Assembly: GCF_013294015.1 (NCBI RefSeq)
Contig: NZ_JABSNO010000003.1
Coordinates: 1 to 64,000 of the forward strand
Length of the DNA stretch: 64,000 nucleotides
Source: Frigoriflavimonas asaccharolytica
GTDB taxonomy: Bacteria; Bacteroidota; Bacteroidia; Flavobacteriales; Weeksellaceae
Direction of reading: 5' to 3'
Of this stretch, positions 1-64,000 are shown piece after piece. The position numbers and the translations under genes are program-made. Position 1 is the stretch's first letter. Each line of letters begins with the position of its first letter. Below the pieces are notes generated by a model. It made no database searches. It saw only the letters and a program-made list of their open reading frames with translations, and was not told the origin of the DNA.

Positions 1-239
1 ACTTTGCTCAAAGCTTTTACAGAAAACAAATATTTATCGGTTCTTACTTTCTTTTTCCATTTCCCGTTTTCATCAATTCCACCACCTGGAACAATACAAT
101 GCAAATGCGGATGAATACTCAGATTTTGTCCCCAAGTATGCAAAATCGCTATCATTCCCAACTGCATTTGCTCCGATTTCGCGGATTTCCAATCCGTGAA
201 CTTTTGTAAACGAATCTGAATTCCAAGAATAATCTCAAT
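1..239 (-). mobile_element. IS91-like transposase remnant, runs off the left edge
   Basis: The minus strand is open from position 239 down to the window edge. It translates to a stretch containing LHTWGQNLSIHPHLHCIVPGGG-like sequence, of which the core HPHLHCIVPGGG is typical of IS91-family (HUH, Y2) transposases. An in-frame stop lies just upstream at 240-242 and no convincing start is present, so the 5' part of the gene is missing. Whether the rest of the element survives to the left cannot be seen. Similarity to the family is weaker before about position 165. Confidence 0.72.
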
Positions 240-273
240 TTATTTCAAAATTCTTTATTTCTTTAAATAAAAA

Positions 274-546
274 ATGTCTACATCTTACAAAGCAACAGAG
301 ATAGATACGCCGTATTATTTAACCATTACTAAAGTTGGTTGGGTAGATGTTTTCACAAGAAAAATTTATCTTTATCAAAGTATTTGTGGCTCGAAATGGG
401 GAGATTTTGCGCAGCGGCTTTACAGTAAGCCATTCACATTTCCAGTTAAGCCATTCACATTTCCAGTTAATCCATTCACATTTCCAGTTAAGCCACCCGC
501 ATATATAGTTAAGGCAACCGCATTTCCAGTTTTGATAATAGGATAA
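274..546 (+). pseudogene. Truncated RayT-like (REP-associated tyrosine) transposase running into tandem repeats
   Basis: The first ~37 residues (MSTSYKATEIDTPYY, then VGWVDVFTRKIY) look like the N-terminus of RayT-type Y1 transposases, which normally run about 150-200 residues and carry a downstream HLH motif and catalytic Tyr. Here the frame loses similarity after about residue 40 and is completed by a translated 21-bp tandem repeat (PFTFPVK repeated), ending at residue 90. The HUH motif and the Tyr are absent, so it cannot be an active transposase. The reading frame is open but probably not a functional gene. Confidence 0.55.
427..531 (+). repeat. 21-bp tandem repeat array, five units
   Basis: Five consecutive 21-bp units occupy 427-531. 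The first two are identical (AAGCCATTCACATT then TCCAGTT), the third differs by one base, and the last two are diverged. The unit is a multiple of three, so the array stays open in the frame of the RayT-like stub. There are no spacers, so it is not CRISPR. It resembles the array at 25021-25265 in unit length and in a shared minus-strand GAAATGT core. Confidence 0.85.
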
Positions 547-687
547 ATAATTTTAGTAGCCTAGTTTACAATATTATTCAAATCATATAGAAAATCTACA
601 ATTCAAAACTTTTATTTACAATTATTTATTATTGATATTTGTATCTAAAAGACAAATGTCGTATAATTGAGGTCAAATGTATAAGCT

Positions 688-1194
688 ATGGATCCGAATT
701 ATATACAAGAATCAAATTTTCTTCTCGTAAACGAAGCAATGACGGTATACGCGAAAACCGTAAATCCTTCATCTAATTCCAATTTAAAAGAAGAAATTTC
801 TAATGCAGATTTCTTCGGAGATAAAATGCTCGTAATTCAATTAATTAGAGCGGGTTTGCCTTATCAATTATTTAATGATATCAAAGAAATTACGCCATTT
901 TCTGAAGAAGATTGGGCAGAATACCTCAATCTTTCTACCAAAACTTTGCAAAGAAATCGCAAAGATCCGGATTTTGTTTTCAAACCTATCCATACAGAAA
1001 AAATAATGGAATTGGCAGAAGTTACGCAGTTTGGCAACACGGTTTTTGATTCTACAGCGCAGTTTTATTTATGGCTCAATACGCCATGTTTTGCTTTAGG
1101 AAATTTAAAACCTGCAGAGCTTTTGAAAGATTCTTACGGAAAAGAATTGGTGATGGCAGAATTGAATAGAATTGAACATGGGATTTTTGTTTGA
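688..1194 (+). CDS. Xre/MbcA/ParS-family antitoxin of a RES-type toxin-antitoxin pair
   Basis: This 168-residue protein has the layout of RES-partner antitoxins. An N-terminal extension of about 45 residues is followed by an Xre-like helix-turn-helix (residues about 60-100, with the motif LSTKTLQRNRK) and a C-terminal DUF2384-type toxin-binding domain (residues about 110-165, with GNTVFDSTAQFYLWL and LGNLKPAELL). The stop codon overlaps the start of the RES gene (TGATG at 1192-1196), the usual antitoxin-first arrangement. Such antitoxins neutralise the partner toxin and repress their own promoter. Decayed transposase sequences lie immediately upstream, which fits arrival as mobile cargo. That is inference. 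Confidence 0.88.
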   Translation: MDPNYIQESNFLLVNEAMTVYAKTVNPSSNSNLKEEISNADFFGDKMLVIQLIRAGLPYQLFNDIKEITPFSEEDWAEYLNLSTKTLQRNRKDPDFVFKPIHTEKIMELAEVTQFGNTVFDSTAQFYLWLNTPCFALGNLKPAELLKDSYGKELVMAELNRIEHGIFV

Positions 1195-1652
1195 TGAAAG
1201 TTTTTAGATTATCCAAGAAAAAATACGCCGAAGAATTGAGTGGAAAAGGTGCTGCAAAATTTGGAAACCGCTGGAATTCTAAGGGCACAGAAATGATTTA
1301 TACTGCAGAAAGCCGAGCTTTAGAAATGGCCGAGGTTGTGGTACATCTTACAATTGGTACTTTACCGAAAGATTTTATGATGCTAGAAATTGATGTTCCA
1401 AAAGAAGTTAATATTGATATTCTAGATGAGAAAAATTTACCAATAGATTGGAACAATCATCCACCAAACAGCAGTTCTCAAAAATTGGGTGATCAGTTTA
1501 TAGATGAAATGGATTTTTGCGTATTAAAGGTTCCTTCTGCTGTAGTAAAAGGAGATTTTAATTATTTAATTAATCCTTATCACAAGCAATTTAAAAAAAT
1601 AAAAATTGTAGAAATTTCAAATTTTCCTTTTGATAGAAGGATGTTTGTCTAA
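1194..1652 (+). CDS. RES domain toxin
   Basis: A 152-residue RES-domain protein, the usual size. The fold's conserved elements are visible: an N-terminal VFRLSKKKYA segment, GNRWNSKGTEMIYTAES with its conserved G-R-W-N, and LEMAEVVVHL. Characterised RES toxins (for example MbcT and RES of Photorhabdus and Pseudomonas) degrade NAD+ and stop growth. The same activity is inferred here. A TTG at 1191 could also start the frame, but the ATG at 1194 sits in the classic TGATG overlap with the antitoxin stop and is preferred. It is translationally coupled to the antitoxin. Confidence 0.87.
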   Translation: MKVFRLSKKKYAEELSGKGAAKFGNRWNSKGTEMIYTAESRALEMAEVVVHLTIGTLPKDFMMLEIDVPKEVNIDILDEKNLPIDWNNHPPNSSSQKLGDQFIDEMDFCVLKVPSAVVKGDFNYLINPYHKQFKKIKIVEISNFPFDRRMFV

Positions 1653-1680
1653 GATTTTCACTGAAATTATTCAGTAAATG

Positions 1681-1884
1681 AAAAAAAATAAAATGTAAAA
1701 AATTAACCACTACTTGTTTTTTTCCAAAACGAAAACCCACAAAAGCAGTTGTGTAAGAATTTTTAAAATAAAAATAAAAATAATCAATTGCAAATGCATT
1801 TTGCTTATTTTAACTTTTGATCAGCTCAAATTTTGCAGAATACTTTTGTTCCTTTTGTGGTTTAAAATTTTTCCGACGTACTAA
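1681..1884. repeat. Dispersed repeat family A, copy 1
   Basis: This ~200-bp AT-rich segment fills most of the gap before the M28 peptidase gene and matches 19461-19640. Shared blocks are AAAATGT, AAAAATTAACCAC, CACAAAAGCAG, TTATTTTAACTTTTGA and TTTTGTGGTTTAAAATTTTT. The outer blocks are inverted relative to each other (AATTAACCAC against GTGGTTTAAAATT), so the whole looks like a degenerate palindromic or MITE-like element. It has no coding potential. Confidence 0.7.
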
Positions 1885-1948
1885 ACAAAAATTATTAAAT
1901 TAAAATACAGCAAATTTATTTGTACATTTAGCATCCAATTATTATTTC

Positions 1949-3310
1949 ATGAAAAAAATTATCCTATTTCTTCCGCTATTTTTGGGCGGAATTTTTTTTA
2001 GCCAAGTGAAAACTGATTCTTTACAATTCAGCAAAATTTCAGATCAAATTTTAAGCGAAGGTAAAGCTTATGAAGATTTGCGAGAATTAACAAAAGGAAT
2101 CGGGCATAGATTAAGTGGTTCTGCAGCGTATACAAAAGCTGAAAAATGGGCTTTTGATAAATTAAAAGCTGCTGGTGCAGACAAAGTTTGGTATGAAGAT
2201 GTAATGGTGCCAGTTTGGGAAAGAGGGAAAGAATCTCTTCAGATAAAAATTGGAAATGGCAAATATAAATCGATAAAAATGCTTTCTTTGGGCAATTCCG
2301 AAGGTACAAAAGGTAAAAATATAGAAGCGGAAATAATTTTTGTTAAAAATAAAAATGAATTCGATGCGCTTTCTGAAGAGCAAGTGAAAGGCAAGATTGT
2401 TTTCTTTAATTATGCCTTCAATCAAAAATTTATAACAACAGGTCAAGCTTATGGAGATGCAGGAATTTATCGCAGATCTTCCGCATCTTGGGCTGGGAAA
2501 AAAGGTGCAAAAGCTGTGATTATTCGCTCGCTTTCTTCTGCTTTTGATGATGTTCCGCATACCGGAATGATGCGTTATGAAGCAGATGATACTACAAAAA
2601 TACCAGCAGTTGCGATAGGACCAAAAAGTGCAGACGAGCTAGAAAATATTTTGAAAAATCAAAAAGTTGTTGCAAAATTAAATTCCAATTGTACGATGAA
2701 AGGCGAACAAATGGCACATTCTGTAATTGGCGAATTGACAGGAAAAAATGATCAGAGCGTAATTGTAGTTGGTGGTCATTTAGATTCTTGGGATGTTGGT
2801 GAAGGTGCACAAGATGATGGTGCCGGAATTGTGCAAAGTATTGAAGTTTTGCGAACTTTTAAAAAATTAAATATTCAGAATAATCATACGATTAGAGTGG
2901 TTTGTTTTGCTAATGAAGAAAATGGCGTGAAAGGCGGAGAGAAATATGCAGAAAATATTAAACTGAAAAATGAGAAGCATATTTTCGCCATAGAAAGTGA
3001 TGGTGGTGGTTTTACGCCAAGAGGTTTTGGTTTGGTAATGTCGCCAGAAAAACGAAAAGAAATTCAATCTTGGTCATCGCTTTTTGTTCCTTATGGTGTT
3101 ACCAATTTTAATGCGCAATATGCTGGTACAGATATAGAACCAATGGAAGATCAAGGTGTTGCATTGGCAGAATTGATACCAGATTCTCAAAGATATTTTG
3201 ACATTCATCATACCGAAGAAGATACTTTTGAAAAAGTGAATAGAAGAGAATTGCTTTTGGGAGCTACCGTTGTGACGCAATTAATATATTTGATTGATAA
3301 AAATTGGTAA
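1949..3310 (+). CDS. Secreted M28-family metallopeptidase (carboxypeptidase Q-like)
   Basis: A 453-residue di-zinc aminopeptidase/carboxypeptidase. A signal peptide (MKKIILFLPLFLGGIFFSQ) predicts export. A PA-like insert follows at about residues 120-245, inside the peptidase region, with the M28 catalytic core at about 255-453. Putative zinc ligands are H277 (GGHLDSWD), D289 or D290 (GAQDDGAG), E324 with E323 as the base (ANEENG), D351 (ESDGG) and H420/H421 near the C-terminus. The family removes single residues or cleaves dipeptides from peptides in the periplasm or outside the cell. The VOC gene follows 52 bp later on the same strand and may be cotranscribed. Confidence 0.9.
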   Translation: MKKIILFLPLFLGGIFFSQVKTDSLQFSKISDQILSEGKAYEDLRELTKGIGHRLSGSAAYTKAEKWAFDKLKAAGADKVWYEDVMVPVWERGKESLQIKIGNGKYKSIKMLSLGNSEGTKGKNIEAEIIFVKNKNEFDALSEEQVKGKIVFFNYAFNQKFITTGQAYGDAGIYRRSSASWAGKKGAKAVIIRSLSSAFDDVPHTGMMRYEADDTTKIPAVAIGPKSADELENILKNQKVVAKLNSNCTMKGEQMAHSVIGELTGKNDQSVIVVGGHLDSWDVGEGAQDDGAGIVQSIEVLRTFKKLNIQNNHTIRVVCFANEENGVKGGEKYAENIKLKNEKHIFAIESDGGGFTPRGFGLVMSPEKRKEIQSWSSLFVPYGVTNFNAQYAGTDIEPMEDQGVALAELIPDSQRYFDIHHTEEDTFEKVNRRELLLGATVVTQLIYLIDKNW

Positions 3311-3362
3311 ATTGCAGTAGAAAATTTTAATAGAAAATAATTAATTTTTAAAAATAAAACCC

Positions 3363-3734
3363 ATGAAGTTAGGCGCATTCTCAATAAGTCTTGCTGTGAA
3401 AGACATCTACAAATCCAAAGAATTCTATGAAAATTTAGGCTTCAAATATAAAGGTGGAAATATCGAGCAAAACTGGATCGTTCTTAAAAATGAAAACGCC
3501 GTGATTGGTCTTTTTCAAGGAATGTTCACAGAAAATATCATCACTTTTAATCCTGGTTGGGACGGAAATGCCCAAAACGTAGAAGAATTTGACGATGTAA
3601 GAATTATACAAAATCATTTGAAAAGTTTAGGAATACATTTAACTACGGAAGCAGACGAAACTACTTCTGGTCCGGCTCATATTACTTTAGTAGATCCAGA
3701 TGGAAACCAAATTTTGATAGATCAACATAGATAG
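3363..3734 (+). CDS. VOC (glyoxalase/bleomycin resistance/dioxygenase) superfamily protein
   Basis: A 123-residue single-module pair of beta-alpha-beta-beta-beta units. VKDIYKSKEFYENLGF near the N-terminus and HITLVDPDGNQILID near the C-terminus are typical of the superfamily. The usual metal ligands are not obvious: the first strand (FSISLAV) lacks His and the last strand ends in Ile/Asp rather than Glu, so a classical glyoxalase I role is doubtful. The substrate cannot be named. It converges on the potassium channel gene with only 36 bp between stop codons. Confidence 0.82.
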   Translation: MKLGAFSISLAVKDIYKSKEFYENLGFKYKGGNIEQNWIVLKNENAVIGLFQGMFTENIITFNPGWDGNAQNVEEFDDVRIIQNHLKSLGIHLTTEADETTSGPAHITLVDPDGNQILIDQHR

Positions 3735-3770
3735 AAATTGGTAAATTTCAGATATTTCACAAAATAGTAT

Positions 3771-4607
3771 CTAAATTACGTTTGGTAATCTTTCGCCACA
3801 TTTTCTGCAATAGCGCGCATCATTGCTTATATCGCCAGTTCCACATCTTTTGCATTCTCTTTCCCCGGATACTTTTTTCTGCATTTCTGCCGTCATAATT
3901 CCAGTAGGAACTGCGATGATGCTGTAACCACATAGCATCAATATCACCGATAGAAATTTCCCAAGTGCCGTCATTGGCGCAATATCTCCATAGCCAACGG
4001 TTGTAACTGTTACTACCGCCCAATAAATACTTGTCGGAATATTGGTAAAGCCATTGTTTCCTTCCTCAATCACAAACATCATAGATCCAATGATGGTTAC
4101 CAAAATACAGATAAATAACAAGAAAATATAAATTTTTCGAGAGCTGCTTTTCAGCGCTTTCATGATGTATTGTCCATCATTCATATAATCTAAAAGGTTT
4201 AGAATACGGAAAACCCTCAATATTCTTAACAATCGGATGATGCTTAAAAATTTTGTAAAATGAAAAAATAAACTCAAATATAAAGGCAAAATAGAAAGCA
4301 AATCAATAATTCCCATAAAACTGAAAATGTATTGTTTTTTGTTTTTCACCACCAAAATTCTCAAAATATATTCCACAGTAAAAAATGCGGTGATTGTCCA
4401 TTCCGTCCACACAAAAAATTCGTGAAATTTGATGTCTACGGCAGACATACTTTCTAGCATGATGACAATAGTACTCGTGAGAATCATCAATATCAACAAA
4501 ACATCAAACAGTTTGCCTGCTTTGGTGTTGGAGTAATAGATGATAAGAAACACGCGGCGTTTCCAACCTTTTTCTGGTACGAGATTATGTTCTTTTTGAA
4601 GAGCCAT
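3771..4607 (-). CDS. Voltage-gated K+ channel-like ion transporter with a C-terminal zinc ribbon
   Basis: A 278-residue inner-membrane protein with six predicted transmembrane segments. The S4 helix carries regularly spaced arginines (R125, R128, R131, R134 in IIRLLRILRVFRIL). The selectivity filter TTVGYGD at residues 202-208 identifies a potassium channel of the Kv type. After S6 the cytoplasmic tail holds CKRC (C252, C255) and CRKC (C267, C270), a short four-cysteine zinc ribbon. This tail is an uncommon addition and might bind metal or aid assembly. It is transcribed alone and convergent with the VOC gene. Confidence 0.9.
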   Translation of the reverse strand: MALQKEHNLVPEKGWKRRVFLIIYYSNTKAGKLFDVLLILMILTSTIVIMLESMSAVDIKFHEFFVWTEWTITAFFTVEYILRILVVKNKKQYIFSFMGIIDLLSILPLYLSLFFHFTKFLSIIRLLRILRVFRILNLLDYMNDGQYIMKALKSSSRKIYIFLLFICILVTIIGSMMFVIEEGNNGFTNIPTSIYWAVVTVTTVGYGDIAPMTALGKFLSVILMLCGYSIIAVPTGIMTAEMQKKVSGERECKRCGTGDISNDARYCRKCGERLPNVI

Positions 4608-4754
4608 ACATTTATATAAAGTTCTAATGTAGGTAAAATTTTGTAATTTGCCTAAAATTTTTTAGAATGAAATCGCCATTAATTATCTTGATGAATATGT
4701 TCTAGTAAAAATATAGCGATACCATAAATTTTTTTATAAAATAAATATGTACTT

Positions 4755-5852
4755 ATGAAACTAAATGAAATTATCCGAAATATAGAATCCGTATTTAGCA
4801 TGCCTTTGGCCGAAGAATATGATAACGTAGGTTTGCTCTATGGAAATTTAGAAAGAAATATTTCTGGAATTTTAGTATCACATGATGCATTGGAAAATGT
4901 TGTAGATGAAGCAATTGAGAAAAATTGTAATCTCATTGTATGTTTTCATCCAATCATTTTTTCAGGCTTAAAATCTATTACTGGTAAAAATTATGTAGAA
5001 AAAACCGTTTTGAAAGCCGTAGAAAATAAGATTGCAATCTATGCAATTCATACTGCTTTTGATAATGATAATTTGGGCGTAAATTTTGGTATTTGCGAGA
5101 AGCTTGGTTTGATGAATCAACAAATTTTAATGCCAAAAGAAAATCATCTTTTGCAACTTACTGTGTATGTGCCGCAAGAAAATGCCATAGAATTAAAAAA
5201 TAAATTATTTGAAGCTGGTGCAGGAAATATTGGAAATTATGACGAATGCAGTTTTGAAATTTCTGGAGAGGGAACTTTTCGCCCTTTGGAAAATGCGCAA
5301 CCTTATGCTGGAAGTTTGAATGTGAGAGAAAATGCCAAAGAGGCACAAATTTCTGTGATTTTCGAGAAATTCAAACTCAATAAAATCCTTTCAGCCATGA
5401 AATCTGCGCATCCTTATGAAGAGGTAGCATATCAAATTCATTCTTTATTAAATGAAAATCAACATGCTGGTTTGGGGAGATTTGGAGATTTAGAAAATGA
5501 AATGGAAGAGCGCGAATTTCTTGCTTTTGTGAGAGATCAATTTAATTTAATAATAATCCGACATTCTAATTTCAGCAATAAAAAAATAAAGCGAGTAGGA
5601 GTTTTGGGTGGAAGTGGAGCTTCTGGAATTTTTGCAGCAAAAAGAGCAAATTGTGATGTATATTTAACGGGAGATTTAAAATATCACGATTTTTTTCAAG
5701 CGGAAAATAATATTCTATTATGCGATATTGGTCATTTTGAATCAGAACAATTTGTAGTTCAGCAAATATTTGATATATTGTCGGAAAAATTACCTAAATT
5801 TGCAATCTCAAAATCTGTTGAGAAAACCAACCCAGTAAATTATTTCATTTAA
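4755..5852 (+). CDS. Nif3-like dinuclear metal center protein (GTP cyclohydrolase I type 2 homolog)
   Basis: The 365-residue length matches the long form of the NIF3/YqfO family, where an inserted PII-like domain (residues about 130-235) splits the metal-binding halves. Visible metal ligands are H65 (CFHPIIF), H99 and D103 (IHTAFDN), and a C-terminal His-Glu pair in DIGHFESEQF. Members form toroidal hexamers with a two-metal site. Their physiological reaction is unsettled, despite the historical link to GTP cyclohydrolase. The stop is only 3 bp before the next gene, a pairing common in bacteria, so the two are almost certainly cotranscribed. Confidence 0.9.
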   Translation: MKLNEIIRNIESVFSMPLAEEYDNVGLLYGNLERNISGILVSHDALENVVDEAIEKNCNLIVCFHPIIFSGLKSITGKNYVEKTVLKAVENKIAIYAIHTAFDNDNLGVNFGICEKLGLMNQQILMPKENHLLQLTVYVPQENAIELKNKLFEAGAGNIGNYDECSFEISGEGTFRPLENAQPYAGSLNVRENAKEAQISVIFEKFKLNKILSAMKSAHPYEEVAYQIHSLLNENQHAGLGRFGDLENEMEEREFLAFVRDQFNLIIIRHSNFSNKKIKRVGVLGGSGASGIFAAKRANCDVYLTGDLKYHDFFQAENNILLCDIGHFESEQFVVQQIFDILSEKLPKFAISKSVEKTNPVNYFI

Positions 5853-5855
5853 GAT

Positions 5856-6635
5856 ATGGCTAAAAAAATAAACGAAATTTCTGTAGAAGAAAAATTAAGA
5901 GCATTATACGATTTGCAAATCATCGATTCTAGACTAGACGAAATCCGCAACACACGTGGTGAATTGCCTATTGAAGTAGAAGATCTAGAAATAGAAATTG
6001 AAGGATTAGCAAAAAGAGCAGAAAAATCTACCGAAGAAATTAAAGAGCAAACAGATGAAATCAATACTAAAAAGGAGATCATCAATCATGCAAAATCTTT
6101 GATAGAAAAATATAAATCTCAGCAAGACAGCGTAAGAAATAATAAAGAATTTGAAGCTCTTGATAAAGAAATAGAATTTCAAGACCTAGAAATACAACTT
6201 GCAGAGAAAAGAATCAACGAATTTGACGTAAAAATCGTACACAAGCAAGAAGCTTTGGACGAATTGAACGGTAAAATTTCAAGTTTGAAAGAGCACGAAA
6301 AATTCAAGAAAATTGAGTTAGAAGATCTTGTATCTGAAACTCAAAAAGAAGAAGATTATTTGCTGAAAAAATCTGAAGATTTCTCTACAAAAATTGACGA
6401 GAGATTGCTAAAATCTTATAAAAGAATTCGTGAGAATTGTAGAAATGGTTTGGCAGTTGTAGGTTTAGAAAGAGGAGCACCAAAGGGTTCTTTCTTTACT
6501 GTTCCACCACAAAAGCAAATGGAAATTGCCCAAAGAAAGAAAATCATCATCGATGAGCATTCTGGAAAAATTTTGGTAGATGAAGAATTGGTAAATGAAG
6601 AAAACGAAAAAATGAAAAGTGTAATTAAGTTTTAA
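5856..6635 (+). CDS. Coiled-coil 'C4-type zinc ribbon' family protein with the cysteines lost
   Basis: A 259-residue protein: a long coiled coil (about residues 20-190, rich in E and K with heptad leucines and isoleucines) and a small C-terminal domain. It aligns in layout with the C4-type zinc-ribbon family usually encoded beside nif3. The positions where that family has two CxxC pairs read ERGAPKGSFF and IDEHSGKILVDEEL here, with no cysteine at all. NGLAVV, PPQ and KILVD remain recognisable. It therefore probably does not bind zinc. It sits 3 bp after nif3 and is followed by a strong terminator. Its function is unknown. Confidence 0.82.
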   Translation: MAKKINEISVEEKLRALYDLQIIDSRLDEIRNTRGELPIEVEDLEIEIEGLAKRAEKSTEEIKEQTDEINTKKEIINHAKSLIEKYKSQQDSVRNNKEFEALDKEIEFQDLEIQLAEKRINEFDVKIVHKQEALDELNGKISSLKEHEKFKKIELEDLVSETQKEEDYLLKKSEDFSTKIDERLLKSYKRIRENCRNGLAVVGLERGAPKGSFFTVPPQKQMEIAQRKKIIIDEHSGKILVDEELVNEENEKMKSVIKF

Positions 6636-6652
6636 TACTTATTTTTTTAAAT

Positions 6653-6697
6653 AAAAAAATACCGGTTTGTGAATTCACATACCGGTATTTTTTATTA
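6653..6697 (+). terminator. Rho-independent terminator after the nif3 operon
   Basis: A near-perfect hairpin has outer arms AAATACCGGT and ACCGGTATTT around an inner palindrome TGTGAATTCACA. It is flanked by an A-run on the left and a T-run on the right, so it could work in both directions. Confidence 0.85.
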
Positions 6698-6780
6698 GTA
6701 TTTTTTTTCGCCAAATTCTACGCTGATTATTAATTCATTAAAATGACGTTTTGAGTTCAGCGTTAATATTATTAAAACAA

Positions 6781-6815
6781 AAAAAAACCGCCTTGTAAAT
6801 TTTACAAAGCGATTT
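6781..6815 (-). terminator. Terminator after the acyl-CoA ligase gene
   Basis: Read on the minus strand, CGCTTTGTAAAA pairs with TTTACAAGGCG and is followed by a run of about nine T. It lies 5-40 bp after the ligase stop codon. Confidence 0.8.
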
Positions 6816-6820
6816 ATTTA

Positions 6821-8596
6821 TTAATTATCTTTCTTGCCGTACATTTTTTCGTACAAATCTTTATAATGTTCCTTGATGATTTTTCTTTTCATTTTCAAGG
6901 TTGGTGTGAGCAAACCATTTTCTACTCCCCAAACTTCTGGCGCCAATTCTATTAGCTTTATTTGTTCCCAATTACCAAGTTTCGTATTTAAATAGTCTAT
7001 TTCTTTTTCTATTCTTGCTTTTAATTCCTTGCTTTCAGATAGCTTTTTTGGATCAGCACCTAGATTCAAACCTTTCCTTTCTGCCCAAGCTTTTGCATGG
7101 TTGAAATCTGGTTGCACTATCGCACAAGGCATTTTTTCGCCTTCTCCAACTACCATTATTTGTTCTATGAATTTTGATGCTTTTGCTTGATTTTCAATTA
7201 CTTGCGGTGCTATGTATTTTCCACCAGAAGTTTTGAACATTTCTTTTTTTCTATCAGTGATGTGTAAATACCCATCTTCATCAATATGGCCAATATCACC
7301 CGTCATGAAAAATCCGTCTGCAGTGAAAACAGATTTTGTTTGCTCTTCATTTTTGTAGTAACCTTTAAAAACGGATGGTCCTTTCACGGTTATTTCTCCA
7401 TCTGCTTGAATTTTTACTTCTAAATTATCCAATGGATGACCAACACTTCCCACTCTCAATTTCTCCGCAGAATTTACAGAAATTACTGGCGAAGTTTCTG
7501 TCAAACCATAGCCTTCTAACACCATGATTCCAGCATTTTGAAACATTTTATTCAACCTTGGAGCTAAAGCTGCAGATCCGCAAATTAAAGTTACAACTTC
7601 ACCACCGAGACCTTCTCTCCACTTTTTAAAAACTAATTTATCTGCAATTATTTCTTTCAACCCAGATGGTCTCCCGATATTTTGTTTTGCTTTATTTACG
7701 CCCAATGCCCAAAGGAAAATTTTAGATTTAAGTCCACCTGCACTTGTTCCTTTATCATATATTTTATCATAAACTTTCTCTATCAAACGTGGAACAACAG
7801 ACATGTAATGAGGTTTAACTTCTTTAATGTTTTCACCCATTTTATCTATGCTTTCTGCAAAATGCAGCGAAAATCCGTTATTTTGATAAAGGTAAAAAAG
7901 CATTCTTTCAAAAATATGGCATATTGGCAGAAAACTCAAAATACGAGCATCAAAATCCTCTAATCCTTTTCTGCGTGGAATTCTTTTATTAGAAGCCAAA
8001 ACATTGGAGACAATATTGGTGTGAGAAATCATTACTCCTTTCGGTTTTCCTGTAGTTCCGGATGTATAGATGATTGTGGCAAGATCTTCAGGATTTATGG
8101 TTTTAGCAATATCTTCAATCTCTGTGCTGTCATCATCTCCAAGATCCAAAACTTCTTTCCAATTTGGTTCACCAGGAATGTCATCAAAAGAAAAAACGCC
8201 TTGCAAAGTGGGAACTTCTTTTTTTATTTTTTTTACTTTATCTAAAATTTCCTTATCAGATACGAAACAAAAATTTACTTCTGCATCATTAAAAATATAT
8301 TGAAAATCGTCGGAAGAAATCGTTGGATAAACGGGCACGGAAACTGCACCTATTTGTAGAATTGCAAGATCCATTACAGCCCATTCTGTGCGTGTAGCAG
8401 AGGTTATTAATGCTATTTTATCACCTGGTTTTGTACCCAATTTTAGCAATCCTCCAGAAACTTTGTTGGCAAGATTTATAAATTCTAGAGAGGATGTTTT
8501 TTTCCATTCTCCTTCATATTTGGTTACAAACATATCTTGCTTAGGAAATTCTGCGTGTGCTTGATGCGCAAAATCAAATATTCTTCTAATTGCCAT
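6821..8596 (-). CDS. Long-chain fatty acid-CoA ligase (AMP-forming)
   Basis: A 591-residue ANL-superfamily enzyme that activates fatty acids to acyl-CoA through an acyl-adenylate. The P-loop-like motif YTSGTTGKPKG lies at residues 177-187. Further signatures are EGYGLTETSP, the hinge and adenylate motif TGDIGHIDEDGYLHITDRKK, and a C-terminal GKYIAPQVIE segment. No transmembrane or signal sequence is seen, so it is cytoplasmic. It diverges from the acyl-CoA dehydrogenase gene across 141 bp, forming a small beta-oxidation module. The exact chain-length preference cannot be read from sequence. Confidence 0.92.
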   Translation of the reverse strand: MAIRRIFDFAHQAHAEFPKQDMFVTKYEGEWKKTSSLEFINLANKVSGGLLKLGTKPGDKIALITSATRTEWAVMDLAILQIGAVSVPVYPTISSDDFQYIFNDAEVNFCFVSDKEILDKVKKIKKEVPTLQGVFSFDDIPGEPNWKEVLDLGDDDSTEIEDIAKTINPEDLATIIYTSGTTGKPKGVMISHTNIVSNVLASNKRIPRRKGLEDFDARILSFLPICHIFERMLFYLYQNNGFSLHFAESIDKMGENIKEVKPHYMSVVPRLIEKVYDKIYDKGTSAGGLKSKIFLWALGVNKAKQNIGRPSGLKEIIADKLVFKKWREGLGGEVVTLICGSAALAPRLNKMFQNAGIMVLEGYGLTETSPVISVNSAEKLRVGSVGHPLDNLEVKIQADGEITVKGPSVFKGYYKNEEQTKSVFTADGFFMTGDIGHIDEDGYLHITDRKKEMFKTSGGKYIAPQVIENQAKASKFIEQIMVVGEGEKMPCAIVQPDFNHAKAWAERKGLNLGADPKKLSESKELKARIEKEIDYLNTKLGNWEQIKLIELAPEVWGVENGLLTPTLKMKRKIIKEHYKDLYEKMYGKKDN

Positions 8597-8737
8597 ATAT
8601 TGTATTGTTTAAGGTAAATTTTTTTTAAGGTTTAGGTAAAAATAGTAAATTATTTTTAAATAGCTACAAAGTTCTTTTTTAGTTTTATTAAAAATCGTAA
8701 ATTTACAAACATTGAAAAATTATCTAAAAAGTATTTT

Positions 8738-9880
8738 ATGAATTTTAATTTATCTGAAGAGCAGCTAATGATACAACAAGCTGCAAGAGATTTCGCACAA
8801 AATGAACTTTTACCAGGCGTGATAGAAAGAGATACCCATCAAAAATTTCCTACCGAGCAAGTGAAGAAAATGGGAGAAATGGGATTTATGGGGATGATGG
8901 TAGATCCGAAATATGGTGGAGCTGGTATGGATAGTATTGCATACGTTTTAGCAATAGAAGAAATATCAAAGGTTGATGCTTCTGCTGCCGTAGTAATGTC
9001 TGTAAATAACTCCTTAGTTTGTGCAGGTATTGAAAAATTTTGTAATGAAGAGCAAAAGCAAAAATATTTAGTTCCTTTAGCAACTGGAGAAGCCATTGGC
9101 GCATTTGCACTTTCTGAACCAGAAGCTGGATCTGATGCTACTTCTCAAAGTACTACTGCAGTAGATATGGGAGACCATTACATGTTAAATGGTACTAAAA
9201 ACTGGATTACCAATGGTGGAACTGCAAAATATTATGTAGTAATTGCTCAAACGGATGTAGAAAAAAAGCATAAAGGAATTAATGCCTTTATCGTGGAAAG
9301 AGATTGGGATGGTTTTGAGATTGGGCCAAAAGAAGATAAACTTGGAATAAGAGGTAGTGATACTCATTCCTTATTATTTACGGATGTGAAAGTACCAAAG
9401 GAAAATAGAATTGGCGAAGATGGTTTCGGATTTAGTTTTGCTATGGCAGTCTTGAACGGAGGTAGAATTGGTATTGCTTCTCAAGCTTTGGGTATTGCTT
9501 CTGGAGCTTATGAATTGGCTTTGAAATATGCACAAGTGAGAAAAGCTTTCAAAAAAGAAATTATCCACCATCAAGCTATCGCCTTCAAATTGGCAGATAT
9601 GCATGTAAATATTATGGCAGCAAGATTGCTTTGCTATAAAGCAGCAGTAGAGAAAGATGAAGGTAAAGATATTTCAGAAAGTGGCGCGATGGCAAAATTA
9701 TATTCCTCACAAGTTGCGATGGATACCACGATTGAAGCAGTGCAAATACACGGTGGATACGGTTACGTAAAAGAATACCATGTAGAAAGAATGATGCGTG
9801 ATGCAAAAATTACACAAATTTACGAAGGAACATCCGAAATTCAGAAAATTGTGATTTCCCGAAGTATTACGAATAAATAA
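8738..9880 (+). CDS. Acyl-CoA dehydrogenase
   Basis: A 380-residue FAD enzyme catalysing the first oxidation step of fatty acyl-CoA degradation. The short- or medium-chain family layout is intact: an N-terminal helical domain, FALSEPEAGSDA and WITNGG in the middle beta domain, and a C-terminal helical domain ending with QIHGGYGYVKEY and QIYEGTSEIQ. E363 in YEGT occupies the catalytic-base position of the short/medium-chain group. The adjacent divergent acyl-CoA ligase would supply its substrate. A small membrane protein gene follows 8 bp later. Confidence 0.93.
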   Translation: MNFNLSEEQLMIQQAARDFAQNELLPGVIERDTHQKFPTEQVKKMGEMGFMGMMVDPKYGGAGMDSIAYVLAIEEISKVDASAAVVMSVNNSLVCAGIEKFCNEEQKQKYLVPLATGEAIGAFALSEPEAGSDATSQSTTAVDMGDHYMLNGTKNWITNGGTAKYYVVIAQTDVEKKHKGINAFIVERDWDGFEIGPKEDKLGIRGSDTHSLLFTDVKVPKENRIGEDGFGFSFAMAVLNGGRIGIASQALGIASGAYELALKYAQVRKAFKKEIIHHQAIAFKLADMHVNIMAARLLCYKAAVEKDEGKDISESGAMAKLYSSQVAMDTTIEAVQIHGGYGYVKEYHVERMMRDAKITQIYEGTSEIQKIVISRSITNK

Positions 9881-9888
9881 TTTTAAAA

Positions 9889-10293
9889 ATGGCAGATTAT
9901 ACAAATCCAGATAGGAAAAGTCCATTCAAGAAGTTTTTAATTATTGGGTTGCTTTTCGTTGGCCTTATTATCAGCGGGATGGTTTGGTACAATTATTTTT
10001 ACGTTTTTGGAGAGGGTGTGAAAAGTGGAACGCTGAATTATGCTGTGTACAAAGGAAATCTTTTTAAAACATACGAAGGTAAAATAATCCAAGAAGGTTT
10101 CGGTGGCAACAAAACGACCGGAAATTTAACCAGTTATGAATTTGAATTTTCTATGGAAAATGAAGCTATTTTTAAACAAATGGAAAGTAATAGCGGGAAA
10201 TACTTCGAGTTGCACTACAAAGAATATCACAACACGCTTCCTTGGCGAGGAAATACGGTCTATATTGTAGATAAAATAAATGCCATTAAATAA
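9889..10293 (+). CDS. Small single-pass membrane protein of unknown function
   Basis: A 134-residue protein with a short charged N-terminus (DRKSPFKK), one hydrophobic helix (about residues 18-38) and a ~95-residue extracytoplasmic domain containing YEFEFSMENEAIF and a GKYFELHYKEY segment. No family name can be given. It begins 8 bp after the acyl-CoA dehydrogenase stop and ends at a terminator, so it is the last gene of that transcript. A link to lipid metabolism is only suggested by position. Confidence 0.8.
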   Translation: MADYTNPDRKSPFKKFLIIGLLFVGLIISGMVWYNYFYVFGEGVKSGTLNYAVYKGNLFKTYEGKIIQEGFGGNKTTGNLTSYEFEFSMENEAIFKQMESNSGKYFELHYKEYHNTLPWRGNTVYIVDKINAIK

Positions 10294-10299
10294 ATAATA

Positions 10300-10331
10300 A
10301 ATCCTTTCAAAATTCTTGAAAGGATTTTTTT
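10300..10331 (+). terminator. Terminator after the acyl-CoA dehydrogenase operon
   Basis: AATCCTTTCAA and TTGAAAGGATT form an 11-bp stem around a 5-nt loop, followed by a T-run. Confidence 0.88.
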
Positions 10332-10415
10332 ATGATTAATTTTTAATAAAGTAAAATATTAGAAGCAAATTATCAAGCAATATTATAGAAACCTCAAAAT
10401 TCCGTTAGAAAAAAC

Positions 10416-10423
10416 TATATTTG
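10416..10423 (+). promoter_or_regulatory. Bacteroidota -7 element close to the lipoprotein start codon
   Basis: TATATTTG matches the -7 consensus TAnnTTTG exactly. Transcription would start around 10428-10431, at or next to the first ATG, implying a very short leader or a leaderless message. A clear -33 TTG is not seen. Confidence 0.4.
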
Positions 10424-10427
10424 TAAT

Positions 10428-10925
10428 ATGATGTTTTTAAGTAAACTTTCAAAATGTTTCCAAATTGTTGTATTAGTGATGTTTTTTTCTTGTAATTCAC
10501 AGAGAAATATTGTCGTAAATGAGAATTTAAAATTGAATGCGCAAAATGTAAATGATTTGGAAAAAGTAAATTTTGAGGAAATCCGAAGATTAAATTTGAA
10601 CATAAATTTAAAAGAAATTACTGTTTTAAATGATTTTCAAGAGACTTTAAATTTATATCAACGTTTAGAAAATGGTAAATACGCAAGATCATTTCCAATT
10701 ACTAGTTTGCAAAGTGGAGAAAAATTAATCGTAATAAAGCCTTTATTATCTAAAGAAAAATATGGCGATTTAGAAATACTCAGCATAGAGAATAAGGAAG
10801 GTATTCTTAACATCAATTATAAAGAAATTGAAAACCAAGAATATTATCAAAACAAATGGAGTAATCCAATATTGATAATTAAAGTTGCTGAAAATTATAA
10901 AAAGATAAAATTGAATTTAAAATAA
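10428..10925 (+). CDS. Predicted lipoprotein of unknown function
   Basis: A 165-residue protein with a lipoprotein signal: a hydrophobic stretch IVVLVMFF ending in SCN, so the mature protein would start at Cys23 or so. The remainder is polar, rich in Asn, Lys, Glu and Leu, with no recognised domain. Either ATG at 10428 or ATG at 10431 could start it. The next gene, a T9SS protease, begins 6 bp after the stop, so the pair is probably one transcription unit and the lipoprotein may act with the protease at the cell surface. That role is inference. Confidence 0.72.
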   Translation: MMFLSKLSKCFQIVVLVMFFSCNSQRNIVVNENLKLNAQNVNDLEKVNFEEIRRLNLNINLKEITVLNDFQETLNLYQRLENGKYARSFPITSLQSGEKLIVIKPLLSKEKYGDLEILSIENKEGILNINYKEIENQEYYQNKWSNPILIIKVAENYKKIKLNLK

Positions 10926-10931
10926 AAAAAT

Positions 10932-13187
10932 ATGAAAATAAAACTACTAATTTTTACATTTCTAATCTTTTTTTCTGTACCCATCTTTGCCCAACAAAAT
11001 GAATGGACAAAAGCTAATGAAAGAAACATTGGAAAAAAGCATGAAAGAGGTGCAATAGTTTCAAAATTTGAACTTTTTAATCTCAATTTAGAAAATCTAA
11101 AAAATCAACTGTCCAAAGCATCAGATAGAGATATTTTGCCAAGAGCAAAAGGAGTTTTAGTAAAATTTCCCACAGAAAGTGGGAGTTTTGCTACGTATGA
11201 AGTTTTTGAATCTTCAACCATGCATCCGGATTTGCAGAAAAAATATTCAGATATTAAATCTTATATGGGGGTGAATATTGAAAACCCACTTTCCACAGTT
11301 ACATTTGCTGTAGATCCCTATTTTGGATTCAACGCATCTTTTAAAAATGAAACAGATATGTTTTATTTAGAAACATATACCAAAGATAATAGCACCTATA
11401 TATTATATAATAGAAACAATGCAACTTCTCTTAGTAAATTTCAATGTTTAGTAGACGAAAACAAATTGCAAAGAGAAATTTCTACGGGAGATAATTCTCA
11501 AAAAACAGTGATAGATGGTATAAAAAGAACCTACCGTCTTGCAATTACTACTTCCACAGAGTATTCAGATTTTATGATTACTGCAGCTGGAATTAGCACA
11601 GGTACAGATGCGCAAAAAAAAGCAGCGGTTTTAGCAGGTGTAAATCTTGCAGTAGCAAGGCTAAACCAAGTTTTCGAGAATGAACTTGCCTTAAGAATGG
11701 TGCTAATACCAAATACAGACTTATTGTTTTTTCTAACTACAGACACTTTTGATGCGGCAAGTACCGGACAAATGCTTGGCGAAAACGTTACCGTCACCAA
11801 CGCAATTATTGGTGCATCTAATTATGATCTTGGCCATATCTTTTATTCTGGTGGTGGAGGTGGTTTAGCAGGTTTGGGCGTTATTTGTGGAAATGGAAAA
11901 GCTGGTGGTGTAACAGGAACTGGAAGCCCAATTGGAGATCCATTTGTGATAGATTATGTAGCCCATGAAATGGGACATCAAATGGGAGGAAACCATACGC
12001 AAAATAATAGCTGCAATAGAAGTGCAAACAATGCTATGGAACCAGGAAGTGCAAGCACAATAATGGGATATGCAGGTATTTGTGCACCAGATGTGCAAGG
12101 AAATAGTGATCCTTATTACCATGCGAATAGCATTAGAGAAATGTACACAATCCTTACAGGAAGTGGAAATTGTGGCGTAAAAACCGCAACTGGCAACAAC
12201 GAGCCAACTGCAAATCTAGGTGAAGACAAAACAATACCTAGAGATACACCTTTTGCTCTCAAAAGTATTTCTGTAGATCCCGAAGGAGATCCAATCACTT
12301 ATTCTTTTGAGCAAATGGATAAAGATGTAGCATTAATGCCTCCAAGAGGAACAAATGCTGTAGGTCCGATGTTTAGATCAATAAATCCTTCCACATCTTC
12401 CACAAGATATTTTCCGAGATTAATTACAATTGTACAAGGTTACGATCCTACAATTCTTGCAACCACAGATTTTAGAGCGTGGGAAAAACTTTCTTCGGTA
12501 AGTAGAATCTTGAATTTTTCTGTTTTAGTAAGAGATAATAATCCTTTTGGTGGACAAACCAAACGCGATGATATAAAAGTAATTGTAACTGCAGCAGCAG
12601 GTCCATTTATCGTTACTTCTCAAAATGTGGCAAATACTGTTTGGGAATTGGGAAAACCTACAACAATCACTTGGAATGTTGCCAATACCACAGCTGCACC
12701 AATAAGTACAACAGATGTTACAATACTTCTTTCTACGGATAATGGTGTCACGTTTCCTATAGTTTTAAAAGATTCTACTCCTAATAATGGAACGTACACT
12801 TTTGCAGTTCCAGAAGGTTTAGGTAAAACAGATAATGCCAGAATAATGATAAAAGCTATAGATAATATATTTTTGAATGTGAATATTAGACCTTTCAGCA
12901 TCAATTCAACAATCATAGATCCAGAAGAAACATTCACTACTACAGATATTGTAGTATATCCTGTTCCTTCTTATGATGGTTTTGTATATATTAAAGCGCA
13001 GGTTTTCAAAGATTTAGCTTATACAATTTTTGCAATGGATGGTAAATTGATAAAGCCAACTAAATTACTACCAGCAGGAAATATTTTGGAAAAAATAGAT
13101 GTTTCTGCTTATCCAATAGGTACTTACATCATTCAACTCGAAAATGAGACGGGAAGTTTTACTAAAAAATTAATCATCGCTAAATAA
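10932..13187 (+). CDS. T9SS-secreted reprolysin-like zinc metalloprotease
   Basis: A 751-residue secreted protease. It has a signal peptide (IFTFLIFFSVPIFAQQ), a propeptide-like region to about residue 190, then a metzincin catalytic domain with HEMGHQMGGNHT starting at H345. This is the HExxHxxGxxH zinc site, here with Met in the HExGH form, and MGYAG downstream could supply the Met-turn. Beta-sandwich domains follow (about 430-660). The last ~80 residues (TTDIVVYPVP to the ending SFTKKLIIAK) are a type A T9SS sorting domain, directing it across the outer membrane. A terminator follows at once. Confidence 0.9.
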   Translation: MKIKLLIFTFLIFFSVPIFAQQNEWTKANERNIGKKHERGAIVSKFELFNLNLENLKNQLSKASDRDILPRAKGVLVKFPTESGSFATYEVFESSTMHPDLQKKYSDIKSYMGVNIENPLSTVTFAVDPYFGFNASFKNETDMFYLETYTKDNSTYILYNRNNATSLSKFQCLVDENKLQREISTGDNSQKTVIDGIKRTYRLAITTSTEYSDFMITAAGISTGTDAQKKAAVLAGVNLAVARLNQVFENELALRMVLIPNTDLLFFLTTDTFDAASTGQMLGENVTVTNAIIGASNYDLGHIFYSGGGGGLAGLGVICGNGKAGGVTGTGSPIGDPFVIDYVAHEMGHQMGGNHTQNNSCNRSANNAMEPGSASTIMGYAGICAPDVQGNSDPYYHANSIREMYTILTGSGNCGVKTATGNNEPTANLGEDKTIPRDTPFALKSISVDPEGDPITYSFEQMDKDVALMPPRGTNAVGPMFRSINPSTSSTRYFPRLITIVQGYDPTILATTDFRAWEKLSSVSRILNFSVLVRDNNPFGGQTKRDDIKVIVTAAAGPFIVTSQNVANTVWELGKPTTITWNVANTTAAPISTTDVTILLSTDNGVTFPIVLKDSTPNNGTYTFAVPEGLGKTDNARIMIKAIDNIFLNVNIRPFSINSTIIDPEETFTTTDIVVYPVPSYDGFVYIKAQVFKDLAYTIFAMDGKLIKPTKLLPAGNILEKIDVSAYPIGTYIIQLENETGSFTKKLIIAK

Positions 13188-13192
13188 ATTTC

Positions 13193-13227
13193 TAAATCCT
13201 TTCATTTTTTTGAAAGGATTTTTTTTA
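13193..13227 (+). terminator. Terminator after the metalloprotease gene
   Basis: AAATCCTTTCA pairs with TGAAAGGATTT around a T-rich loop and is followed by a run of T. Confidence 0.87.
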
Positions 13228-13249
13228 TCTTCGTCTATAAAACTTATCT

Positions 13250-14320
13250 ATGAAATATTTTTTTTTATTTTCTTTATTAATAAGCCATAGCCTATTTTCA
13301 CAAAATAAAATAGAACTCACAGATGAAATTGCTTCCAAATTGGCTGAAAAACCAATACACTGTATTTCCCAAGAATACCCGAATAAAACAGCACACATTA
13401 TTAATAATCCTAATGAAGCAGCTTTATCTCCTGCACAATTGCATCCCGCTTTTTTTGGCTGTTTTGATTGGCATTCTTCCGTTCATGGACATTGGATGCT
13501 AATAAAAATTTTAAAAGCAAAACCAAATATTAAAAATGCTGCCGAAATATTTAAAATCTTAGAAAATACTTTCCAAGCAGATAAAATGAATGCCGAAGCA
13601 AATTACTTCACCAAGTATGAAATTGCACAAAATTTTGAAAGAACTTACGGTTGGGCTTGGCTTCTAAAATTAGATGAAGAATTGGCAACTTGGGACAATC
13701 CGCAAGCCAAAATTTGGCATCAAAATATGAAACCACTCACCAACGAAATTTTGAGATTGTGGAAAGAATATCTTCCAAAACAAACTTATCCAAATAGAAC
13801 TGGTGTACATCCAAATACCGCTTTTGCTATGGCTTTTGCAATAGATTGGGCAAGAGCAACCAACGACAAAACTTTTGAAAATGAACTGATAGAGAAGTCC
13901 AAATATTTTTATTTAAAAGATGAAAAAACACCTGCATTTCTAGAACCAGATGGCAGCGATTTCTTCTCACCAAGTCTGCAAATCGCAGATTTGATGCGCC
14001 GTATTTTACCTCAAAAAGAATTTGCAACTTGGTTTGATAAATTTTACGAAGAAAGAAGCATTAAGAATATTTCTCAAACACCAATTATCAGCGATATTAA
14101 TGATTTTCAAACAGTCCATTTGGTTGGTTTATCTTTCACAAAAGCTTGGTGTATGAAGGGAATTTCTGACGCTCTACCCAATAATCATCCAAAGAAAATT
14201 GAGTTGAAAAAAACAGCAGACATTTTTCTGAATAATGCATTACCATTAGTTTTCGAAGGCAATTATGGCGGAGATCATTGGTTGGCAAGTTTTGCCGTGT
14301 ACGCACTTTCTCAGAAATAG
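13250..14320 (+). CDS. DUF2891 family secreted protein
   Basis: A 356-residue protein with a signal peptide (MKYFFLFSLLISHSLFSQ). The mature part carries the DUF2891 signature HPAFFGCFDWHSSVHGHWML (residues about 64-83). It also has TGVHPNTAFAM, EPDGSDFFSPSLQIADLMRR and the C-terminal GGDHWLASFAVYAL. The repeated helical pattern and conserved His, Asp and Trp residues look like an alpha/alpha-barrel enzyme, but no activity is established for the family. The dikinase-like lipoprotein gene begins 24 bp after its stop on the same strand, so the two are probably cotranscribed. Confidence 0.85.
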   Translation: MKYFFLFSLLISHSLFSQNKIELTDEIASKLAEKPIHCISQEYPNKTAHIINNPNEAALSPAQLHPAFFGCFDWHSSVHGHWMLIKILKAKPNIKNAAEIFKILENTFQADKMNAEANYFTKYEIAQNFERTYGWAWLLKLDEELATWDNPQAKIWHQNMKPLTNEILRLWKEYLPKQTYPNRTGVHPNTAFAMAFAIDWARATNDKTFENELIEKSKYFYLKDEKTPAFLEPDGSDFFSPSLQIADLMRRILPQKEFATWFDKFYEERSIKNISQTPIISDINDFQTVHLVGLSFTKAWCMKGISDALPNNHPKKIELKKTADIFLNNALPLVFEGNYGGDHWLASFAVYALSQK

Positions 14321-14344
14321 TAGTATAAAATATCAAATTTAAAA

Positions 14345-16228
14345 ATGAAAAAATTTTTATTCGTATTATCAATATTCATATTTACAATTTCTTGCGCTCA
14401 AAAAGATTTTCAAAATACAATTTCAGATAAAGAAGAATTTCTCAAACTTGCAGGAAAGCCACTTACAGATAAGTTTACCAACATTAAGTCTGTGAAAATA
14501 GTGTACGATTTTCCTGCAAAAAAACTGTACTTTTTTAATAGTGTGAAATTTACATATCACAAAGATTTTTGCGAGCAGATTTTAAAATTCAATCCTGCTC
14601 ATGAAAATTTTAATGCTGTTAGTTATAATGCCACAAACAAACGAACGTATCTTCTGGCAAATCTTAATTTTATAGAGAAATCTGATGATTGGACTGTAGA
14701 ATTGGCAGCTTCAGACGAAATGAATTCGCAAATGCTTCAGTTTTTTTTTAATGAAATAAAGAAAAATGTGTACTTCGGCGAAAAATTGAAGTTTTATTTG
14801 AATACACCAAGATTAATTGCCGAAAACGAAAAAATACCCTTTAAAATTCCTGTAGTATTTTCAGATTTTATTTTCCAAAATCTTACAGAGCAATCTATAC
14901 AAAAGGGTAGTGCAATCGGAATTTTAAAGTTTTATGATTTAAAAAACAAAGCAGATTTCTATCCCAATGAAAATGAAATAATCATCATCAATAAAACGCC
15001 AGAAATAATTCCTGATGTGAAAGCGATTGTGGTTACAGAGTTTCAAACACCATTAAGTCATTTAGTTTTATTAGCCAAAAACCGGAAAATACCTTTGTAT
15101 GTTGATAAAACTGCATTTGAAAATAAAAAATTTAAAAATTTAGCGGGCAAAAATGTAGAAATGTCAGTTTCTGAAAATGATTATAAAATTGCCGAAACTA
15201 CCAAACCAATGATCATCGATAAAAAGAAAGCGAAAATAATATTACAAAAAAATTTAACGGTAAAAAATATCCTAGATTTAAACCTAAATTTACCTGCAAA
15301 TCCACAAAACATTATCGGTTCGAAAGCTTCAAATTTAGCTTATTTAAAAATTATTGAAAAAAATCTTAAATCTTTCAAAACACCAGAATATGCTTATGCA
15401 ATACCGTTTTATTATTATGATGAGCACATTAAAAATAACCAATTAGAAAATAAAATTTCAGAGATTTTAAGCTTACCAAAAAATTCTGAGCAGATTAAAA
15501 TTAAATTAAAAGAACTTCGAAAATCCATAAAATCTTTTAAAGTAAATCCAGAACTTTTGGCTTTGGTATATGAGAAACTTAATGCACAAAGTGAATTTAA
15601 AAAATTTAAATTCCGTTCTTCCACCAATTCGGAAGATTTGGATGGCTTTAATGGTGCAGGTTTGTATGATTCTAAATCTGCAACTTTAGGCGATTCGGAA
15701 AAAACTATCGAAAAAGCGATTGTAGAAGTTTGGGCGAGTTTTTGGAATGAAAGAGCTTTCCGAGAGCGAGAAATTTATAATATTGATCAGCTATCTGGTG
15801 CAATGGGAATTTTAATTCACAGGTCTTTTCCAGATGAATTGGCAAATGGCGTTTTGATTACAAAAAATATTTATAGAGAAAAATATAAAGGAATTACTGT
15901 AAATGTACAAAAGGGAGAAAACTCTGTGGTAATGCCAGATGATGGCGTTACTTGTGATGAATTCTATGCGCACAATTTTAATATTGATAATTATAAAATC
16001 AGTGTAGATTATCGATCAACCTCAAATTTAAATGATAAAAAACCAGTGTTAAGTTTAGCCGAAATAGAAGGTTTATTTAAATTATCGCCAAAAATAGAGC
16101 AGCAATTATTTAATATTTGGAAGAAAAACAAAGTCTCTACCAAAAAAATGCCTTTAGATATTGAATTCAAAATTGTGGGCACCAAGCGAACACTTTACAT
16201 CAAACAAGCGAGAGCATATATTGACTAA
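14345..16228 (+). CDS. Lipoprotein with swivelling phosphohistidine domain and PEP/pyruvate-dikinase ATP-grasp domain
   Basis: A 627-residue protein. A lipoprotein signal (FIFTISC, Cys17) predicts export and membrane anchoring. Residues about 185-285 resemble the PEP-utiliser swivelling domain, with TPLSHLVLLAKNRKIPLYV placing H239 where the phosphohistidine sits (family TSHxAIxARxxxIP). Residues about 320-627 form a PPDK_N ATP-grasp: GSKASNLAYL, FRSSTNSEDLDGFNGAGLYD and a C-terminal IEFKIVGTKRTLYIKQARAY. No PEP barrel is present. The order His domain then ATP-grasp is that of glucan water dikinases, the reverse of PEP synthase. The substrate is unknown, and export of an ATP-dependent enzyme is odd. 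The stop overlaps the convergent DUF4956 gene by 4 bp. Confidence 0.8.
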   Translation: MKKFLFVLSIFIFTISCAQKDFQNTISDKEEFLKLAGKPLTDKFTNIKSVKIVYDFPAKKLYFFNSVKFTYHKDFCEQILKFNPAHENFNAVSYNATNKRTYLLANLNFIEKSDDWTVELAASDEMNSQMLQFFFNEIKKNVYFGEKLKFYLNTPRLIAENEKIPFKIPVVFSDFIFQNLTEQSIQKGSAIGILKFYDLKNKADFYPNENEIIIINKTPEIIPDVKAIVVTEFQTPLSHLVLLAKNRKIPLYVDKTAFENKKFKNLAGKNVEMSVSENDYKIAETTKPMIIDKKKAKIILQKNLTVKNILDLNLNLPANPQNIIGSKASNLAYLKIIEKNLKSFKTPEYAYAIPFYYYDEHIKNNQLENKISEILSLPKNSEQIKIKLKELRKSIKSFKVNPELLALVYEKLNAQSEFKKFKFRSSTNSEDLDGFNGAGLYDSKSATLGDSEKTIEKAIVEVWASFWNERAFREREIYNIDQLSGAMGILIHRSFPDELANGVLITKNIYREKYKGITVNVQKGENSVVMPDDGVTCDEFYAHNFNIDNYKISVDYRSTSNLNDKKPVLSLAEIEGLFKLSPKIEQQLFNIWKKNKVSTKKMPLDIEFKIVGTKRTLYIKQARAYID

Positions 16229-16782
16229 AAGGTCATTTTTATTACAAGACTATTTTCTATTAAATTGATAGATTTTACTTGAAAACTAAATTTTTCGAAA
16301 TTGGTGTTTTCTTTTAAAAATTCTTTTTTCTCTCCATCATTTAATTTTAAAAAATCTAAAGTTGCTATTATTTCCATCGTATTTTTCTCAGAAATAGCAG
16401 GAGATTTTTTTTCTAAATATATCAACAGAATATAGGCAGAAACGATGACTAAATTTATTCCTAATAGAAACGCGAGGTTTGAAATTGGAAGCAAAACATC
16501 CAACATAGAAAGCGTAATAGAAACAAAAAGGAAGGTAATAGTTTGTATTGAAAAACTCTCTGTCCGAAATCTTAAAATTGAAAATATAGCAAAAAGCCCA
16601 AATCCTATCCCAATACTAACTTCTACTTTCATGAAAATAAGGCACATGAAAAAAGTGCAAATACTGATTAAACTAAAAAGCGGATGCAATTGAAATTTTC
16701 TGTTTCTATTCGTAAAAAAATAAATAATTGCTATGGAAATACATAAAATTATAAAGCGCTCAACAATTTCGAAGGTTTCCAT
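16225..16782 (-). CDS. DUF4956 family membrane protein
   Basis: A 185-residue protein whose N-terminal half has four or five hydrophobic helices. It includes the family signature GFGLFAIFSILRFRTESFSI (about residues 80-99), followed by a soluble C-terminal domain of about 60 residues (ATLDFLKLNDGEKKEFL). DUF4956 proteins are inner-membrane proteins of undefined role, in some bacteria found near polyphosphate or VTC-like genes. It starts 18 bp after the prfC stop on the same strand, so it is likely the second gene of that transcript, and it ends overlapping the convergent dikinase-like gene. Confidence 0.82.
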   Translation of the reverse strand: METFEIVERFIILCISIAIIYFFTNRNRKFQLHPLFSLISICTFFMCLIFMKVEVSIGIGFGLFAIFSILRFRTESFSIQTITFLFVSITLSMLDVLLPISNLAFLLGINLVIVSAYILLIYLEKKSPAISEKNTMEIIATLDFLKLNDGEKKEFLKENTNFEKFSFQVKSINLIENSLVIKMTF

Positions 16783-16800
16783 ATTCGCAATTTTTTAAAA

Positions 16801-18393
16801 TTAAGCGTTTTCGTACTCGCTGATAAAATGCAATTTTACATTCGGAAATTTCTCTTGCGTCATCGTGATGGTAAAAGAAGAATCTGCTAAAAATACAGGT
16901 CTATTGTATTTATCCCTCGCCATGAATCTTTGTTTTAATCTCGCAAACTCTTTATATTCTTCCGTACTTTCATCGGCTTCTATCCAACAAGCTTTGTGTA
17001 TGGAAAGTGGTTCGTACGTACATTTTGCGCCATATTCATGCTCCAGTCTGTATTGTATTACTTCATATTGCAAAGCACCTACAGTTCCAATTATTTTTCT
17101 GCCGTTCATATCCAAAGTGAATAGTTGTGCAACACCTTCATCCATCAATTGATCTATTCCTTTTGCCAATTGTTTTGCTTTTAGCGGATCATTATTGTTT
17201 ATATATCTAAAATGCTCTGGAGAAAAACTTGGAATTCCTTTGAAATTTAAATCTTCTCCTGCAGTTAGCGTATCTCCAATTCTAAAATTTCCAGTATCGT
17301 GCAAACCGACAATATCTCCCGGAAAACTTTCATCAATTACTTCTTTTCTATCGGCAAAAAAAGTATTTGGAGAAGAAAATTTCATTTTTTTCTTTTCACG
17401 TACTAAGGTGTAATTTTCGTTTCTTTTGAAGGTACCAGAAACAATTTTTATAAATGCCAAACGATCGCGATGTTTAGGGTCCATATTTGCGTGAATTTTG
17501 AAAACAAAACCTGCAAATTGCTCTTCTTCTGGCTTTACTAGACGTTCTTCTGCTTTTTTTGGTTGTGGTTTTGGCGCAATTTCTATAAATGCATCTAGCA
17601 ATTCTCTAACACCAAAATTATTAAGCGCAGAACCGAAAAATACGGGTTGTAAATTTCCCGCCAAATACGCTTCTCTATCAAATGGTGGATATACGCTAAC
17701 TACTAATTCTACTTCTTCTCGCAGTTCTTTCGCAGCTTTTACGCCAACAGTTTTATCAATAATTTCATCAGTAATATCAGAAATTTTCAGTGTTTCGCTA
17801 ATTTTTTGTTTGTTATCACCACTAAATAACTGAATATTTTTTTCCCAAATATTATAAATTCCTTGAAAATCGCTTCCCATACCAATTGGCAAAGAAAGTG
17901 GTGTTACTTGCAAACCTAATTTTTGTTCCACTTCATCCAAAAGATCAAAAGCATCTTTTCCTTCTCTATCCAGTTTATTAATGAAAACAAGCATCGGAAT
18001 ATTTCTCATTCTACAAACTTGCACCAATTTTTCCGTTTGTTCTTCTACACCTTTTGCAACGTCTATCACTACGATTACGGAATCTACGGCAGTTAAAGTT
18101 CGGTAAGTATCTTCTGCAAAATCTTTGTGACCGGGAGTATCTAGAATATTAATTTTATGATCTTTATATTCAAAAGCCAATACGGAAGTTGCCACAGAAA
18201 TTCCTCTTTGACGCTCAATTTCCATGAAATCCGAAGTTGCGCCTTTCTTTATTTTGTTAGATTTTACGGCACCCGCTTCTTGTATTGCACCCCCAAAAAG
18301 TAGCAATTTTTCCGTCAAAGTAGTTTTTCCAGCATCTGGATGCGAGATGATACCGAATGTTTTTCTTTTATCTATTTCTTTTTGTAAAGACAT
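16801..18393 (-). CDS. prfC: Peptide chain release factor 3
   Basis: A 530-residue translational GTPase that recycles RF1 and RF2 from the ribosome after peptide release. The G domain shows ISHPDAGKTTLTEKLL (G1), QRGISVATSV (G2 region), DTPGHKDFAEDTYR (G3) and NKLDREGKD (G4). The C-terminal RF3-specific part includes GALQYEVIQYRLEHEYGA. Length agrees with the ~530-residue family. The DUF4956 gene follows at 18 bp. The upstream region toward 18610 is divergent from the CPBP gene. Confidence 0.95.
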   Translation of the reverse strand: MSLQKEIDKRKTFGIISHPDAGKTTLTEKLLLFGGAIQEAGAVKSNKIKKGATSDFMEIERQRGISVATSVLAFEYKDHKINILDTPGHKDFAEDTYRTLTAVDSVIVVIDVAKGVEEQTEKLVQVCRMRNIPMLVFINKLDREGKDAFDLLDEVEQKLGLQVTPLSLPIGMGSDFQGIYNIWEKNIQLFSGDNKQKISETLKISDITDEIIDKTVGVKAAKELREEVELVVSVYPPFDREAYLAGNLQPVFFGSALNNFGVRELLDAFIEIAPKPQPKKAEERLVKPEEEQFAGFVFKIHANMDPKHRDRLAFIKIVSGTFKRNENYTLVREKKKMKFSSPNTFFADRKEVIDESFPGDIVGLHDTGNFRIGDTLTAGEDLNFKGIPSFSPEHFRYINNNDPLKAKQLAKGIDQLMDEGVAQLFTLDMNGRKIIGTVGALQYEVIQYRLEHEYGAKCTYEPLSIHKACWIEADESTEEYKEFARLKQRFMARDKYNRPVFLADSSFTITMTQEKFPNVKLHFISEYENA

Positions 18394-18584
18394 TTTATTA
18401 TTTTTTTTAAAAAAGGTCGAAAATTATTCCCAACCCTAAATGTGCACTTATGTTCACTAAATTAAAACGCAATTTTAAAAACAACTTATGTATTAAAGAT
18501 AAATTTGTCTTTAGTTGAACGGTGCAAAAATCGTGATTTTAATTGACAATCAAAAACCATTTTTAATAGATTAAAGTTTTACTT

Positions 18585-18592
18585 TATATTTG
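18585..18592 (+). promoter_or_regulatory. Probable -7 promoter element of the CPBP protease gene
   Basis: TATATTTG is an exact TAnnTTTG match 18 bp before the TTG start. The -33 region reads TTTT about 20 bp upstream rather than TTTG, so the promoter would be partly degenerate. Confidence 0.4.
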
Positions 18593-18609
18593 CCAAAAAT
18601 TATTAGGTT

Positions 18610-19440
18610 TTGGAGAATAAAAATTGGTTTAAATATACCTTAAAATGGGAGCAAATTGGAATTTTGCTCGCAGGATTTTTTGTAGGGCAAATGATAGCAG
18701 CAATTGTCGCCGCATTGATGGTTTTTATATTTAAAGTAGATTATAATACTTCAACATGGTTTCAAATTGCAGCTTATGTGCTGTCTTTTGGTTGTCCTAT
18801 TCTATTTTTTGATTTGTTTGTAACCAGACCAAAAGGCAATAAACTCAATTTTAATTTCGCTTCAAAATCTTTTTACACCTACGTCTTAATATTTTCTATG
18901 ATGTTGGGAATGATGTTGATTTCAGAATATCTAACATCTTTTATTCCTACAGAAGGATTTATATTTGGACCTTTATACAAACTTTTTGAGGAACAAATGA
19001 ATTCAATTTCCATAGAACCTTTTTCTCTAATAATAATGGTTGCTGTTTTGGCACCAATTTTTGAGGAAATTTTATTTCGTGGGATTATTATGAAAGGAAT
19101 GCTGAACAATAAGATAAATCCTTATCGGGCAATAGTAATTTCGGCGTTTATTTTTGGAGCAGTACATTTTTATCCTTGGCAATTTCTAGGTGCATTTCTT
19201 TTGGGTATGGTTTTAGGATTGGTTTATTGGAAAACAAAATCTTTGCTATTACCAATGTTGATGCATGCTTTTAATAATTTCATCGCTGCAATGTTGATGA
19301 TTTTTGTGAAAGTAGATAGTTTGGAAGCTTTATTTAAAATAGATGCTATTTATCTTTTCGGTATTGGAATTTTGATATTTTCAGTTTCATTGTATCTATT
19401 TCTTTCAAAATACAAAACTGCAGAAGGAAAATTGTTTTAA
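18610..19440 (+). CDS. CPBP family intramembrane metalloprotease
   Basis: A 276-residue multi-pass membrane protein with about seven hydrophobic helices. The Abi/CAAX-protease motifs are intact: FEEILFRG with E152, E153 and R157, AVHFYPWQF with H186, and MHAFNNF with H219 and N223. Relatives process prenylated proteins in eukaryotes. In bacteria they have roles in bacteriocin immunity or protein secretion. The substrate here is unknown. The start is a TTG at 18610, supported by the -7 element just upstream and by the lack of an in-frame ATG nearby. Confidence 0.88.
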   Translation: MENKNWFKYTLKWEQIGILLAGFFVGQMIAAIVAALMVFIFKVDYNTSTWFQIAAYVLSFGCPILFFDLFVTRPKGNKLNFNFASKSFYTYVLIFSMMLGMMLISEYLTSFIPTEGFIFGPLYKLFEEQMNSISIEPFSLIIMVAVLAPIFEEILFRGIIMKGMLNNKINPYRAIVISAFIFGAVHFYPWQFLGAFLLGMVLGLVYWKTKSLLLPMLMHAFNNFIAAMLMIFVKVDSLEALFKIDAIYLFGIGILIFSVSLYLFLSKYKTAEGKLF

Positions 19441-19460
19441 AACTTTTTTTTCAGTATATG

Positions 19461-19640
19461 ACAAAAAATAAAATGTGAAAAATTAACCACAAAAGGCACA
19501 AAAGCAGATGTTTTTTAGACAGAAAAAGATAAAAAAAGTTGAAAGTCAAATATTTTCAAACTTATTTTAACTTTTGAACTACTTTTTTAGCAGTTTCCTT
19601 TTGTTATTTTTGTGGTTTAAAATTTTTGTCGTGTACTAAT
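19461..19640. repeat. Dispersed repeat family A, copy 2
   Basis: This ~180-bp element matches 1681-1884. It begins AAAATGTGAAAAATTAACCAC and ends TTTTGTGGTTTAAAATTTTTG, with the shared internal block TTATTTTAACTTTTGAAC. The end blocks are imperfect inverted repeats. In both copies it lies directly after a gene end and in front of an unrelated gene. Confidence 0.7.
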
Positions 19641-19823
19641 AACTTTTTTACTTCTTATTAAACTACAAAACGAAGATTGACAGCGTCGAACAACTTTGTT
19701 AGGTTTCTTTCGCAAATCGAAGATTCGACGAACTCAATGACAAAATAAAATATAATATTTTAAAAAATTCATCAAACCAAATAAAACAACTTCATACAAG
19801 TTGAAACTAAATAATCAAACTCA
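19641..19823. other. Intergenic region before rdgB
   Basis: This region holds no credible reading frame. A ~60-bp stretch at about 19672-19745 contains CGAAGATTGACAGCGTCGAA and an inverted partner around CAAATCGAAGATTCGACGAA, and resembles another GC-richer dispersed repeat, but there is no second copy in the window. No good promoter match was found for rdgB. Confidence 0.4.
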
Positions 19824-20390
19824 ATGGAACTTTTAATAGCCACACACAACATTCACAAAAAAGAAGAAATTCAACAAATCTTAGGTTCACAATTTTTAAT
19901 AAAAAGCCTCACCGATTATGAAATTTTTGAAGAAATAGTTGAAGATGGAAATACTTTTGAAGAAAATGCCTTAATCAAAGCAAAATACTGTTTTGAAAAA
20001 ACTGGAATTCCGAGTGTAGGAGATGATAGTGGTTTGGTAATAAATGCATTAGACGGGCGACCAGGAATTTATTCTGCAAGATATGCCGGAGATCATGATT
20101 TCCAAAAAAACATGGCAAAAGTTTTAGAAGAATTAGATGGAGTGGAAGAAAGAAGCGCTTATTTTATTACGGTTTTATGCTATTTTAATGAAAATGGCGC
20201 ACAATATTTCACCGGAAAAGTGCACGGCACTATTTTAAAAGAAAATAAAGGTCATCAAGGTTTTGGCTATGATCCTATTTTTGTCCCAACTGCTTATAAT
20301 ATTACCTTCGCAGAAATGGATCCTGAAAAGAAAAACGAAATCAGCCATCGCAAACAAGCATTGGATTTGTTTATGAAAGATTTCAGTTGA
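19824..20390 (+). CDS. RdgB/HAM1 non-canonical purine NTP pyrophosphatase
   Basis: A 188-residue cytoplasmic enzyme hydrolysing dITP, ITP and XTP to the monophosphate, keeping deaminated purines out of nucleic acids. Signatures are the N-terminal ATHNIHKKEEI, SVGDDSGLVINALDGRPGIYSARYAG for substrate and Mg2+ binding, FTGKVHGTI, GFGYDPIFVP and the C-terminal ISHRKQAL. The length is typical (about 190). It stands alone, with repeat family A in front and RNase Z 102 bp behind. Confidence 0.93.
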   Translation: MELLIATHNIHKKEEIQQILGSQFLIKSLTDYEIFEEIVEDGNTFEENALIKAKYCFEKTGIPSVGDDSGLVINALDGRPGIYSARYAGDHDFQKNMAKVLEELDGVEERSAYFITVLCYFNENGAQYFTGKVHGTILKENKGHQGFGYDPIFVPTAYNITFAEMDPEKKNEISHRKQALDLFMKDFS

Positions 20391-20446
20391 TTATTTAAAA
20401 CAGAATCCTACGTCTAAGATTAGTAATATAAGCCATTTTTAATTCC

Positions 20447-20454
20447 TACATTTG
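20447..20454 (+). promoter_or_regulatory. Probable -7 promoter element of the RNase Z gene
   Basis: TACATTTG matches TAnnTTTG exactly, 38 bp before the TTG start of the RNase Z gene. No TTG was found at the expected -33 distance. Confidence 0.4.
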
Positions 20455-20491
20455 TAATTTAATTTTCATTCAACGTTTAGAAAATAATATT

Positions 20492-21430
20492 TTGAGTAAT
20501 TACCTCACCATCCTCGGTTTCAATTCTGCAATTCCTACCGTAAATTCTGCAACCACTGCACAATTTTTGCAAATGGAAAGCGATCATTTTCTGATAGATT
20601 GTGGCGAAGGTACACAAGTGCAATTGCGCAAGGCAAAAGTGAAATTTTCTAAAATAAACCACATTTTTATTTCTCATCTTCATGGCGATCATTGTTTTGG
20701 TTTGCCAGGTTTGGTTGCGTCTTTCCGGCTTTTGGGCAGGGAAAAACCATTGCATATTTTTGGACCAAAAGGCATCAAAGAAATGCTAGAAACTATTTTT
20801 AGAATAAGCGAAGTGCATAGTGGTTTTAAAATTATTTATCATGAATTAGAAAGCGAAAATTCGGAACTTATTTTCGAAAATAAAAGAGTAGAAGTATATA
20901 CTATTCCGCTCAATCATAGAATTTACTGCAACGGATATTTATTTAAAGAAAAAAAGAAAGACCGCCATTTGGTGATGGAAGAAATTTCTAAATATGAAGA
21001 AATTGATATTTCAGATTTTCAAAATTTAAAAAATGGAAAAGATTTTACTTTAAATAATGGGAAAATCATTGAGAATAAAATGCTAACCAAAGATCCAGAC
21101 GAAAGTATTTCTTATGCATTCTGCAGCGATACTCGATATCTGGAATCTGTAATTCCAATTATTAAAGAGGTAGATTTATTGTATCACGAAGCCACATTTT
21201 TACATGAATTGAAAGAAATGGCAGAATATACAGGACATACCACGGCTTTGGAAGCTGCAAAAATTGCAAAGGCGGCCAATGTTGGAAAATTAATTCTTGG
21301 ACATTTCTCTAATAGATATGATGATCGAACGGTTTTCACGGATGAGGCAAGAGAAGTTTTCCCAAAATCTTACTTACCTATCGCATTAGAAGCTGTAAAA
21401 ATTGAAAGTGCCAAGCAAAAAGCTTTATAA
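20492..21430 (+). CDS. rnz: Ribonuclease Z
   Basis: A 312-residue metallo-beta-lactamase-fold endonuclease that trims the 3' end of tRNA precursors. Zinc-site residues are clear: SHLHGDH gives H62, H64, D66 and H67, FCSDTRYLE supplies the bridging Asp, and LGHFSNRY the last His. The flexible exosite arm typical of the short RNase Z (about residues 150-195) is present. The start is TTG at 20492, and MSNYLTILGFNSA aligns with family N-termini. The TIGR02757 gene follows after 3 bp and is probably cotranscribed. Confidence 0.92.
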   Translation: MSNYLTILGFNSAIPTVNSATTAQFLQMESDHFLIDCGEGTQVQLRKAKVKFSKINHIFISHLHGDHCFGLPGLVASFRLLGREKPLHIFGPKGIKEMLETIFRISEVHSGFKIIYHELESENSELIFENKRVEVYTIPLNHRIYCNGYLFKEKKKDRHLVMEEISKYEEIDISDFQNLKNGKDFTLNNGKIIENKMLTKDPDESISYAFCSDTRYLESVIPIIKEVDLLYHEATFLHELKEMAEYTGHTTALEAAKIAKAANVGKLILGHFSNRYDDRTVFTDEAREVFPKSYLPIALEAVKIESAKQKAL

Positions 21431-21433
21431 AAA

Positions 21434-22207
21434 ATGAATTTTGAAGAACTGAAAGATTTTCTAGACGAGAAAGCAGATTTTTACAACAATTCAGATTTTA
21501 TCGCCGAAGATCCACTACAAATTCCCCATCGTTTTTCTAAAAAGCAAGATGTTGAGATTGCCGCATTTCTGACGGCTACCATTTCTTGGGGAAATAGAAA
21601 ATCCATCATCAATTCTGCTACAAAAATGATGCAATTGATGGATGATTCTCCGCATGATTTTATTTTGAATCATTCTGCAAAAGAGCTAGAATCTATTAGC
21701 CAAAATACTATCCATAGAACCTTCAAAGGCGAAGATTTTTCGCAATTTATTATCAATTTAAAAAAGATTTATAGCAAAAGTGAAAGTCTAGAAAATTCAT
21801 TTAAACTAGTAAAAGGAGAGACAAATTTCAAGCATGGAATTGAAAGATTCCGATCGCAATTTCTTGGCGACACATTGCACAGAAGTAGTAAGCATATAAG
21901 TTCGCCACACAAAAATTCGTCTGCAAAAAGATTGATTATGTTTTTGCGCTGGATGATAAGAGAAGATGGCAGAAATGTGGATTTTGGACTATGGAAATCT
22001 CTTCCAAAACAATTCCTATCAATACCTTTGGATGTACATACAGGAAATATTTCTAGAAAATTGAATTTAATTTCCAGAACACAAAATGATTGGAAAGCAG
22101 TAGAGGAATTGGATGTAATCCTTAGAAAAATGGATGCAAAAGATCCTTCAAAATATGATTTTGCACTTTTTGGATTGGGTGTTTCAGGCGATTTTGATAA
22201 AGTTTAA
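21434..22207 (+). CDS. TIGR02757 family protein
   Basis: A 257-residue protein of a conserved Bacteroidota family of unknown function. It has the N-terminal YNNSDFIAEDPLQIPHRFSK motif, TISWGNRKSIINSATKMMQL, a RLIMFLRWMIREDGRNVDFG segment and the C-terminal KMDAKDPSKYDFALFGLGV. The helical core resembles HhH-GPD-type folds, and DVHTGNISRKLNL lies where a DNA glycosylase would place catalytic residues, but this is only a resemblance. It directly follows rnz (3 bp), suggesting a shared transcript. Confidence 0.85.
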   Translation: MNFEELKDFLDEKADFYNNSDFIAEDPLQIPHRFSKKQDVEIAAFLTATISWGNRKSIINSATKMMQLMDDSPHDFILNHSAKELESISQNTIHRTFKGEDFSQFIINLKKIYSKSESLENSFKLVKGETNFKHGIERFRSQFLGDTLHRSSKHISSPHKNSSAKRLIMFLRWMIREDGRNVDFGLWKSLPKQFLSIPLDVHTGNISRKLNLISRTQNDWKAVEELDVILRKMDAKDPSKYDFALFGLGVSGDFDKV

Positions 22208-22254
22208 ATAATTTATCTTTTTACATTATTCTTCTTAAAAGAGGGCATTTAAGA

Positions 22255-22283
22255 TTGTGTTTTTAAAAATATCGTTACATTTG
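22255..22283 (+). promoter_or_regulatory. Bacteroidota promoter of the T9SS type B protein gene
   Basis: TTG at 22255-22257 and TACATTTG at 22276-22283 are separated by 18 bp and match the -33/-7 consensus. Transcription would start around 22288-22290, leaving a leader of about 25 nt to the preferred ATG at 22315. Confidence 0.6.
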
Positions 22284-22314
22284 TAGCAAATCATAAAAAA
22301 TGCTAAATTATAGA

Positions 22315-24906
22315 ATGAAAAACTACTATTTAATCTTTTTCGCTTTGTTTTTTTCTCAGAACTTATTTAGTCAAGACAGAAAAGTACCTTTAAATGAAAA
22401 AATAAGCGCTGCAGCCAAAGCTGGTCAATATATTGATGTTAATGTGCCTCCATATCCAGCATCAACATTTACACCAACTCAGCTGGTAACAGACGTGCTT
22501 ATCGGTGTACAAAATACATGTGCTGCGCCAAATATTTCAAATGTATCTGTTTCTCCAAATCAATCTGTTTCTAACAATGATCGTTTTTGGGGATACTTTA
22601 ACAAAACAACATCAACTTTTCCATTCAATGAAGGTATAATTTTAACTTCTGGTATTGCAAGAAGAGGTGGTAACGGTCCATTAGGAAACTTGAGCGATGG
22701 GAATGGCGGAGGAAGTGATCCAGACCTTCTAGCCGCTACAGGTGTTACTGCTTCAATTATCGATGCAGGTGTTTTAGAATTTGATTTTATACCTTCAAGT
22801 ACGCAATTAACTTTTAGATATCTGTTTGCTTCAGAAGAATATGAAGGTTCGTTCATGTGTCCACCATTACCTTATGATGATGCATTTGCTCTTCTATTAA
22901 AGCCAAATACACCTGGATCTACTTACAGTAATTTAGCAGTGTTACCAGGTGGTTTAGGTCCCGTTGCAGTAAGTAATATTGTTGGAACTCAATTTTCCTG
23001 TCCTACAAATCAACAATTTTTTGGTGGCACAACGCTTAATGGCACAAATTATAATGGCATTACAATTCCTCTAACAGCAACAGCGACCGTAATTCCTGGG
23101 CAATCTTATCATATAAAAATGGTTATTGCGGATGTTAGAGATGGAAGTTATGATTCTGCAGTTTTTATTGAAGCCGGATCGTTCGATATAGGTGTTCAAA
23201 TCTTGGATCCTGCCGGAGTAGCTTTGCCACCAACAATACAGGTTTGCAATAATACTCCTACAGTTCTTGCACCATCTGTTCAAGTTCCTAATTCTGTATA
23301 TCAATGGTTTTTAAATGGAGTGGCAATTCCTGGTGCAACATCTGCAGCTTACACAGCGTTAGTACCTGGAATATACACAATTGAAGTTTTAATACCCGGA
23401 AATACTTGCCCAGGTTCTGCACAAGTAGAAATAATTGGTGGAACTTCACCTACCGTTAATAATGTTACTTTTACAGCTTGTTATGGTCCTGGAGATGTAA
23501 CTTTTAATTTACCTTTAATCGCATCTGCAGTAAGCAGTGCTCCTGGTGCAGTGTATAGATATTATTTGAATCAGGCAGATGCCGTTGCTGCTAATGGTAA
23601 TTTTATTGCAGATCCTACCACTTTTCAAAGTGCTGGTGGACAAACTGTTTTTGTATCTGTGAACAATAGTTTTTGCCCAGCAGTAGCATTTATCAATTTG
23701 GTGAAAGCGCCAGAAATGGTAGCTGTTATAGAGAATCCTCAGCCAATTAATTGTGCAAACCCAACCAGAACATTAATTGGAAATGCTTCTACATATCCTG
23801 TAGGTTCTACATTTTTGTGGCAAGCTTCCAATGGAGGTACCATAGTATCTGGTGGAAACACATTAAATGCTGTTGTCAGTACTGGTGGAACATACTCATT
23901 GACGATTGTAAAAACCTATCAACCAGGAGAGGTAGCTTGTACAGCAGTGAAAACGGTGAATGTAATTGTAGACACGGCGCCACCTTTGGTTGCAGTAACT
24001 GCACCAAAAACAACAATCTGTTTAGGAGAATCTATTACGTTGACGGCTTCTGGAGGAGCAAATTACCAATGGAGTGGAAGTCTTGTGATAGCAAATACGC
24101 TCACCGTTGCTCCTTTGGTTACTACCACATACACCGTATATTCCTTTGGCGCAAATGGTTGTAAATCCACAAATCCTGCAACTATAACGATTGAAGTTGT
24201 ACCTGCCATCACTTCTACATTGCCTTCTATCAGTGGTTATATCTGCGCAGGAGATGTTATTACCCTAGATGCAGGAGTTGGTGCAAACTATAGCTATCTT
24301 TGGAGTACAGGGGAAACCACGCAAACAATCTCCACCGGAGTTGCTGGAGTTTATACGGTGACGATAAGTAATGGTATTTGTTCCAAAAATTTCTCTACAT
24401 CTGTAATAGAAGCAATTGTGCCACAAGTTGTAGATGTACTTTTCGAGAATGGAATCCTTACAATTACAGCATCCAACCCAAGTAATGGTTTGCTAGAGTA
24501 CTCTTTGGATGATGGTTTCACTTGGCAAAACTCAAATGTATTCACCAATGTACTTCCAAATTCAGATATTTTGATAAAAGTACGTGTGAAAACTACAACT
24601 TGTGTAGGTTCTTTAAGATTTTTCACATTTATGATGTTAAATGTACTCACGCCAAACGGAGATGGGTTAAACGATCAAATAGATTTATCGGGCATTAGCA
24701 AATATCCAAACTTTGGTGCTTCCATCTTTGATAGATATGGTAAAGAAATATTTAAAATGGATAAGAACATTTTCATTTGGGATGGAAAATTCCAAAGCAG
24801 ACCATTACCAACTGCTACTTATTGGTTCCAATTGCAATATGAACATCCTGCGAGCAAAAAATTGATCCAAAATAATGGATGGATTTTAATTAAAAACAGA
24901 GACTAA
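22315..24906 (+). CDS. T9SS type B sorting-domain surface protein with choice-of-anchor L domain
   Basis: About 863 residues. The start at 22315 gives a textbook signal peptide (MKNYYLIFFALFFSQNLFSQ). An ATG at 22300 would add five residues. An N-terminal choice-of-anchor L domain (NEGIILTSGIARRGG, FRYLFASEEYEGS) is followed by several Ig-like or PKD-like beta domains rich in Thr, Val and Gly, with CxGE and YQWSGS repeats typical of adhesin stalks. The last ~85 residues (LTPNGDGLNDQIDLSGI, FDRYGKEIF, PTATYWFQLQYEH) are the gliding-motility-associated type B sorting domain. It is probably a surface-attached adhesin. It has its own promoter and terminator. Confidence 0.9.
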   Translation: MKNYYLIFFALFFSQNLFSQDRKVPLNEKISAAAKAGQYIDVNVPPYPASTFTPTQLVTDVLIGVQNTCAAPNISNVSVSPNQSVSNNDRFWGYFNKTTSTFPFNEGIILTSGIARRGGNGPLGNLSDGNGGGSDPDLLAATGVTASIIDAGVLEFDFIPSSTQLTFRYLFASEEYEGSFMCPPLPYDDAFALLLKPNTPGSTYSNLAVLPGGLGPVAVSNIVGTQFSCPTNQQFFGGTTLNGTNYNGITIPLTATATVIPGQSYHIKMVIADVRDGSYDSAVFIEAGSFDIGVQILDPAGVALPPTIQVCNNTPTVLAPSVQVPNSVYQWFLNGVAIPGATSAAYTALVPGIYTIEVLIPGNTCPGSAQVEIIGGTSPTVNNVTFTACYGPGDVTFNLPLIASAVSSAPGAVYRYYLNQADAVAANGNFIADPTTFQSAGGQTVFVSVNNSFCPAVAFINLVKAPEMVAVIENPQPINCANPTRTLIGNASTYPVGSTFLWQASNGGTIVSGGNTLNAVVSTGGTYSLTIVKTYQPGEVACTAVKTVNVIVDTAPPLVAVTAPKTTICLGESITLTASGGANYQWSGSLVIANTLTVAPLVTTTYTVYSFGANGCKSTNPATITIEVVPAITSTLPSISGYICAGDVITLDAGVGANYSYLWSTGETTQTISTGVAGVYTVTISNGICSKNFSTSVIEAIVPQVVDVLFENGILTITASNPSNGLLEYSLDDGFTWQNSNVFTNVLPNSDILIKVRVKTTTCVGSLRFFTFMMLNVLTPNGDGLNDQIDLSGISKYPNFGASIFDRYGKEIFKMDKNIFIWDGKFQSRPLPTATYWFQLQYEHPASKKLIQNNGWILIKNRD

Positions 24907-24925
24907 ATAGCAACAATAAATAATG

Positions 24926-24953
24926 GAAACCCTTCAATTGAAGGGTTTTCTTT
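24926..24953 (+). terminator. Terminator after the T9SS type B gene
   Basis: AAACCCTTCAATTGAAGGGTTT is a perfect palindrome (given here in two arms: AAACCCTTCAA and TTGAAGGGTTT) followed by TCTTT. Confidence 0.85.
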
Positions 24954-25020
24954 ATTAAAAGTAGTTTTAAACTTTTAGATTTTTAACGAATTTATTTTGA
25001 GTAAATCTGCTGCTTAAAAA

Positions 25021-25265
25021 TTTGTAGGTCGACCTTAATAATTCATAGGCTCACCGTAATATTTTGTAGGCTCGCCTAAACATTTCGTAGGCTCGCCTTA
25101 ATATTTCGTAGGCTCGCCTTAATATTTTGTAGGCTCACCGTAATATTTTGTAGGCTAGCCTTTACATTTCGTAGGCTCGCCTTACTATTTTAGAGGTTTG
25201 CCTTAATATTTCGTAGGCTCGCCTAAACATTTTGTAGGCTCGCCCTACTATTTCGTAGGCGCTGG
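25021..25265. repeat. 21-bp tandem repeat array, eleven units plus a partial
   Basis: Eleven contiguous 21-bp units (25021-25251) and a partial twelfth. The consensus is TTCGTAGGCTCGCC then TTAATAT, with variants such as TTTGTAGGCTCACC then GTAATAT. Each unit contains the near-palindrome AGGC-TC-GCCT. There are no spacers and no variable inserts. No start codon serves an open frame across it. Unit length and the minus-strand GAAATGT/GAAATAT core link it to the array at 427-531. Confidence 0.9.
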
Positions 25266-25341
25266 TAGAAAATGTAGGGACATGAAATTTAGTCTAATAA
25301 ATGCGATTAATAATGGTAGTACTACTTGTTGTGCATTTGGG

Positions 25342-25523
25342 AATAAATTTTTTAACGCAAAGAATTTCAATTACTTATATTTATTTTAAGTAAGCAAAGA
25401 ATGCGAATATTCGCATTTGAAGCGAGTGCGTAATCAAATCTGCTTGCAGATTCTACTTTGCTAATTTAAATATGACGTAAAAAAAATAGACTCCGCGTTT
25501 AATTTTTTTTAATAAACTGATAC
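25342..25523. repeat. Dispersed repeat family C, copy 1
   Basis: About 180 bp, matching 43820-44000 in blocks: TTTTAACGCAAAGA (TTTTTAAACGCAAAGA in the other copy), GCAAAGAATGCGAATATTC, TAATCAAATCT, CTTTGCT(A/T)ATTTAAATATGAC and CGCGTTTAATTTTTTTT. The ends AACGCAAAG and CGCGTTTAA are partly inverted. It is non-coding and lies between the 21-bp array and the rsmA terminator. Confidence 0.75.
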
Positions 25524-25582
25524 TATAAGTTTTATATTTTAAACTCTGAAAGCACAACAGGTTATTCCTATTGTTTTATCTG

Positions 25583-25610
25583 CAAAAAGCCCTTCATTCA
25601 AAGGGCTTTT
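25583..25610 (-). terminator. Terminator after rsmA
   Basis: AAAAGCCCTT and AAGGGCTTTT form a 10-bp stem; read on the minus strand it ends in a T-run. It lies 26-53 bp after the rsmA stop. Confidence 0.85.
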
Positions 25611-25635
25611 ATATATTGGAATTTTTTCTGAGATT

Positions 25636-26418
25636 TTAAATTTTTGAATTATTTTCCTCCTTCCAAAGATTTGTGAACATGATGAAATCTGCCACGGAAA
25701 GTTCTTCTGCTCTTTTCGCCATAAATTCATGAAGTAATAAAGCTTCTGGAATTTCTAAAACCTTCAAAGAATTGGAAAGTTTTTTCCTCCGTTGATTAAA
25801 CCCAGCTTTTACAATTTGTTTAAAAAGGATTTCGTTGCCCTTCAATCCATCTTTTATATTTCTTGTGAGTTTTATAACCCCAGATTTTACTTTTGGGGGT
25901 GGTGTAAAGACGTTTTCGTGCACTGTCTGTAGATATTCTACATCGTAATAAGCTTGCACCAAAATAGACAATATTCCGTAGGCTTTTGTTCTTGGTACGG
26001 CTGCAGTTCTTTCTGCAACCTCTTTTTGAAACATGCCTACCATTTCTGGAACAATTTCAAAATTATCTATTATTTTAAATAATATTTGTGAAGATATATT
26101 ATACGGAAAATTCCCAATTACGGCTATTTGCTTTCCCTCATTAAAAGAAAAATCAGTTTTCAAAAAATCTCCGACAAAGGTATTCTCGTTTAAATTTAAA
26201 TAAGTTTGATTTAAATATTCGATAGATTCTTCATCAATCTCCGCCAGAAATAGAGGAAAATCTTTTGCTAGAAGGTACTTTGTGAGTACACCAGTTCCCG
26301 GTCCAACTTCCACGATATTGTCATATCCAGATGTGCTTAGACTTTCTACAATACTTTCGGCAATATTTTCATCGTTTAAAAAATGCTGACCTAAATGTTT
26401 TTTTGCTCTTACGTTCAA
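25636..26418 (-). CDS. rsmA: 16S rRNA (adenine1518-N6/adenine1519-N6)-dimethyltransferase
   Basis: A 260-residue SAM-dependent enzyme that dimethylates two adjacent adenines near the 3' end of 16S rRNA during 30S assembly. It has KKHLGQHFLNDENI at the N-terminus, the SAM-binding VEVGPGTGVLTKYLL, the catalytic GNFPYNISSQIL (N-F-P-Y form) and a C-terminal helical domain (GFNQRRKKLSNSLK). Length is typical. It is divergent from ftsX across 90 bp and ends at a strong terminator. Confidence 0.94.
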   Translation of the reverse strand: MNVRAKKHLGQHFLNDENIAESIVESLSTSGYDNIVEVGPGTGVLTKYLLAKDFPLFLAEIDEESIEYLNQTYLNLNENTFVGDFLKTDFSFNEGKQIAVIGNFPYNISSQILFKIIDNFEIVPEMVGMFQKEVAERTAAVPRTKAYGILSILVQAYYDVEYLQTVHENVFTPPPKVKSGVIKLTRNIKDGLKGNEILFKQIVKAGFNQRRKKLSNSLKVLEIPEALLLHEFMAKRAEELSVADFIMFTNLWKEENNSKI

Positions 26419-26483
26419 TTTATTTTAAGATTTAATTAACAGTACTTTATTATAATTGTCCCGCAATTTCGGAAGATTTTTTC

Positions 26484-26491
26484 TATTTTTG
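26484..26491 (+). promoter_or_regulatory. Probable -7 promoter element of ftsX
   Basis: TATTTTTG matches TAnnTTTG exactly, 17 bp before the ftsX start codon. The nearest upstream TTG (26456-26458) is 25 bp away, longer than usual, so the -33 element is uncertain. Confidence 0.4.
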
Positions 26492-26508
26492 ACAAAATTA
26501 TTTAATTA

Positions 26509-27405
26509 ATGGCAAAATCCGCAGAAGATTTTAATAAAAAAAGACTCAGATCTAGCAATATAACGGTAGTTGTGAGCATTGCACTAGTATTATTTCTCGT
26601 AGGCTTATTTGGGATTATTTTACTAAATGCTCAAAAATATTCTGATTATTTGAAAGAACAATTGGTAGTCAATGCATATTTTGATGAAAACTATGCGCCT
26701 GCAGATTCTGCAAAAATCGCAAATATTGAAGCAAAAGCAGTTGAGCAGATTCAACTTTTGCCTGCTGTGAAAAAAGTGAAGTATATTTCTAGAGACGAAG
26801 CTACTGTAGAAGCAAAAAATAGTTTGGGTATAGATAGTGATGCACTTTTTGAATCCAGTATTTTCCCAGCATCAGTAGAAGTTTCTTTGAAACCAGAATT
26901 TATAGATTCTACTCAAATAAATGGAGCGTTGAAACAAATTTCCTCGGTCTCTGGTGTCAAATCTGTGAAAAACGATTCCAACAATCAAAAAGTATACAGC
27001 AGTCTCAACAAAATTTTGAAATGGATTTTAGCTTTCTCTCTTCTGTTTTTGATTTTAGCGATGATTTTAATTAATAATTCCATCCGTTTAAAAATATTTT
27101 CTAAAAGATTTATCATCAAGACAATGCAATTGGTAGGTGCAAAGAGAAGTTTTATTTTAATGCCATTCATCAAACAAGCAGTTGTATTAGGTTTAATTGG
27201 TGCTTTGATAGGTTTGTTGGCACTTTTCGGTGTGTGGTATTATTTTACAGCCACCATACAAACGCCTTTTGTGCAAGATAATTCTCAGTATTTGTGGTTA
27301 ATTTTGGGCGTTATAGCTCTTGGTATTTTCATCACTGTTATTAGTACTATCTTTGCAACTTGGAGATTCTTAAGAGCAAACATAGATGATCTTTATTACT
27401 CATAA
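26509..27405 (+). CDS. ftsX: Cell division protein FtsX-like permease
   Basis: A 298-residue inner-membrane protein with the FtsX layout. A cytoplasmic N-terminus (EDFNKKRLRSSN) and TM1 (about residues 22-42) are followed by a ~130-residue extracytoplasmic domain (VNAYFDENYAP, SLKPEFIDSTQ) and three C-terminal TM helices (ending DDLYYS). With the ATPase FtsE, which is not in this window, FtsX activates peptidoglycan hydrolases at the septum. The DUF3098 gene starts 2 bp later, and ftsX-DUF3098-uppP-truB is an order I recognise from other Bacteroidota. Confidence 0.9.
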   Translation: MAKSAEDFNKKRLRSSNITVVVSIALVLFLVGLFGIILLNAQKYSDYLKEQLVVNAYFDENYAPADSAKIANIEAKAVEQIQLLPAVKKVKYISRDEATVEAKNSLGIDSDALFESSIFPASVEVSLKPEFIDSTQINGALKQISSVSGVKSVKNDSNNQKVYSSLNKILKWILAFSLLFLILAMILINNSIRLKIFSKRFIIKTMQLVGAKRSFILMPFIKQAVVLGLIGALIGLLALFGVWYYFTATIQTPFVQDNSQYLWLILGVIALGIFITVISTIFATWRFLRANIDDLYYS

Positions 27406-27407
27406 AA

Positions 27408-27713
27408 ATGGCAAAAAAAACAAAAGAATTTTCTGCATCTAATTTTGGAACAGAAGAAAAAACAATTGAACGTTCTACATTTTACTTCGGGAAAGAGAAT
27501 TATAAATGGATGTTTATTGGTTTAGGATTAATCGTTTTAGGTTTTATTCTAATGATGGGAGCAGATGCAAACACAATAGACGGAAAATTTGATCCTACAA
27601 AATGGAACGAAGATATTTTTTCTATCCGCAGAATTAGAATTGCACCGTTTTTGGTAATTGCAGGTTTCGTAGTGCAAGTTTTTGCAATTTTGAAGAGACC
27701 GAAACAAGCCTAA
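27408..27713 (+). CDS. DUF3098 family small membrane protein
   Basis: A 101-residue protein with two transmembrane helices (about residues 33-53 and 77-96), separated by a short loop with the family feature DPTKWNEDIFSIRRIRIAP. It is found in Bacteroidota next to ftsX, as here (2 bp after it). No function is established. Position suggests a role near the division or envelope machinery. A strong terminator follows. Confidence 0.88.
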   Translation: MAKKTKEFSASNFGTEEKTIERSTFYFGKENYKWMFIGLGLIVLGFILMMGADANTIDGKFDPTKWNEDIFSIRRIRIAPFLVIAGFVVQVFAILKRPKQA

Positions 27714-27733
27714 ATTAAATATTACAATACATC

Positions 27734-27773
27734 TACTTTGTCAAAGTTTTCATCTTTGACAAAGTTTTTTTTT
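27734..27773 (+). terminator. Terminator after the ftsX-DUF3098 pair
   Basis: ACTTTGTCAAAG and CTTTGACAAAGT form a 12-bp stem with a 7-nt loop, followed by nine T. Confidence 0.9.
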
Positions 27774-27793
27774 AAAATAACAAGCACATTTAT

Positions 27794-28612
27794 ATGGATA
27801 TACTTCACGCCATCATCATTGCCATTATAGAAGGCCTCACAGAATTTTTGCCTATTTCTTCTACTGCTCATATGGGATTTACGGCAAATTTGATGGGCAT
27901 GGAGGAAACGGAATTTCTAAAAATGTTTCAGGTTTCTATACAATTTGGGGCAATTTTAGCAGTGGTCGCAGCATATTGGAAAAAGTTTTTTGATTTTACC
28001 AATCTCAACTTTTACTACAAATTGGCCTTCGCAGTTTTACCAGCACTAGGTTTAGGTTTTCTGCTAGATGATATTATAGAAAATCTTTTAGGCAATCAAA
28101 TAGCTATTTCTGCAATGCTCGTATTTGGAGGTATCGTTTTGCTTTTCGCAGATTCTTGGTTCAAAAATCCGAAAATTGATGACGAAAAAGAAATGACCAT
28201 CAAAAAAGCGGTGATTATCGGCTTTTGGCAATGTCTCGCAATGATGCCCGGAACAAGCAGAAGTGCAGCATCCATCATTGGAGGTATGACGCAAGGTTTA
28301 ACCAGAAAAGCAGCCGCAGAATTTTCATTTTTCCTGGCGGTTCCAACGATGTTGGCTGTTACGGTTTACTCCATTTTTGTAAAAACTTGGGGGAAAGGAA
28401 CGCCAAACGCAGCCAAAGGTTACGAAATGATTTTCTCATCTTCGGATAATATTGTTGCGTTTTTAGTTGGAAATGTAGTCGCATTTATTGTAGCATTAAT
28501 CGCCATAAAATCATTCATCGGATTATTGAATAAATATGGTTTCAAACCTTGGGGTTGGTATAGAATTGTGGTGGGAATCGCTTTGTTGATTTATTTTTAT
28601 AAGTTTCAATAG
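27794..28612 (+). CDS. uppP: Undecaprenyl-diphosphate phosphatase
   Basis: A 272-residue integral membrane enzyme recycling the lipid carrier of peptidoglycan and O-antigen synthesis by removing one phosphate from undecaprenyl pyrophosphate. Both family motifs are present: EGLTEFLPISSTAHM near the N-terminus, with its catalytic Glu and Ser residues, and PGTSRSAASIIGGM at about residues 153-166. Eight hydrophobic segments are visible. It lies between ftsX-DUF3098 and truB, separated from truB by a dispersed repeat. Bacitracin resistance is a known side effect of the family. Confidence 0.94.
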   Translation: MDILHAIIIAIIEGLTEFLPISSTAHMGFTANLMGMEETEFLKMFQVSIQFGAILAVVAAYWKKFFDFTNLNFYYKLAFAVLPALGLGFLLDDIIENLLGNQIAISAMLVFGGIVLLFADSWFKNPKIDDEKEMTIKKAVIIGFWQCLAMMPGTSRSAASIIGGMTQGLTRKAAAEFSFFLAVPTMLAVTVYSIFVKTWGKGTPNAAKGYEMIFSSSDNIVAFLVGNVVAFIVALIAIKSFIGLLNKYGFKPWGWYRIVVGIALLIYFYKFQ

Positions 28613-28620
28613 TAATTTTA

Positions 28621-28749
28621 GGGCACCAATTTCCGCCTTCCGTTCCCAATCTTTTTATGATTGCGATAGAAGTGAGGCTACAGGCTGAAAAGGCGTTTAC
28701 TCGCAATAATAAAAAGGATTTCCACTCAAGTCGGGGTGCGCTGCGGTTT
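28621..28749. repeat. Dispersed repeat family B, copy 1
   Basis: About 130 bp of unusually GC-rich intergenic sequence, matching 51410-51540. Shared blocks: TCCGCCTTCCGTTCCCAATC, ATTGCGA, TTTACTCGCAAT, and AAAGGATTTCCACTCAAGTC followed by GGG. The outer blocks are imperfect inverted repeats. It sits between uppP and truB and carries no credible coding frame. Confidence 0.78.
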
Positions 28750-28773
28750 TAAATTTTAAAAATAGATATTCAA

Positions 28774-29499
28774 TTGACAAGTACAGATTTTTTAGAAGGA
28801 CAAATAATTCTCCTCGACAAACCTATGGATTGGACGAGTTTTCAAGCTGTAAATAAGCTTAAATACAAACTTAAAAACGAATTTGATCTTCCGAAAAAAT
28901 TTAAAATCGGTCACGCCGGAACTTTAGATCCAAAAGCTACAGGTTTGCTCATCGTTTGCACCGGAAAATTCACCAAAAGAATATCGGAAATACAAGATGC
29001 ACCCAAAGAATATTTGGTAGAATTAAAAATTGGCGCACAAACCATATCTTACGATACAGAACATCCAGAAATAGAGATTACAGATTTTTCTGAAATTACG
29101 GAAGCTCAAATTTTAGAAACTCTGGAAAAATTTAAAGGAGAAATAATGCAAACTCCACCCGTTTTTTCTGCCTTAAAAATCGAGGGAAACCGAGCATACG
29201 ATCTTGCGAGAAAAGGAATAGAAGTAGAAATGAAAAGCCGACCAACAACGATAAATTATATAAATAATTTAGAGATTAATTTACCTTTTATTAGTTTTAC
29301 CGTCGGTTGTAGCAAAGGAACATACATCCGCAGTTTAGCGCACGATATTGGGCAGGATTTGGGAGTTGGCGCTTATCTCACAAAATTGAGGAGATCTAAA
29401 ATTGGAGATTATTTGGTAGAAGATTCTTCTGCAGAAATTTTAGTAGACGATTTCAAGTTTGCAACCTTAGAATCTAGAGAAAATATAGTCAAATTTTAA
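28774..29499 (+). CDS. truB: tRNA pseudouridine(55) synthase
   Basis: A 241-residue enzyme making pseudouridine 55 in the T-loop of tRNAs. Signatures: LLDKPMDWTSFQAVNKL, the catalytic-Asp motif GHAGTLDPKATGLLIVCTGK, TPPVFSALKIEGNRAYDLAR and CSKGTYIRSLAHDIG. It uses a TTG start at 28774. There is no C-terminal PUA-like domain, normal for the short form. The second pseudouridine synthase gene begins 9 bp later, so the two modification enzymes share a transcript. Confidence 0.94.
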   Translation: MTSTDFLEGQIILLDKPMDWTSFQAVNKLKYKLKNEFDLPKKFKIGHAGTLDPKATGLLIVCTGKFTKRISEIQDAPKEYLVELKIGAQTISYDTEHPEIEITDFSEITEAQILETLEKFKGEIMQTPPVFSALKIEGNRAYDLARKGIEVEMKSRPTTINYINNLEINLPFISFTVGCSKGTYIRSLAHDIGQDLGVGAYLTKLRRSKIGDYLVEDSSAEILVDDFKFATLESRENIVKF

Positions 29500-29508
29500 A
29501 CAAGTATA

Positions 29509-30231
29509 TTGGAAAAAACACGCATCAACAAATATTTAAGCGAAGTAGGATATTGCTCTAGAAGAGCAGCAGACGCGCTTTTGCTAGAAGGAAGAATCAC
29601 CATCAATGGAGTAGTACCAGAAATGGGTACCAAAATTTCTGCACAAGACATCATTGAGGTTGATGGAAAATTGATTTCTGAAAGCACAGAAAAACCCGTT
29701 TATATCGCCTTCAATAAACCTGTTGGCATTGTTTGTACCACAGATTCTAAAAGGGAGCAAGATAATATCATAGATTACATCAACCATCCCACAAGAATTT
29801 TCCCAATCGGAAGGTTGGACAAGCCAAGTGAAGGGCTTATTTTGCTAACGAACGATGGAGATATTGTAAATAGAATTTTGCGCGCAAAATATTCTCACGA
29901 GAAAGAATATTTGGTAAGAGTAGACAAACCAATTTCGCCAAAATTTATAGAAAATATGAGAAATGGCGTTCCAATTTTGGGACAAGTGACCAATAAATGC
30001 GAGGTAGAAAAAATAGATACTCTTACATTTAGTATTGTGCTAACGCAAGGTTTGAATCGCCAAATTCGTAGAATGTGCGAATATCTTGGTTACGAAGTGA
30101 AAAAGCTGAAACGTGTGCGAATAATGAACATCAAACTAGACATGCCACTAGGAAAATGGCGAGATTTATCTAAAGAAGAATTTCTTGAAATGAATAGAAT
30201 GCTAGAAAAATCTGAAGATCGAATAGATTAA
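29509..30231 (+). CDS. 23S rRNA pseudouridine synthase, RluF/RsuA type
   Basis: A 240-residue enzyme with an N-terminal S4 RNA-binding domain (residues about 1-60, RINKYLSEVGYCSRRAADAL) and a catalytic domain with GRLDKPSEGLILLTNDGD, whose Asp is the catalytic nucleophile. QGLNRQIRRMCEYLGYEV is typical of RsuA/RluF-type enzymes. The best match by layout is RluF (23S U2604 in E. coli), but sequence alone does not fix the target uridine. It starts with TTG at 29509, 9 bp after truB, and is followed by a terminator. Confidence 0.88.
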   Translation: MEKTRINKYLSEVGYCSRRAADALLLEGRITINGVVPEMGTKISAQDIIEVDGKLISESTEKPVYIAFNKPVGIVCTTDSKREQDNIIDYINHPTRIFPIGRLDKPSEGLILLTNDGDIVNRILRAKYSHEKEYLVRVDKPISPKFIENMRNGVPILGQVTNKCEVEKIDTLTFSIVLTQGLNRQIRRMCEYLGYEVKKLKRVRIMNIKLDMPLGKWRDLSKEEFLEMNRMLEKSEDRID

Positions 30232-30238
30232 CATAAAA

Positions 30239-30271
30239 AAAATCCTGCAATGTGTTGTTGCAGGATTTTGT
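30239..30271 (+). terminator. Terminator after the truB-rluF operon
   Basis: AATCCTGCAA and TTGCAGGATT form a 10-bp stem around a 7-nt loop, followed by TTGTTTTC. The following ~220 bp to 30493 contain nothing else that I recognise. Confidence 0.87.
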
Positions 30272-30492
30272 TTTCATCATGTGTTTTTAAATTCCTAATG
30301 TCATCATTTATGTATTGAGAATCGCATTTCAAAATATAACCGAAGATCTTTGTGTTTTCTTATTTTTTGATGGTACAAATGTACTAGATGTTCATCATTT
30401 TTTAAAAAAAAGCCCGTAGATATAATTCTGAATGCTTGTAGATAATTATCTACTCAAAATATTGACGATTTTTATTTTTAATTTTGTCTTTG

Positions 30493-31125
30493 TTAATGTT
30501 GCCTTTTCATTATTTCTATTAGCTCTACAATATTTTCTATTTGTAGTTTATCAAATAATCTTTTCTTATAAGTGCTCACAGTATTCTGCTTCACGTCTAG
30601 TTCGTTTGCAATTTCTAAGTTTCCAAAACCTTTTACATATAATTCAGCAATCTCTAATTCTCTTTCTGTAAGAGATTCTAGCGGATTCACTAAAGATGGA
30701 TTTTTTACAGACTGCAATATCAATTGTTGCATTGTTGAAGAGTAGTATTCACCTTCCGAATAAATTTTTTGTATTGCATTTTTGATTTCAGACTCCTCGC
30801 TCAATTTGCTGATGAAACCGTTTGCACCAACTGCAAAGTATTTCAAAATTTGTGAATTTTCTTCTGTGCCAGAAAATAACAGGATTTTTGTTTCCACATT
30901 GTTTTCCCGTAATTGGGGTAAAATTTTCAAGAGATTTCCTTCTGGAAATTGCACATCTAGTATCGCAATTTCAATTTTTTCGTCACTTGTTATTTGCAGA
31001 ATTTCCTCGAAATTGCTTGCTTGAAATATTTCAAATTGCAAATCCAATTCTTCTAGGAGAAAAATAATTCCTTGCCGGATCATGCTATGATCATCTGCGA
31101 TCAGTATTTTTATTTTATTAATCAT
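30493..31125 (-). CDS. LuxR/NarL-type response regulator
   Basis: A 210-residue response regulator. The receiver domain (residues 1-120) has the acidic pair ADDH (D11, D12), the phosphoacceptor D57 in AILDVQF, and a late Lys in FISKLSE. The C-terminal LuxR helix-turn-helix (about 145-205) reads LTERELEIAELYVKGFGNLEIANELDVKQNTVSTYKKRLFDKL. It overlaps the histidine kinase gene by 8 bp, so kinase and regulator are translationally coupled and certainly partners. The targets are unknown. Confidence 0.92.
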   Translation of the reverse strand: MINKIKILIADDHSMIRQGIIFLLEELDLQFEIFQASNFEEILQITSDEKIEIAILDVQFPEGNLLKILPQLRENNVETKILLFSGTEENSQILKYFAVGANGFISKLSEESEIKNAIQKIYSEGEYYSSTMQQLILQSVKNPSLVNPLESLTERELEIAELYVKGFGNLEIANELDVKQNTVSTYKKRLFDKLQIENIVELIEIMKRQH

Positions 31126-32890
31126 TTGAAATTTTTAAAATTAAATCAAAAGTTACATTGGTTCCTTTTCCATGCTCGCTATCTACAGAAATTGTACCAT
31201 CAAAAAGTTCTACAATTTCTTTGCATAAGCTTAAACCCAAACCTGCACCTAGATTTTCTACTTCATCAGAAATAATACCTTGGTAATAAGGCTGAAAAAT
31301 TTCTTTCAAATCTGAGGAAGATATACCAACACCAGTATCAGAAATAGTAGTTTTCATTATTAAAGTTTGGCTATTCTTTCTTTCAATATTTGTGGTTACC
31401 GTTATTTTTCCGTTTTCTGTAAATTTGTTTGCGTTGCCTAAAATATTAATAAAAATCTGATTTATTTTCGTAGAATCTGTATATACTTGTATTTCGGAAT
31501 CTATGTTTTCATTTACAATAAATTTATTATTTCTGGTTTCTAAATAAGGTTCTATCGCTTCTATGATAGATTTAAATTCTTCTTTTAAATTAAAAGTTGT
31601 GAGATTTAATTTATTTTCAATATGCTGATTTTTCGTGTAGGCGAGAATTTGGTTTGCTTGCATCAATAAGGTATTATTCGTGAATTTAATAGATTTTAGA
31701 TAAGATTTTACTTCTATATCTTCAGTTCTACTATTTATTCGTTTTATGAAAATACCTATAATTTTCAATGGTGATCGCAACTCATGGCTCAACATACCTA
31801 AAATTCTATTTTTAAATTTAAGGTTTTCTGTAATTTGCTCATTTGCAGCACTCAATTTATTTTCATAAATAAATGCAATTCTGGTAAAATACATGATGAG
31901 AATAGAAACCAAAAACATCAAACCCAACAGACCTGCAACCAGATAATTTCTTATTTTATTGGTTTTAGAATTTTGTGAAGCGATTTCATTTAGAAGGTCT
32001 TTTTTAGATTTTTTTACAGCAATCTCGTAGATGTTCATCAAGTTGTTTCCATTTGCTAGCAAATCTCTGTACATCGTAAATACATCAAAATATTTGTCTT
32101 TACTTTCTATTAAATCTTCCGTATCATTGTTTTTGCTTTTAGAATTTTCTTCTTTTCTTTTTTTAATTTCTACTACATAGTAATTATTTACAATATTTAT
32201 TATACTATCCACTTCATTGTTTAGCTTTTCATTTGCAGCAGATATTTTAGCTTCTCGCATGGTTACTACAATACTATCTCTTTTTCGATCTTCTTTTCCA
32301 GATATTGCATCACCCAATCTTCCAAATAATCCTTTTTTGGCGGTAGTATCTTTAATGGTTTTTACTTCTATATCTGGTATCTCTAGTTTATAATTTACCT
32401 TTATCTTTTTTAATTCTGGCAAAGGATTACTAGTTTTTACTACAGATTTTGTAGTAAATTGAAACGTAGAATCTATAAGATCTTTCAAGTTTTTCTTTTC
32501 GCTCACAATTTTCTTTACTGAAAGCAGATTTTTTTTCAGGTAAACATTTTCAGCTTTAAAATCTTTTATGCTTTCAAGATTTTTATCCAACTTCTTTATA
32601 TAGAAAAAATAATTTTCCAAATCTTCAGCTTTTTTGCTTTTTGTATAAGCTTGAAGATAATATTGCGCTTTGAAAAAATCTTCTTTCGATGCTTCTGTTA
32701 GGTTTTCTACAGTATTAATATCCGTTAATTGTTTTTCAAAAAATTGAATTTTATTTCTATTATTATATTCATTGTAAACGAAACCTGCGATTGCAATCTG
32801 TATCAGAATAATACACAGTATGAGAGAATAATGAACGGTTTTTCTCCACTTAAAATTTAATTTTTCAGGAAGAAATGTTTTTGTAAACAT
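31118..32890 (-). CDS. Membrane sensor histidine kinase with a large periplasmic region
   Basis: A 590-residue kinase. TM1 (residues about 21-39) and TM2 (about 314-340) enclose a ~270-residue periplasmic region that is Lys-rich and helical, with an unusual central segment TAKKGLFGRLGDAISGKEDR. No named sensor domain is recognised. The HisKA domain carries H369 (MLSHELRSPLKIIG) and HATPase_c the N box NILGNANKFTENG, DTGVGIS and GAGLGLSLCKEI. It is first in the operon with the LuxR-type regulator. A HisKA kinase with a NarL-type regulator is less usual than the HisKA_3/NarL pairing. The signal sensed is unknown. Confidence 0.9.
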   Translation of the reverse strand: MFTKTFLPEKLNFKWRKTVHYSLILCIILIQIAIAGFVYNEYNNRNKIQFFEKQLTDINTVENLTEASKEDFFKAQYYLQAYTKSKKAEDLENYFFYIKKLDKNLESIKDFKAENVYLKKNLLSVKKIVSEKKNLKDLIDSTFQFTTKSVVKTSNPLPELKKIKVNYKLEIPDIEVKTIKDTTAKKGLFGRLGDAISGKEDRKRDSIVVTMREAKISAANEKLNNEVDSIINIVNNYYVVEIKKRKEENSKSKNNDTEDLIESKDKYFDVFTMYRDLLANGNNLMNIYEIAVKKSKKDLLNEIASQNSKTNKIRNYLVAGLLGLMFLVSILIMYFTRIAFIYENKLSAANEQITENLKFKNRILGMLSHELRSPLKIIGIFIKRINSRTEDIEVKSYLKSIKFTNNTLLMQANQILAYTKNQHIENKLNLTTFNLKEEFKSIIEAIEPYLETRNNKFIVNENIDSEIQVYTDSTKINQIFINILGNANKFTENGKITVTTNIERKNSQTLIMKTTISDTGVGISSSDLKEIFQPYYQGIISDEVENLGAGLGLSLCKEIVELFDGTISVDSEHGKGTNVTFDLILKISND

Positions 32891-33065
32891 AGTTTAGTGA
32901 ATTTTGAAAAAATGAGATGATTTTGAGTGAGAAATTAGTGCAAATTTAAAAATTAACTTTCAAATAAAATTTGGTATCGTGCAATGTGTAGAGATTATTC
33001 ACATAAACTTCATGATCATCTTTCTAAAATGCGTTTGCAGAAGCCGTACTTTTTTAAGATAAAAA

Positions 33066-33407
33066 CTATTCATCTTTATCTACTAAACTTTCCTTTAATT
33101 TTAATAATTCCGCTTTTACAAAAGATAATCTATCAATAATTGAAACAGTTTCAGAAATCTTGCTATTTGTTGTTAGTGCAACTCGTGCTCCATCCAAAGT
33201 ATAGCCTTTCTCTTTTACAAGATGATAGATCATTTGCAAGTTTTTCAAATCTTCTGGAGTGAAATATCTATTGCCTTTTTTATTTTTTTTTGGCTTGATG
33301 ATGGGAAATTCTTTTTCCCAATATCTTATCAATGAGGTATTTACGTCAAAAGCTTTGGCTACCTCACCAATGGAATAGTAGAGTTTATCTGGAAGTTGAA
33401 GAATCAT
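33066..33407 (-). CDS. MerR family transcriptional regulator
   Basis: A 113-residue regulator. The N-terminal MerR helix-turn-helix is clear (LYYSIGEVAKAFDVNTSLIR, then YWEKEFPIIKPKKNKKGNRYF), followed by TPEDLKNLQMIYHLVKEKGYTLDGARVAL and a C-terminal coiled coil for dimerisation. There is no effector-binding domain or cysteine cluster, so no metal-sensing role is suggested. It is divergent from rpsA across 240 bp and is not in an operon. Confidence 0.9.
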   Translation of the reverse strand: MILQLPDKLYYSIGEVAKAFDVNTSLIRYWEKEFPIIKPKKNKKGNRYFTPEDLKNLQMIYHLVKEKGYTLDGARVALTTNSKISETVSIIDRLSFVKAELLKLKESLVDKDE

Positions 33408-33498
33408 ATCGATATTAATAATAGAAAACCAAAGGTAAAGAAATTTTAATTCTAAAAATTATTCTTGTTTTAGCTATGAATTATAGCAAACAAAACCA

Positions 33499-33528
33499 TT
33501 GTCATATTAAATAAATTGCTTAATTTTG
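33499..33528 (+). promoter_or_regulatory. Probable rpsA promoter
   Basis: TTG at 33499-33501 and TAATTTTG at 33521-33528 are 19 bp apart, matching the -33/-7 consensus. This leaves a leader of about 110 nt before the rpsA start, long enough for autoregulation, though no specific structure was identified in it. Confidence 0.55.
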
Positions 33529-33647
33529 CACCACTTTTGTGGGAAAGATTTGATAAAGTAAAATATCATCAACTAACATCTTCCGGTTTTCTTAATCCAC
33601 AGAATTTCAAATCATTAAGAAATTAGGAATACAAAATTTTATTATTT

Positions 33648-35489
33648 ATGTCCGAAACGACTAAAACAATGGAAGAAGCTGCAGCAAGCGACATCCAAAA
33701 ACAAGACAAACACGAAGCGGTTTCTACAGTAAATCAAAACGTAGCACCAGACCAATTTGATTGGGATTCTTTCGAATCTGGATTAGATGCTGATGCAAGA
33801 CAAGAAAAAACCGATTTAGAAGAAATCTACAACGGATCTTTGAAAAACCTAGAAGACAATGACGTTCTTACAGGTATAGTTGTAAGATTAACAGATAAAG
33901 AAGCTATCGTAGATATCAACTTTAAATCTGAAGGTGTAATTTCTTTAAATGAATTCCGTTACAACTCTGGCCTAAAAGTAGGTGATGAAGTAGAAGTAAT
34001 GGTAGACAAAAGAGAAGACAAAACTGGTCAACTACAATTGTCTCACAAAAAAGCAAGAATGCTTAAAGCTTGGCAAACTGTCAACGAATTGCATGATTCT
34101 GGTGAGGTTGTTAATGGTCTTGTTAAATCTAGAACGAAAGGTGGTATGATCGTAGATATTCATGGAATTGAAGCGTTTTTACCAGGTTCTCAAATAGATG
34201 TGAAGCCTATTAAAGATTACGATCAATTCGTAGGAAAAACTATGGAATTCAAAGTTGTGAAAATCAACCCAGAATTTAAAAACGTAGTTGTTTCTCATAA
34301 AGCATTGATTGAAGCAGATATCGAAGATCAGAAAAAAGAAATCATCTCTCAATTAGAAAAAGGACAAGTATTAGAAGGTGTTGTGAAAAACATTACTTCT
34401 TATGGTGTATTTGTTGATCTTGGAGGTGTAGATGGTTTGATCCACATTACAGATCTTTCTTGGTCTAGAGTGAATCATCCATCAGAATTCATCGAAGATG
34501 GAGCAACTGTGAAAGTAGTTATTCTTGATTTTGATGAAGATAAAACTCGTATCCAATTAGGTATGAAACAATTAGAAGCTCATCCTTGGGATGCACTTTC
34601 TGATAGTATGAAAGTAGGAGATCAAGTAACTGGTAAAGTAGTAGTACTTGCAGATTACGGTGCATTTGTAGAAATTGCTCCAGGTGTAGAAGGTTTGATC
34701 CACGTTTCTGAAATGTCTTGGTCTACTCATTTGAGAAGTGCAGGTGATTTCGTGAAAGTTGGTGATGAAGTTCAAGCAGAAGTTCTTACTTTAGATAGAG
34801 AAGATAGAAAAATCTCTCTTGGTATGAAACAATTGACTAAAGATCCTTGGGAAAATATTGAAGCTAAATATCCAATCGGTTCTCAGCATACAGGTATTGT
34901 AAGAAACTTTACAAACTTTGGTGTTTTTGTAGAATTAGAAGAAGGTATCGATGGTTTGGTATACATCTCTGATCTTTCTTGGACTAAAAAAATCAAGCAT
35001 CCATCTGAATTCTGCAACGTAGGAGACAAAATGGAAGTTACAGTTCTAGAATTAGACGTAAATGCAAGAAGAATCTCTTTAGGTCACAAACAATTACTAG
35101 AAAATCCATGGGATAAGTTCGAAAGCAAATATGCTGAAGGAACTACACATACTGGAAAAGCAGTAGATGTTTTTGATAAAGGTGCGCAAGTACAATTTGA
35201 AGACGAAGAAGTAGAAGCTTTCTGCCCTGCAAGATTGTTAGAAAAAGAAGACGGTTCTAAAATTAAAAAAGGTGATGATGCACAATTTTTGGTAATAGAA
35301 TTTAACAAAGAATTCAAAAGAGTGGTTGTTTCCCATACAGGTATCTTCAAAGAAGAAGAGAAAAGAAATGTGAAAGCAGCAACTTCTAACAATAATTCTA
35401 ACAGCAATAGCAACAATGAAGAGAAATCTACATTAGGAGATATTGATGTATTAGCAGAATTGAAAAAGAAAATGGAAGGAGGTGAATAA
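33648..35489 (+). CDS. rpsA: 30S ribosomal protein S1
   Basis: A 613-residue RNA-binding protein that helps recruit mRNA to the 30S subunit, important where Shine-Dalgarno sites are weak, as in Bacteroidota. Six S1 (OB-fold) repeats are visible in order, beginning near residues 70, 155, 240, 325, 410 and 500 (for example GVVKNITSYGVFVDLGG and GKVVVLADYGAFVEI). The last is degenerate. The acidic N-terminal ~65 residues and a tail rich in Asn and Ser (SNNNSNSNSNNEEKS) are typical of the phylum. It is monocistronic, with its own promoter and terminator. Confidence 0.95.
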   Translation: MSETTKTMEEAAASDIQKQDKHEAVSTVNQNVAPDQFDWDSFESGLDADARQEKTDLEEIYNGSLKNLEDNDVLTGIVVRLTDKEAIVDINFKSEGVISLNEFRYNSGLKVGDEVEVMVDKREDKTGQLQLSHKKARMLKAWQTVNELHDSGEVVNGLVKSRTKGGMIVDIHGIEAFLPGSQIDVKPIKDYDQFVGKTMEFKVVKINPEFKNVVVSHKALIEADIEDQKKEIISQLEKGQVLEGVVKNITSYGVFVDLGGVDGLIHITDLSWSRVNHPSEFIEDGATVKVVILDFDEDKTRIQLGMKQLEAHPWDALSDSMKVGDQVTGKVVVLADYGAFVEIAPGVEGLIHVSEMSWSTHLRSAGDFVKVGDEVQAEVLTLDREDRKISLGMKQLTKDPWENIEAKYPIGSQHTGIVRNFTNFGVFVELEEGIDGLVYISDLSWTKKIKHPSEFCNVGDKMEVTVLELDVNARRISLGHKQLLENPWDKFESKYAEGTTHTGKAVDVFDKGAQVQFEDEEVEAFCPARLLEKEDGSKIKKGDDAQFLVIEFNKEFKRVVVSHTGIFKEEEKRNVKAATSNNNSNSNSNNEEKSTLGDIDVLAELKKKMEGGE

Positions 35490-35515
35490 TTAAATCATCC
35501 TAAAATTTATATAAA

Positions 35516-35550
35516 TGAAGCCACTTTTTATTAAGTGGCTTTTTTTTTAT
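35516..35550 (+). terminator. Terminator after rpsA
   Basis: AAGCCACTT and AAGTGGCTT form a 9-bp stem around a 6-nt loop, followed by a long T-run. Confidence 0.9.
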
Positions 35551-35581
35551 ATTTTACGTATATTAGTTTAAAAAAATTTCT

Positions 35582-38122
35582 ATGCAAAGTAAATTACGTT
35601 TTCTATATATATTTCTACTTTTTCCCACAGTTTATTATGCGCAAAGAACTGAAACTATAATTCAAGATTATTTATTTACAAATAAAAATTTGGGCAACGC
35701 CATTTCTTTTAAAATAGAAAGTGAAGAATACAGCCCATCTATGAAAAGCACCGTTGTAAAACTGCAACAAACTATTGATGATATTCCCGTTCACAATGCA
35801 GTTGCAAGTGTTTTAATAAGGAAAAAAAAAATTCAATATTTTTCAAATCAATTTAATTTTAAGATAGAAAATTCTAGAAATTCCGCCCCAAAATTGTCAG
35901 CAAAAGATGTTTTTTCCATATTAATTTTAAATTTTAATAAAAATAAAACCAACTACCAAATCTTAAATTGGGAACAACCTGAATCTGGTATTCAAAATTT
36001 TGCAAAACAAAGGCCTGTCTATTTTATCAAAGATGAAAAACCCAATCTCGCTTACGAATTTATATTTCCCGAAAATAACTCACCCAATTTTTGGAATGTT
36101 TTTGCAGATGCATCTACTGGAGAGATTTTTCATAAACAAAATTTAAATTTAGCCTGTTTTCATCAAAATACAATACATGATATAACTTTTAAACATACTA
36201 AAACACAAGAATTTTCTTTTATAAATGATGAAAAAATCGCCCCAAATCTCGCTTCCTACCATGTGTTTGCATTACCGATAGAAAGCCCTAATTTTGGCAG
36301 CAGAAGTCTTGTTACCAATCCATATGTACTCAGTGCTTCGCCAGAAGGTTGGCATTCAGATGGCTCAAACTCATTCACCATAACTAGAGGAAACAATGTT
36401 TACGCGTACGATGATTTAGGTGGAAACAACCAAATAGGATCTTCACCAGATGGAGGAAATTCAAGAGATTTTAATTTCCCTTTAAACTTAAATCAGCCAG
36501 CAATCAACAATAAATCTGCGGCAATTACCAATTTATTTTACGTAAATAATAAAAGCCATGATAATTTTTATCAATTCGGTTTCACAGAATCTTCCCGAAA
36601 TTTTCAAGCAAATAATTTTGGAAAAGGCGGAAAATCTGGAGATGCAGTTTTTGCAGAAGCGCAAGATGGTGGAGATTTTAACAATGCTAATTTTGCAACC
36701 CCACCAGATGGAACTTCACCTAGAATGCAAATGTATCTTTGGCAACCTGCTTCCATCCAAAGATTGTTCTACAATGCGCCAACTCTTGCAATACCTAGAA
36801 CGCCAAACTCTCGAAATGCAGATTTTGGACAAGATCTTACAGCCGCAGGAATTACCGCAAATATAGAAGTTGCAAATATTGTAAACGCCTGCAATGCTCT
36901 TCCTGCAAATTCTATGAGCCAAAAAATAGGTTTGGCAGAAAGAGGAGATTGTAGTTTTGTAATAAAAGTGAAAAATATACAAAATGCTGGTGGAGTTGGA
37001 GCAATTATATACAATGCAGCTAATTCTGTAAATTTTAATACGATGGGAGGTACAGATGCAAGCATCACAATTCCTTCTATTTTAATTGAAAATACCGAAG
37101 GTGAATTTATAAAAACAACAATTGCGAATGGTACGACAGTGAATGTAAGTTTAAAACATGATTCTAATAATGATGTTTTCATAGATGGAAGTTTTGATAA
37201 CGGAATTATTATTCACGAATATACACACGGAGTTTCCAATAGAAGCACAGGAAATGGCTATTCTTGTTTGGATAGAAATATTTCGAAAGAACAAATGGGA
37301 GAAGGTTGGTCAGATTTTTTTAGTTTAATGATGACGAATACACAAGATGCAACAGCCGCAAAACCGAGATCTATTTCCACATTTGCTGCAGGACAAGATG
37401 CCGCGGGAAATGGTATACGAATTGGGAAATATTCGCCAGATTTTGCTGTGGATGGTTTTACTTATGCTTCTACAAATGGCAGAGAATTTTTAGAAGATGG
37501 CGAGTTGAAACCAGATGTGCATGCAATTGGTTTTGTTTGGGCATCAATATTATGGGATATGCATTGGAAATTTGCAAACAAATTTGGATTTTCTTCAGAT
37601 ATTGTTGCCAATCCAAATAGTGGTAGCGCAAAAGTGACACAATTGGTGATGGATGGTTTAAAAATTCAAGAATGCAATCCTACTTTTATTTCTGGTAGAG
37701 ATGCCATCATTGCTGCTGATATCGCATCTAATAATGGCGAAAACAGATGCATGATTTGGGAAACTTTTGCAAAAAGAGGAGTTGGTGTAGATGCATCTGC
37801 AGGTGCAAAAAATAATATTAATGATCAAACAGAAGATTACAAAATTCCGGAAGAATGCATTTCTGGAAATACAAATTCAGATTTTTTTATCTATCCCAAT
37901 CCTGCGAATGTTGAATTTTCTATCAATTTTCCCATAAGTACTTTTGGAAAAGTTGTCGTGCAGATATATGATCTTTCTGGTAGATTAATCTCCACAACAG
38001 AAAAATTGGTGGTGAATTCTCGACAAAAATTTAGTACACAAAATCTTTCTAATGGTAATTATTTTGTGAAAATTAATTCAATTGGTGGTGAAAAAACCTT
38101 AAAATTGATTGTAGGAAAATAG
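35582..38122 (+). CDS. T9SS-secreted M36 (fungalysin) metalloprotease
   Basis: An 846-residue secreted protease. Signal peptide (FLYIFLLFPTVYYAQ), FTP-like propeptide region (about 25-190), and an M36 domain with the zinc motif HEYTH starting at H545 and the third ligand Glu in MGEGWSDFFSL. A PA domain is inserted ahead of the zinc motif at about residues 420-520 (GLAERGDCSFVIKVKNIQNA). SGRDAIIAAD and the final region of the catalytic domain follow. The last ~75 residues (FFIYPNPANVEFSINF to TLKLIVGK) are a type A T9SS sorting domain. Such proteases degrade extracellular protein for nutrition or act in virulence. The role here is unknown. Confidence 0.92.
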   Translation: MQSKLRFLYIFLLFPTVYYAQRTETIIQDYLFTNKNLGNAISFKIESEEYSPSMKSTVVKLQQTIDDIPVHNAVASVLIRKKKIQYFSNQFNFKIENSRNSAPKLSAKDVFSILILNFNKNKTNYQILNWEQPESGIQNFAKQRPVYFIKDEKPNLAYEFIFPENNSPNFWNVFADASTGEIFHKQNLNLACFHQNTIHDITFKHTKTQEFSFINDEKIAPNLASYHVFALPIESPNFGSRSLVTNPYVLSASPEGWHSDGSNSFTITRGNNVYAYDDLGGNNQIGSSPDGGNSRDFNFPLNLNQPAINNKSAAITNLFYVNNKSHDNFYQFGFTESSRNFQANNFGKGGKSGDAVFAEAQDGGDFNNANFATPPDGTSPRMQMYLWQPASIQRLFYNAPTLAIPRTPNSRNADFGQDLTAAGITANIEVANIVNACNALPANSMSQKIGLAERGDCSFVIKVKNIQNAGGVGAIIYNAANSVNFNTMGGTDASITIPSILIENTEGEFIKTTIANGTTVNVSLKHDSNNDVFIDGSFDNGIIIHEYTHGVSNRSTGNGYSCLDRNISKEQMGEGWSDFFSLMMTNTQDATAAKPRSISTFAAGQDAAGNGIRIGKYSPDFAVDGFTYASTNGREFLEDGELKPDVHAIGFVWASILWDMHWKFANKFGFSSDIVANPNSGSAKVTQLVMDGLKIQECNPTFISGRDAIIAADIASNNGENRCMIWETFAKRGVGVDASAGAKNNINDQTEDYKIPEECISGNTNSDFFIYPNPANVEFSINFPISTFGKVVVQIYDLSGRLISTTEKLVVNSRQKFSTQNLSNGNYFVKINSIGGEKTLKLIVGK

Positions 38123-38223
38123 AATTTTTGAAAAAAGCCTGAATTTTTTCTATAAATTGTTATTTTTTATAGTTCTTTCGTTGAAATTTATTATTGAAAC
38201 TAAGTTTTAAGAATAAGAACAAA

Positions 38224-38252
38224 AAAAATCCCGCAATTTGCGGGATTTTATA
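38224..38252 (-). terminator. Terminator after rplS
   Basis: AAAATCCCGCAA and a matching TTGCGGGATTTT arm form a strong hairpin with a short loop; on the minus strand it ends in a T-run just after the rplS stop. The A-run at its left may also allow it to stop transcription from the M36 gene. Confidence 0.87.
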
Positions 38253-38264
38253 TTTAAAAAGTAA

Positions 38265-38621
38265 CTATTTTTTTGTGTAAGCTACATCTTTTACTCTTGC
38301 TTTTTTACCTCTCAACTCTCTGAAATAGTAAATTCTTGCTCTTCTTACTTTACCTTTTCTATCTAAAGTAATGTTTTGCAATGCTGGCATATTCATTGGG
38401 AATACTCTTTCTACACCTACATCTCCACTCATTTTTCTGATGGTAAATGTTTTCGTGCGACCAGTTCCTCTAATTTGAATTACAGTTCCTTTAAAAAACT
38501 GCGTTCTTGTTTTAGCACCCTCACGAATTTCGTAATAAACGGTAATGCTGTCTCCAGATTTGAATACTGGGAAATCCTTTGTCTCAATGTACTTTTCTTG
38601 TACGTACTTTACTAAATCCAT
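38265..38621 (-). CDS. rplS: 50S ribosomal protein L19
   Basis: A 118-residue ribosomal protein at the 30S-50S interface. Family features include FKSGDSITVYYEIREGAKTR, TQFFKGTVIQIRGTG, TFTIRKMSGDVGVERVFP and KVRRARIYYFRELRGKKARV. The length is normal. It is transcribed alone here, rather than with trmD and rpsP as in many bacteria, from the promoter at 38694-38724. Confidence 0.96.
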   Translation of the reverse strand: MDLVKYVQEKYIETKDFPVFKSGDSITVYYEIREGAKTRTQFFKGTVIQIRGTGRTKTFTIRKMSGDVGVERVFPMNMPALQNITLDRKGKVRRARIYYFRELRGKKARVKDVAYTKK

Positions 38622-38693
38622 TATTAATAATAAAAAATAATTTGAAAGCTAAACAACATTCACGGTTTTCGTCAGAGGTTGATTAACAAGTTG

Positions 38694-38724
38694 CAAAAAT
38701 AAGACAATTTTTCAATACTAGCAA
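38694..38724 (-). promoter_or_regulatory. Probable rplS promoter
   Basis: On the minus strand TTG (38722-38724) is followed after 20 bp by TATTTTTG (38694-38701), an exact -7 match. The leader would be about 65 nt. Confidence 0.55.
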
Positions 38725-39042
38725 TAGTTGAGAAATAATATTTGTATAAAATAATTTGATTCTCAAAATCAATTATTTAAAGATTTAACTTTAGATTTAA
38801 AGATTATAATTTTTTAATTTAAAAAAAAACTAAGTTTTCAGTTTTGATGCTAAAAACATCATCGCGGCTTTATTTTCAAGGCATATTTGATTTTAGCGAG
38901 ATTATATTTATTAAAAGAATTTAAATAAAAAAAAATTGTTACATTTTCCTCACTTCTAAAATTTAATTGTAAATTTAGCAACAATATTTGAACAATGAAG
39001 ATTTAATTTTTCGATTAATTTCTTCGCAAAATTTTTAGAATA
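38725..39042. other. AT-rich intergenic region upstream of the CoA-transferase subunit A gene
   Basis: There is no reading frame or RNA gene that I recognise. A GCTAAAA/TTTTAGC inverted repeat spans about 38848-38900. TAAATTTA at 38970-38977 is one base from the -7 consensus and could belong to the promoter of the downstream gene. Confidence 0.3.
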
Positions 39043-39744
39043 ATGATTGATAAAAGAGTGAAAAACGTAGAAGAAGCCATTGCTGGAATTTCTGATGGAA
39101 TGACTTTAATCCTCGGTGGATTTGGATTATGTGGTATCCCAGAAAACTCTATCAATGCCTTGGTAGAAAGCGGAGTTACAGATCTTACGTGTATTTCTAA
39201 TAATGCAGGAGTAGATGATTTTGGCTTAGGATTACTTTTACAAAAAAAACAAATAAAAAAAATGATCGCTTCTTATGTTGGCGAAAATGCTGAATTTGAA
39301 CGTCAAATGCTTTCCGGTGAATTGGAAGTAGAACTCACTCCACAAGGAACTTTAGCTGAAAAATGCCGAGCTGCACAATGTGGAATTCCTGCTTTTTATA
39401 CACCTGCAGGTTTTGGAACAGAGGTAGCGGAAGGCAAAGAAACCAAAGAATTTGAGGGCAAAATGCACATTTTAGAGCATGCCTACAAAGCAGATTATTC
39501 TATTGTGAAAGCTTGGAAAGGAGATCATGCAGGAAATTTAATTTTTAAAGGAACGGCAAGAAATTTCAATGCGCCAATGGCAGGAGCAGGAAAAATAACC
39601 ATCGCCGAAGTAGAAGAATTAGTAGCTCCAGGTGAATTAGATCCCAACGAAATTCACATTCCTGGAATTATGGTACAACGAATTTTTCAAGGTGAAAAGT
39701 TTGAGAAAAGAATTGAGCAGAGAACTGTGAGGAAGAGAGACTAG
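39043..39744 (+). CDS. scoA: 3-oxoacid CoA-transferase subunit A
   Basis: A 233-residue class I CoA-transferase alpha subunit. [16 protein letters not shown] near residue 25, [12 protein letters not shown], the [20 protein letters not shown] region and the [12 protein letters not shown] stretch are typical. With subunit B it moves CoA between succinyl-CoA and 3-oxoacids such as acetoacetate. The subunit B gene is normally adjacent but here lies at 46594 on the same strand, 6.8 kb away, behind three opposite-strand genes. The gene itself looks intact. Confidence 0.9.
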
Positions 39745-40012
39745 AATTTTAGGTTTATATTTTGAAAAATAAACATTTATTGTGAGGGAAATGTTTTTTT
39801 TGATGTCATATTTTGATTTGTAGGAATTGGATACTCTTTAATGATGTTAATTTTAATACACCAAAATTTAAAACAATAATAATTTTAAATATTGAGAAAT
39901 AAAATAGAGAATAGTGACAGAATAAATTTTAAGATTGTTCTATATTATTCGAATCTGCGAAAAAAGCAGTTACAGAAAATAATAATTGATTTATTATATT
40001 TCAATTTGTCTT

Positions 40013-41857
40013 TCAATAATAGATAAATTTGTTAAAGTATTGAAATGGGATTTTAAATCTTTGCGTAACATCGACAATATATAATGTTTCTTGACTAAAT
40101 TCAACAGCAAAACTATCTGCAAAAAGTAAATAGCACGCATCTCCATCATCCTCATTTGGTACTGCATGAAATTCATCATCTTCAATATGTAATAAAAGTT
40201 TGCGGAATGACAGCTTAAAGTCCTTGTCATCAAAATAATTTTGAACTACAATATTAAATGTTGAAATAAATTCATTTTCAACATTATTATTCTCATCATA
40301 AATATGATCTGAGAGTAAATTAAGAATATAAATAAAACTAAAAGGGATTAAAATATTATCTTTAAAATTGGGTTTTTCATAAAGAAGTCGACTTAAAAAT
40401 TCTAATATAAATTGTTTGCTTAAATTCTCTTTTGTAAACAATTCAAAAACTAATTTGTAGTAATATTCATTAGGTTTTGAAGATAATGATACCGCAATTG
40501 CTAATTCATTTGAAATATTTGTATCGTAAAATAGTTTAACTGGAATCTCTGGAAGTTTTACAATATATTCAGCAGAAAGATATTCCTGCATTGATTTATG
40601 TACAAATTCAAAGCTATCATAAGATGATTTGATAATAATTCCGATATGACTTTCAATTTCTTTTATAACCTTTCTGCTTTCTGAAGAGAGTAGGTTGAAA
40701 TCTGAACAGATTAGATTATATGTGTCCAAGAAAATATCTTCGTTGTATTTTTTCTGAGAGTAATTTATTGTTAATGTATATGCAAACTGTGTCAAAAACT
40801 CAAACTTTTGTTCATTATCAAAATTAGAATACTGCGATTCGCGAACAATTCCTCTTTGTTCATCCCATTCTTCAATTAAAATTCTTATTAATTTTTTATA
40901 AATTGACCTAGGTTTGTCATAAAACTTTCCCGTACGTTCATAAATAGCACATAAATGCGCAAGAGTTAAAGGCTTAAGCGAAAGATCATAAAATTTTGAA
41001 TTATTTAATTCCTCAATAAAAGTAGTCGAATTTCCCGAGTTAATAAACCATTTTTTTGTAAAATCCGTTATTTGATCATGACTTAAGTCGCAAATCTCAT
41101 ATTCTAAAGAATTCTCGATATTGTAATTATATGACGGACTTCTAGATGTTAAAATCACTAAAGTAGTTGAAAGATTTGCCATTAACGATTCAATTTCCTT
41201 ATAAAATTTAGCAATTCGGGTTGGCTTAACTTCATCGAATCCGTCAAGTATTAATATAGCTTTTAAGCTATTCAAATAAGAGTTGATATATTTATCTCTT
41301 AGCAGAATATCGTCTACGTTAAGTGTTTTATCTTTTTCTTTACTGAACACTTCAATACCGAGAATAGATTTTAAAACTGAGTAAATTGATTCCGAATCAT
41401 TTATATCTCTAAGATTAATTAGGATTGGTAAGCAATAGTTAATTTCAATTTCTGTATATAAAACTAGTTGGCAGATGTGTTTAACTGTTGTTGTTTTTCC
41501 AGCTCCTGGACCTCCTAAAATTACAATATGTTGATTATTGTGGTTTGACGTTAAGATTTTCTCTATATTTTGCTTTTCATCATTTTCTTCTTTAGATTTT
41601 CTACTTCGCGCTTCTAATTGTATATCTAATTCAATATATATATCACTTAAACTTTTGCTTCCTTTTAAATCTTTAAATGAAACTGATTTTGTACTATTTA
41701 TGACAAATTGATTATGGTTGTAAATTGCTTCTTCTAAATCTGAATTTGTTACAACCAATTCAATTTTTGTATTTTCTAATATTCTCTTTAAAGAATTAAT
41801 TCCTTCTTTTATTAGTGAACCTAAGGTTGTTTTTAAGAGAAATTCAGCGATTGGCAT
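40013..41857 (-). CDS. NACHT domain NTPase, candidate antiphage bNACHT protein
   Basis: A 614-residue STAND-type NTPase. An N-terminal ~105-residue region without a recognised domain is followed by NACHT: Walker A GGPGAGKT (115-122), Walker B ILILDGFDE (201-209), a sensor-like TLVILTSRSP, and the winged-helix region (LSLKPLTLAHLCAIYERTG, KKLIRILIEEW, FEFVHKSMQEYLSAEYIV). A helical C-terminal part of ~190 residues follows, without leucine-rich or other repeats. Bacterial NACHT proteins of this compact form are known antiphage defence proteins. The function here is inferred. It has its own promoter and no partner gene. Confidence 0.82.
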   Translation of the reverse strand: MPIAEFLLKTTLGSLIKEGINSLKRILENTKIELVVTNSDLEEAIYNHNQFVINSTKSVSFKDLKGSKSLSDIYIELDIQLEARSRKSKEENDEKQNIEKILTSNHNNQHIVILGGPGAGKTTTVKHICQLVLYTEIEINYCLPILINLRDINDSESIYSVLKSILGIEVFSKEKDKTLNVDDILLRDKYINSYLNSLKAILILDGFDEVKPTRIAKFYKEIESLMANLSTTLVILTSRSPSYNYNIENSLEYEICDLSHDQITDFTKKWFINSGNSTTFIEELNNSKFYDLSLKPLTLAHLCAIYERTGKFYDKPRSIYKKLIRILIEEWDEQRGIVRESQYSNFDNEQKFEFLTQFAYTLTINYSQKKYNEDIFLDTYNLICSDFNLLSSESRKVIKEIESHIGIIIKSSYDSFEFVHKSMQEYLSAEYIVKLPEIPVKLFYDTNISNELAIAVSLSSKPNEYYYKLVFELFTKENLSKQFILEFLSRLLYEKPNFKDNILIPFSFIYILNLLSDHIYDENNNVENEFISTFNIVVQNYFDDKDFKLSFRKLLLHIEDDEFHAVPNEDDGDACYLLFADSFAVEFSQETLYIVDVTQRFKIPFQYFNKFIYY

Positions 41858-41884
41858 TATTATAAAATATTTTTAACAAGTTAT

Positions 41885-41917
41885 CAAATATACAAAAACA
41901 TTACATTGTTTTAGCAA
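41885..41917 (-). promoter_or_regulatory. Probable promoter of the NACHT gene
   Basis: On the minus strand TTG (41915-41917) and TATATTTG (41885-41892, exact -7) are 22 bp apart. The -33 element lies inside the last codons of the ABC transporter gene, so the NACHT gene can be transcribed independently of it, with a leader near 20 nt. Confidence 0.5.
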
Positions 41918-43703
41918 CCATTTTCCTTTCCCCAATCTGCTGTCTCCACATCGCATAATACAAACCTTTTTCTTCTATTAAATTAAAGTGAGAACCCATT
42001 TCTATTACATTTCCTTTCTCCAAAACATAAATCCTGTCCGCATGCATTATGGTGCTTAATCTGTGTGCAATCAAAACCGTAATTTGCTCTTTTTCTTTAG
42101 AAATTTCTCGGATGGTAGAAGTTATTTCTTCTTCAGTAATGCTATCAAGTGCAGAAGTGGCTTCATCAAAAATAAGCAAATGTGGCTTTCGCAAAAGTGC
42201 TCTTGCAATCGCAATTCTTTGTTTTTCGCCACCGCTTAATTTTAATCCTGCTTCTCCTATTACGGTTTCTATCCCTTTTTCGGCGCGCTCGATTAATGCT
42301 GTACAACTAGATTTTTTTAAAGCCAATTCAATATCAGCTTCGGTAGCATTTGGATTTACAAATAGTAAATTTTCCTTTATCGTACCGGCAAAAAGTTGCG
42401 TGTCTTGCGTTACAAAACCAATCTGATTGCGCAATTCATCAAAATCAAATTCATTTCCATTGATGTTGTTATAGAATATAGCACCTTCTTTTGGTCGGTA
42501 CAGACCTACCAATAATTTCACTAAAGTACTCTTTCCAGATCCACTTGGACCAACAAATGCAATCGTTTCGCCGTTTTTTACTTCAAAAGAAATATCGTTC
42601 AGTGCTTTATAGGATGCAGATTGATGTTGAAATGCTACTTTTTGAAATTGTAATTTCTCAATTGCGCCAATTTGTTTCGGCTTCAATGGTTTTTCTTCTA
42701 CCGGTTTTTTCATCAAAGTATCAAAATTATGCAAAGATGCCTCCGCTTCTCTATAAGAAATAATGATGTTTCCAATCTCCTGCATTGGTCCGAAAATAAA
42801 GAATCCGTAGAAAACCAAAGATAAATATTGTCCTGGTGTTACCACATTTTTAAATATTAACAATAACAAGGTCAACGTGATCATCTGCTGTAAAAAATTC
42901 ACCAAAGTTCCTTGTATGAAACTCAAAGAACGGATGCTTTTCACCTTTCGCAATTCTAATCCCAAAATTTTGTAAGTATTGTTATTCAGTCGTTTAACTT
43001 CTTGATTCGTTAAACCCAAACTTTTTACAATCTCAATATTCCGCAAACTTTCTGTAGTACTTCCGGCCAAACTTGTAGTTTCCGAAACGATATTTTTTTG
43101 AATGGTTTTTATTCTTTTACTTAATAAATTTGTAATAAATGCGATGAAAAATATTCCTACAATATATACAGGCATTATAGACCAGTGCAAACGAATTGCA
43201 TAAATTGAAACGAAAATAATACTCACCAAAATTCCGAAGAATATATTGATGAAATTGGTGATAAATTTAACAGAATCTTCTCTTACTTTTGTCAATATCG
43301 ACAACGTTTCTCCACTTCTTTGGTCTTCAAATTGTTGAAAGGGTAGTGCCATAGAATGTTGCAAACCATCTGTGAAAATATTGGCCCCAAATTTCTGGGT
43401 TATCACGCTTACCACATAATCTTGAAATGCTTTTGCAATTCTACTTACCATTGCGGTTCCTATCAGCAATCCTAAAAAATAAAATACACCGTGATACAAA
43501 TCTGTACCTTTAAAAAATTCATCCATTGTTCTAGGCAGCAATTCCTCTTTATCGAAAAAATTTGGATGTGTAACCAATTGATCTAGAATGTTTCCCGTAA
43601 TAGCAGGACTAAACAAAGAAAAAACTTGATTGACAGTTGCTAAAAAAAGCGATAATATAAGTAGCCATTTGTGCGGTTTCAAATAGCGAAGTAATGTTTT
43701 CAT
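41901..43703 (-). CDS. ABC transporter, fused permease and ATP-binding protein
   Basis: A 600-residue half-transporter of the exporter type (MsbA/MDR-like). The N-terminal membrane domain (about residues 15-330) has six transmembrane segments. The C-terminal ATPase has Walker A GPSGSGKSTLVK, the Q loop FVTQDTQLFAGTIKEN, signature LSGGEKQRIAIARALL, Walker B LLIFDEATSALD and the switch His in LIAHRLST. It presumably works as a homodimer. The substrate cannot be told from sequence. It is encoded between the NACHT and S9 peptidase genes on the same strand. Confidence 0.92.
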   Translation of the reverse strand: MKTLLRYLKPHKWLLILSLFLATVNQVFSLFSPAITGNILDQLVTHPNFFDKEELLPRTMDEFFKGTDLYHGVFYFLGLLIGTAMVSRIAKAFQDYVVSVITQKFGANIFTDGLQHSMALPFQQFEDQRSGETLSILTKVREDSVKFITNFINIFFGILVSIIFVSIYAIRLHWSIMPVYIVGIFFIAFITNLLSKRIKTIQKNIVSETTSLAGSTTESLRNIEIVKSLGLTNQEVKRLNNNTYKILGLELRKVKSIRSLSFIQGTLVNFLQQMITLTLLLLIFKNVVTPGQYLSLVFYGFFIFGPMQEIGNIIISYREAEASLHNFDTLMKKPVEEKPLKPKQIGAIEKLQFQKVAFQHQSASYKALNDISFEVKNGETIAFVGPSGSGKSTLVKLLVGLYRPKEGAIFYNNINGNEFDFDELRNQIGFVTQDTQLFAGTIKENLLFVNPNATEADIELALKKSSCTALIERAEKGIETVIGEAGLKLSGGEKQRIAIARALLRKPHLLIFDEATSALDSITEEEITSTIREISKEKEQITVLIAHRLSTIMHADRIYVLEKGNVIEMGSHFNLIEEKGLYYAMWRQQIGERKMVAKTM

Positions 43704-43753
43704 TTAAAAATAATTGAGTGCAAAATTACGGATATTTATTGTAATAAATTTCC

Positions 43754-43784
43754 TCAAAAAAAATCCTTCCAAAAAGAAAGGATT
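43754..43784 (-). terminator. Terminator pointing away from the S9 peptidase gene
   Basis: On the minus strand AATCCTTTC and GGAAGGATT form a hairpin followed by eight T. It lies 260 bp beyond the S9 peptidase stop, with dispersed repeat C between, and just ahead of the ABC transporter start. Confidence 0.75.
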
Positions 43785-43819
43785 GATAAATTCTATTGCC
43801 AGTTGTACATTTAAGGACC

Positions 43820-44000
43820 AATTTTTAAACGCAAAGATTTTTTAATCACTCTAAATCTTTTGAGAGAGTGCAAAGAATGCGAATATTCTCATTTTAAGCG
43901 AACGCTTAATCAAATCTTCTTGCATATTCCTCTTTGCTTATTTAAATATGACATATTAAAAATAAATTTCGCGTTTAATTTTTTTTAGTTAACTGATAAT
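43820..44000. repeat. Dispersed repeat family C, copy 2
   Basis: About 180 bp matching 25342-25523 through GCAAAGAATGCGAATATTC, TAATCAAATCT, CTTTGCTTATTTAAATATGA and CGCGTTTAATTTTTTTT. It sits between the S9 peptidase stop and the probable terminator of that gene. Confidence 0.75.
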
Positions 44001-44042
44001 GTGATTTTTATGATTTAAACTAAAGATGTGCAATAGGTTTTT

Positions 44043-46445
44043 TTATTTTTTCAAACATTTTTCCAAAAATTGATCTTGTTCCCAAAGTGTATGCAAAATA
44101 TTTTCTTTGGCTCTGTATCCATGAGCTTCTCTTGGCAATAAAACCATACGAACTGGTGCTCCAAGATTTTTTAATGCTTGAAAATAACGTTCTGTCTGCA
44201 AAGTGAAAGTGCCTGGATTATTATCTGCAGCTCCATGAATCAATAGTAATGGTGTTTTCATTTTATCTGCGTTCATAAAAGGAGACATGGTATTGTATAA
44301 TTCTGGTACGTCCCAATAATTTCTTTGCTCAGATTGAAATCCAAAAGGAGTTAAAGTTCTATTATATGCACCAGATCTTGCAATTCCGCAAGCATAATCT
44401 TTGGAATGTGTGAGTAAATTTGCCGTCATAAAGGCTCCGTAAGAATGGCCACCAACTGCAACTTTTGTTCTATCAATATATCCTAATGCATCTACTGCAT
44501 CTATTGCAGCACGTCCATCTGCAACCAATTGCGTGATGAAAGTATCATTTGGTTCGGTTTTTCCTTCGCCAATAATTGGGAAAGATGCATCGTCTAAAAC
44601 GGCATAACCTTTTGTAACCCAATAGATAAAAGAACCATAACTTGGAAAAGTGAAATCATTTGGGTTTTGAGAATTTTGACCAGCCGTACTTTTATCTTTA
44701 TATTCTCTTGGATAAGCCCAAATTAGCAGTGGTAATTTCACATTTTTCGCTTTTCTATCGTAGTTTGCAGGCAAATATAAAGTTCCAGTAAGTTCTACAC
44801 CATCGTTTCTTTTGTAAGAAATAACTTCTTTATACACGTTTTTAATACTTTCAAAAGGATTTTTCAAATCGGTAACGGCTACGGTTTTTTTAGTTTTAAA
44901 ATTTCTCTTGAAATAATTAGGATATTGCGTTGGAGATTGCTCTACAACCAAAATATCACCTTTTTTTATGTCTAAAATATCAATTATTTTCTCGCTAGAA
45001 TTTTTCAATTGAGAAGTGTACAATCTTTTTTTTGTGGTTGATGTCAAGTTCATTTCATCTATAAAAGGGAATTGTCCATCTTTTGTAAATCCTTCTCCAA
45101 TCAAATAGGCATTTCCATTTTGCACATCAATCACATTTCTACCAAACTGGTTTTTGGTCTGATTAAAATATCCTGGATCTTTGTAAATATCTTGAGAATT
45201 TCTATCTTCGATGGTTTTGAAACTTCCATCTTTTAAATTAATTAAAAAAGATTTACTATTTCTAGTATCATACCAAGATTCTGAAACGACAGCATAATTA
45301 GAGTTAGCCCAATCTATACCTGCAAAACGCTGTTTAGTCTTAAAAAAAGAAACGGGAGCAGAAGAAAAAGGTGCTTTCCAAGTAAAAATCTCATCACGAA
45401 ACTCTGTTGCTTTGCTTTGATCTCCGCCATCCAAAGCTTCCACAAAGACTAATGTTGCAGCTTCATCATCTCTCCAAGACATCGCTCTTTTTCCTGCACG
45501 AGTAGAAGAAAATCCTTTAGGCATTATTTCGTTTAGTGGAATATCACTCACCGTTTTCACAAAATTCCCAGAAATATCATATATATCGCTAGTCATTGGA
45601 AATCTACTTAATGGTACGATGTAAGAAAAAGGTTCTTTCAAATAGGTAAGCATCAGTAAGTTACCATCTGGAGAATAAGAATTTGAAATATAAAGATTTT
45701 GCTCTTTAAATTTTTTCAAATTACCATCCAAATTTACGGTATATAATTCTGAGGCAACCAAAGTTTTAAAATTTTGCTCATCTTGTGGATTTTTCAATAA
45801 ATCTTGATAAGTTCTATTTTGAGAAACTTTTCCATCTGCTGTAGAAACTGTTGGTCCAGTTGGTAAATCGTCTTCAGAATTGAGCAAATTTTCTCTGTTT
45901 GTGGGTAAAACTTTTATTAGAAATGATTGGCTGTCCTTATTCCAACTATAAGGATTTCCAACGTTTGCATTTAAATTATCATTAGTAATTTTTTTTGCGG
46001 TATAGTTTTCCAAATCTACAACCCAAAGTTCTACACCTTTTCCTGTGGTATTGGTAAAAGCTAGTTTTTTTTCATCTGGAGAAAAAGAAAAGTACGCCAT
46101 TTGTGGATTTTGTGGTAGACTTTTTACCTGTTGTTCTTTTTTGTCAGCCATTTTTCTAATTTTTAGGTTATCAGAATAGGTAACGCTGCTTCCAATATTG
46201 GTAACAGGATTTATCCTCAAACCTCCTAATTTCATTTCTTTCTGGCTGAGATCTTGTAAAGTTGCATAGGTTGGACGAAAAGTCATCACCAACCAATCTT
46301 TTTTACTATTCGTCATTATAGATGGAGGACGCTCGTAATCTGCAAGTTGCAAAATTTCTGCTGAAGGTTTTTGGTAAGTTAAATTTTCTTGAGCGTAAGA
46401 AAAATTAAATAATAAAAAAACGAAAAAGGTAAATATAAGTTTCAT
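44043..46445 (-). CDS. S9 family peptidase (prolyl oligopeptidase-type, glutamyl endopeptidase-like)
   Basis: An 800-residue exported serine peptidase. Signal peptide (MKLIFTFFVFLLFNFSYAQ), a beta-propeller N-terminal domain with repeated strand patterns (about 40-540), and an alpha/beta hydrolase domain with the nucleophile in GGHSYGAFM (Ser near residue 668), the Asp region HGAADNNPGTF and the His in REAHGYR near the C-terminus. The fold and length match S9 peptidases that cleave peptides after Pro, Glu or Asp. The specificity is not readable here. A dispersed repeat separates the gene from its terminator. Confidence 0.9.
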   Translation of the reverse strand: MKLIFTFFVFLLFNFSYAQENLTYQKPSAEILQLADYERPPSIMTNSKKDWLVMTFRPTYATLQDLSQKEMKLGGLRINPVTNIGSSVTYSDNLKIRKMADKKEQQVKSLPQNPQMAYFSFSPDEKKLAFTNTTGKGVELWVVDLENYTAKKITNDNLNANVGNPYSWNKDSQSFLIKVLPTNRENLLNSEDDLPTGPTVSTADGKVSQNRTYQDLLKNPQDEQNFKTLVASELYTVNLDGNLKKFKEQNLYISNSYSPDGNLLMLTYLKEPFSYIVPLSRFPMTSDIYDISGNFVKTVSDIPLNEIMPKGFSSTRAGKRAMSWRDDEAATLVFVEALDGGDQSKATEFRDEIFTWKAPFSSAPVSFFKTKQRFAGIDWANSNYAVVSESWYDTRNSKSFLINLKDGSFKTIEDRNSQDIYKDPGYFNQTKNQFGRNVIDVQNGNAYLIGEGFTKDGQFPFIDEMNLTSTTKKRLYTSQLKNSSEKIIDILDIKKGDILVVEQSPTQYPNYFKRNFKTKKTVAVTDLKNPFESIKNVYKEVISYKRNDGVELTGTLYLPANYDRKAKNVKLPLLIWAYPREYKDKSTAGQNSQNPNDFTFPSYGSFIYWVTKGYAVLDDASFPIIGEGKTEPNDTFITQLVADGRAAIDAVDALGYIDRTKVAVGGHSYGAFMTANLLTHSKDYACGIARSGAYNRTLTPFGFQSEQRNYWDVPELYNTMSPFMNADKMKTPLLLIHGAADNNPGTFTLQTERYFQALKNLGAPVRMVLLPREAHGYRAKENILHTLWEQDQFLEKCLKK

Positions 46446-46593
46446 ATAATTATTTAAAAATAGTTGAATCTAGCTTTTAAAGATAATGAGAATTTTCAAT
46501 TTTATTGAGGTAAAATTAAAGTAATTACAAATATTTTAATTTTTTTATAGTTGCTAATTGAATTTTTAATAAATTGCAGCATAAGATTAAACT

Positions 46594-47247
46594 ATGCTTA
46601 CAAAAGAACAAATTGCGCAAAGAATTTCCAAAGAAGTACAAGATCGATATTACGTAAACCTTGGAATTGGAATTCCTACTTTGGTTGCAAATTATGTATC
46701 AGATACTTTAAATGTTGAATTCCAAAGTGAAAATGGCGTTCTTGGAATGGGTCCTTTTCCATTTGAAGGAGAAGAAGATGCAGATCTAATTAATGCGGGA
46801 AAGCAAACAATCACAACTCTTCCCGGAGCATCTTTTTTCGACTCTTCTTTTAGTTTTGGGATGATTCGCAGCAAAAAAGTAGATTTAACAATACTTGGTG
46901 CCATGGAAGTTTCTGAAAACGGGGATATTGCCAACTGGAAAATTCCTGGTAAAATGGTGAAAGGTATGGGCGGAGCAATGGATTTGGTAGCATCTGCAGA
47001 AAATATAATTGTAGCGATGATGCACGTTAATAAAAAAGGCGAATCTAAAATTTTGAAGAATTGTACATTACCTTTAACGGGAGTTGGCTGCGTGAAAAAA
47101 GTTGTTACAGAAATGGCAGTATTAGAAATTACACCAAACGGTTTTAAACTTTTGGAAAGAGCACCAGGAGTTTCCGTGGAAGAAATTATTAAATCTACAG
47201 AAGCAGAATTGATTATTGACGGTGAAATTCCAGAGATGGAGTTCTAA
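46594..47247 (+). CDS. scoB: 3-oxoacid CoA-transferase subunit B
   Basis: A 217-residue class I CoA-transferase beta subunit. The conserved catalytic Glu is E46 in FQSENGVLGMGPFP. NLGIGIPTLVANY near residue 22, SFSFGMIRSKKVDLTILGAM and the IPGKMVKGMGGAMDLV region are also typical. It complements subunit A at 39043 on the same strand. The two genes are usually neighbours. Here three minus-strand genes separate them, so the subunits need separate promoters and cannot be translationally coupled. Confidence 0.93.
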   Translation: MLTKEQIAQRISKEVQDRYYVNLGIGIPTLVANYVSDTLNVEFQSENGVLGMGPFPFEGEEDADLINAGKQTITTLPGASFFDSSFSFGMIRSKKVDLTILGAMEVSENGDIANWKIPGKMVKGMGGAMDLVASAENIIVAMMHVNKKGESKILKNCTLPLTGVGCVKKVVTEMAVLEITPNGFKLLERAPGVSVEEIIKSTEAELIIDGEIPEMEF

Positions 47248-47256
47248 AAATTTTAA

Positions 47257-47554
47257 ATGAAGACTTCCAAATTATATCTATATTTATCCATTGCTTCAAT
47301 ACTTTTGACTTTTGTGACAGGAATAGGGTTTATATTAATTATAGTTATACCTTTTTTAATCCGTTCTGAAAAAAACTTTGTTGTTAAAATATAATCCAAT
47401 ATATCTTCGAGAAGAACTTAAGGATTTAAAAAATGCGAAAAAACTTTCAATAATTAATTTAGCGTTAAATTTCGTCTTGCTTATTTTATTAATTTTAGTG
47501 ATATTACTTATTGGATATGCTTACATTTTCGGATGTTCCAATTACGGTAGATAA
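47257..47554 (+). pseudogene. Small two-helix membrane protein, frameshifted
   Basis: An ATG at 47257 opens a 45-codon frame (MKTSKLYLYLSIASILLTF and on to FLIRSEKN) that stops at 47392-47394. From about 47360 another frame continues to a stop at 47552-47554 with LLLKYNPIYLREELKDLKNAK, then a second hydrophobic helix and the ending YIFGCSNYGR. The two parts join smoothly if one A is removed from the run of seven A at 47369-47375. The intact protein would be about 98 residues with two transmembrane helices. It may be a genuine pseudogene or a homopolymer sequencing error. No family name is assigned. Confidence 0.65.
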
Positions 47555-47566
47555 CTTAGAATCAAT

Positions 47567-48118
47567 TTATGGTTCAAAAGTTTCAAATTTTCCATTATCA
47601 TAAAACAGTACAATTCTCTTTACTTTAACTGCTTGATTTTCAATTGTTTTATTAGTTTCAAATTTTTCCTCAATGTCTAATCGTTGAGAATCGTCTAAAA
47701 TACTTTTTTTTAGAGATTGTCCAGCTGTGGGATAATCTGGAACAATAGGTTTCAAGACTTTATCTTCACTCTCAGTCGCACCAAAATTTTCGTCATCAAT
47801 CAAAGAAAATAAATCGGGTAGAGTAGCTGCCTTTGGTTTTTCTATTTCTCCTTTTTTAGTTTCAACTTTCTCAATGTTTTCAATTTTATCTGTTTCGGAT
47901 TTTTGCATTTCTCCCTCACCATATATCATCCAATCCCAAGTGAAGGTCGGGAACTCATTTTTAATCTTTACCAGAAAATCTAAAGATGGTTTGTTCCTTC
48001 CAGATATAATATGAGAAATGGAGGAGCGAGGTACTTCAATTGCATCGGCAAATTCTGAATTTGAAAGTTGAGAATGCTCAATTATCTTTTCAATTCTTTC
48101 ATTTATATTTTTCATCAA
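47567..48118 (-). CDS. XRE-family transcriptional regulator
   Basis: A 183-residue protein with an N-terminal helix-turn-helix (residues about 5-65: LSNSEFADAIEVPRSSISHI, then ISGRNKPSLDFLVKIKNEF). A Glu/Lys-rich linker follows, then a small C-terminal domain (VKVKRIVLFYDNGKFETFEP). No peptidase or phage-repressor domain is seen. It is divergent from the M14 peptidase gene across 748 bp. Palindromic TTACAAATGTAA-like sites sit 16-93 bp upstream of its start codon, and the same sites contain the Bacteroidota -7 motif on the minus strand, so autoregulation is plausible. Confidence 0.85.
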   Translation of the reverse strand: MMKNINERIEKIIEHSQLSNSEFADAIEVPRSSISHIISGRNKPSLDFLVKIKNEFPTFTWDWMIYGEGEMQKSETDKIENIEKVETKKGEIEKPKAATLPDLFSLIDDENFGATESEDKVLKPIVPDYPTAGQSLKKSILDDSQRLDIEEKFETNKTIENQAVKVKRIVLFYDNGKFETFEP

Positions 48119-48133
48119 TGTAAATTTACTTAA

Positions 48134-48211
48134 TTACAAATGTAAATAAAAATAAGTTGGTTTTCATTACAATTGTAAATAAACGAAGTTTAATATCGTT
48201 ACAAATGTAAA
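48134..48211 (-). promoter_or_regulatory. Three palindromic operator-like sites upstream of the XRE regulator
   Basis: TTACAAATGTAAA (48134-48146), TTACAATTGTAAAT (48167-48180) and TTACAAATGTAAA (48199-48211) are spaced about 33 and 32 bp apart, roughly three helical turns. On the minus strand the first and third read TACATTTG, an exact -7 element, so a bound regulator would cover the promoter. Two further similar sites lie at 48566-48577 and 48797-48810. Confidence 0.5.
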
Positions 48212-48865
48212 TACGCCTTAAAGTACTATATATAAGCTACTTAAAAGTAATTTGTGGATAAACTACCATGATTATTACTTTAAATATTCTTTTTGTGGAT
48301 AAGTGTTTTGCCAAGAAAAGGCAGATGCTTCATTATATCCGCCAATAAATGTACTTCCATACTTACCTCATGATACTATAAAGTTTAATTTCTATTATAG
48401 ATCAGAAAACTGCTTAAAAAATAAGATTCAGCATAAAAGTCCTGTTTATGGTACTTTTAAAACTTGATTTTCAATTTAAGGCTTTTTTAGCAGATTATTC
48501 AAAGAACAATTTACTATAAAATTCCTTTAAACGCGTTGAAGTATTGTTTAAAAAATGGCTTTTGAAACAAATGTAAACTCGTTAATTTATCTTACTTAAT
48601 AATTTTATGTTTCGTTTAATGTTAGTTTCAGCAATTGAGGAAATACGCATGTTTTTAACTTAAAGCTAGTTTCATTATTATATTTAATTGATGGCTATAA
48701 ATAATTGATTAATAGTGATTTGTAAATTATTTTTATTGAATATTTAATTAACAAAAATATCAACAGACATTCTGACATTTACACTTGTTTAAAGAATTTA
48801 CAAATGTAATCATTTGCACTGTAAGAAATAAAAAATTATTTTTGATGAATATAAAATTGTAAACA
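48212..48865. other. Long AT-rich intergenic region with two DnaA-box-like 9-mers
   Basis: No gene was recognised. TGTGGATAA, the reverse complement of the DnaA-box consensus TTATCCACA, occurs exactly at 48253-48261 and 48294-48302 in the same orientation. A stretch rich in A and T lies between and around them. Near the M14 gene, TTTACAAATGTAAT (48797-48810) repeats the operator-like palindrome found near the XRE gene. The rest is featureless AT-rich sequence. Confidence 0.4.
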
Positions 48866-49972
48866 ATGAAAATTGTAGAACACTACCTACAGAATCCAAA
48901 TTTTCCTAATCGCTATATTTCCCCTGAAATATTATTTTCTTACCTACAGAAGAATTACAGCGATTATATTTCAGAAATTGGTACATCCTATTTAGGAAAA
49001 CCGATCTATCTATTTTCTATGGGTACAGGAATTTGTAATATTCTTGCATGGTCACAAATGCATGGCAATGAAAGTAATGCAACTCATGCAATGCTAGATT
49101 TGCTGGAAATTAAAAAGAATAATGAAGCACTATTCACAGATATTTTCGAAAATATTTCTTTAGATTTTGTTTTTATGCTCAATCCGGATGGATCTGAATC
49201 TTGGAACCGCAGAAATGCTTTAGATATTGATTTGAATAGAGATTATAAAATGGAATCTAGCAAGGAATTTCCAATTCTGAAAAATTTGATAAAGAAAAAA
49301 AAATACGATTATGCCTTAAATCTGCATGAGCAACGTACCATATTCAGCACAGATAGACAAAATCCGGCAACTTTATCTTTTCTCGCGCCTGCAGAAAATG
49401 TAGAAAAAGAAATTACGGATACCAGGAAAAAGGCAATGTCTGTGATATCTTATGTAAACGATCAAATGCAAAATTTAATTCCAAACCATGTTGGAAGGTA
49501 TAACGATGAATTTTACCCAAATTCTACGGGAGATAATTTCACCAAATCTGGAATTCCTACCCTACTCTTTGAAGGCGGACATTTTCCAAATGATTATCTT
49601 AGAATACAAACCAGAAAATATTACACAATTGCACTCTATATAGCTTTAGAACAAATTTCAAAAGAAACAGGCAGCACCAAAAATTGGGAACAATATTTTG
49701 AAATTCCAGAAAATATAGAATCTCATTATGATATTATCTACAGAAATGTGAAGTTAAATACAGATTTTCACTGTATTTTAGACGTTGCTGTTCAATACAG
49801 AGAAGATTACAGAAAAGATCAAGATGAAATCTCATTTACGCCAATTGTTGCAGAAGTAGGAGATATTGGTAAGAAAAAAGGCTGGAAAGAAATAGATTGT
49901 ACTGGCAAATTTTTCAAATGCGAAACAAAATTTCCCAAGTTGGAGGCAGAAGTAAATTTTGAAATCATCTGA
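48866..49972 (+). CDS. M14 family zinc carboxypeptidase
   Basis: A 368-residue peptidase without a signal peptide, so probably cytoplasmic. Zinc ligands are H66 and E69 (MHGNESN) and H154 (LNLHEQRT). The catalytic Glu is likely E236 in LLFEGGHFPNDY, and the substrate-binding arginines are in NPDGSESWNRRNALDIDLNR. The region after residue ~285 is an extra C-terminal domain with no name. The family cleaves C-terminal residues or peptidoglycan peptides. The substrate is unknown. It is preceded by the operator-rich intergenic region and followed by a lipoprotein gene 32 bp on. Confidence 0.88.
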   Translation: MKIVEHYLQNPNFPNRYISPEILFSYLQKNYSDYISEIGTSYLGKPIYLFSMGTGICNILAWSQMHGNESNATHAMLDLLEIKKNNEALFTDIFENISLDFVFMLNPDGSESWNRRNALDIDLNRDYKMESSKEFPILKNLIKKKKYDYALNLHEQRTIFSTDRQNPATLSFLAPAENVEKEITDTRKKAMSVISYVNDQMQNLIPNHVGRYNDEFYPNSTGDNFTKSGIPTLLFEGGHFPNDYLRIQTRKYYTIALYIALEQISKETGSTKNWEQYFEIPENIESHYDIIYRNVKLNTDFHCILDVAVQYREDYRKDQDEISFTPIVAEVGDIGKKKGWKEIDCTGKFFKCETKFPKLEAEVNFEII

Positions 49973-49988
49973 TACAATGTTATATTTA
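49958..49988 (+). promoter_or_regulatory. Probable promoter of the NlpC/P60 gene
   Basis: TTTG (49958-49961) and TATATTTA (49981-49988, one mismatch to the -7 consensus) are 19 bp apart. The -33 element lies inside the 3' end of the M14 gene. Confidence 0.42.
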
Positions 49989-50004
49989 CACAGAATTTGT
50001 TTTT

Positions 50005-50541
50005 ATGAAGTCATTTGCCTTATTTCTTGCGTTTAGTTTTATTGTATTTTCTTGCGGAAGTTCCAAAAATGTTGTTGCAAAATCCTCAGGTAAGAAAGTA
50101 GTGGTAAAAAATGCAAGTTTAAAAAATATAGAATCCAATTATTCTGGAAAAAATAGCTCAGCAATAAATAAAATTTTGAAAGATGCAGAAAAATACATCG
50201 GTGTTCCTTATAAGTATGCAGGAAATACATCCGATGGATTTGATTGCTCGGGATTAGTTTGCAAAGTATTTATAGAAAATGATAAAAAAATAGCAAGAAG
50301 ATCTTCAGATCAGGCTTTAGAAGGCAAGGAAATAAACAATAAGGAAATTAGACCTGGAGATTTGGTATTTTTTGCAACTTCTGGTGGAACAAAAGTTTCG
50401 CATGTTGGCATTGTGCACACCATCAACAGCGATGGAGAAATTACCTTTATCCATGCATCAACCTCAAAAGGAGTGATGATTTCTTCATTAAATAATAAAT
50501 ATTGGAACAAAGCCTACCTTTTCGCAAGAAGAGTTTTGTAA
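50005..50541 (+). CDS. NlpC/P60 (C40) family cysteine peptidase lipoprotein
   Basis: A 178-residue predicted lipoprotein (SFIVFSCGSS, Cys17). A basic linker follows, then an NlpC/P60 domain (about residues 55-178) with catalytic C81 in FDCSGLV, H133 in VSHVGIV and a third polar His at H150 (FIHASTSKG). Relatives cut the D-Glu to diaminopimelate bond in peptidoglycan stem peptides. It probably acts on the outer face of the inner membrane or in the outer membrane. dapD, in the pathway to diaminopimelate, follows after 37 bp, a suggestive neighbour for cell-wall metabolism. Confidence 0.92.
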   Translation: MKSFALFLAFSFIVFSCGSSKNVVAKSSGKKVVVKNASLKNIESNYSGKNSSAINKILKDAEKYIGVPYKYAGNTSDGFDCSGLVCKVFIENDKKIARRSSDQALEGKEINNKEIRPGDLVFFATSGGTKVSHVGIVHTINSDGEITFIHASTSKGVMISSLNNKYWNKAYLFARRVL

Positions 50542-50578
50542 ATTTGCAGCCATCAAAAAAATATAAAATAAATAAATA

Positions 50579-51391
50579 ATGACTTTACAACAAACCATAG
50601 AAAATATTTGGGACAACCGAGAATTGCTACAAAGTGATGATAGCGGAAAAAGCATCCGAGAAGTTATTCGTCAATTAGATTTAGGCGAACTTCGCGTGGC
50701 AGAACCTACAGAAAACGGTTGGAAGGTAAACGAATGGGTGAAAAAAGCAGTCGTAATGTACTTCCCAATTCAAAAAATGGAAACCATAGAAGTGGGTCCG
50801 TTTGAATTTCACGATAAAATGCCGTTAAAAAGAAATTACGCCGAAAAAGGTGTTCGTGTAGTTCCGCACGCAGTTGCAAGAGAAGGTGCATACATCGCTT
50901 CTGGCGTTATTTTGATGCCATCTTATGTAAATATTGGTGCCTATGTAGATTCTGGAACTATGGTAGATACTTGGGCAACCGTTGGAAGTTGTGCACAAAT
51001 TGGCAAAAACGTACATTTAAGTGGTGGAGTAGGAATTGGTGGCGTTTTAGAACCGCTTCAAGCAGCACCTGTAATTATAGAAGATGATGCCTTCATAGGT
51101 TCACGTTGTATCGTGGTAGAAGGTGTTCGCGTAGGAAAAGAAGCAGTTTTGGGTGCCAATGTTTGCCTCACAATGTCTACCAAAATTATAGATGTTACAG
51201 GAGATTCGCCAGTAGAAACCAAAGGATATGTGCCAGAACGTTCTGTGGTAATTCCTGGAAGCTACACCAAAAAATTTCCTGCTGGAGAATTTCAAGTTCC
51301 TTGCGCTTTAATTATTGGTAAAAGAAAAGAATCTACAGACAAAAAAACCTCTCTAAATGATGCTTTGAGAGAAAATAACGTAGCTGTTTAA
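50579..51391 (+). CDS. dapD: 2,3,4,5-tetrahydropyridine-2,6-dicarboxylate N-succinyltransferase
   Basis: A 270-residue acyltransferase making N-succinyl-2-amino-6-ketopimelate from succinyl-CoA in lysine and diaminopimelate synthesis. The C-terminal left-handed beta-helix is clear from hexapeptide repeats (ASGVILMPSYVNIGAYVDSG, IGKNVHLSGGVGIGGV, IIEDDAFIGSRCIVVEGVRV). It includes GTMVDTWATVGSCAQIG around the active site. Length is normal (about 270). It is probably cotranscribed with the preceding C40 peptidase gene. Confidence 0.95.
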   Translation: MTLQQTIENIWDNRELLQSDDSGKSIREVIRQLDLGELRVAEPTENGWKVNEWVKKAVVMYFPIQKMETIEVGPFEFHDKMPLKRNYAEKGVRVVPHAVAREGAYIASGVILMPSYVNIGAYVDSGTMVDTWATVGSCAQIGKNVHLSGGVGIGGVLEPLQAAPVIIEDDAFIGSRCIVVEGVRVGKEAVLGANVCLTMSTKIIDVTGDSPVETKGYVPERSVVIPGSYTKKFPAGEFQVPCALIIGKRKESTDKKTSLNDALRENNVAV

Positions 51392-51409
51392 TATATTTAG
51401 AATTATTTA

Positions 51410-51540
51410 GGCAGCTTAATCCGCCTTCCGTTCCCAATCTTTTTGTCATTGCGAACGAAGTGAAGAAATCCGTTGAAAATGTATTTACTCGCAATGAAAA
51501 AAAGGATTTCCACTCAAGTCGGGCTGCAAACTTTCGCTGT
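51410..51540. repeat. Dispersed repeat family B, copy 2
   Basis: About 130 bp matching 28621-28749 in CCGCCTTCCGTTCCCAATC, CTTTTTGTCATTGCGA (one variant base), TTTACTCGCAAT and AAAGGATTTCCACTCAAG then TCGGG. It is more GC-rich than its surroundings. It sits between dapD and a glycosyltransferase gene and carries no credible coding frame. Confidence 0.78.
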
Positions 51541-51578
51541 TATCAATATTTTAGATCAATTTAAATACTCAATCCATT

Positions 51579-52748
51579 TTGAAAGAAAAATTTTTAAAAT
51601 TCATCTCAAATCCCAAATATATTTTTGGGATTTATATCCTAGTTTCCATCATTTCGGCAATAACAAAATTTGTAGGTGGTGAAGGGAAGTACAACAATTA
51701 TATGATTTTTAAAAATGTATTCACCAATACCTTAGCTCAAAAAAACATCTATCTTTTGTATCCAGATGTCCATTTTGATTCCAATCATTATGGTATTTTA
51801 TTTAGTGTTCTAATTGCACCTTTTGCAATTTTACCAGATTGGTTGGGTATTGTTTTGTGGAATGTTGCCAATACCGCTATATTTTTATTTGCCATTCATA
51901 AATTGCCATTTTCAACGGCTAAAAAGGCGTTTTTTGCGTGGCTTTGTCTGCAAGAATTCATCACGGCAGCAGTAAGTTTACAATTTAATATCGCGTTAAC
52001 GGGTTTATTAATGCTTTCTGCAACCTACATTTACGAAAGAAAAGAAACCCAATCTGCAATGGCTATCATGATTGGTTTTTTTGTAAAATTATACGGAATA
52101 GCCGGACTTTCTGCCTTTTTCTTTGTGAAAAATAAATGGAAATTTATTCTTTCATTAGTTGGTTTTGGAGCATTATTTTTAATCTTACCCATGTTGCTTT
52201 CTAGTACGCATTTTGGTTTGCAATCTTATGCAGATTGGTTTCAATCTTTATCCGAAAAAAATGCTGCTAATCAGGTTTTGGGCAACCGTCAAGATTATTC
52301 TTTAATGGGCATTGTACGCCGAGTTTTGGGAGATGCTTCAATCTCTAATTTAGTATTTTTAATCCCAGGAATGGCCGTTTTTGCTTTGCCTTATGTAAGA
52401 ATTAAGCAATATAAAAACTTAGCATTTCAATTGATGATTTTGGCTTCTACGCTTTTATTTATCGTTCTTTTTAGTTCAAGTTCAGAATCTCCAACCTACA
52501 TTATTGCAGTTTCAGGTGTCATGATTTGGTTCATTATCCAAAAAGAAAAATCTCCTTTGATTATCGGAATGCTACTTTTTGTTATTATTTTAACGTGCTT
52601 TTCTTTTTCAGATTTGTTTCCAAAATTCATAAAAGACGATTACATCATGAAATATTCTTTGAAAGCCTTACCTTGTTGCATCGTTTGGTTTAGAATTATT
52701 TATGAATTAATGACCAAAGATTTCGAGAAAAATTATCAACTAAATTAA
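51579..52748 (+). CDS. GT87/DUF2029-type membrane glycosyltransferase
   Basis: A 389-residue multi-pass membrane protein with about ten hydrophobic segments. The N-terminal part (FKNVFTNTLAQKNIYLLYPD then DSNHYGILFSVLIAPFAILP) matches the GT-C superfamily, in which an acidic loop binds polyprenyl-phosphate sugar donors. It uses a TTG start at 51579. The GT2 gene starts 4 bp after its stop, a common pairing in which GT2 makes the lipid-linked donor and the GT-C enzyme uses it. A third glycosyltransferase follows, so this looks like a small envelope glycan locus. Confidence 0.82.
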   Translation: MKEKFLKFISNPKYIFGIYILVSIISAITKFVGGEGKYNNYMIFKNVFTNTLAQKNIYLLYPDVHFDSNHYGILFSVLIAPFAILPDWLGIVLWNVANTAIFLFAIHKLPFSTAKKAFFAWLCLQEFITAAVSLQFNIALTGLLMLSATYIYERKETQSAMAIMIGFFVKLYGIAGLSAFFFVKNKWKFILSLVGFGALFLILPMLLSSTHFGLQSYADWFQSLSEKNAANQVLGNRQDYSLMGIVRRVLGDASISNLVFLIPGMAVFALPYVRIKQYKNLAFQLMILASTLLFIVLFSSSSESPTYIIAVSGVMIWFIIQKEKSPLIIGMLLFVIILTCFSFSDLFPKFIKDDYIMKYSLKALPCCIVWFRIIYELMTKDFEKNYQLN

Positions 52749-52752
52749 TTTT

Positions 52753-53682
52753 GTGAAAAAGATTTCCCTCGTCATTCCCGCTCATAATGAAGAAGATAAT
52801 GTCGCTTTGATTCATCAAAAAATCAAGGAAGTTTTTTCTGGGCTCAAAAATTACAGATTTGAAATTATTTTTGTAAATGATGGAAGTAGAGACCAAACAC
52901 AGCAAAAATTAGAAGAATTATCTAGAAATTTTGAAGAAGTAAAATTCATAGAATTTTCTCGAAATTTTGGGCATCAACCAGCTGTAAAAGCTGGTTTGGA
53001 TTGTGCAGATGGAAACGCCGTGATTTCTATGGATGCAGATTTGCAACATCCACCAGAATTAATCTCAGAAATGATTGCAAAATGGGAAGAAGGTTTTGAT
53101 ATCGTTTATACAATCAGAAAATATCCCAAACAAATATCCCGATTTAAAAGAAAAACCTCTGCATTATATTATAAATTTTTAGCCGGTATATCTGATGTTA
53201 ATTTGCGTGAAGGTGGCGGTTCAGATTTCAGATTGATGGATTCTTCTGTGGTAGATGTTGTACGAAATATGAATGAAGCAGACGTTTTTCTGCGAGGTTT
53301 ATCCAACTGGATGGGTTTTAAACAAACGGGAATTCATTTTACAGCAGGAGAAAGAGCAAGTGGAGAAAGCAGTTATGATTTACAAAAAATGATGAAATTT
53401 GCCTTTACAGGAATTACATCTTTTAGTGTAAAACCCTTATATTTAGCGGCTTATCTTGGATTTATATTCTCAGCAATTGCTATTTTCGGATATGGAATTT
53501 ATGTAATTCACGCTTTTTTTGCAGAAACAGAAATTTCTGGTTGGGCATCTTTAATAATGACGGTTGTCTTTTTCGGTGGCTTACAATTGATAATCTTAGG
53601 TATAATCGGAATTTATTTAGGTAAAATTTTCAAACAAGTGAAGGAAAGACCAAACTACATTATCCGAAGTAAAAATTTTTAG
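52753..53682 (+). CDS. Family 2 glycosyltransferase (polyprenyl-phosphate glycosyltransferase, GtrB/DPM1-like)
   Basis: A 309-residue enzyme. The GT-A domain is clear: LVIPAHNEEDNV, VNDGSRDQT, MDADLQHPPEL (the D-x-D region) and GGSDFRLMD. Two C-terminal transmembrane helices follow (about residues 235-295). The arrangement is that of enzymes transferring a sugar from a nucleotide donor to polyprenyl phosphate. It uses a GTG start at 52753, 4 bp after the GT87-type gene. Confidence 0.9.
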   Translation: MKKISLVIPAHNEEDNVALIHQKIKEVFSGLKNYRFEIIFVNDGSRDQTQQKLEELSRNFEEVKFIEFSRNFGHQPAVKAGLDCADGNAVISMDADLQHPPELISEMIAKWEEGFDIVYTIRKYPKQISRFKRKTSALYYKFLAGISDVNLREGGGSDFRLMDSSVVDVVRNMNEADVFLRGLSNWMGFKQTGIHFTAGERASGESSYDLQKMMKFAFTGITSFSVKPLYLAAYLGFIFSAIAIFGYGIYVIHAFFAETEISGWASLIMTVVFFGGLQLIILGIIGIYLGKIFKQVKERPNYIIRSKNF

Positions 53683-53770
53683 CAAAGAAATCGCAGAAAA
53701 GTAAATTTTGTGAAAAAAATTAGATTTCATAAAGATTCCATTTGACCTTAAAAAAAATAAATAACTGCAA

Positions 53771-54871
53771 ATGAAAATTGGATTTGATGCCAAAAGATTT
53801 TTCAATAACAGCTCTGGTTTAGGCAACTATTCCCGAGATTTGGTGCGAATTTTAGCCACTTACTTTCCTGAAAATCAATCTATATTATTTAATAATAATC
53901 TTTCTGAAAAAGGAAAAAAAATTCTGGAATTCCCCAATGTTTCCTTCGTAGAAACTACAAAAGGAAATTTTTCTCGACAGTTGAAAATGGGGAAAGATGC
54001 ACAAAATTCTGGTTGTGATATTTTCCACGGACTTTCTGGTGAATTACCTTTGAAATGGAACGAAAAACCTATTAAAAAAGTGGTTACCATCCATGATTTA
54101 ATTTTCATGCGGTTTCCAAAATATTATTCTTTTTTAGATCGCAAAATTCATTTCTGGAAATTTAAAAAAGCTTGCGAAAACGCAGATCTTATCATTGCAA
54201 TTTCCCTACAAACGAAACGTGATATTATTCAATATTTAAAAATCCCGGAAGATAAGATTCGTATTGTTTATCAAGGTTGTCATTCAGTTTTTAAAGAAAA
54301 TCAAGATGCGCAATTTTTAAATTTAATAAAAGAAAAATATAATTTACCAGAAAGATTTATCTTAAACGTTGGAACAATAGAGGAGCGAAAAAATCTTTTA
54401 AACATCGTAAAAGCAATTGATAAAACTGAAATTCCATTAGTTGTAATTGGTAGAAAAACGAAGTATTTTAAAAAAGTTCAAAAATTCATCAATAAAAATT
54501 CGCTTCAAACTCAAGTTCAATTTCTAGAAAATGTTTCGATGGAGGAGCTTGCTGCAATTTATAAACTGGCAGAAATCTTCGTTTATCCCAGCTTTTTCGA
54601 AGGATTTGGGATTCCAATTATTGAGGCACATTTCTCTAATACTGTTGTGATTACAAGCAATTTAAGTTGTTTACCAGAAGCTGGTGGAGAAGATTCTATG
54701 TATGTAAACCCAAATGATTATTTAGATATAAAGTCCAAAATAGAATTTCTGTGGAACAATGAGGCGGAGAGAAAGCGTCGCGCTGAAAATAGTCTTAATT
54801 TTGTTCAAAAATTTAATGATGAAATAATTGGCAAAAATTTAATGTCTGTTTATCAAGAACTTATCTTTTAA
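53771..54871 (+). CDS. Family 4 glycosyltransferase
   Basis: A 366-residue GT-B enzyme. The N-terminus (IGFDAKRFFNNSSGLGNYSR) binds the acceptor. The C-terminal donor-binding half contains LNVGTIEERKNLLNIVKAI, a VFLENVSMEELAAIY-like stretch and the EX7E-type motif PSFFEGFGIPIIEAH. No signal or membrane helix is seen, so it is cytoplasmic, probably adding a sugar to a lipid-linked or envelope glycan with the neighbouring glycosyltransferases. The his operon promoter lies just beyond its stop. Confidence 0.9.
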   Translation: MKIGFDAKRFFNNSSGLGNYSRDLVRILATYFPENQSILFNNNLSEKGKKILEFPNVSFVETTKGNFSRQLKMGKDAQNSGCDIFHGLSGELPLKWNEKPIKKVVTIHDLIFMRFPKYYSFLDRKIHFWKFKKACENADLIIAISLQTKRDIIQYLKIPEDKIRIVYQGCHSVFKENQDAQFLNLIKEKYNLPERFILNVGTIEERKNLLNIVKAIDKTEIPLVVIGRKTKYFKKVQKFINKNSLQTQVQFLENVSMEELAAIYKLAEIFVYPSFFEGFGIPIIEAHFSNTVVITSNLSCLPEAGGEDSMYVNPNDYLDIKSKIEFLWNNEAERKRRAENSLNFVQKFNDEIIGKNLMSVYQELIF

Positions 54872-54883
54872 TTTTAAATTAAA

Positions 54884-54916
54884 TTTGCATTCTAAAATAA
54901 TTATCACCTATATTTG
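54884..54916 (+). promoter_or_regulatory. Promoter of the histidine operon
   Basis: TTTG at 54884-54887 and TATATTTG at 54909-54916 (exact -7) are 21 bp apart. Transcription would begin around 54921, just before the his leader peptide at 54933. Confidence 0.65.
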
Positions 54917-54932
54917 CACCAGTTAAAAAGAT

Positions 54933-54977
54933 ATGAAAAATTCAATCGCTTTATTCCATCATTATCATCTCATCTAA
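54933..54977 (+). CDS. hisL: Histidine operon leader peptide
   Basis: A 14-codon reading frame encodes MKNSIALFHHYHLI. Three of four consecutive codons (54957-54968) are His, too many for chance in a short peptide lying directly between a promoter and an attenuator. Ribosomes would stall there when charged His-tRNA is scarce. The peptide itself is not expected to have a function. Confidence 0.8.
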   Translation: MKNSIALFHHYHLI

Positions 54978-55051
54978 AAAGACGAGTTGATTAATTGTGG
55001 TCCTAAGTGACTAAAAATAATATAAACCGTCTGAGCAAAGACGGTTTTTTT
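54964..55051 (+). promoter_or_regulatory. Histidine attenuator with terminator and alternative pairing
   Basis: AAACCGTCT (55024-55032) and AGACGGTTT (55039-55047) form a GC-rich hairpin followed by T-rich sequence, a terminator. An upstream segment AGACG (54980-54984) can pair with CGTCT (55028-55032) and would break the terminator. That segment is also part of a first hairpin with the codons after the His run (ATCATCTCATC, TAAAAA loop, GACGAGTTGAT, 54964-54992). Stalling at the His codons would block the first hairpin and favour read-through. Confidence 0.7.
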
Positions 55052-55100
55052 GTATTCAAAATTAATGCGTTTGTTCAGACTAGAAATAAAAAATTCAAAA

Positions 55101-55958
55101 ATGAACAAATTAAAAATCGCGATTCAAAAAAGTGGACGCTTAAGCGAAAAATCTCTAGAACTCTTAAAAGAATGTGGAATTAAAATTCCAGATTTTAAAA
55201 GTAAACTTAAAAATACTGCAAGCAATTTCCCGCTGGAAATTCTTTTCCTTCGCGATGATGATATTCCAAAATATGTTGAGCAAGGAATTGTAGACATCGG
55301 AATCCTCGGAGAAAATGAGGTTTTGGAACAAGAGAAAAATGTAGATTTAGTAAGAAAGTTAGGTTTTGCAAATTGCCGTCTTTCATTAGCCATTCCAAAA
55401 GACGTAGATTATCCGGGAATTCAATTTTTTCAAAATAAAAAAATTGCGACATCTTACCCTGCGATTGTAAAAAATTATTTTGAAAGTAAAAATATTGCAA
55501 CAGAAATCGTTGAGATTTCTGGAAGTGTAGAAATTGCACCAAGTATAGGTTTAGCAGATACTATCGCCGATTTGGTGAGTTCTGGTAGTACTTTACTGCA
55601 CAATGGATTGAAGGAAGTTGAAAAAGTTTTAGAGAGTGAAGCTGTTTTAATTTCTAATAGGAATCTACCAGAAGATGTTTCTATAATTTTAGAATCGTTT
55701 CTTTTTAGGATTCAAGCGGTAATTAATTCTCGAGAAAATAAATACATTTTATTAAATGCACCGAACGAATCCATTGAAAAAATAATTGAAGTTTTGCCAG
55801 GTATGAAATCACCTACGGTTTTACCATTGGCAAAAACTGGGTGGAGCAGTATTCACTCTGTTGTACGCGAAAATGAATTTTGGAGAATAATAGATGAGTT
55901 GAAAAAATTTGGAGCAGAAGGTATTTTGGTGATTCCAATAGAAAAAATGGTGATGTAA
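55101..55958 (+). CDS. hisG: ATP phosphoribosyltransferase
   Basis: First enzyme of histidine synthesis: it condenses ATP and PRPP and is normally feedback-inhibited by histidine. 285 residues, the long form (HisG_L), with a catalytic part (LKIAIQKSGRLSEKS, DIGILGENEV, SGSVEIAPSIGLADTIADLV) and a C-terminal regulatory ACT-like domain (about 215-285). The ATG at 55101 aligns with family N-termini. A longer frame from 55050 starts within the attenuator and is not used here. It is first in the operon; hisD starts 11 bp after its stop. Confidence 0.95.
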   Translation: MNKLKIAIQKSGRLSEKSLELLKECGIKIPDFKSKLKNTASNFPLEILFLRDDDIPKYVEQGIVDIGILGENEVLEQEKNVDLVRKLGFANCRLSLAIPKDVDYPGIQFFQNKKIATSYPAIVKNYFESKNIATEIVEISGSVEIAPSIGLADTIADLVSSGSTLLHNGLKEVEKVLESEAVLISNRNLPEDVSIILESFLFRIQAVINSRENKYILLNAPNESIEKIIEVLPGMKSPTVLPLAKTGWSSIHSVVRENEFWRIIDELKKFGAEGILVIPIEKMVM

Positions 55959-55969
55959 ATTTTGAAAGA

Positions 55970-57265
55970 ATGATAAATATAACAAAATATCCAGAATCAA
56001 ATATTTGGGAAGGACTTTTAGAAAGACCCGCTTTAGAGAAAAAAAATTTAAGAGCTACTGTTCAAGATATTTTCTTAAAAGTTAAAAACGAAGGAGATGC
56101 TGCTTTAAAAGATTTGTCTTTCAAATTTGATAAAGTGCAAATCAACAATATTTTAGTTTCTGAAGCCGAGATTAATTTTGCAATTGGCCAAGTTTCGAAT
56201 GAATTAAAAACAGCGATCTTGCAGGCAAAAGAAAATATTTTCCGATTTCACCTTGCACAAAAAGCGGAAATAAACGAAATAGAAACTACCGAAGGTGTAG
56301 TTTGTTGGCGAGAATCTAGAGCCATTGAAAATGTTGGATTGTACATTCCAGGTGGAACAGCGCCACTTTTTTCTACAGTGTTAATGTTGGCCGTTCCTGC
56401 AAAAATTGCAGATTGCAAGGAAATAATTTTATGCACTCCGCCACAGAAAGACGGATCTATCAATCCTGCAATTTTATACACAGCTCAATTGTGTGGAATT
56501 ACAAAAATATACAAAGTTGGTGGTGCACAAGCAGTTGCAGCTTTCACTTTTGGAACTGAGACTATTTTAAAAGTTGATAAAATTTTTGGTCCGGGCAACC
56601 AATATGTGACGCAAGCTAAGCAATTAGCGATGGAATACAATGTAGCTATAGATTTACCTGCAGGTCCAAGCGAAGTTTTGGTGATTGCAGATAAAACCGC
56701 AAATCCACAATTTTGTGCTGCAGATTTATTGTCTCAAGCAGAACATGGTATTGATTCTCAAGTTATTTTTATTGCAACAGATGAATTCATTTTTAATGAT
56801 ACTTTAAAAGAAATTGAAAAACAGCTGGCGGAACTTCCGAGAAATGAAATAGCAAAAATTGCCATTGAAAATAGTCAGTTTATTTTGATGAAATCTATTG
56901 ATGAAGCGATTGAGATGAGTAATACTTACGCGCCAGAACACTTAATTTTATCCGTGGATAAACCAAGAAATTATATTTCAAGGATACGGAATGCAGGTTC
57001 AATTTTTCTTGGAAACTATACACCAGAATCAGCTGGAGATTATGCAAGTGGTACCAATCATACATTGCCAACCAACGGTTTTGCTAGAAATTATAGCGGT
57101 GTATCTTTAGATAGTTTTGTAAAGAAAATTACGGTACAGGAAATCTCAAAAAAAGGAATTCAAAATATTGGAAAAACAATTGAATTGATGGCAGCCGCAG
57201 AAGGTTTGGATGCTCACAAAAATGCTGTTTCACTTCGTTTAAAATTTTTAGATAATGAAATTTAA
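55970..57265 (+). CDS. hisD: Histidinol dehydrogenase
   Basis: A 431-residue zinc and NAD+ enzyme carrying out the last two oxidations to histidine. The family motifs include GLYIPGGTAPLFSTVLMLAV, VGGAQAVAAFTFGTETI, FGPGNQYVTQAKQLA, DLPAGPSEVLVIAD, DLLSQAEHG and SAGDYASGTNHTLPT. Length is typical. Its end overlaps the start of hisC by 11 bp, indicating tight coupling. Confidence 0.96.
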   Translation: MINITKYPESNIWEGLLERPALEKKNLRATVQDIFLKVKNEGDAALKDLSFKFDKVQINNILVSEAEINFAIGQVSNELKTAILQAKENIFRFHLAQKAEINEIETTEGVVCWRESRAIENVGLYIPGGTAPLFSTVLMLAVPAKIADCKEIILCTPPQKDGSINPAILYTAQLCGITKIYKVGGAQAVAAFTFGTETILKVDKIFGPGNQYVTQAKQLAMEYNVAIDLPAGPSEVLVIADKTANPQFCAADLLSQAEHGIDSQVIFIATDEFIFNDTLKEIEKQLAELPRNEIAKIAIENSQFILMKSIDEAIEMSNTYAPEHLILSVDKPRNYISRIRNAGSIFLGNYTPESAGDYASGTNHTLPTNGFARNYSGVSLDSFVKKITVQEISKKGIQNIGKTIELMAAAEGLDAHKNAVSLRLKFLDNEI

Positions 57266-58277
57266 TTTAGATACCATGGTTCGCCCACATTTGCTTGGAG
57301 CGAAATCTTATAAAAGCTTAAGGAATTCTTATTTGGATCAAAAAATGGATTTTTTGGATGCGAACGAGAATCCATTTGGAGAATTTAATCGTTATCCAGA
57401 TTCTGAACATCTTCAATTAAAAAACAAGTTGGCAGAAATTAATGAAGTACAAGCCACGCAATTATTTCTAGGAAATGGGAGTGATGAATTGATTGATTTA
57501 GCGATGCGTGTATTTTGTGAGCCCACGAAAGATGCGATCATGATGATGAATCCAAGTTTTGTGATGTATGAAATGTCTGCAAAGTTGAATAATTTAAAAG
57601 TTGAAAAGCTACAGTTAGATGAGGATTTTCAGATAGATAGAAATAAATTTGAGGAGGAAATTTCTAAAACGAAAGCCAAAATTTTATTTTTATGTTCCCC
57701 AAATAATCCGACAGGAAATTCGATTAATGATTTAGAATTTTACATTCAGAATTTTGATGGAGTTGTAATTGTGGATGAAGCTTACATTGAATTTTCAAAA
57801 CAGAAATCTGCGGTAGATTTACTTAGCAAATATCCAAACTTAATTGTATTAAAAACATTGTCAAAAGCTTATGGAATGGCAGGTTTGCGTATAGGATACG
57901 GTATTTCTTCACCCGAAATTGCGGATTTGTTTAATCAGTTTAAACCGCCGTACAATATTGGTTCTGAAAGTCAAAAATTGGCTCTGGAACAGTTGAAAAA
58001 TACTGAACAATTGAAACAAAATATTTCTATCGTTTTAGAAAATAGAGAAAGATTAAAAATTGATTTGCAAGAAATTGAAACAGTTTTAAAAATTTATCCT
58101 TCTGATGCTAATTTTTTTCTGGTCGAATTTAAAGATGCTGAAATTATTTATGAAAAATTACTAAATGCAAATATATTAACGAGTTTAAGGCATCCTGCTT
58201 TACAAAATTGTCTGCGAATTACTGTTGGAACTGCTGAAGAAAATTCAAAATTATTAAAAATATTATCTCAAATATAA
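57255..58277 (+). CDS. hisC: Histidinol-phosphate aminotransferase
   Basis: A 340-residue PLP enzyme that transfers an amino group from glutamate to imidazole acetol phosphate. [15 protein letters not shown] and the [10 protein letters not shown] region recognise the substrate and cofactor phosphate, and [10 protein letters not shown] and VDEAYIEF hold the cofactor. The Lys of [18 protein letters not shown] forms the Schiff base. It starts 11 bp inside hisD and ends 2 bp before hisB. Confidence 0.95.
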
Positions 58278-58279
58278 TC

Positions 58280-59374
58280 ATGAAAAAAATATTATTTATC
58301 GATCGTGACGGAACAATAATTTTGGAACCACCTACAGATTTTCAAGTAGATTCTTTGGAAAAATTAGAATTTTATCCGAAAGTGCTGCAAAATTTAGCCA
58401 AAATAGTAAAGGAATTAGATTATGAATTGGTGATGGTTACGAATCAAGATGGTTTGGGAACAGATTCTTTTCCAGAAGAAGATTTCAATTTACCACAGGA
58501 TAAAATGATGAAAACTCTTGAAAATGAGAACATTATTTTTTCTGAAATTTTAATTGATAGAAGTTTTGAAGCTGAAAATTCGCCAAATCGCAAACCGAGA
58601 ACTGGAATGCTTCAAAAGTACATTTATGGAAACTATGATTTGAAAAATTCCTTCGTGATTGGCGATCGAAAAACAGACGTAGAATTGGCAAAAAATCTAG
58701 GATCACAATCTATTTTTATAGCCGAAGAAAATTTTGAAGAAGCGACTTTAACCACAACAAACTGGGACGAAATTTATCAATATTTAAAGCAAATTCCTCG
58801 CAGAGCAAAAGTGCAAAGAAACACCAATGAAACCAAAATTTTAGTTGAATTAAACCTTGATGGAAGTGGAAAATCTAATATCAATACGGGTTTAGCGTTT
58901 TTTGATCACATGTTGGAACAGATTTCTAAACACGGGAATTTTGATTTAGAAGTGAATGTTGATGGCGATTTGCAAGTAGATGAGCATCACACGATTGAAG
59001 ATACGGCGATTGTTTTGGGCGAATGTTTTTTGCAAGCATTAGGAAATAAAAAAGGCATTGAAAGATATGCGTTTTTGTTGCCAATGGATGATTGTTTGGC
59101 GCAAATTGCCCTTGATTTTGGAGGTAGAAATTGGTTAGTTTGGGATGTAGATTTTAAACGTGAAAAAATTGGCGAATTGCCTACAGAAATGTTTTACCAC
59201 TTTTTCAAATCTTTTTCAGATGCTTCTAAGAGCAATTTAAATATAAAATGTGAAGGCGAAAATGAGCACCACAAAATAGAATCAATTTTCAAAGCATTTG
59301 CAAAAGTTTTAAGAGCTGCTGTGAAACAAGATGAAAATAATTTTTCCATACCAAGTACAAAAGGAATTTTATGA
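58280..59374 (+). CDS. hisB: Bifunctional histidinol-phosphatase/imidazoleglycerol-phosphate dehydratase
   Basis: A 364-residue fused enzyme. The N-terminal HAD phosphatase (residues about 1-165) starts [10 protein letters not shown], with the catalytic aspartates, and has [14 protein letters not shown]. The C-terminal dehydratase (about 175-364) contains [32 protein letters not shown] and [18 protein letters not shown] for Mn2+ binding. The fusion is the enterobacterial and Bacteroidota form. It overlaps hisH by 4 bp (ATGA). Confidence 0.96.
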
Positions 59375-59949
59375 TTGCAATAATAGATTATGGCGCGGGA
59401 AATGTAAAATCGGTAGAAAATGCGGTGAGAAAACTAGGTTTTGAAACTAAAATCACTTCCAATTTAGAAGAAATAAAACAAGCCGATAAGGTGATTTTTC
59501 CTGGAGTTGGAGAAGCTTCTACCGCGATGAAATATTTGAAATTGAAAGGTTTAGATGTTTTAATTCCTACTTTGAAACAAGCTTTTTTGGGCATTTGTTT
59601 AGGTCAGCAATTGTTGTGTAAATTTTCTGAAGAAGGAAATACAAAATGTCTCGGAATTTTTGATTTGAAAGTAAAGCAATTTCCTGCGACAGATATTGTT
59701 CCACACATGGGATGGAATAATTTAATAAAAACAAAAACTTCTTTATTTGAAGGCGTTTCAGACGAAGATAATTTCTATTTTGTCCACAGTTATTATTGTG
59801 AAATTGGCGAAAATACGACATCAGAATGCGATTATATTTTGCCATTTAGTGCAACTTTGCAGAAAGATAATTTTTATGGAACGCAATTTCATCCCGAGAA
59901 ATCAGGAGATATTGGTTCTAAAATTTTAGAAAACTTCTTAAAACTTTAA
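59371..59949 (+). CDS. hisH: Imidazole glycerol phosphate synthase, glutamine amidotransferase subunit
   Basis: A 192-residue class I glutaminase that feeds ammonia to HisF. The nucleophile Cys is in [11 protein letters not shown] (residues about 73-83), the His and Glu in [12 protein letters not shown] near the C-terminus. It begins inside the hisB stop (4-bp overlap). hisA lies between hisH and hisF, so the two synthase subunits are not adjacent, as in enteric operons. Confidence 0.96.
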
Positions 59950-59971
59950 TCATTTAACCAGAAATTTAATT

Positions 59972-60685
59972 ATGAAAATAATTCCAGCTATAGACATCAT
60001 CGACGGAAAATGTGTTCGGCTATCCAAAGGTGATTATGATACCAAGAAAATTTACAATGAAAATCCGATAGAAGTAGCCAAAGATTTTGAAGCAAACGGT
60101 ATCAAATATTTGCATTTGGTGGATTTGGATGGTGCAAAATCTGGCTCAATAAAAAATGCAAAAGTTTTAGAAAACATTGCCAAAAACACTAATTTAATAA
60201 TTGATTTTGGAGGCGGAATAAAATCTGATGAAGCTATAGAAACTGCTTTCAATGCAGGTGCAAACCAAATTACTATTGGAAGTATTGCCGTTGCAAACAA
60301 AGAAAAATGTGTAGAATGGATTGCAAAATATGGCGAAAAAAAAATAATTTTAGGCGCTGATTGTTTAGATAGAAAAATAAAAACTTCGGGTTGGTTAGAA
60401 GATTCAGATTTAGAGGTCATCGATTTTATAAAAATGTACAAGACATTGGGTTTAAACGATGTAATTTGCACCGATATTTCTAAAGATGGAATGCTTGAAG
60501 GTGCTTCAAATGAATTATATGAAGATATTTTAAGTGAAATTAATATTAATTTAATTGCAAGTGGTGGTGTTTCTTCTGTTCAAGATTTAGAAGTTTTACA
60601 AAAAATTGGTTGCAGCGGTGCAATTGTAGGAAAGGCGTTCTACGAAGGGAAAATTACGTTTAAAGAACTTCAAAAATTTCTGTAA
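59972..60685 (+). CDS. hisA: ProFAR isomerase (HisA)
   Basis: A 237-residue TIM barrel that isomerises the aminoaldose ProFAR to the aminoketose PRFAR. The catalytic Asp is in the N-terminal [15 protein letters not shown] and the other Asp in [12 protein letters not shown]. Phosphate-binding loops are FGGGIKSDE and SGGVSSVQD. It lies 22 bp after hisH and 2 bp before hisF. Confidence 0.95.
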
Positions 60686-60687
60686 TT

Positions 60688-61440
60688 ATGTTGAAAAAAA
60701 GAATAATTCCTTGTTTGGATATTAAAGACGGCAGAACGGTAAAAGGGATCAATTTTATTGGACTTCGTGATGCGGGAGATCCAGTAGAATTGGCAAAAAA
60801 ATATGTAAATGATGGAGCAGACGAATTGGTTTTCTTAGATATTACCGCAACTTTAGAAGGTAGAAAAACATTGATAGAATTGGTAGAAAAACTAAGTTTA
60901 GAAATCAATATTCCTTTCACAATTGGTGGAGGAATTTCTTCTGTGGATGATGTAGAAGCTTTGCTAAAAGCTGGTGCAGATAAAGTTTCCATAAATTCTG
61001 CTGCAGTAAGACGACCAGAATTGGTGCAAGAAATTGCGCAACAATTCGGTAACCAATGTGTGGTTGTTGCGATTGATACCAAAAATATTGATGGTGAAGA
61101 TTACGTTTTCATCAATGGAGGAAAAATAAAAACAGAATTGAAAACCATTGATTGGGTAAAAACTGTCACAGAATTAGGAGCTGGAGAAATATTACTAACT
61201 TCCATGGATTTTGACGGCACAAAAAATGGATTCGATACGAGAATGCTGAAAAATATATCGCAGATTTGTCAACTTCCAATCATTGCTTCTGGTGGTGCTG
61301 GAAAAATGGAAGATTTTACGGAAGTTTTTTCAGAAACTACTGCAACTGGAGCTTTAGCTGCAAGTATATTTCACTTCAACGAAATTAAAATATCAGACTT
61401 AAAAGAAAATTTAAAACAAAATAAAATAGCTATACGATGA
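60688..61440 (+). CDS. hisF: Imidazole glycerol phosphate synthase, cyclase subunit
   Basis: A 250-residue TIM barrel that uses ammonia from HisH to close the imidazole ring and release AICAR. Catalytic Asp residues are in [16 protein letters not shown] and [27 protein letters not shown] and [13 protein letters not shown] bind phosphate. It starts 2 bp after hisA and overlaps hisIE by 4 bp. Confidence 0.96.
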
Positions 61441-62021
61441 ACTTAGATTTTGAAAAAGGGAATGGATTACTTCCTGCAATTATACAAGATAGCCGCACTC
61501 AACAGGTTTTAATGTTGGGATATATGAACGAAGAAGCTCTAGAATTGACGAAAAATGATGGTAGAGTTCATTTCTTTAGCCGAACAAAAAATAGAATTTG
61601 GTTGAAAGGCGAAACCTCAGAAAATTATCTTTATGTAAAAAACATCAAAGAAGATTGTGATTCTGATGCGCTCTTAATTCAAGTAAAACCTGCCGGAAAT
61701 GTTTGTCACACTGGAACTTACAGTTGTTTTGAAGAAAAGACTTCTAAAGGATTTTTATATGAATTAGAAGAAACTATTTCTGAAAGAATAGACCAAAAAG
61801 TGGAGAAATCTTACACCTACGATTTATACCAACGCGGCATCAATAAAATGGCGCAGAAAGTAGGAGAGGAAGCTGTAGAATTAGTGATAGAGGCAAAAGA
61901 CGACGATGCCAATTTATTTAAAGGTGAAGCTGCAGATTTATTGTACCACTTTTTGATACTTTTGAAAGCAAAATCTTTTAAACTATCAGATATCGAAGAA
62001 ATTTTAATGGAAAGAAGATAA
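61437..62021 (+). CDS. hisIE: Bifunctional phosphoribosyl-AMP cyclohydrolase/phosphoribosyl-ATP pyrophosphatase
   Basis: A 194-residue fused enzyme catalysing steps two and three of the pathway. The N-terminal HisI domain (about residues 1-110) has [46 protein letters not shown] and [10 protein letters not shown], with zinc-binding Cys residues. The C-terminal HisE domain (about 110-194) has [20 protein letters not shown] and [14 protein letters not shown]. It is the last gene, completing an eight-gene operon for the full pathway. Confidence 0.95.
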
Positions 62022-62074
62022 TATCAAACTTTTTTGAATAAATTGCTCAATTTCTTTTAAAATTTTTTCATTGT

Positions 62075-62563
62075 TTACTTGTCCTTTTGGCTGTCTTTGC
62101 TTTTTTGCGCAGAATCTTTACTTTGCAAAGCATTTAAAAAATTGCGCAAATATTGATCTAAACATGGTTTGTAAGAACTATGATTTGGATTTCTAAAGAA
62201 AGCGCTTAATTCGTGCTTACTCATTTTAACTGCGGATTTGTGAAATAATTCTAGTATTTGGTCGGAATCTAAATTCAACGCAATTTTTAGTTTTTTTAAG
62301 ATGATATTATTGTTCAAAACTTTTTCAGGTTTTGGAGATTCACCTTCTCGTTTTCCGCGTTTTTCTATGATTAATCCGTCTAAAAATGTTGCAAAATCTA
62401 CGTCTCGCATTTCTACAAAATTTTCTTCGTCTTCTCGTTTTAGCCAATTAACAATCTGACTTTCATCTGTTTTGTAATTGGTTAAATTGTAGATGCGTTG
62501 CATTTTGGCATCTGGATAATTAAATAAAAATCTTATTCTTCGGAATATGTCGTTGTTGGTCAT
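62075..62563 (-). CDS. DUF1456 (YehS-like) family protein
   Basis: A 162-residue protein with the two internal repeats of DUF1456. The first has NDIFRRIRFLFNYPDAKM and VNWLKREDEENF, the second NNIILKKLKIALNLDSDQI and VKMSKHELSAFFRNPNHSSY. The C-terminus is a charged tail (SKDSAQKSKDSQKDK). The function of the family is unknown. It converges on hisIE with 53 bp between stops. It is a separate unit from the upstream nitrilase gene (152-bp gap). Confidence 0.85.
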   Translation of the reverse strand: MTNNDIFRRIRFLFNYPDAKMQRIYNLTNYKTDESQIVNWLKREDEENFVEMRDVDFATFLDGLIIEKRGKREGESPKPEKVLNNNIILKKLKIALNLDSDQILELFHKSAVKMSKHELSAFFRNPNHSSYKPCLDQYLRNFLNALQSKDSAQKSKDSQKDK

Positions 62564-62715
62564 GGAATAGTTTTGCGTTAATAAAAATGCGATTTAGTCT
62601 TCATTTTTCAACTTTCTCGCAGATTTTAATGTGTTATAGTAATTGCTATTAACTCATTCTGCGAGAAATTTTTTATGAAAAATTTTAGGATTATGGGTGA
62701 TCTGTGATTACAAAA

Positions 62716-64000
62716 TTAAGCATCTTTTAAATCTTTAACTTCATACAGATCTTTTCTACGATCGCTCATCGTTCTTACAGCACCGTTGTAATGCAAATCT
62801 TTCAATAAATTTAAATCTACATCTACAATCAATGTCATTTCAGAATTTGGCGTGGCTTCACCTTTCACTGCATTGCTTGGGAAAGCAAAATCTGATGGTG
62901 TAAAGACTGCGGCTTGGCCAAACTGAATATCCATATTATTTACACCCGGAAGATTTCCTACACAACCTGCAATCGCAACATAGCATTCATTTTCCACTGC
63001 TCTTGCTGCAGCACAAACGCGAACTCTGGTATATGCATTTTGAGTATCTGTGAGGTAAGGAACGAATAAAATTTTCATCCCTTGATCTGCCAAAAGTCTT
63101 GGTAATTCTGGAAATTCAACATCATAACAGATAATTAAACCAATTTTTCCGCAGTCTGTATCAAAAACTTTGATGCTATCTCCACCTTTCATCCCGTAAT
63201 AGCGTTTTTCATTCGGTGTGATGTGTATTTTGCGGTATTCATCTATTTTCCCATCACGATGAAGAAGGTATGAAATATTAAAAAGTTCGCCATTTTCTTC
63301 AATCGGCATACTTCCAGAAATGATATTTACGTTATAAGAAATAGCAAATTCTGAAATTTTATTTTTAATTTCTTCTGTTAATTTTGCCAATTCAAACATA
63401 CTTTCTCGCTCTTTCATATGGTTGAAAGGTGCGAGTAGAGGCGTATTGAACAATTCTGGAAACAATACGAAATCTGATTTGTAATCTCCCAAAGTATTTA
63501 CAAAAAATTCTACCTGATCATAAAAATCTTCAATTGTTTTAAAATGTCGCATTTGCCATTGCACCAATCCTAAACGAATGATGCTATCTTGCATGGTAGA
63601 AACTGTATTTTTTTTGCTGTAGTAAATGTTATTCCATTGAAGTAGAACTGCGTTTTCTTTGGAAGATTCGTCTTCTGGAAGATAATTTTTTAAAACTCTT
63701 ACGGGCAAAAAATTATTCGCAAGCTGAAAGCTTAAAACTGAATCGTATATTTCTTTGTCGCGTACTTTTTCAATATACATTCTAGGCGTCAAATCTTTAC
63801 TATATTCCCCATAATTTGGAATTCTACCACCTAAAATTATCGATTTTAAATTTAATTGTTCGCACAATTCTTTTCTGGCATCATATAATCTTCTTGCCAA
63901 TCGCAATTCTCTGAATTTTGGATCTACAAAAACCTCAATTCCATAAAGTACATTTCCGTTTTCTGTATGCGTATTGAAGGTATAATCTCCGGTAACTTCT
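62716..64000 (-). CDS. GNAT-carbon-nitrogen hydrolase (nitrilase superfamily) fusion, 5' end beyond the window
   Basis: An open frame runs from a stop at 62716 to the right edge without interruption, so the gene continues past 64000. The visible N-terminal part (FVDPKFRELRLARRLYDARK, then NFLPVRVLKNYLPED) is the end of a GNAT acetyltransferase domain. A nitrilase-superfamily domain follows with all three catalytic residues: Glu in FPELFNTPLL, Lys in YRKIHITPNE and Cys in GLIICYDVEFPEL. Proteins with this fusion are widespread but their substrate is not established. No start can be assigned. Confidence 0.9.
   Translation of the reverse strand, partial: EVTGDYTFNTHTENGNVLYGIEVFVDPKFRELRLARRLYDARKELCEQLNLKSIILGGRIPNYGEYSKDLTPRMYIEKVRDKEIYDSVLSFQLANNFLPVRVLKNYLPEDESSKENAVLLQWNNIYYSKKNTVSTMQDSIIRLGLVQWQMRHFKTIEDFYDQVEFFVNTLGDYKSDFVLFPELFNTPLLAPFNHMKERESMFELAKLTEEIKNKISEFAISYNVNIISGSMPIEENGELFNISYLLHRDGKIDEYRKIHITPNEKRYYGMKGGDSIKVFDTDCGKIGLIICYDVEFPELPRLLADQGMKILFVPYLTDTQNAYTRVRVCAAARAVENECYVAIAGCVGNLPGVNNMDIQFGQAAVFTPSDFAFPSNAVKGEATPNSEMTLIVDVDLNLLKDLHYNGAVRTMSDRRKDLYEVKDLKDA

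Follow-up and report, generated by a model that had tools for sequence, protein, structure and literature searches.

A putatively exported, reordered dikinase-like protein and its likely genetic partner, a DUF4956 membrane protein

Introduction

In glucan water dikinases (GWD), a His domain is followed by a C-terminal ATP-grasp. PEP synthase and PPDK show another order, with the ATP-grasp first, then the His domain and finally a PEP/pyruvate TIM barrel (PF01326, PF00391 and PF02896). Swivel domains carry a glycine-rich loop of the form T/SxxGGxxxH (PMC12167813). Barrel-free dikinase chemistry combined with a dedicated acceptor domain is found in rifampin phosphotransferase (RPH) and in two-component small-molecule dikinases such as HpeHI (PMC4844700, PMC12167813). 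Other phosphotransferases are genetically tied to DUF4956 membrane proteins, and a set of CotH, polyphosphate polymerase and DUF4956 genes stands next to Gram-positive pel loci (PMC7112168). Searches of open-licence papers gave no work on exported dikinases or on what DUF4956 does.

Here we analyze a locus in a 64,000-nucleotide stretch of DNA from Frigoriflavimonas asaccharolytica, in the following called the window. Its host genome of 3.43 Mb is kin to Epilithonimonas and Chryseobacterium. A preliminary description of the locus had proposed an exported dikinase-like lipoprotein that acts together with a neighboring DUF2891 protein on an extracytoplasmic molecule. Table 1 collects the features discussed below.

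Table 1. Position and supporting evidence of features at the dikinase locus and at loci of the related 970-aa type
Feature	Position	Strand	Evidence or remark
Intrinsic-terminator-like hairpin, 5' of DUF2891	13194..13221	+	11-pair stem with T-run
Secreted DUF2891 protein, 356 aa	13250..14320	+	PF11199, 429.9 bits; resident neighbor
Exported dikinase-like protein, 627 aa	14345..16228	+	ORF; PPDK_N 82 bits; full-length orthologs 47–71% identical
Signal peptide, residues 1–19 (..FTISCAQ), probably signal peptidase I type	14345..14401	+	N-terminal hydrophobic stretch in 14/14 orthologs
N-terminal domain, residues 20–184	14402..14896	+	No Pfam match; candidate acceptor-binding domain
Swivelling phospho-His-like domain, residues 185–285	14897..15199	+	Combined profile versus PpsA; GWD1_pHisD E 0.0079
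H239 codon, candidate phospho-accepting His (TPLSH)	15059..15061	+	SH invariant; aligns with PpsA catalytic His
PPDK_N ATP-grasp domain, residues 322–623	15308..16213	+	E 1.9e-21 against PpsA (hhalign); catalytic residues unchanged across 12 orthologs
DUF4956 membrane protein, 185 aa	16225..16782	-	PF16316, 91.5 bits; convergent with dikinase
970-aa type with Beta-lactamase2 and TLC-like neighbors	L045, L046, L048, L049, L050, L052, L137		

Results

Domain order and catalytic residues

In the 627-aa protein, PPDK_N scored far above its Pfam cut-off of 27 bits, and nothing else passed threshold. This bears out the ATP-grasp of the preliminary description; the motifs TPLSHLVLLAKN and FRSSTNSEDLDGFNGAGLYD named there are both present. 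When the PDB was searched with the single sequence (phmmer), nothing real was matched; a profile of the family matched PEP synthases, and the ortholog-family profile aligned with genuine PpsA across the whole ATP-grasp. This profile alignment places K327 (GSKASN), R424 (FRSST), D605 and E607 (PLDIEF) and Q621 and R623 (IKQAR) on PpsA catalytic positions, which we take to correspond to K22, R92, D321, E323, Q335 and R337 in PPDK from Clostridium symbiosum. These six residues and H239, whose conservation the preliminary description had proposed to check, are invariant in an alignment of 12 orthologs that are 47–71% identical to the window protein. The PEP barrel is absent, as had been claimed, since neither the window protein nor any of the 12 orthologs matched PEP-utilizers_C (PF02896) in Pfam. 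Also the claimed order, His domain before ATP-grasp, holds.

Within the host genome this protein is the sole PPDK_N match; a canonical PEP synthase or PPDK was not found. The viral contigs searched held no relative, and the plasmids searched gave weak PPDK_N matches only. An AlphaFold2 model of the full-length protein reached a pLDDT of 37 from a shallow input alignment of the window protein and three close orthologs and was uninformative. The profile and ortholog comparisons strongly support a reordered dikinase-like protein of the PpsA/PPDK/GWD superfamily with conserved catalytic residues.

The His domain is more divergent. Its best Pfam match, GWD1_pHisD, reached 16.2 bits (E 0.0079), under the cut-off of 27, and was found weakly in five of the 12 orthologs. 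We hence pooled 32 His domains from three architectures, and this profile aligned with the PpsA His domain with a score of 37.2 (E 8.3e-6), compared to a mean of 11.5 and a maximum of 21.3 for 200 column-shuffled controls. In the alignment H239 superposes on the PpsA catalytic His, and the SH motif is invariant in all 32 homologs. The window-type profile alone was not convincing, with a score of 17.7 against a shuffled 95th percentile of 15.9 and a maximum of 21.6. Homology to the PpsA His domain is supported by the combined profile. Of the swivelling domain with H239 as first described, the assignment hence stands on the pooled comparison, whereas the domain itself is too divergent to pass the Pfam threshold. 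AlphaFold2 modeled it alone at a pLDDT of 50, again from the window protein and three close orthologs as shallow input, and Foldseek matched this model to nothing at E ≤ 0.001, a result without meaning for so poor a model.

Where swivel domains have T/SxxGGxxxH, the window protein has TEFQTPLSH, and with this replacement of the glycine-rich loop the phosphotransfer chemistry could differ. Loss of the loop, the strong divergence of the His domain and the unusual compartment would also fit a catalytically dead relative whose role at the surface is structural or to bind a ligand. We give this reading a small chance, because H239 and the six ATP-grasp residues are invariant among the 12 orthologs. 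In addition, three architectures have kept both the SH motif and the signatures of the ATP-grasp at about 25% identity.

The weak GWD1_pHisD similarity and the domain order shared with GWD make a glycan substrate possible. An exported GWD-like kinase would then directly phosphorylate a polysaccharide, be it capsule, LPS or a dietary glycan, much as the plant enzyme acts on starch. However, the GWD1_pHisD match lies under the Pfam gathering score, and Pfam found no carbohydrate-binding module in the window protein or the 12 orthologs, a search that a diverged module could escape. Moreover, no recurrent glycan-utilization or capsule gene was noticed beside the orthologs, and the link to DUF2891 was refuted (see below). 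We therefore consider a glycan kinase unlikely.

Residues 20–184 in front of the His domain contain positions invariant in 12 orthologs, with the pattern KSVKIVYD..KLYFFNS....YH..F. They are related to the region preceding the His domain in homologs with type IX secretion (T9SS) tails (hhalign E 1.9e-4). No recognized substrate-binding fold was found in this domain, which is a candidate for binding the acceptor.

Export and related secreted architectures

Sec signal peptides, judged by inspection and hydropathy, are present at the N-terminus in all 14 orthologs, and three remote homologs (L044, L131 and L133) end in Por_Secre_tail domains, which sort proteins for type IX secretion. Export of the dikinase-like protein, as initially proposed, is well supported by these signals. 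The lipoprotein signal at Cys17 was not supported. Its context TISC lacks a hydrophobic residue at −3, none of the other orthologs carries a Cys where Cys17 aligns, and most of their signal peptides end in ..FAQK or ..SAQR, which are SPI-type sites. The signal peptide of the window protein is thus probably of the signal peptidase I type, and lipidation would at most be a peculiarity of this one species.

Two further secreted architectures were found. T9SS-tailed homologs of about 1300–1456 aa occur in marine Flavobacteriales (L128 to L134), and in all seven loci an exported histidine-phosphatase-family gene (FTIYLVRHSEKD) lies directly 5' of the homolog, Pfam-confirmed in three. In one of these loci (L130:4687-8604, genome G450), the homolog is split by an in-frame stop; the assembly has ambiguous bases, and a broken gene and an error of sequencing are equally likely causes. 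The second group, of about 970–1040 aa, keeps the His domain before the ATP-grasp, has an unrelated N-terminal region with a DPRGPY..WFC.DGS motif and shows N-terminal signals in most members. Here, a Beta-lactamase2-family gene follows in nine of ten loci, and in seven of ten the neighbor is a large MFS/TLC-like protein that contains HEAT repeats. PF03219 (TLC ATP/ADP transporter) was above cut-off in six of these seven proteins, and the best match of known structure was ADP,ATP carrier protein 1, with a weak E of 0.022. The phosphatase and the TLC-like neighbors are leads toward donor supply, not proof of it.

The secreted or T9SS-tailed homologs and the phosphatase gene in front of the marine type could also point to a scavenger or sensor that uses ATP released by other cells and passes the phosphoryl group from the phospho-His to water or a small molecule. 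This strikes us as quite improbable. The window lineage has no histidine-phosphatase neighbor, a dikinase of several domains looks expensive if hydrolysis were its whole task, and the DUF4956 linkage described below would be left unexplained.

DUF2891, a resident neighbor

Both ORFs lie where the preliminary description had placed them, on the plus strand with 24 bp between them. The DUF2891 protein had been described as having no known activity; in the literature searched we indeed found none, but solved structures of homologs exist (8ieu, 8iev). The terminator-like hairpin 5' of DUF2891 suggests that DUF2891 and the dikinase could share one transcription unit in the window. It is the sole such site in the scanned region, a number not above chance, and scans for sigma-70-type and Bacteroidota-type promoters gave matches near the chance number.

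A dikinase–DUF2891 module acting jointly on an extracytoplasmic molecule would agree with the spacing, the co-orientation and the position of the hairpin. The comparative data leave it exceedingly improbable. DUF2891 is absent beside the dikinase at all 13 ortholog loci outside the window, and in 120 genomes of the family the two genes occur without correlation, DUF2891 in 69 and the dikinase in three, of which the other two (G053 and G110) lack DUF2891. L002 and L003 carry the dikinase and DUF4956 genes near prfC without DUF2891. In a related genome, locus L160 has the order acyl-CoA dehydrogenase, small ORF, DUF2891, prfC and next ORF; between DUF2891 and prfC there is one unrelated ORF and neither dikinase nor DUF4956. 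L160 is hence an empty-site comparison for the dikinase–DUF4956 pair, with DUF2891 in the same syntenic place. By adjacency, occurrence and this synteny DUF2891 is rejected as a partner, and it is an incidental, resident neighbor.

Further upstream, the window encodes a reprolysin-like metalloprotease (10932-13187) that is secreted and bears a sorting tail for T9SS. This gene and the 165-aa ORF preceding it also adjoin DUF2891 in L162, so this neighborhood exists without the dikinase.

DUF4956 as genetic partner

On its other side, the dikinase ORF overlaps the end of the DUF4956 ORF by 4 bp, tail-to-tail. In all 14 ortholog loci a DUF4956 gene is directly adjacent and convergent. Of 296 genomes compared within the order, exactly nine have window-type DUF4956 (260–292 bits, the next-best DUF4956 scoring 74 bits). 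They are the same nine that carry dikinase orthologs, a co-occurrence whose weight is limited by kinship among the genomes. The protein trees of both families are broadly congruent. Free of the kinship weakness are the patchy distribution and a comparison with the housekeeping protein PrfC. Window PrfC is 77–78% identical to its Flavobacterium counterparts and 60% to that of G135, a genome outside the order. For the dikinase these values are 47–48% and 55–56%, for DUF4956 35–37% and 56%, respectively. As the identities are reversed with respect to PrfC, dikinase and DUF4956 seem to have moved as a unit, and the pair was apparently transferred jointly. Loss, or evolution at unequal rates, could contribute as well. 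The convergent genes form no operon; the link is hence genomic and not transcriptional. Gene order and distribution strongly support that the true partner of the dikinase is this DUF4956 gene, missed in the preliminary description.

In 20 fetched loci with other DUF4956 genes from Bacteroidota (L086 to L105), a VTC polyphosphate polymerase gene adjoins in 14, as judged from scanned representatives with the remaining neighbors assigned by clustering. Genes for CotH kinase (several loci) and for a DUF2490 outer-membrane protein also cluster with DUF4956, in varying combinations. L098 and L103 have an HlyD/biotin-lipoyl-type, membrane-fusion-like gene beside DUF4956 instead. The DUF4956 genes linked to VTC and CotH belong to other, more distant subfamilies than the window type, and in the ortholog neighborhoods, whose neighbors were Pfam-scanned in part, neither VTC nor CotH was recognized and no such family was recurrent. 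DUF4956 is thus repeatedly tied to phosphotransferases, and here it is tied to a dikinase. By analogy, these associations suggest an extracytoplasmic phosphorylation system, in which DUF4956 might supply or gate the phosphoryl donor.

Discussion

Our favored explanation is a Sec-exported dikinase that uses H239 and, together with DUF4956, phosphorylates an extracytoplasmic acceptor. The donor bound by the ATP-grasp would be a nucleoside triphosphate or a different phosphoanhydride, from which a phosphoryl or pyrophosphoryl group would move to H239. The phosphorylated His domain might then swing over to the N-terminal domain and its bound acceptor. This acceptor, in the periplasm or on the surface of the cell, would become phosphorylated. 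DUF4956, as an inner-membrane protein, may provide the donor or acceptor of the phosphoryl group at the membrane or control it, and other DUF4956 proteins may do likewise for polyphosphate polymerases of the VTC type and for CotH kinases. ATP is not normally at hand outside the cytoplasm, and this weighs against the proposal. In the explanation as a whole we place about as much belief as doubt. Its parts differ in strength: homology, domain order, export, residue conservation and the DUF4956 linkage are strongly supported by the comparisons above, whereas we infer activity, donor, acceptor and the role of DUF4956.

We may further speculate about an extracytoplasmic phosphorylation system of Bacteroidota, in which exported dikinases would be fed across the inner membrane by their partners, in parallel to VTC–DUF4956–CotH sets. 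DUF4956 would then partner the window type and the TLC ATP/ADP-carrier-like protein the 970-aa exported type. This wider proposal is tentative, and on balance we doubt it. Exported CotH kinases, too, raise the question of how enzymes with an apparent need for ATP could function beyond the bacterial cytoplasm. Concrete genes for testing it come from this exported dikinase family, whose catalytic residues are intact and which comprises at least three secreted architectures, each with its own recurrent partner gene. With the partner assignment corrected from DUF2891 to DUF4956, this widespread membrane protein gains a second independent tie to a phosphotransferase.

In comparison with PEP synthase and PPDK, the window protein has the full ATP-grasp catalytic set and a swivelling His domain. 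In contrast to them, it is exported, its His domain comes first, the glycine-rich loop before the His is replaced, and there is no PEP/pyruvate barrel. Judged by barrel and domain order, it is therefore no PEP synthase or PPDK. With GWD/PWD (PF22973 and PF01326) it shares the order of His domain and C-terminal ATP-grasp together with the weak GWD1_pHisD similarity, but it is bacterial, exported and, with 627 aa, much shorter. Given the sub-threshold GWD1_pHisD score, and with no carbohydrate-binding module among its Pfam matches, it cannot be assigned to GWD. Like RPH and HpeHI, it would combine barrel-free dikinase chemistry with a dedicated acceptor domain; its N-terminal domain showed no detectable similarity to either of them. 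In RPH, however, the ATP-grasp leads and the His domain stands at the end, and HpeHI has its parts on two separate proteins (PMC12167813). Moreover, the window protein is predicted to be exported, whereas no export is described for RPH and HpeHI in these reports (PMC4844700, PMC12167813). As in the VTC–DUF4956–CotH sets (PMC7112168), a DUF4956 membrane protein is genetically tied to a phosphotransferase, but here the partner is a PpsA-type dikinase in convergent orientation without an operon. Most likely, the window protein thus works like a dikinase while standing outside the PEP synthase/PPDK and GWD classes.
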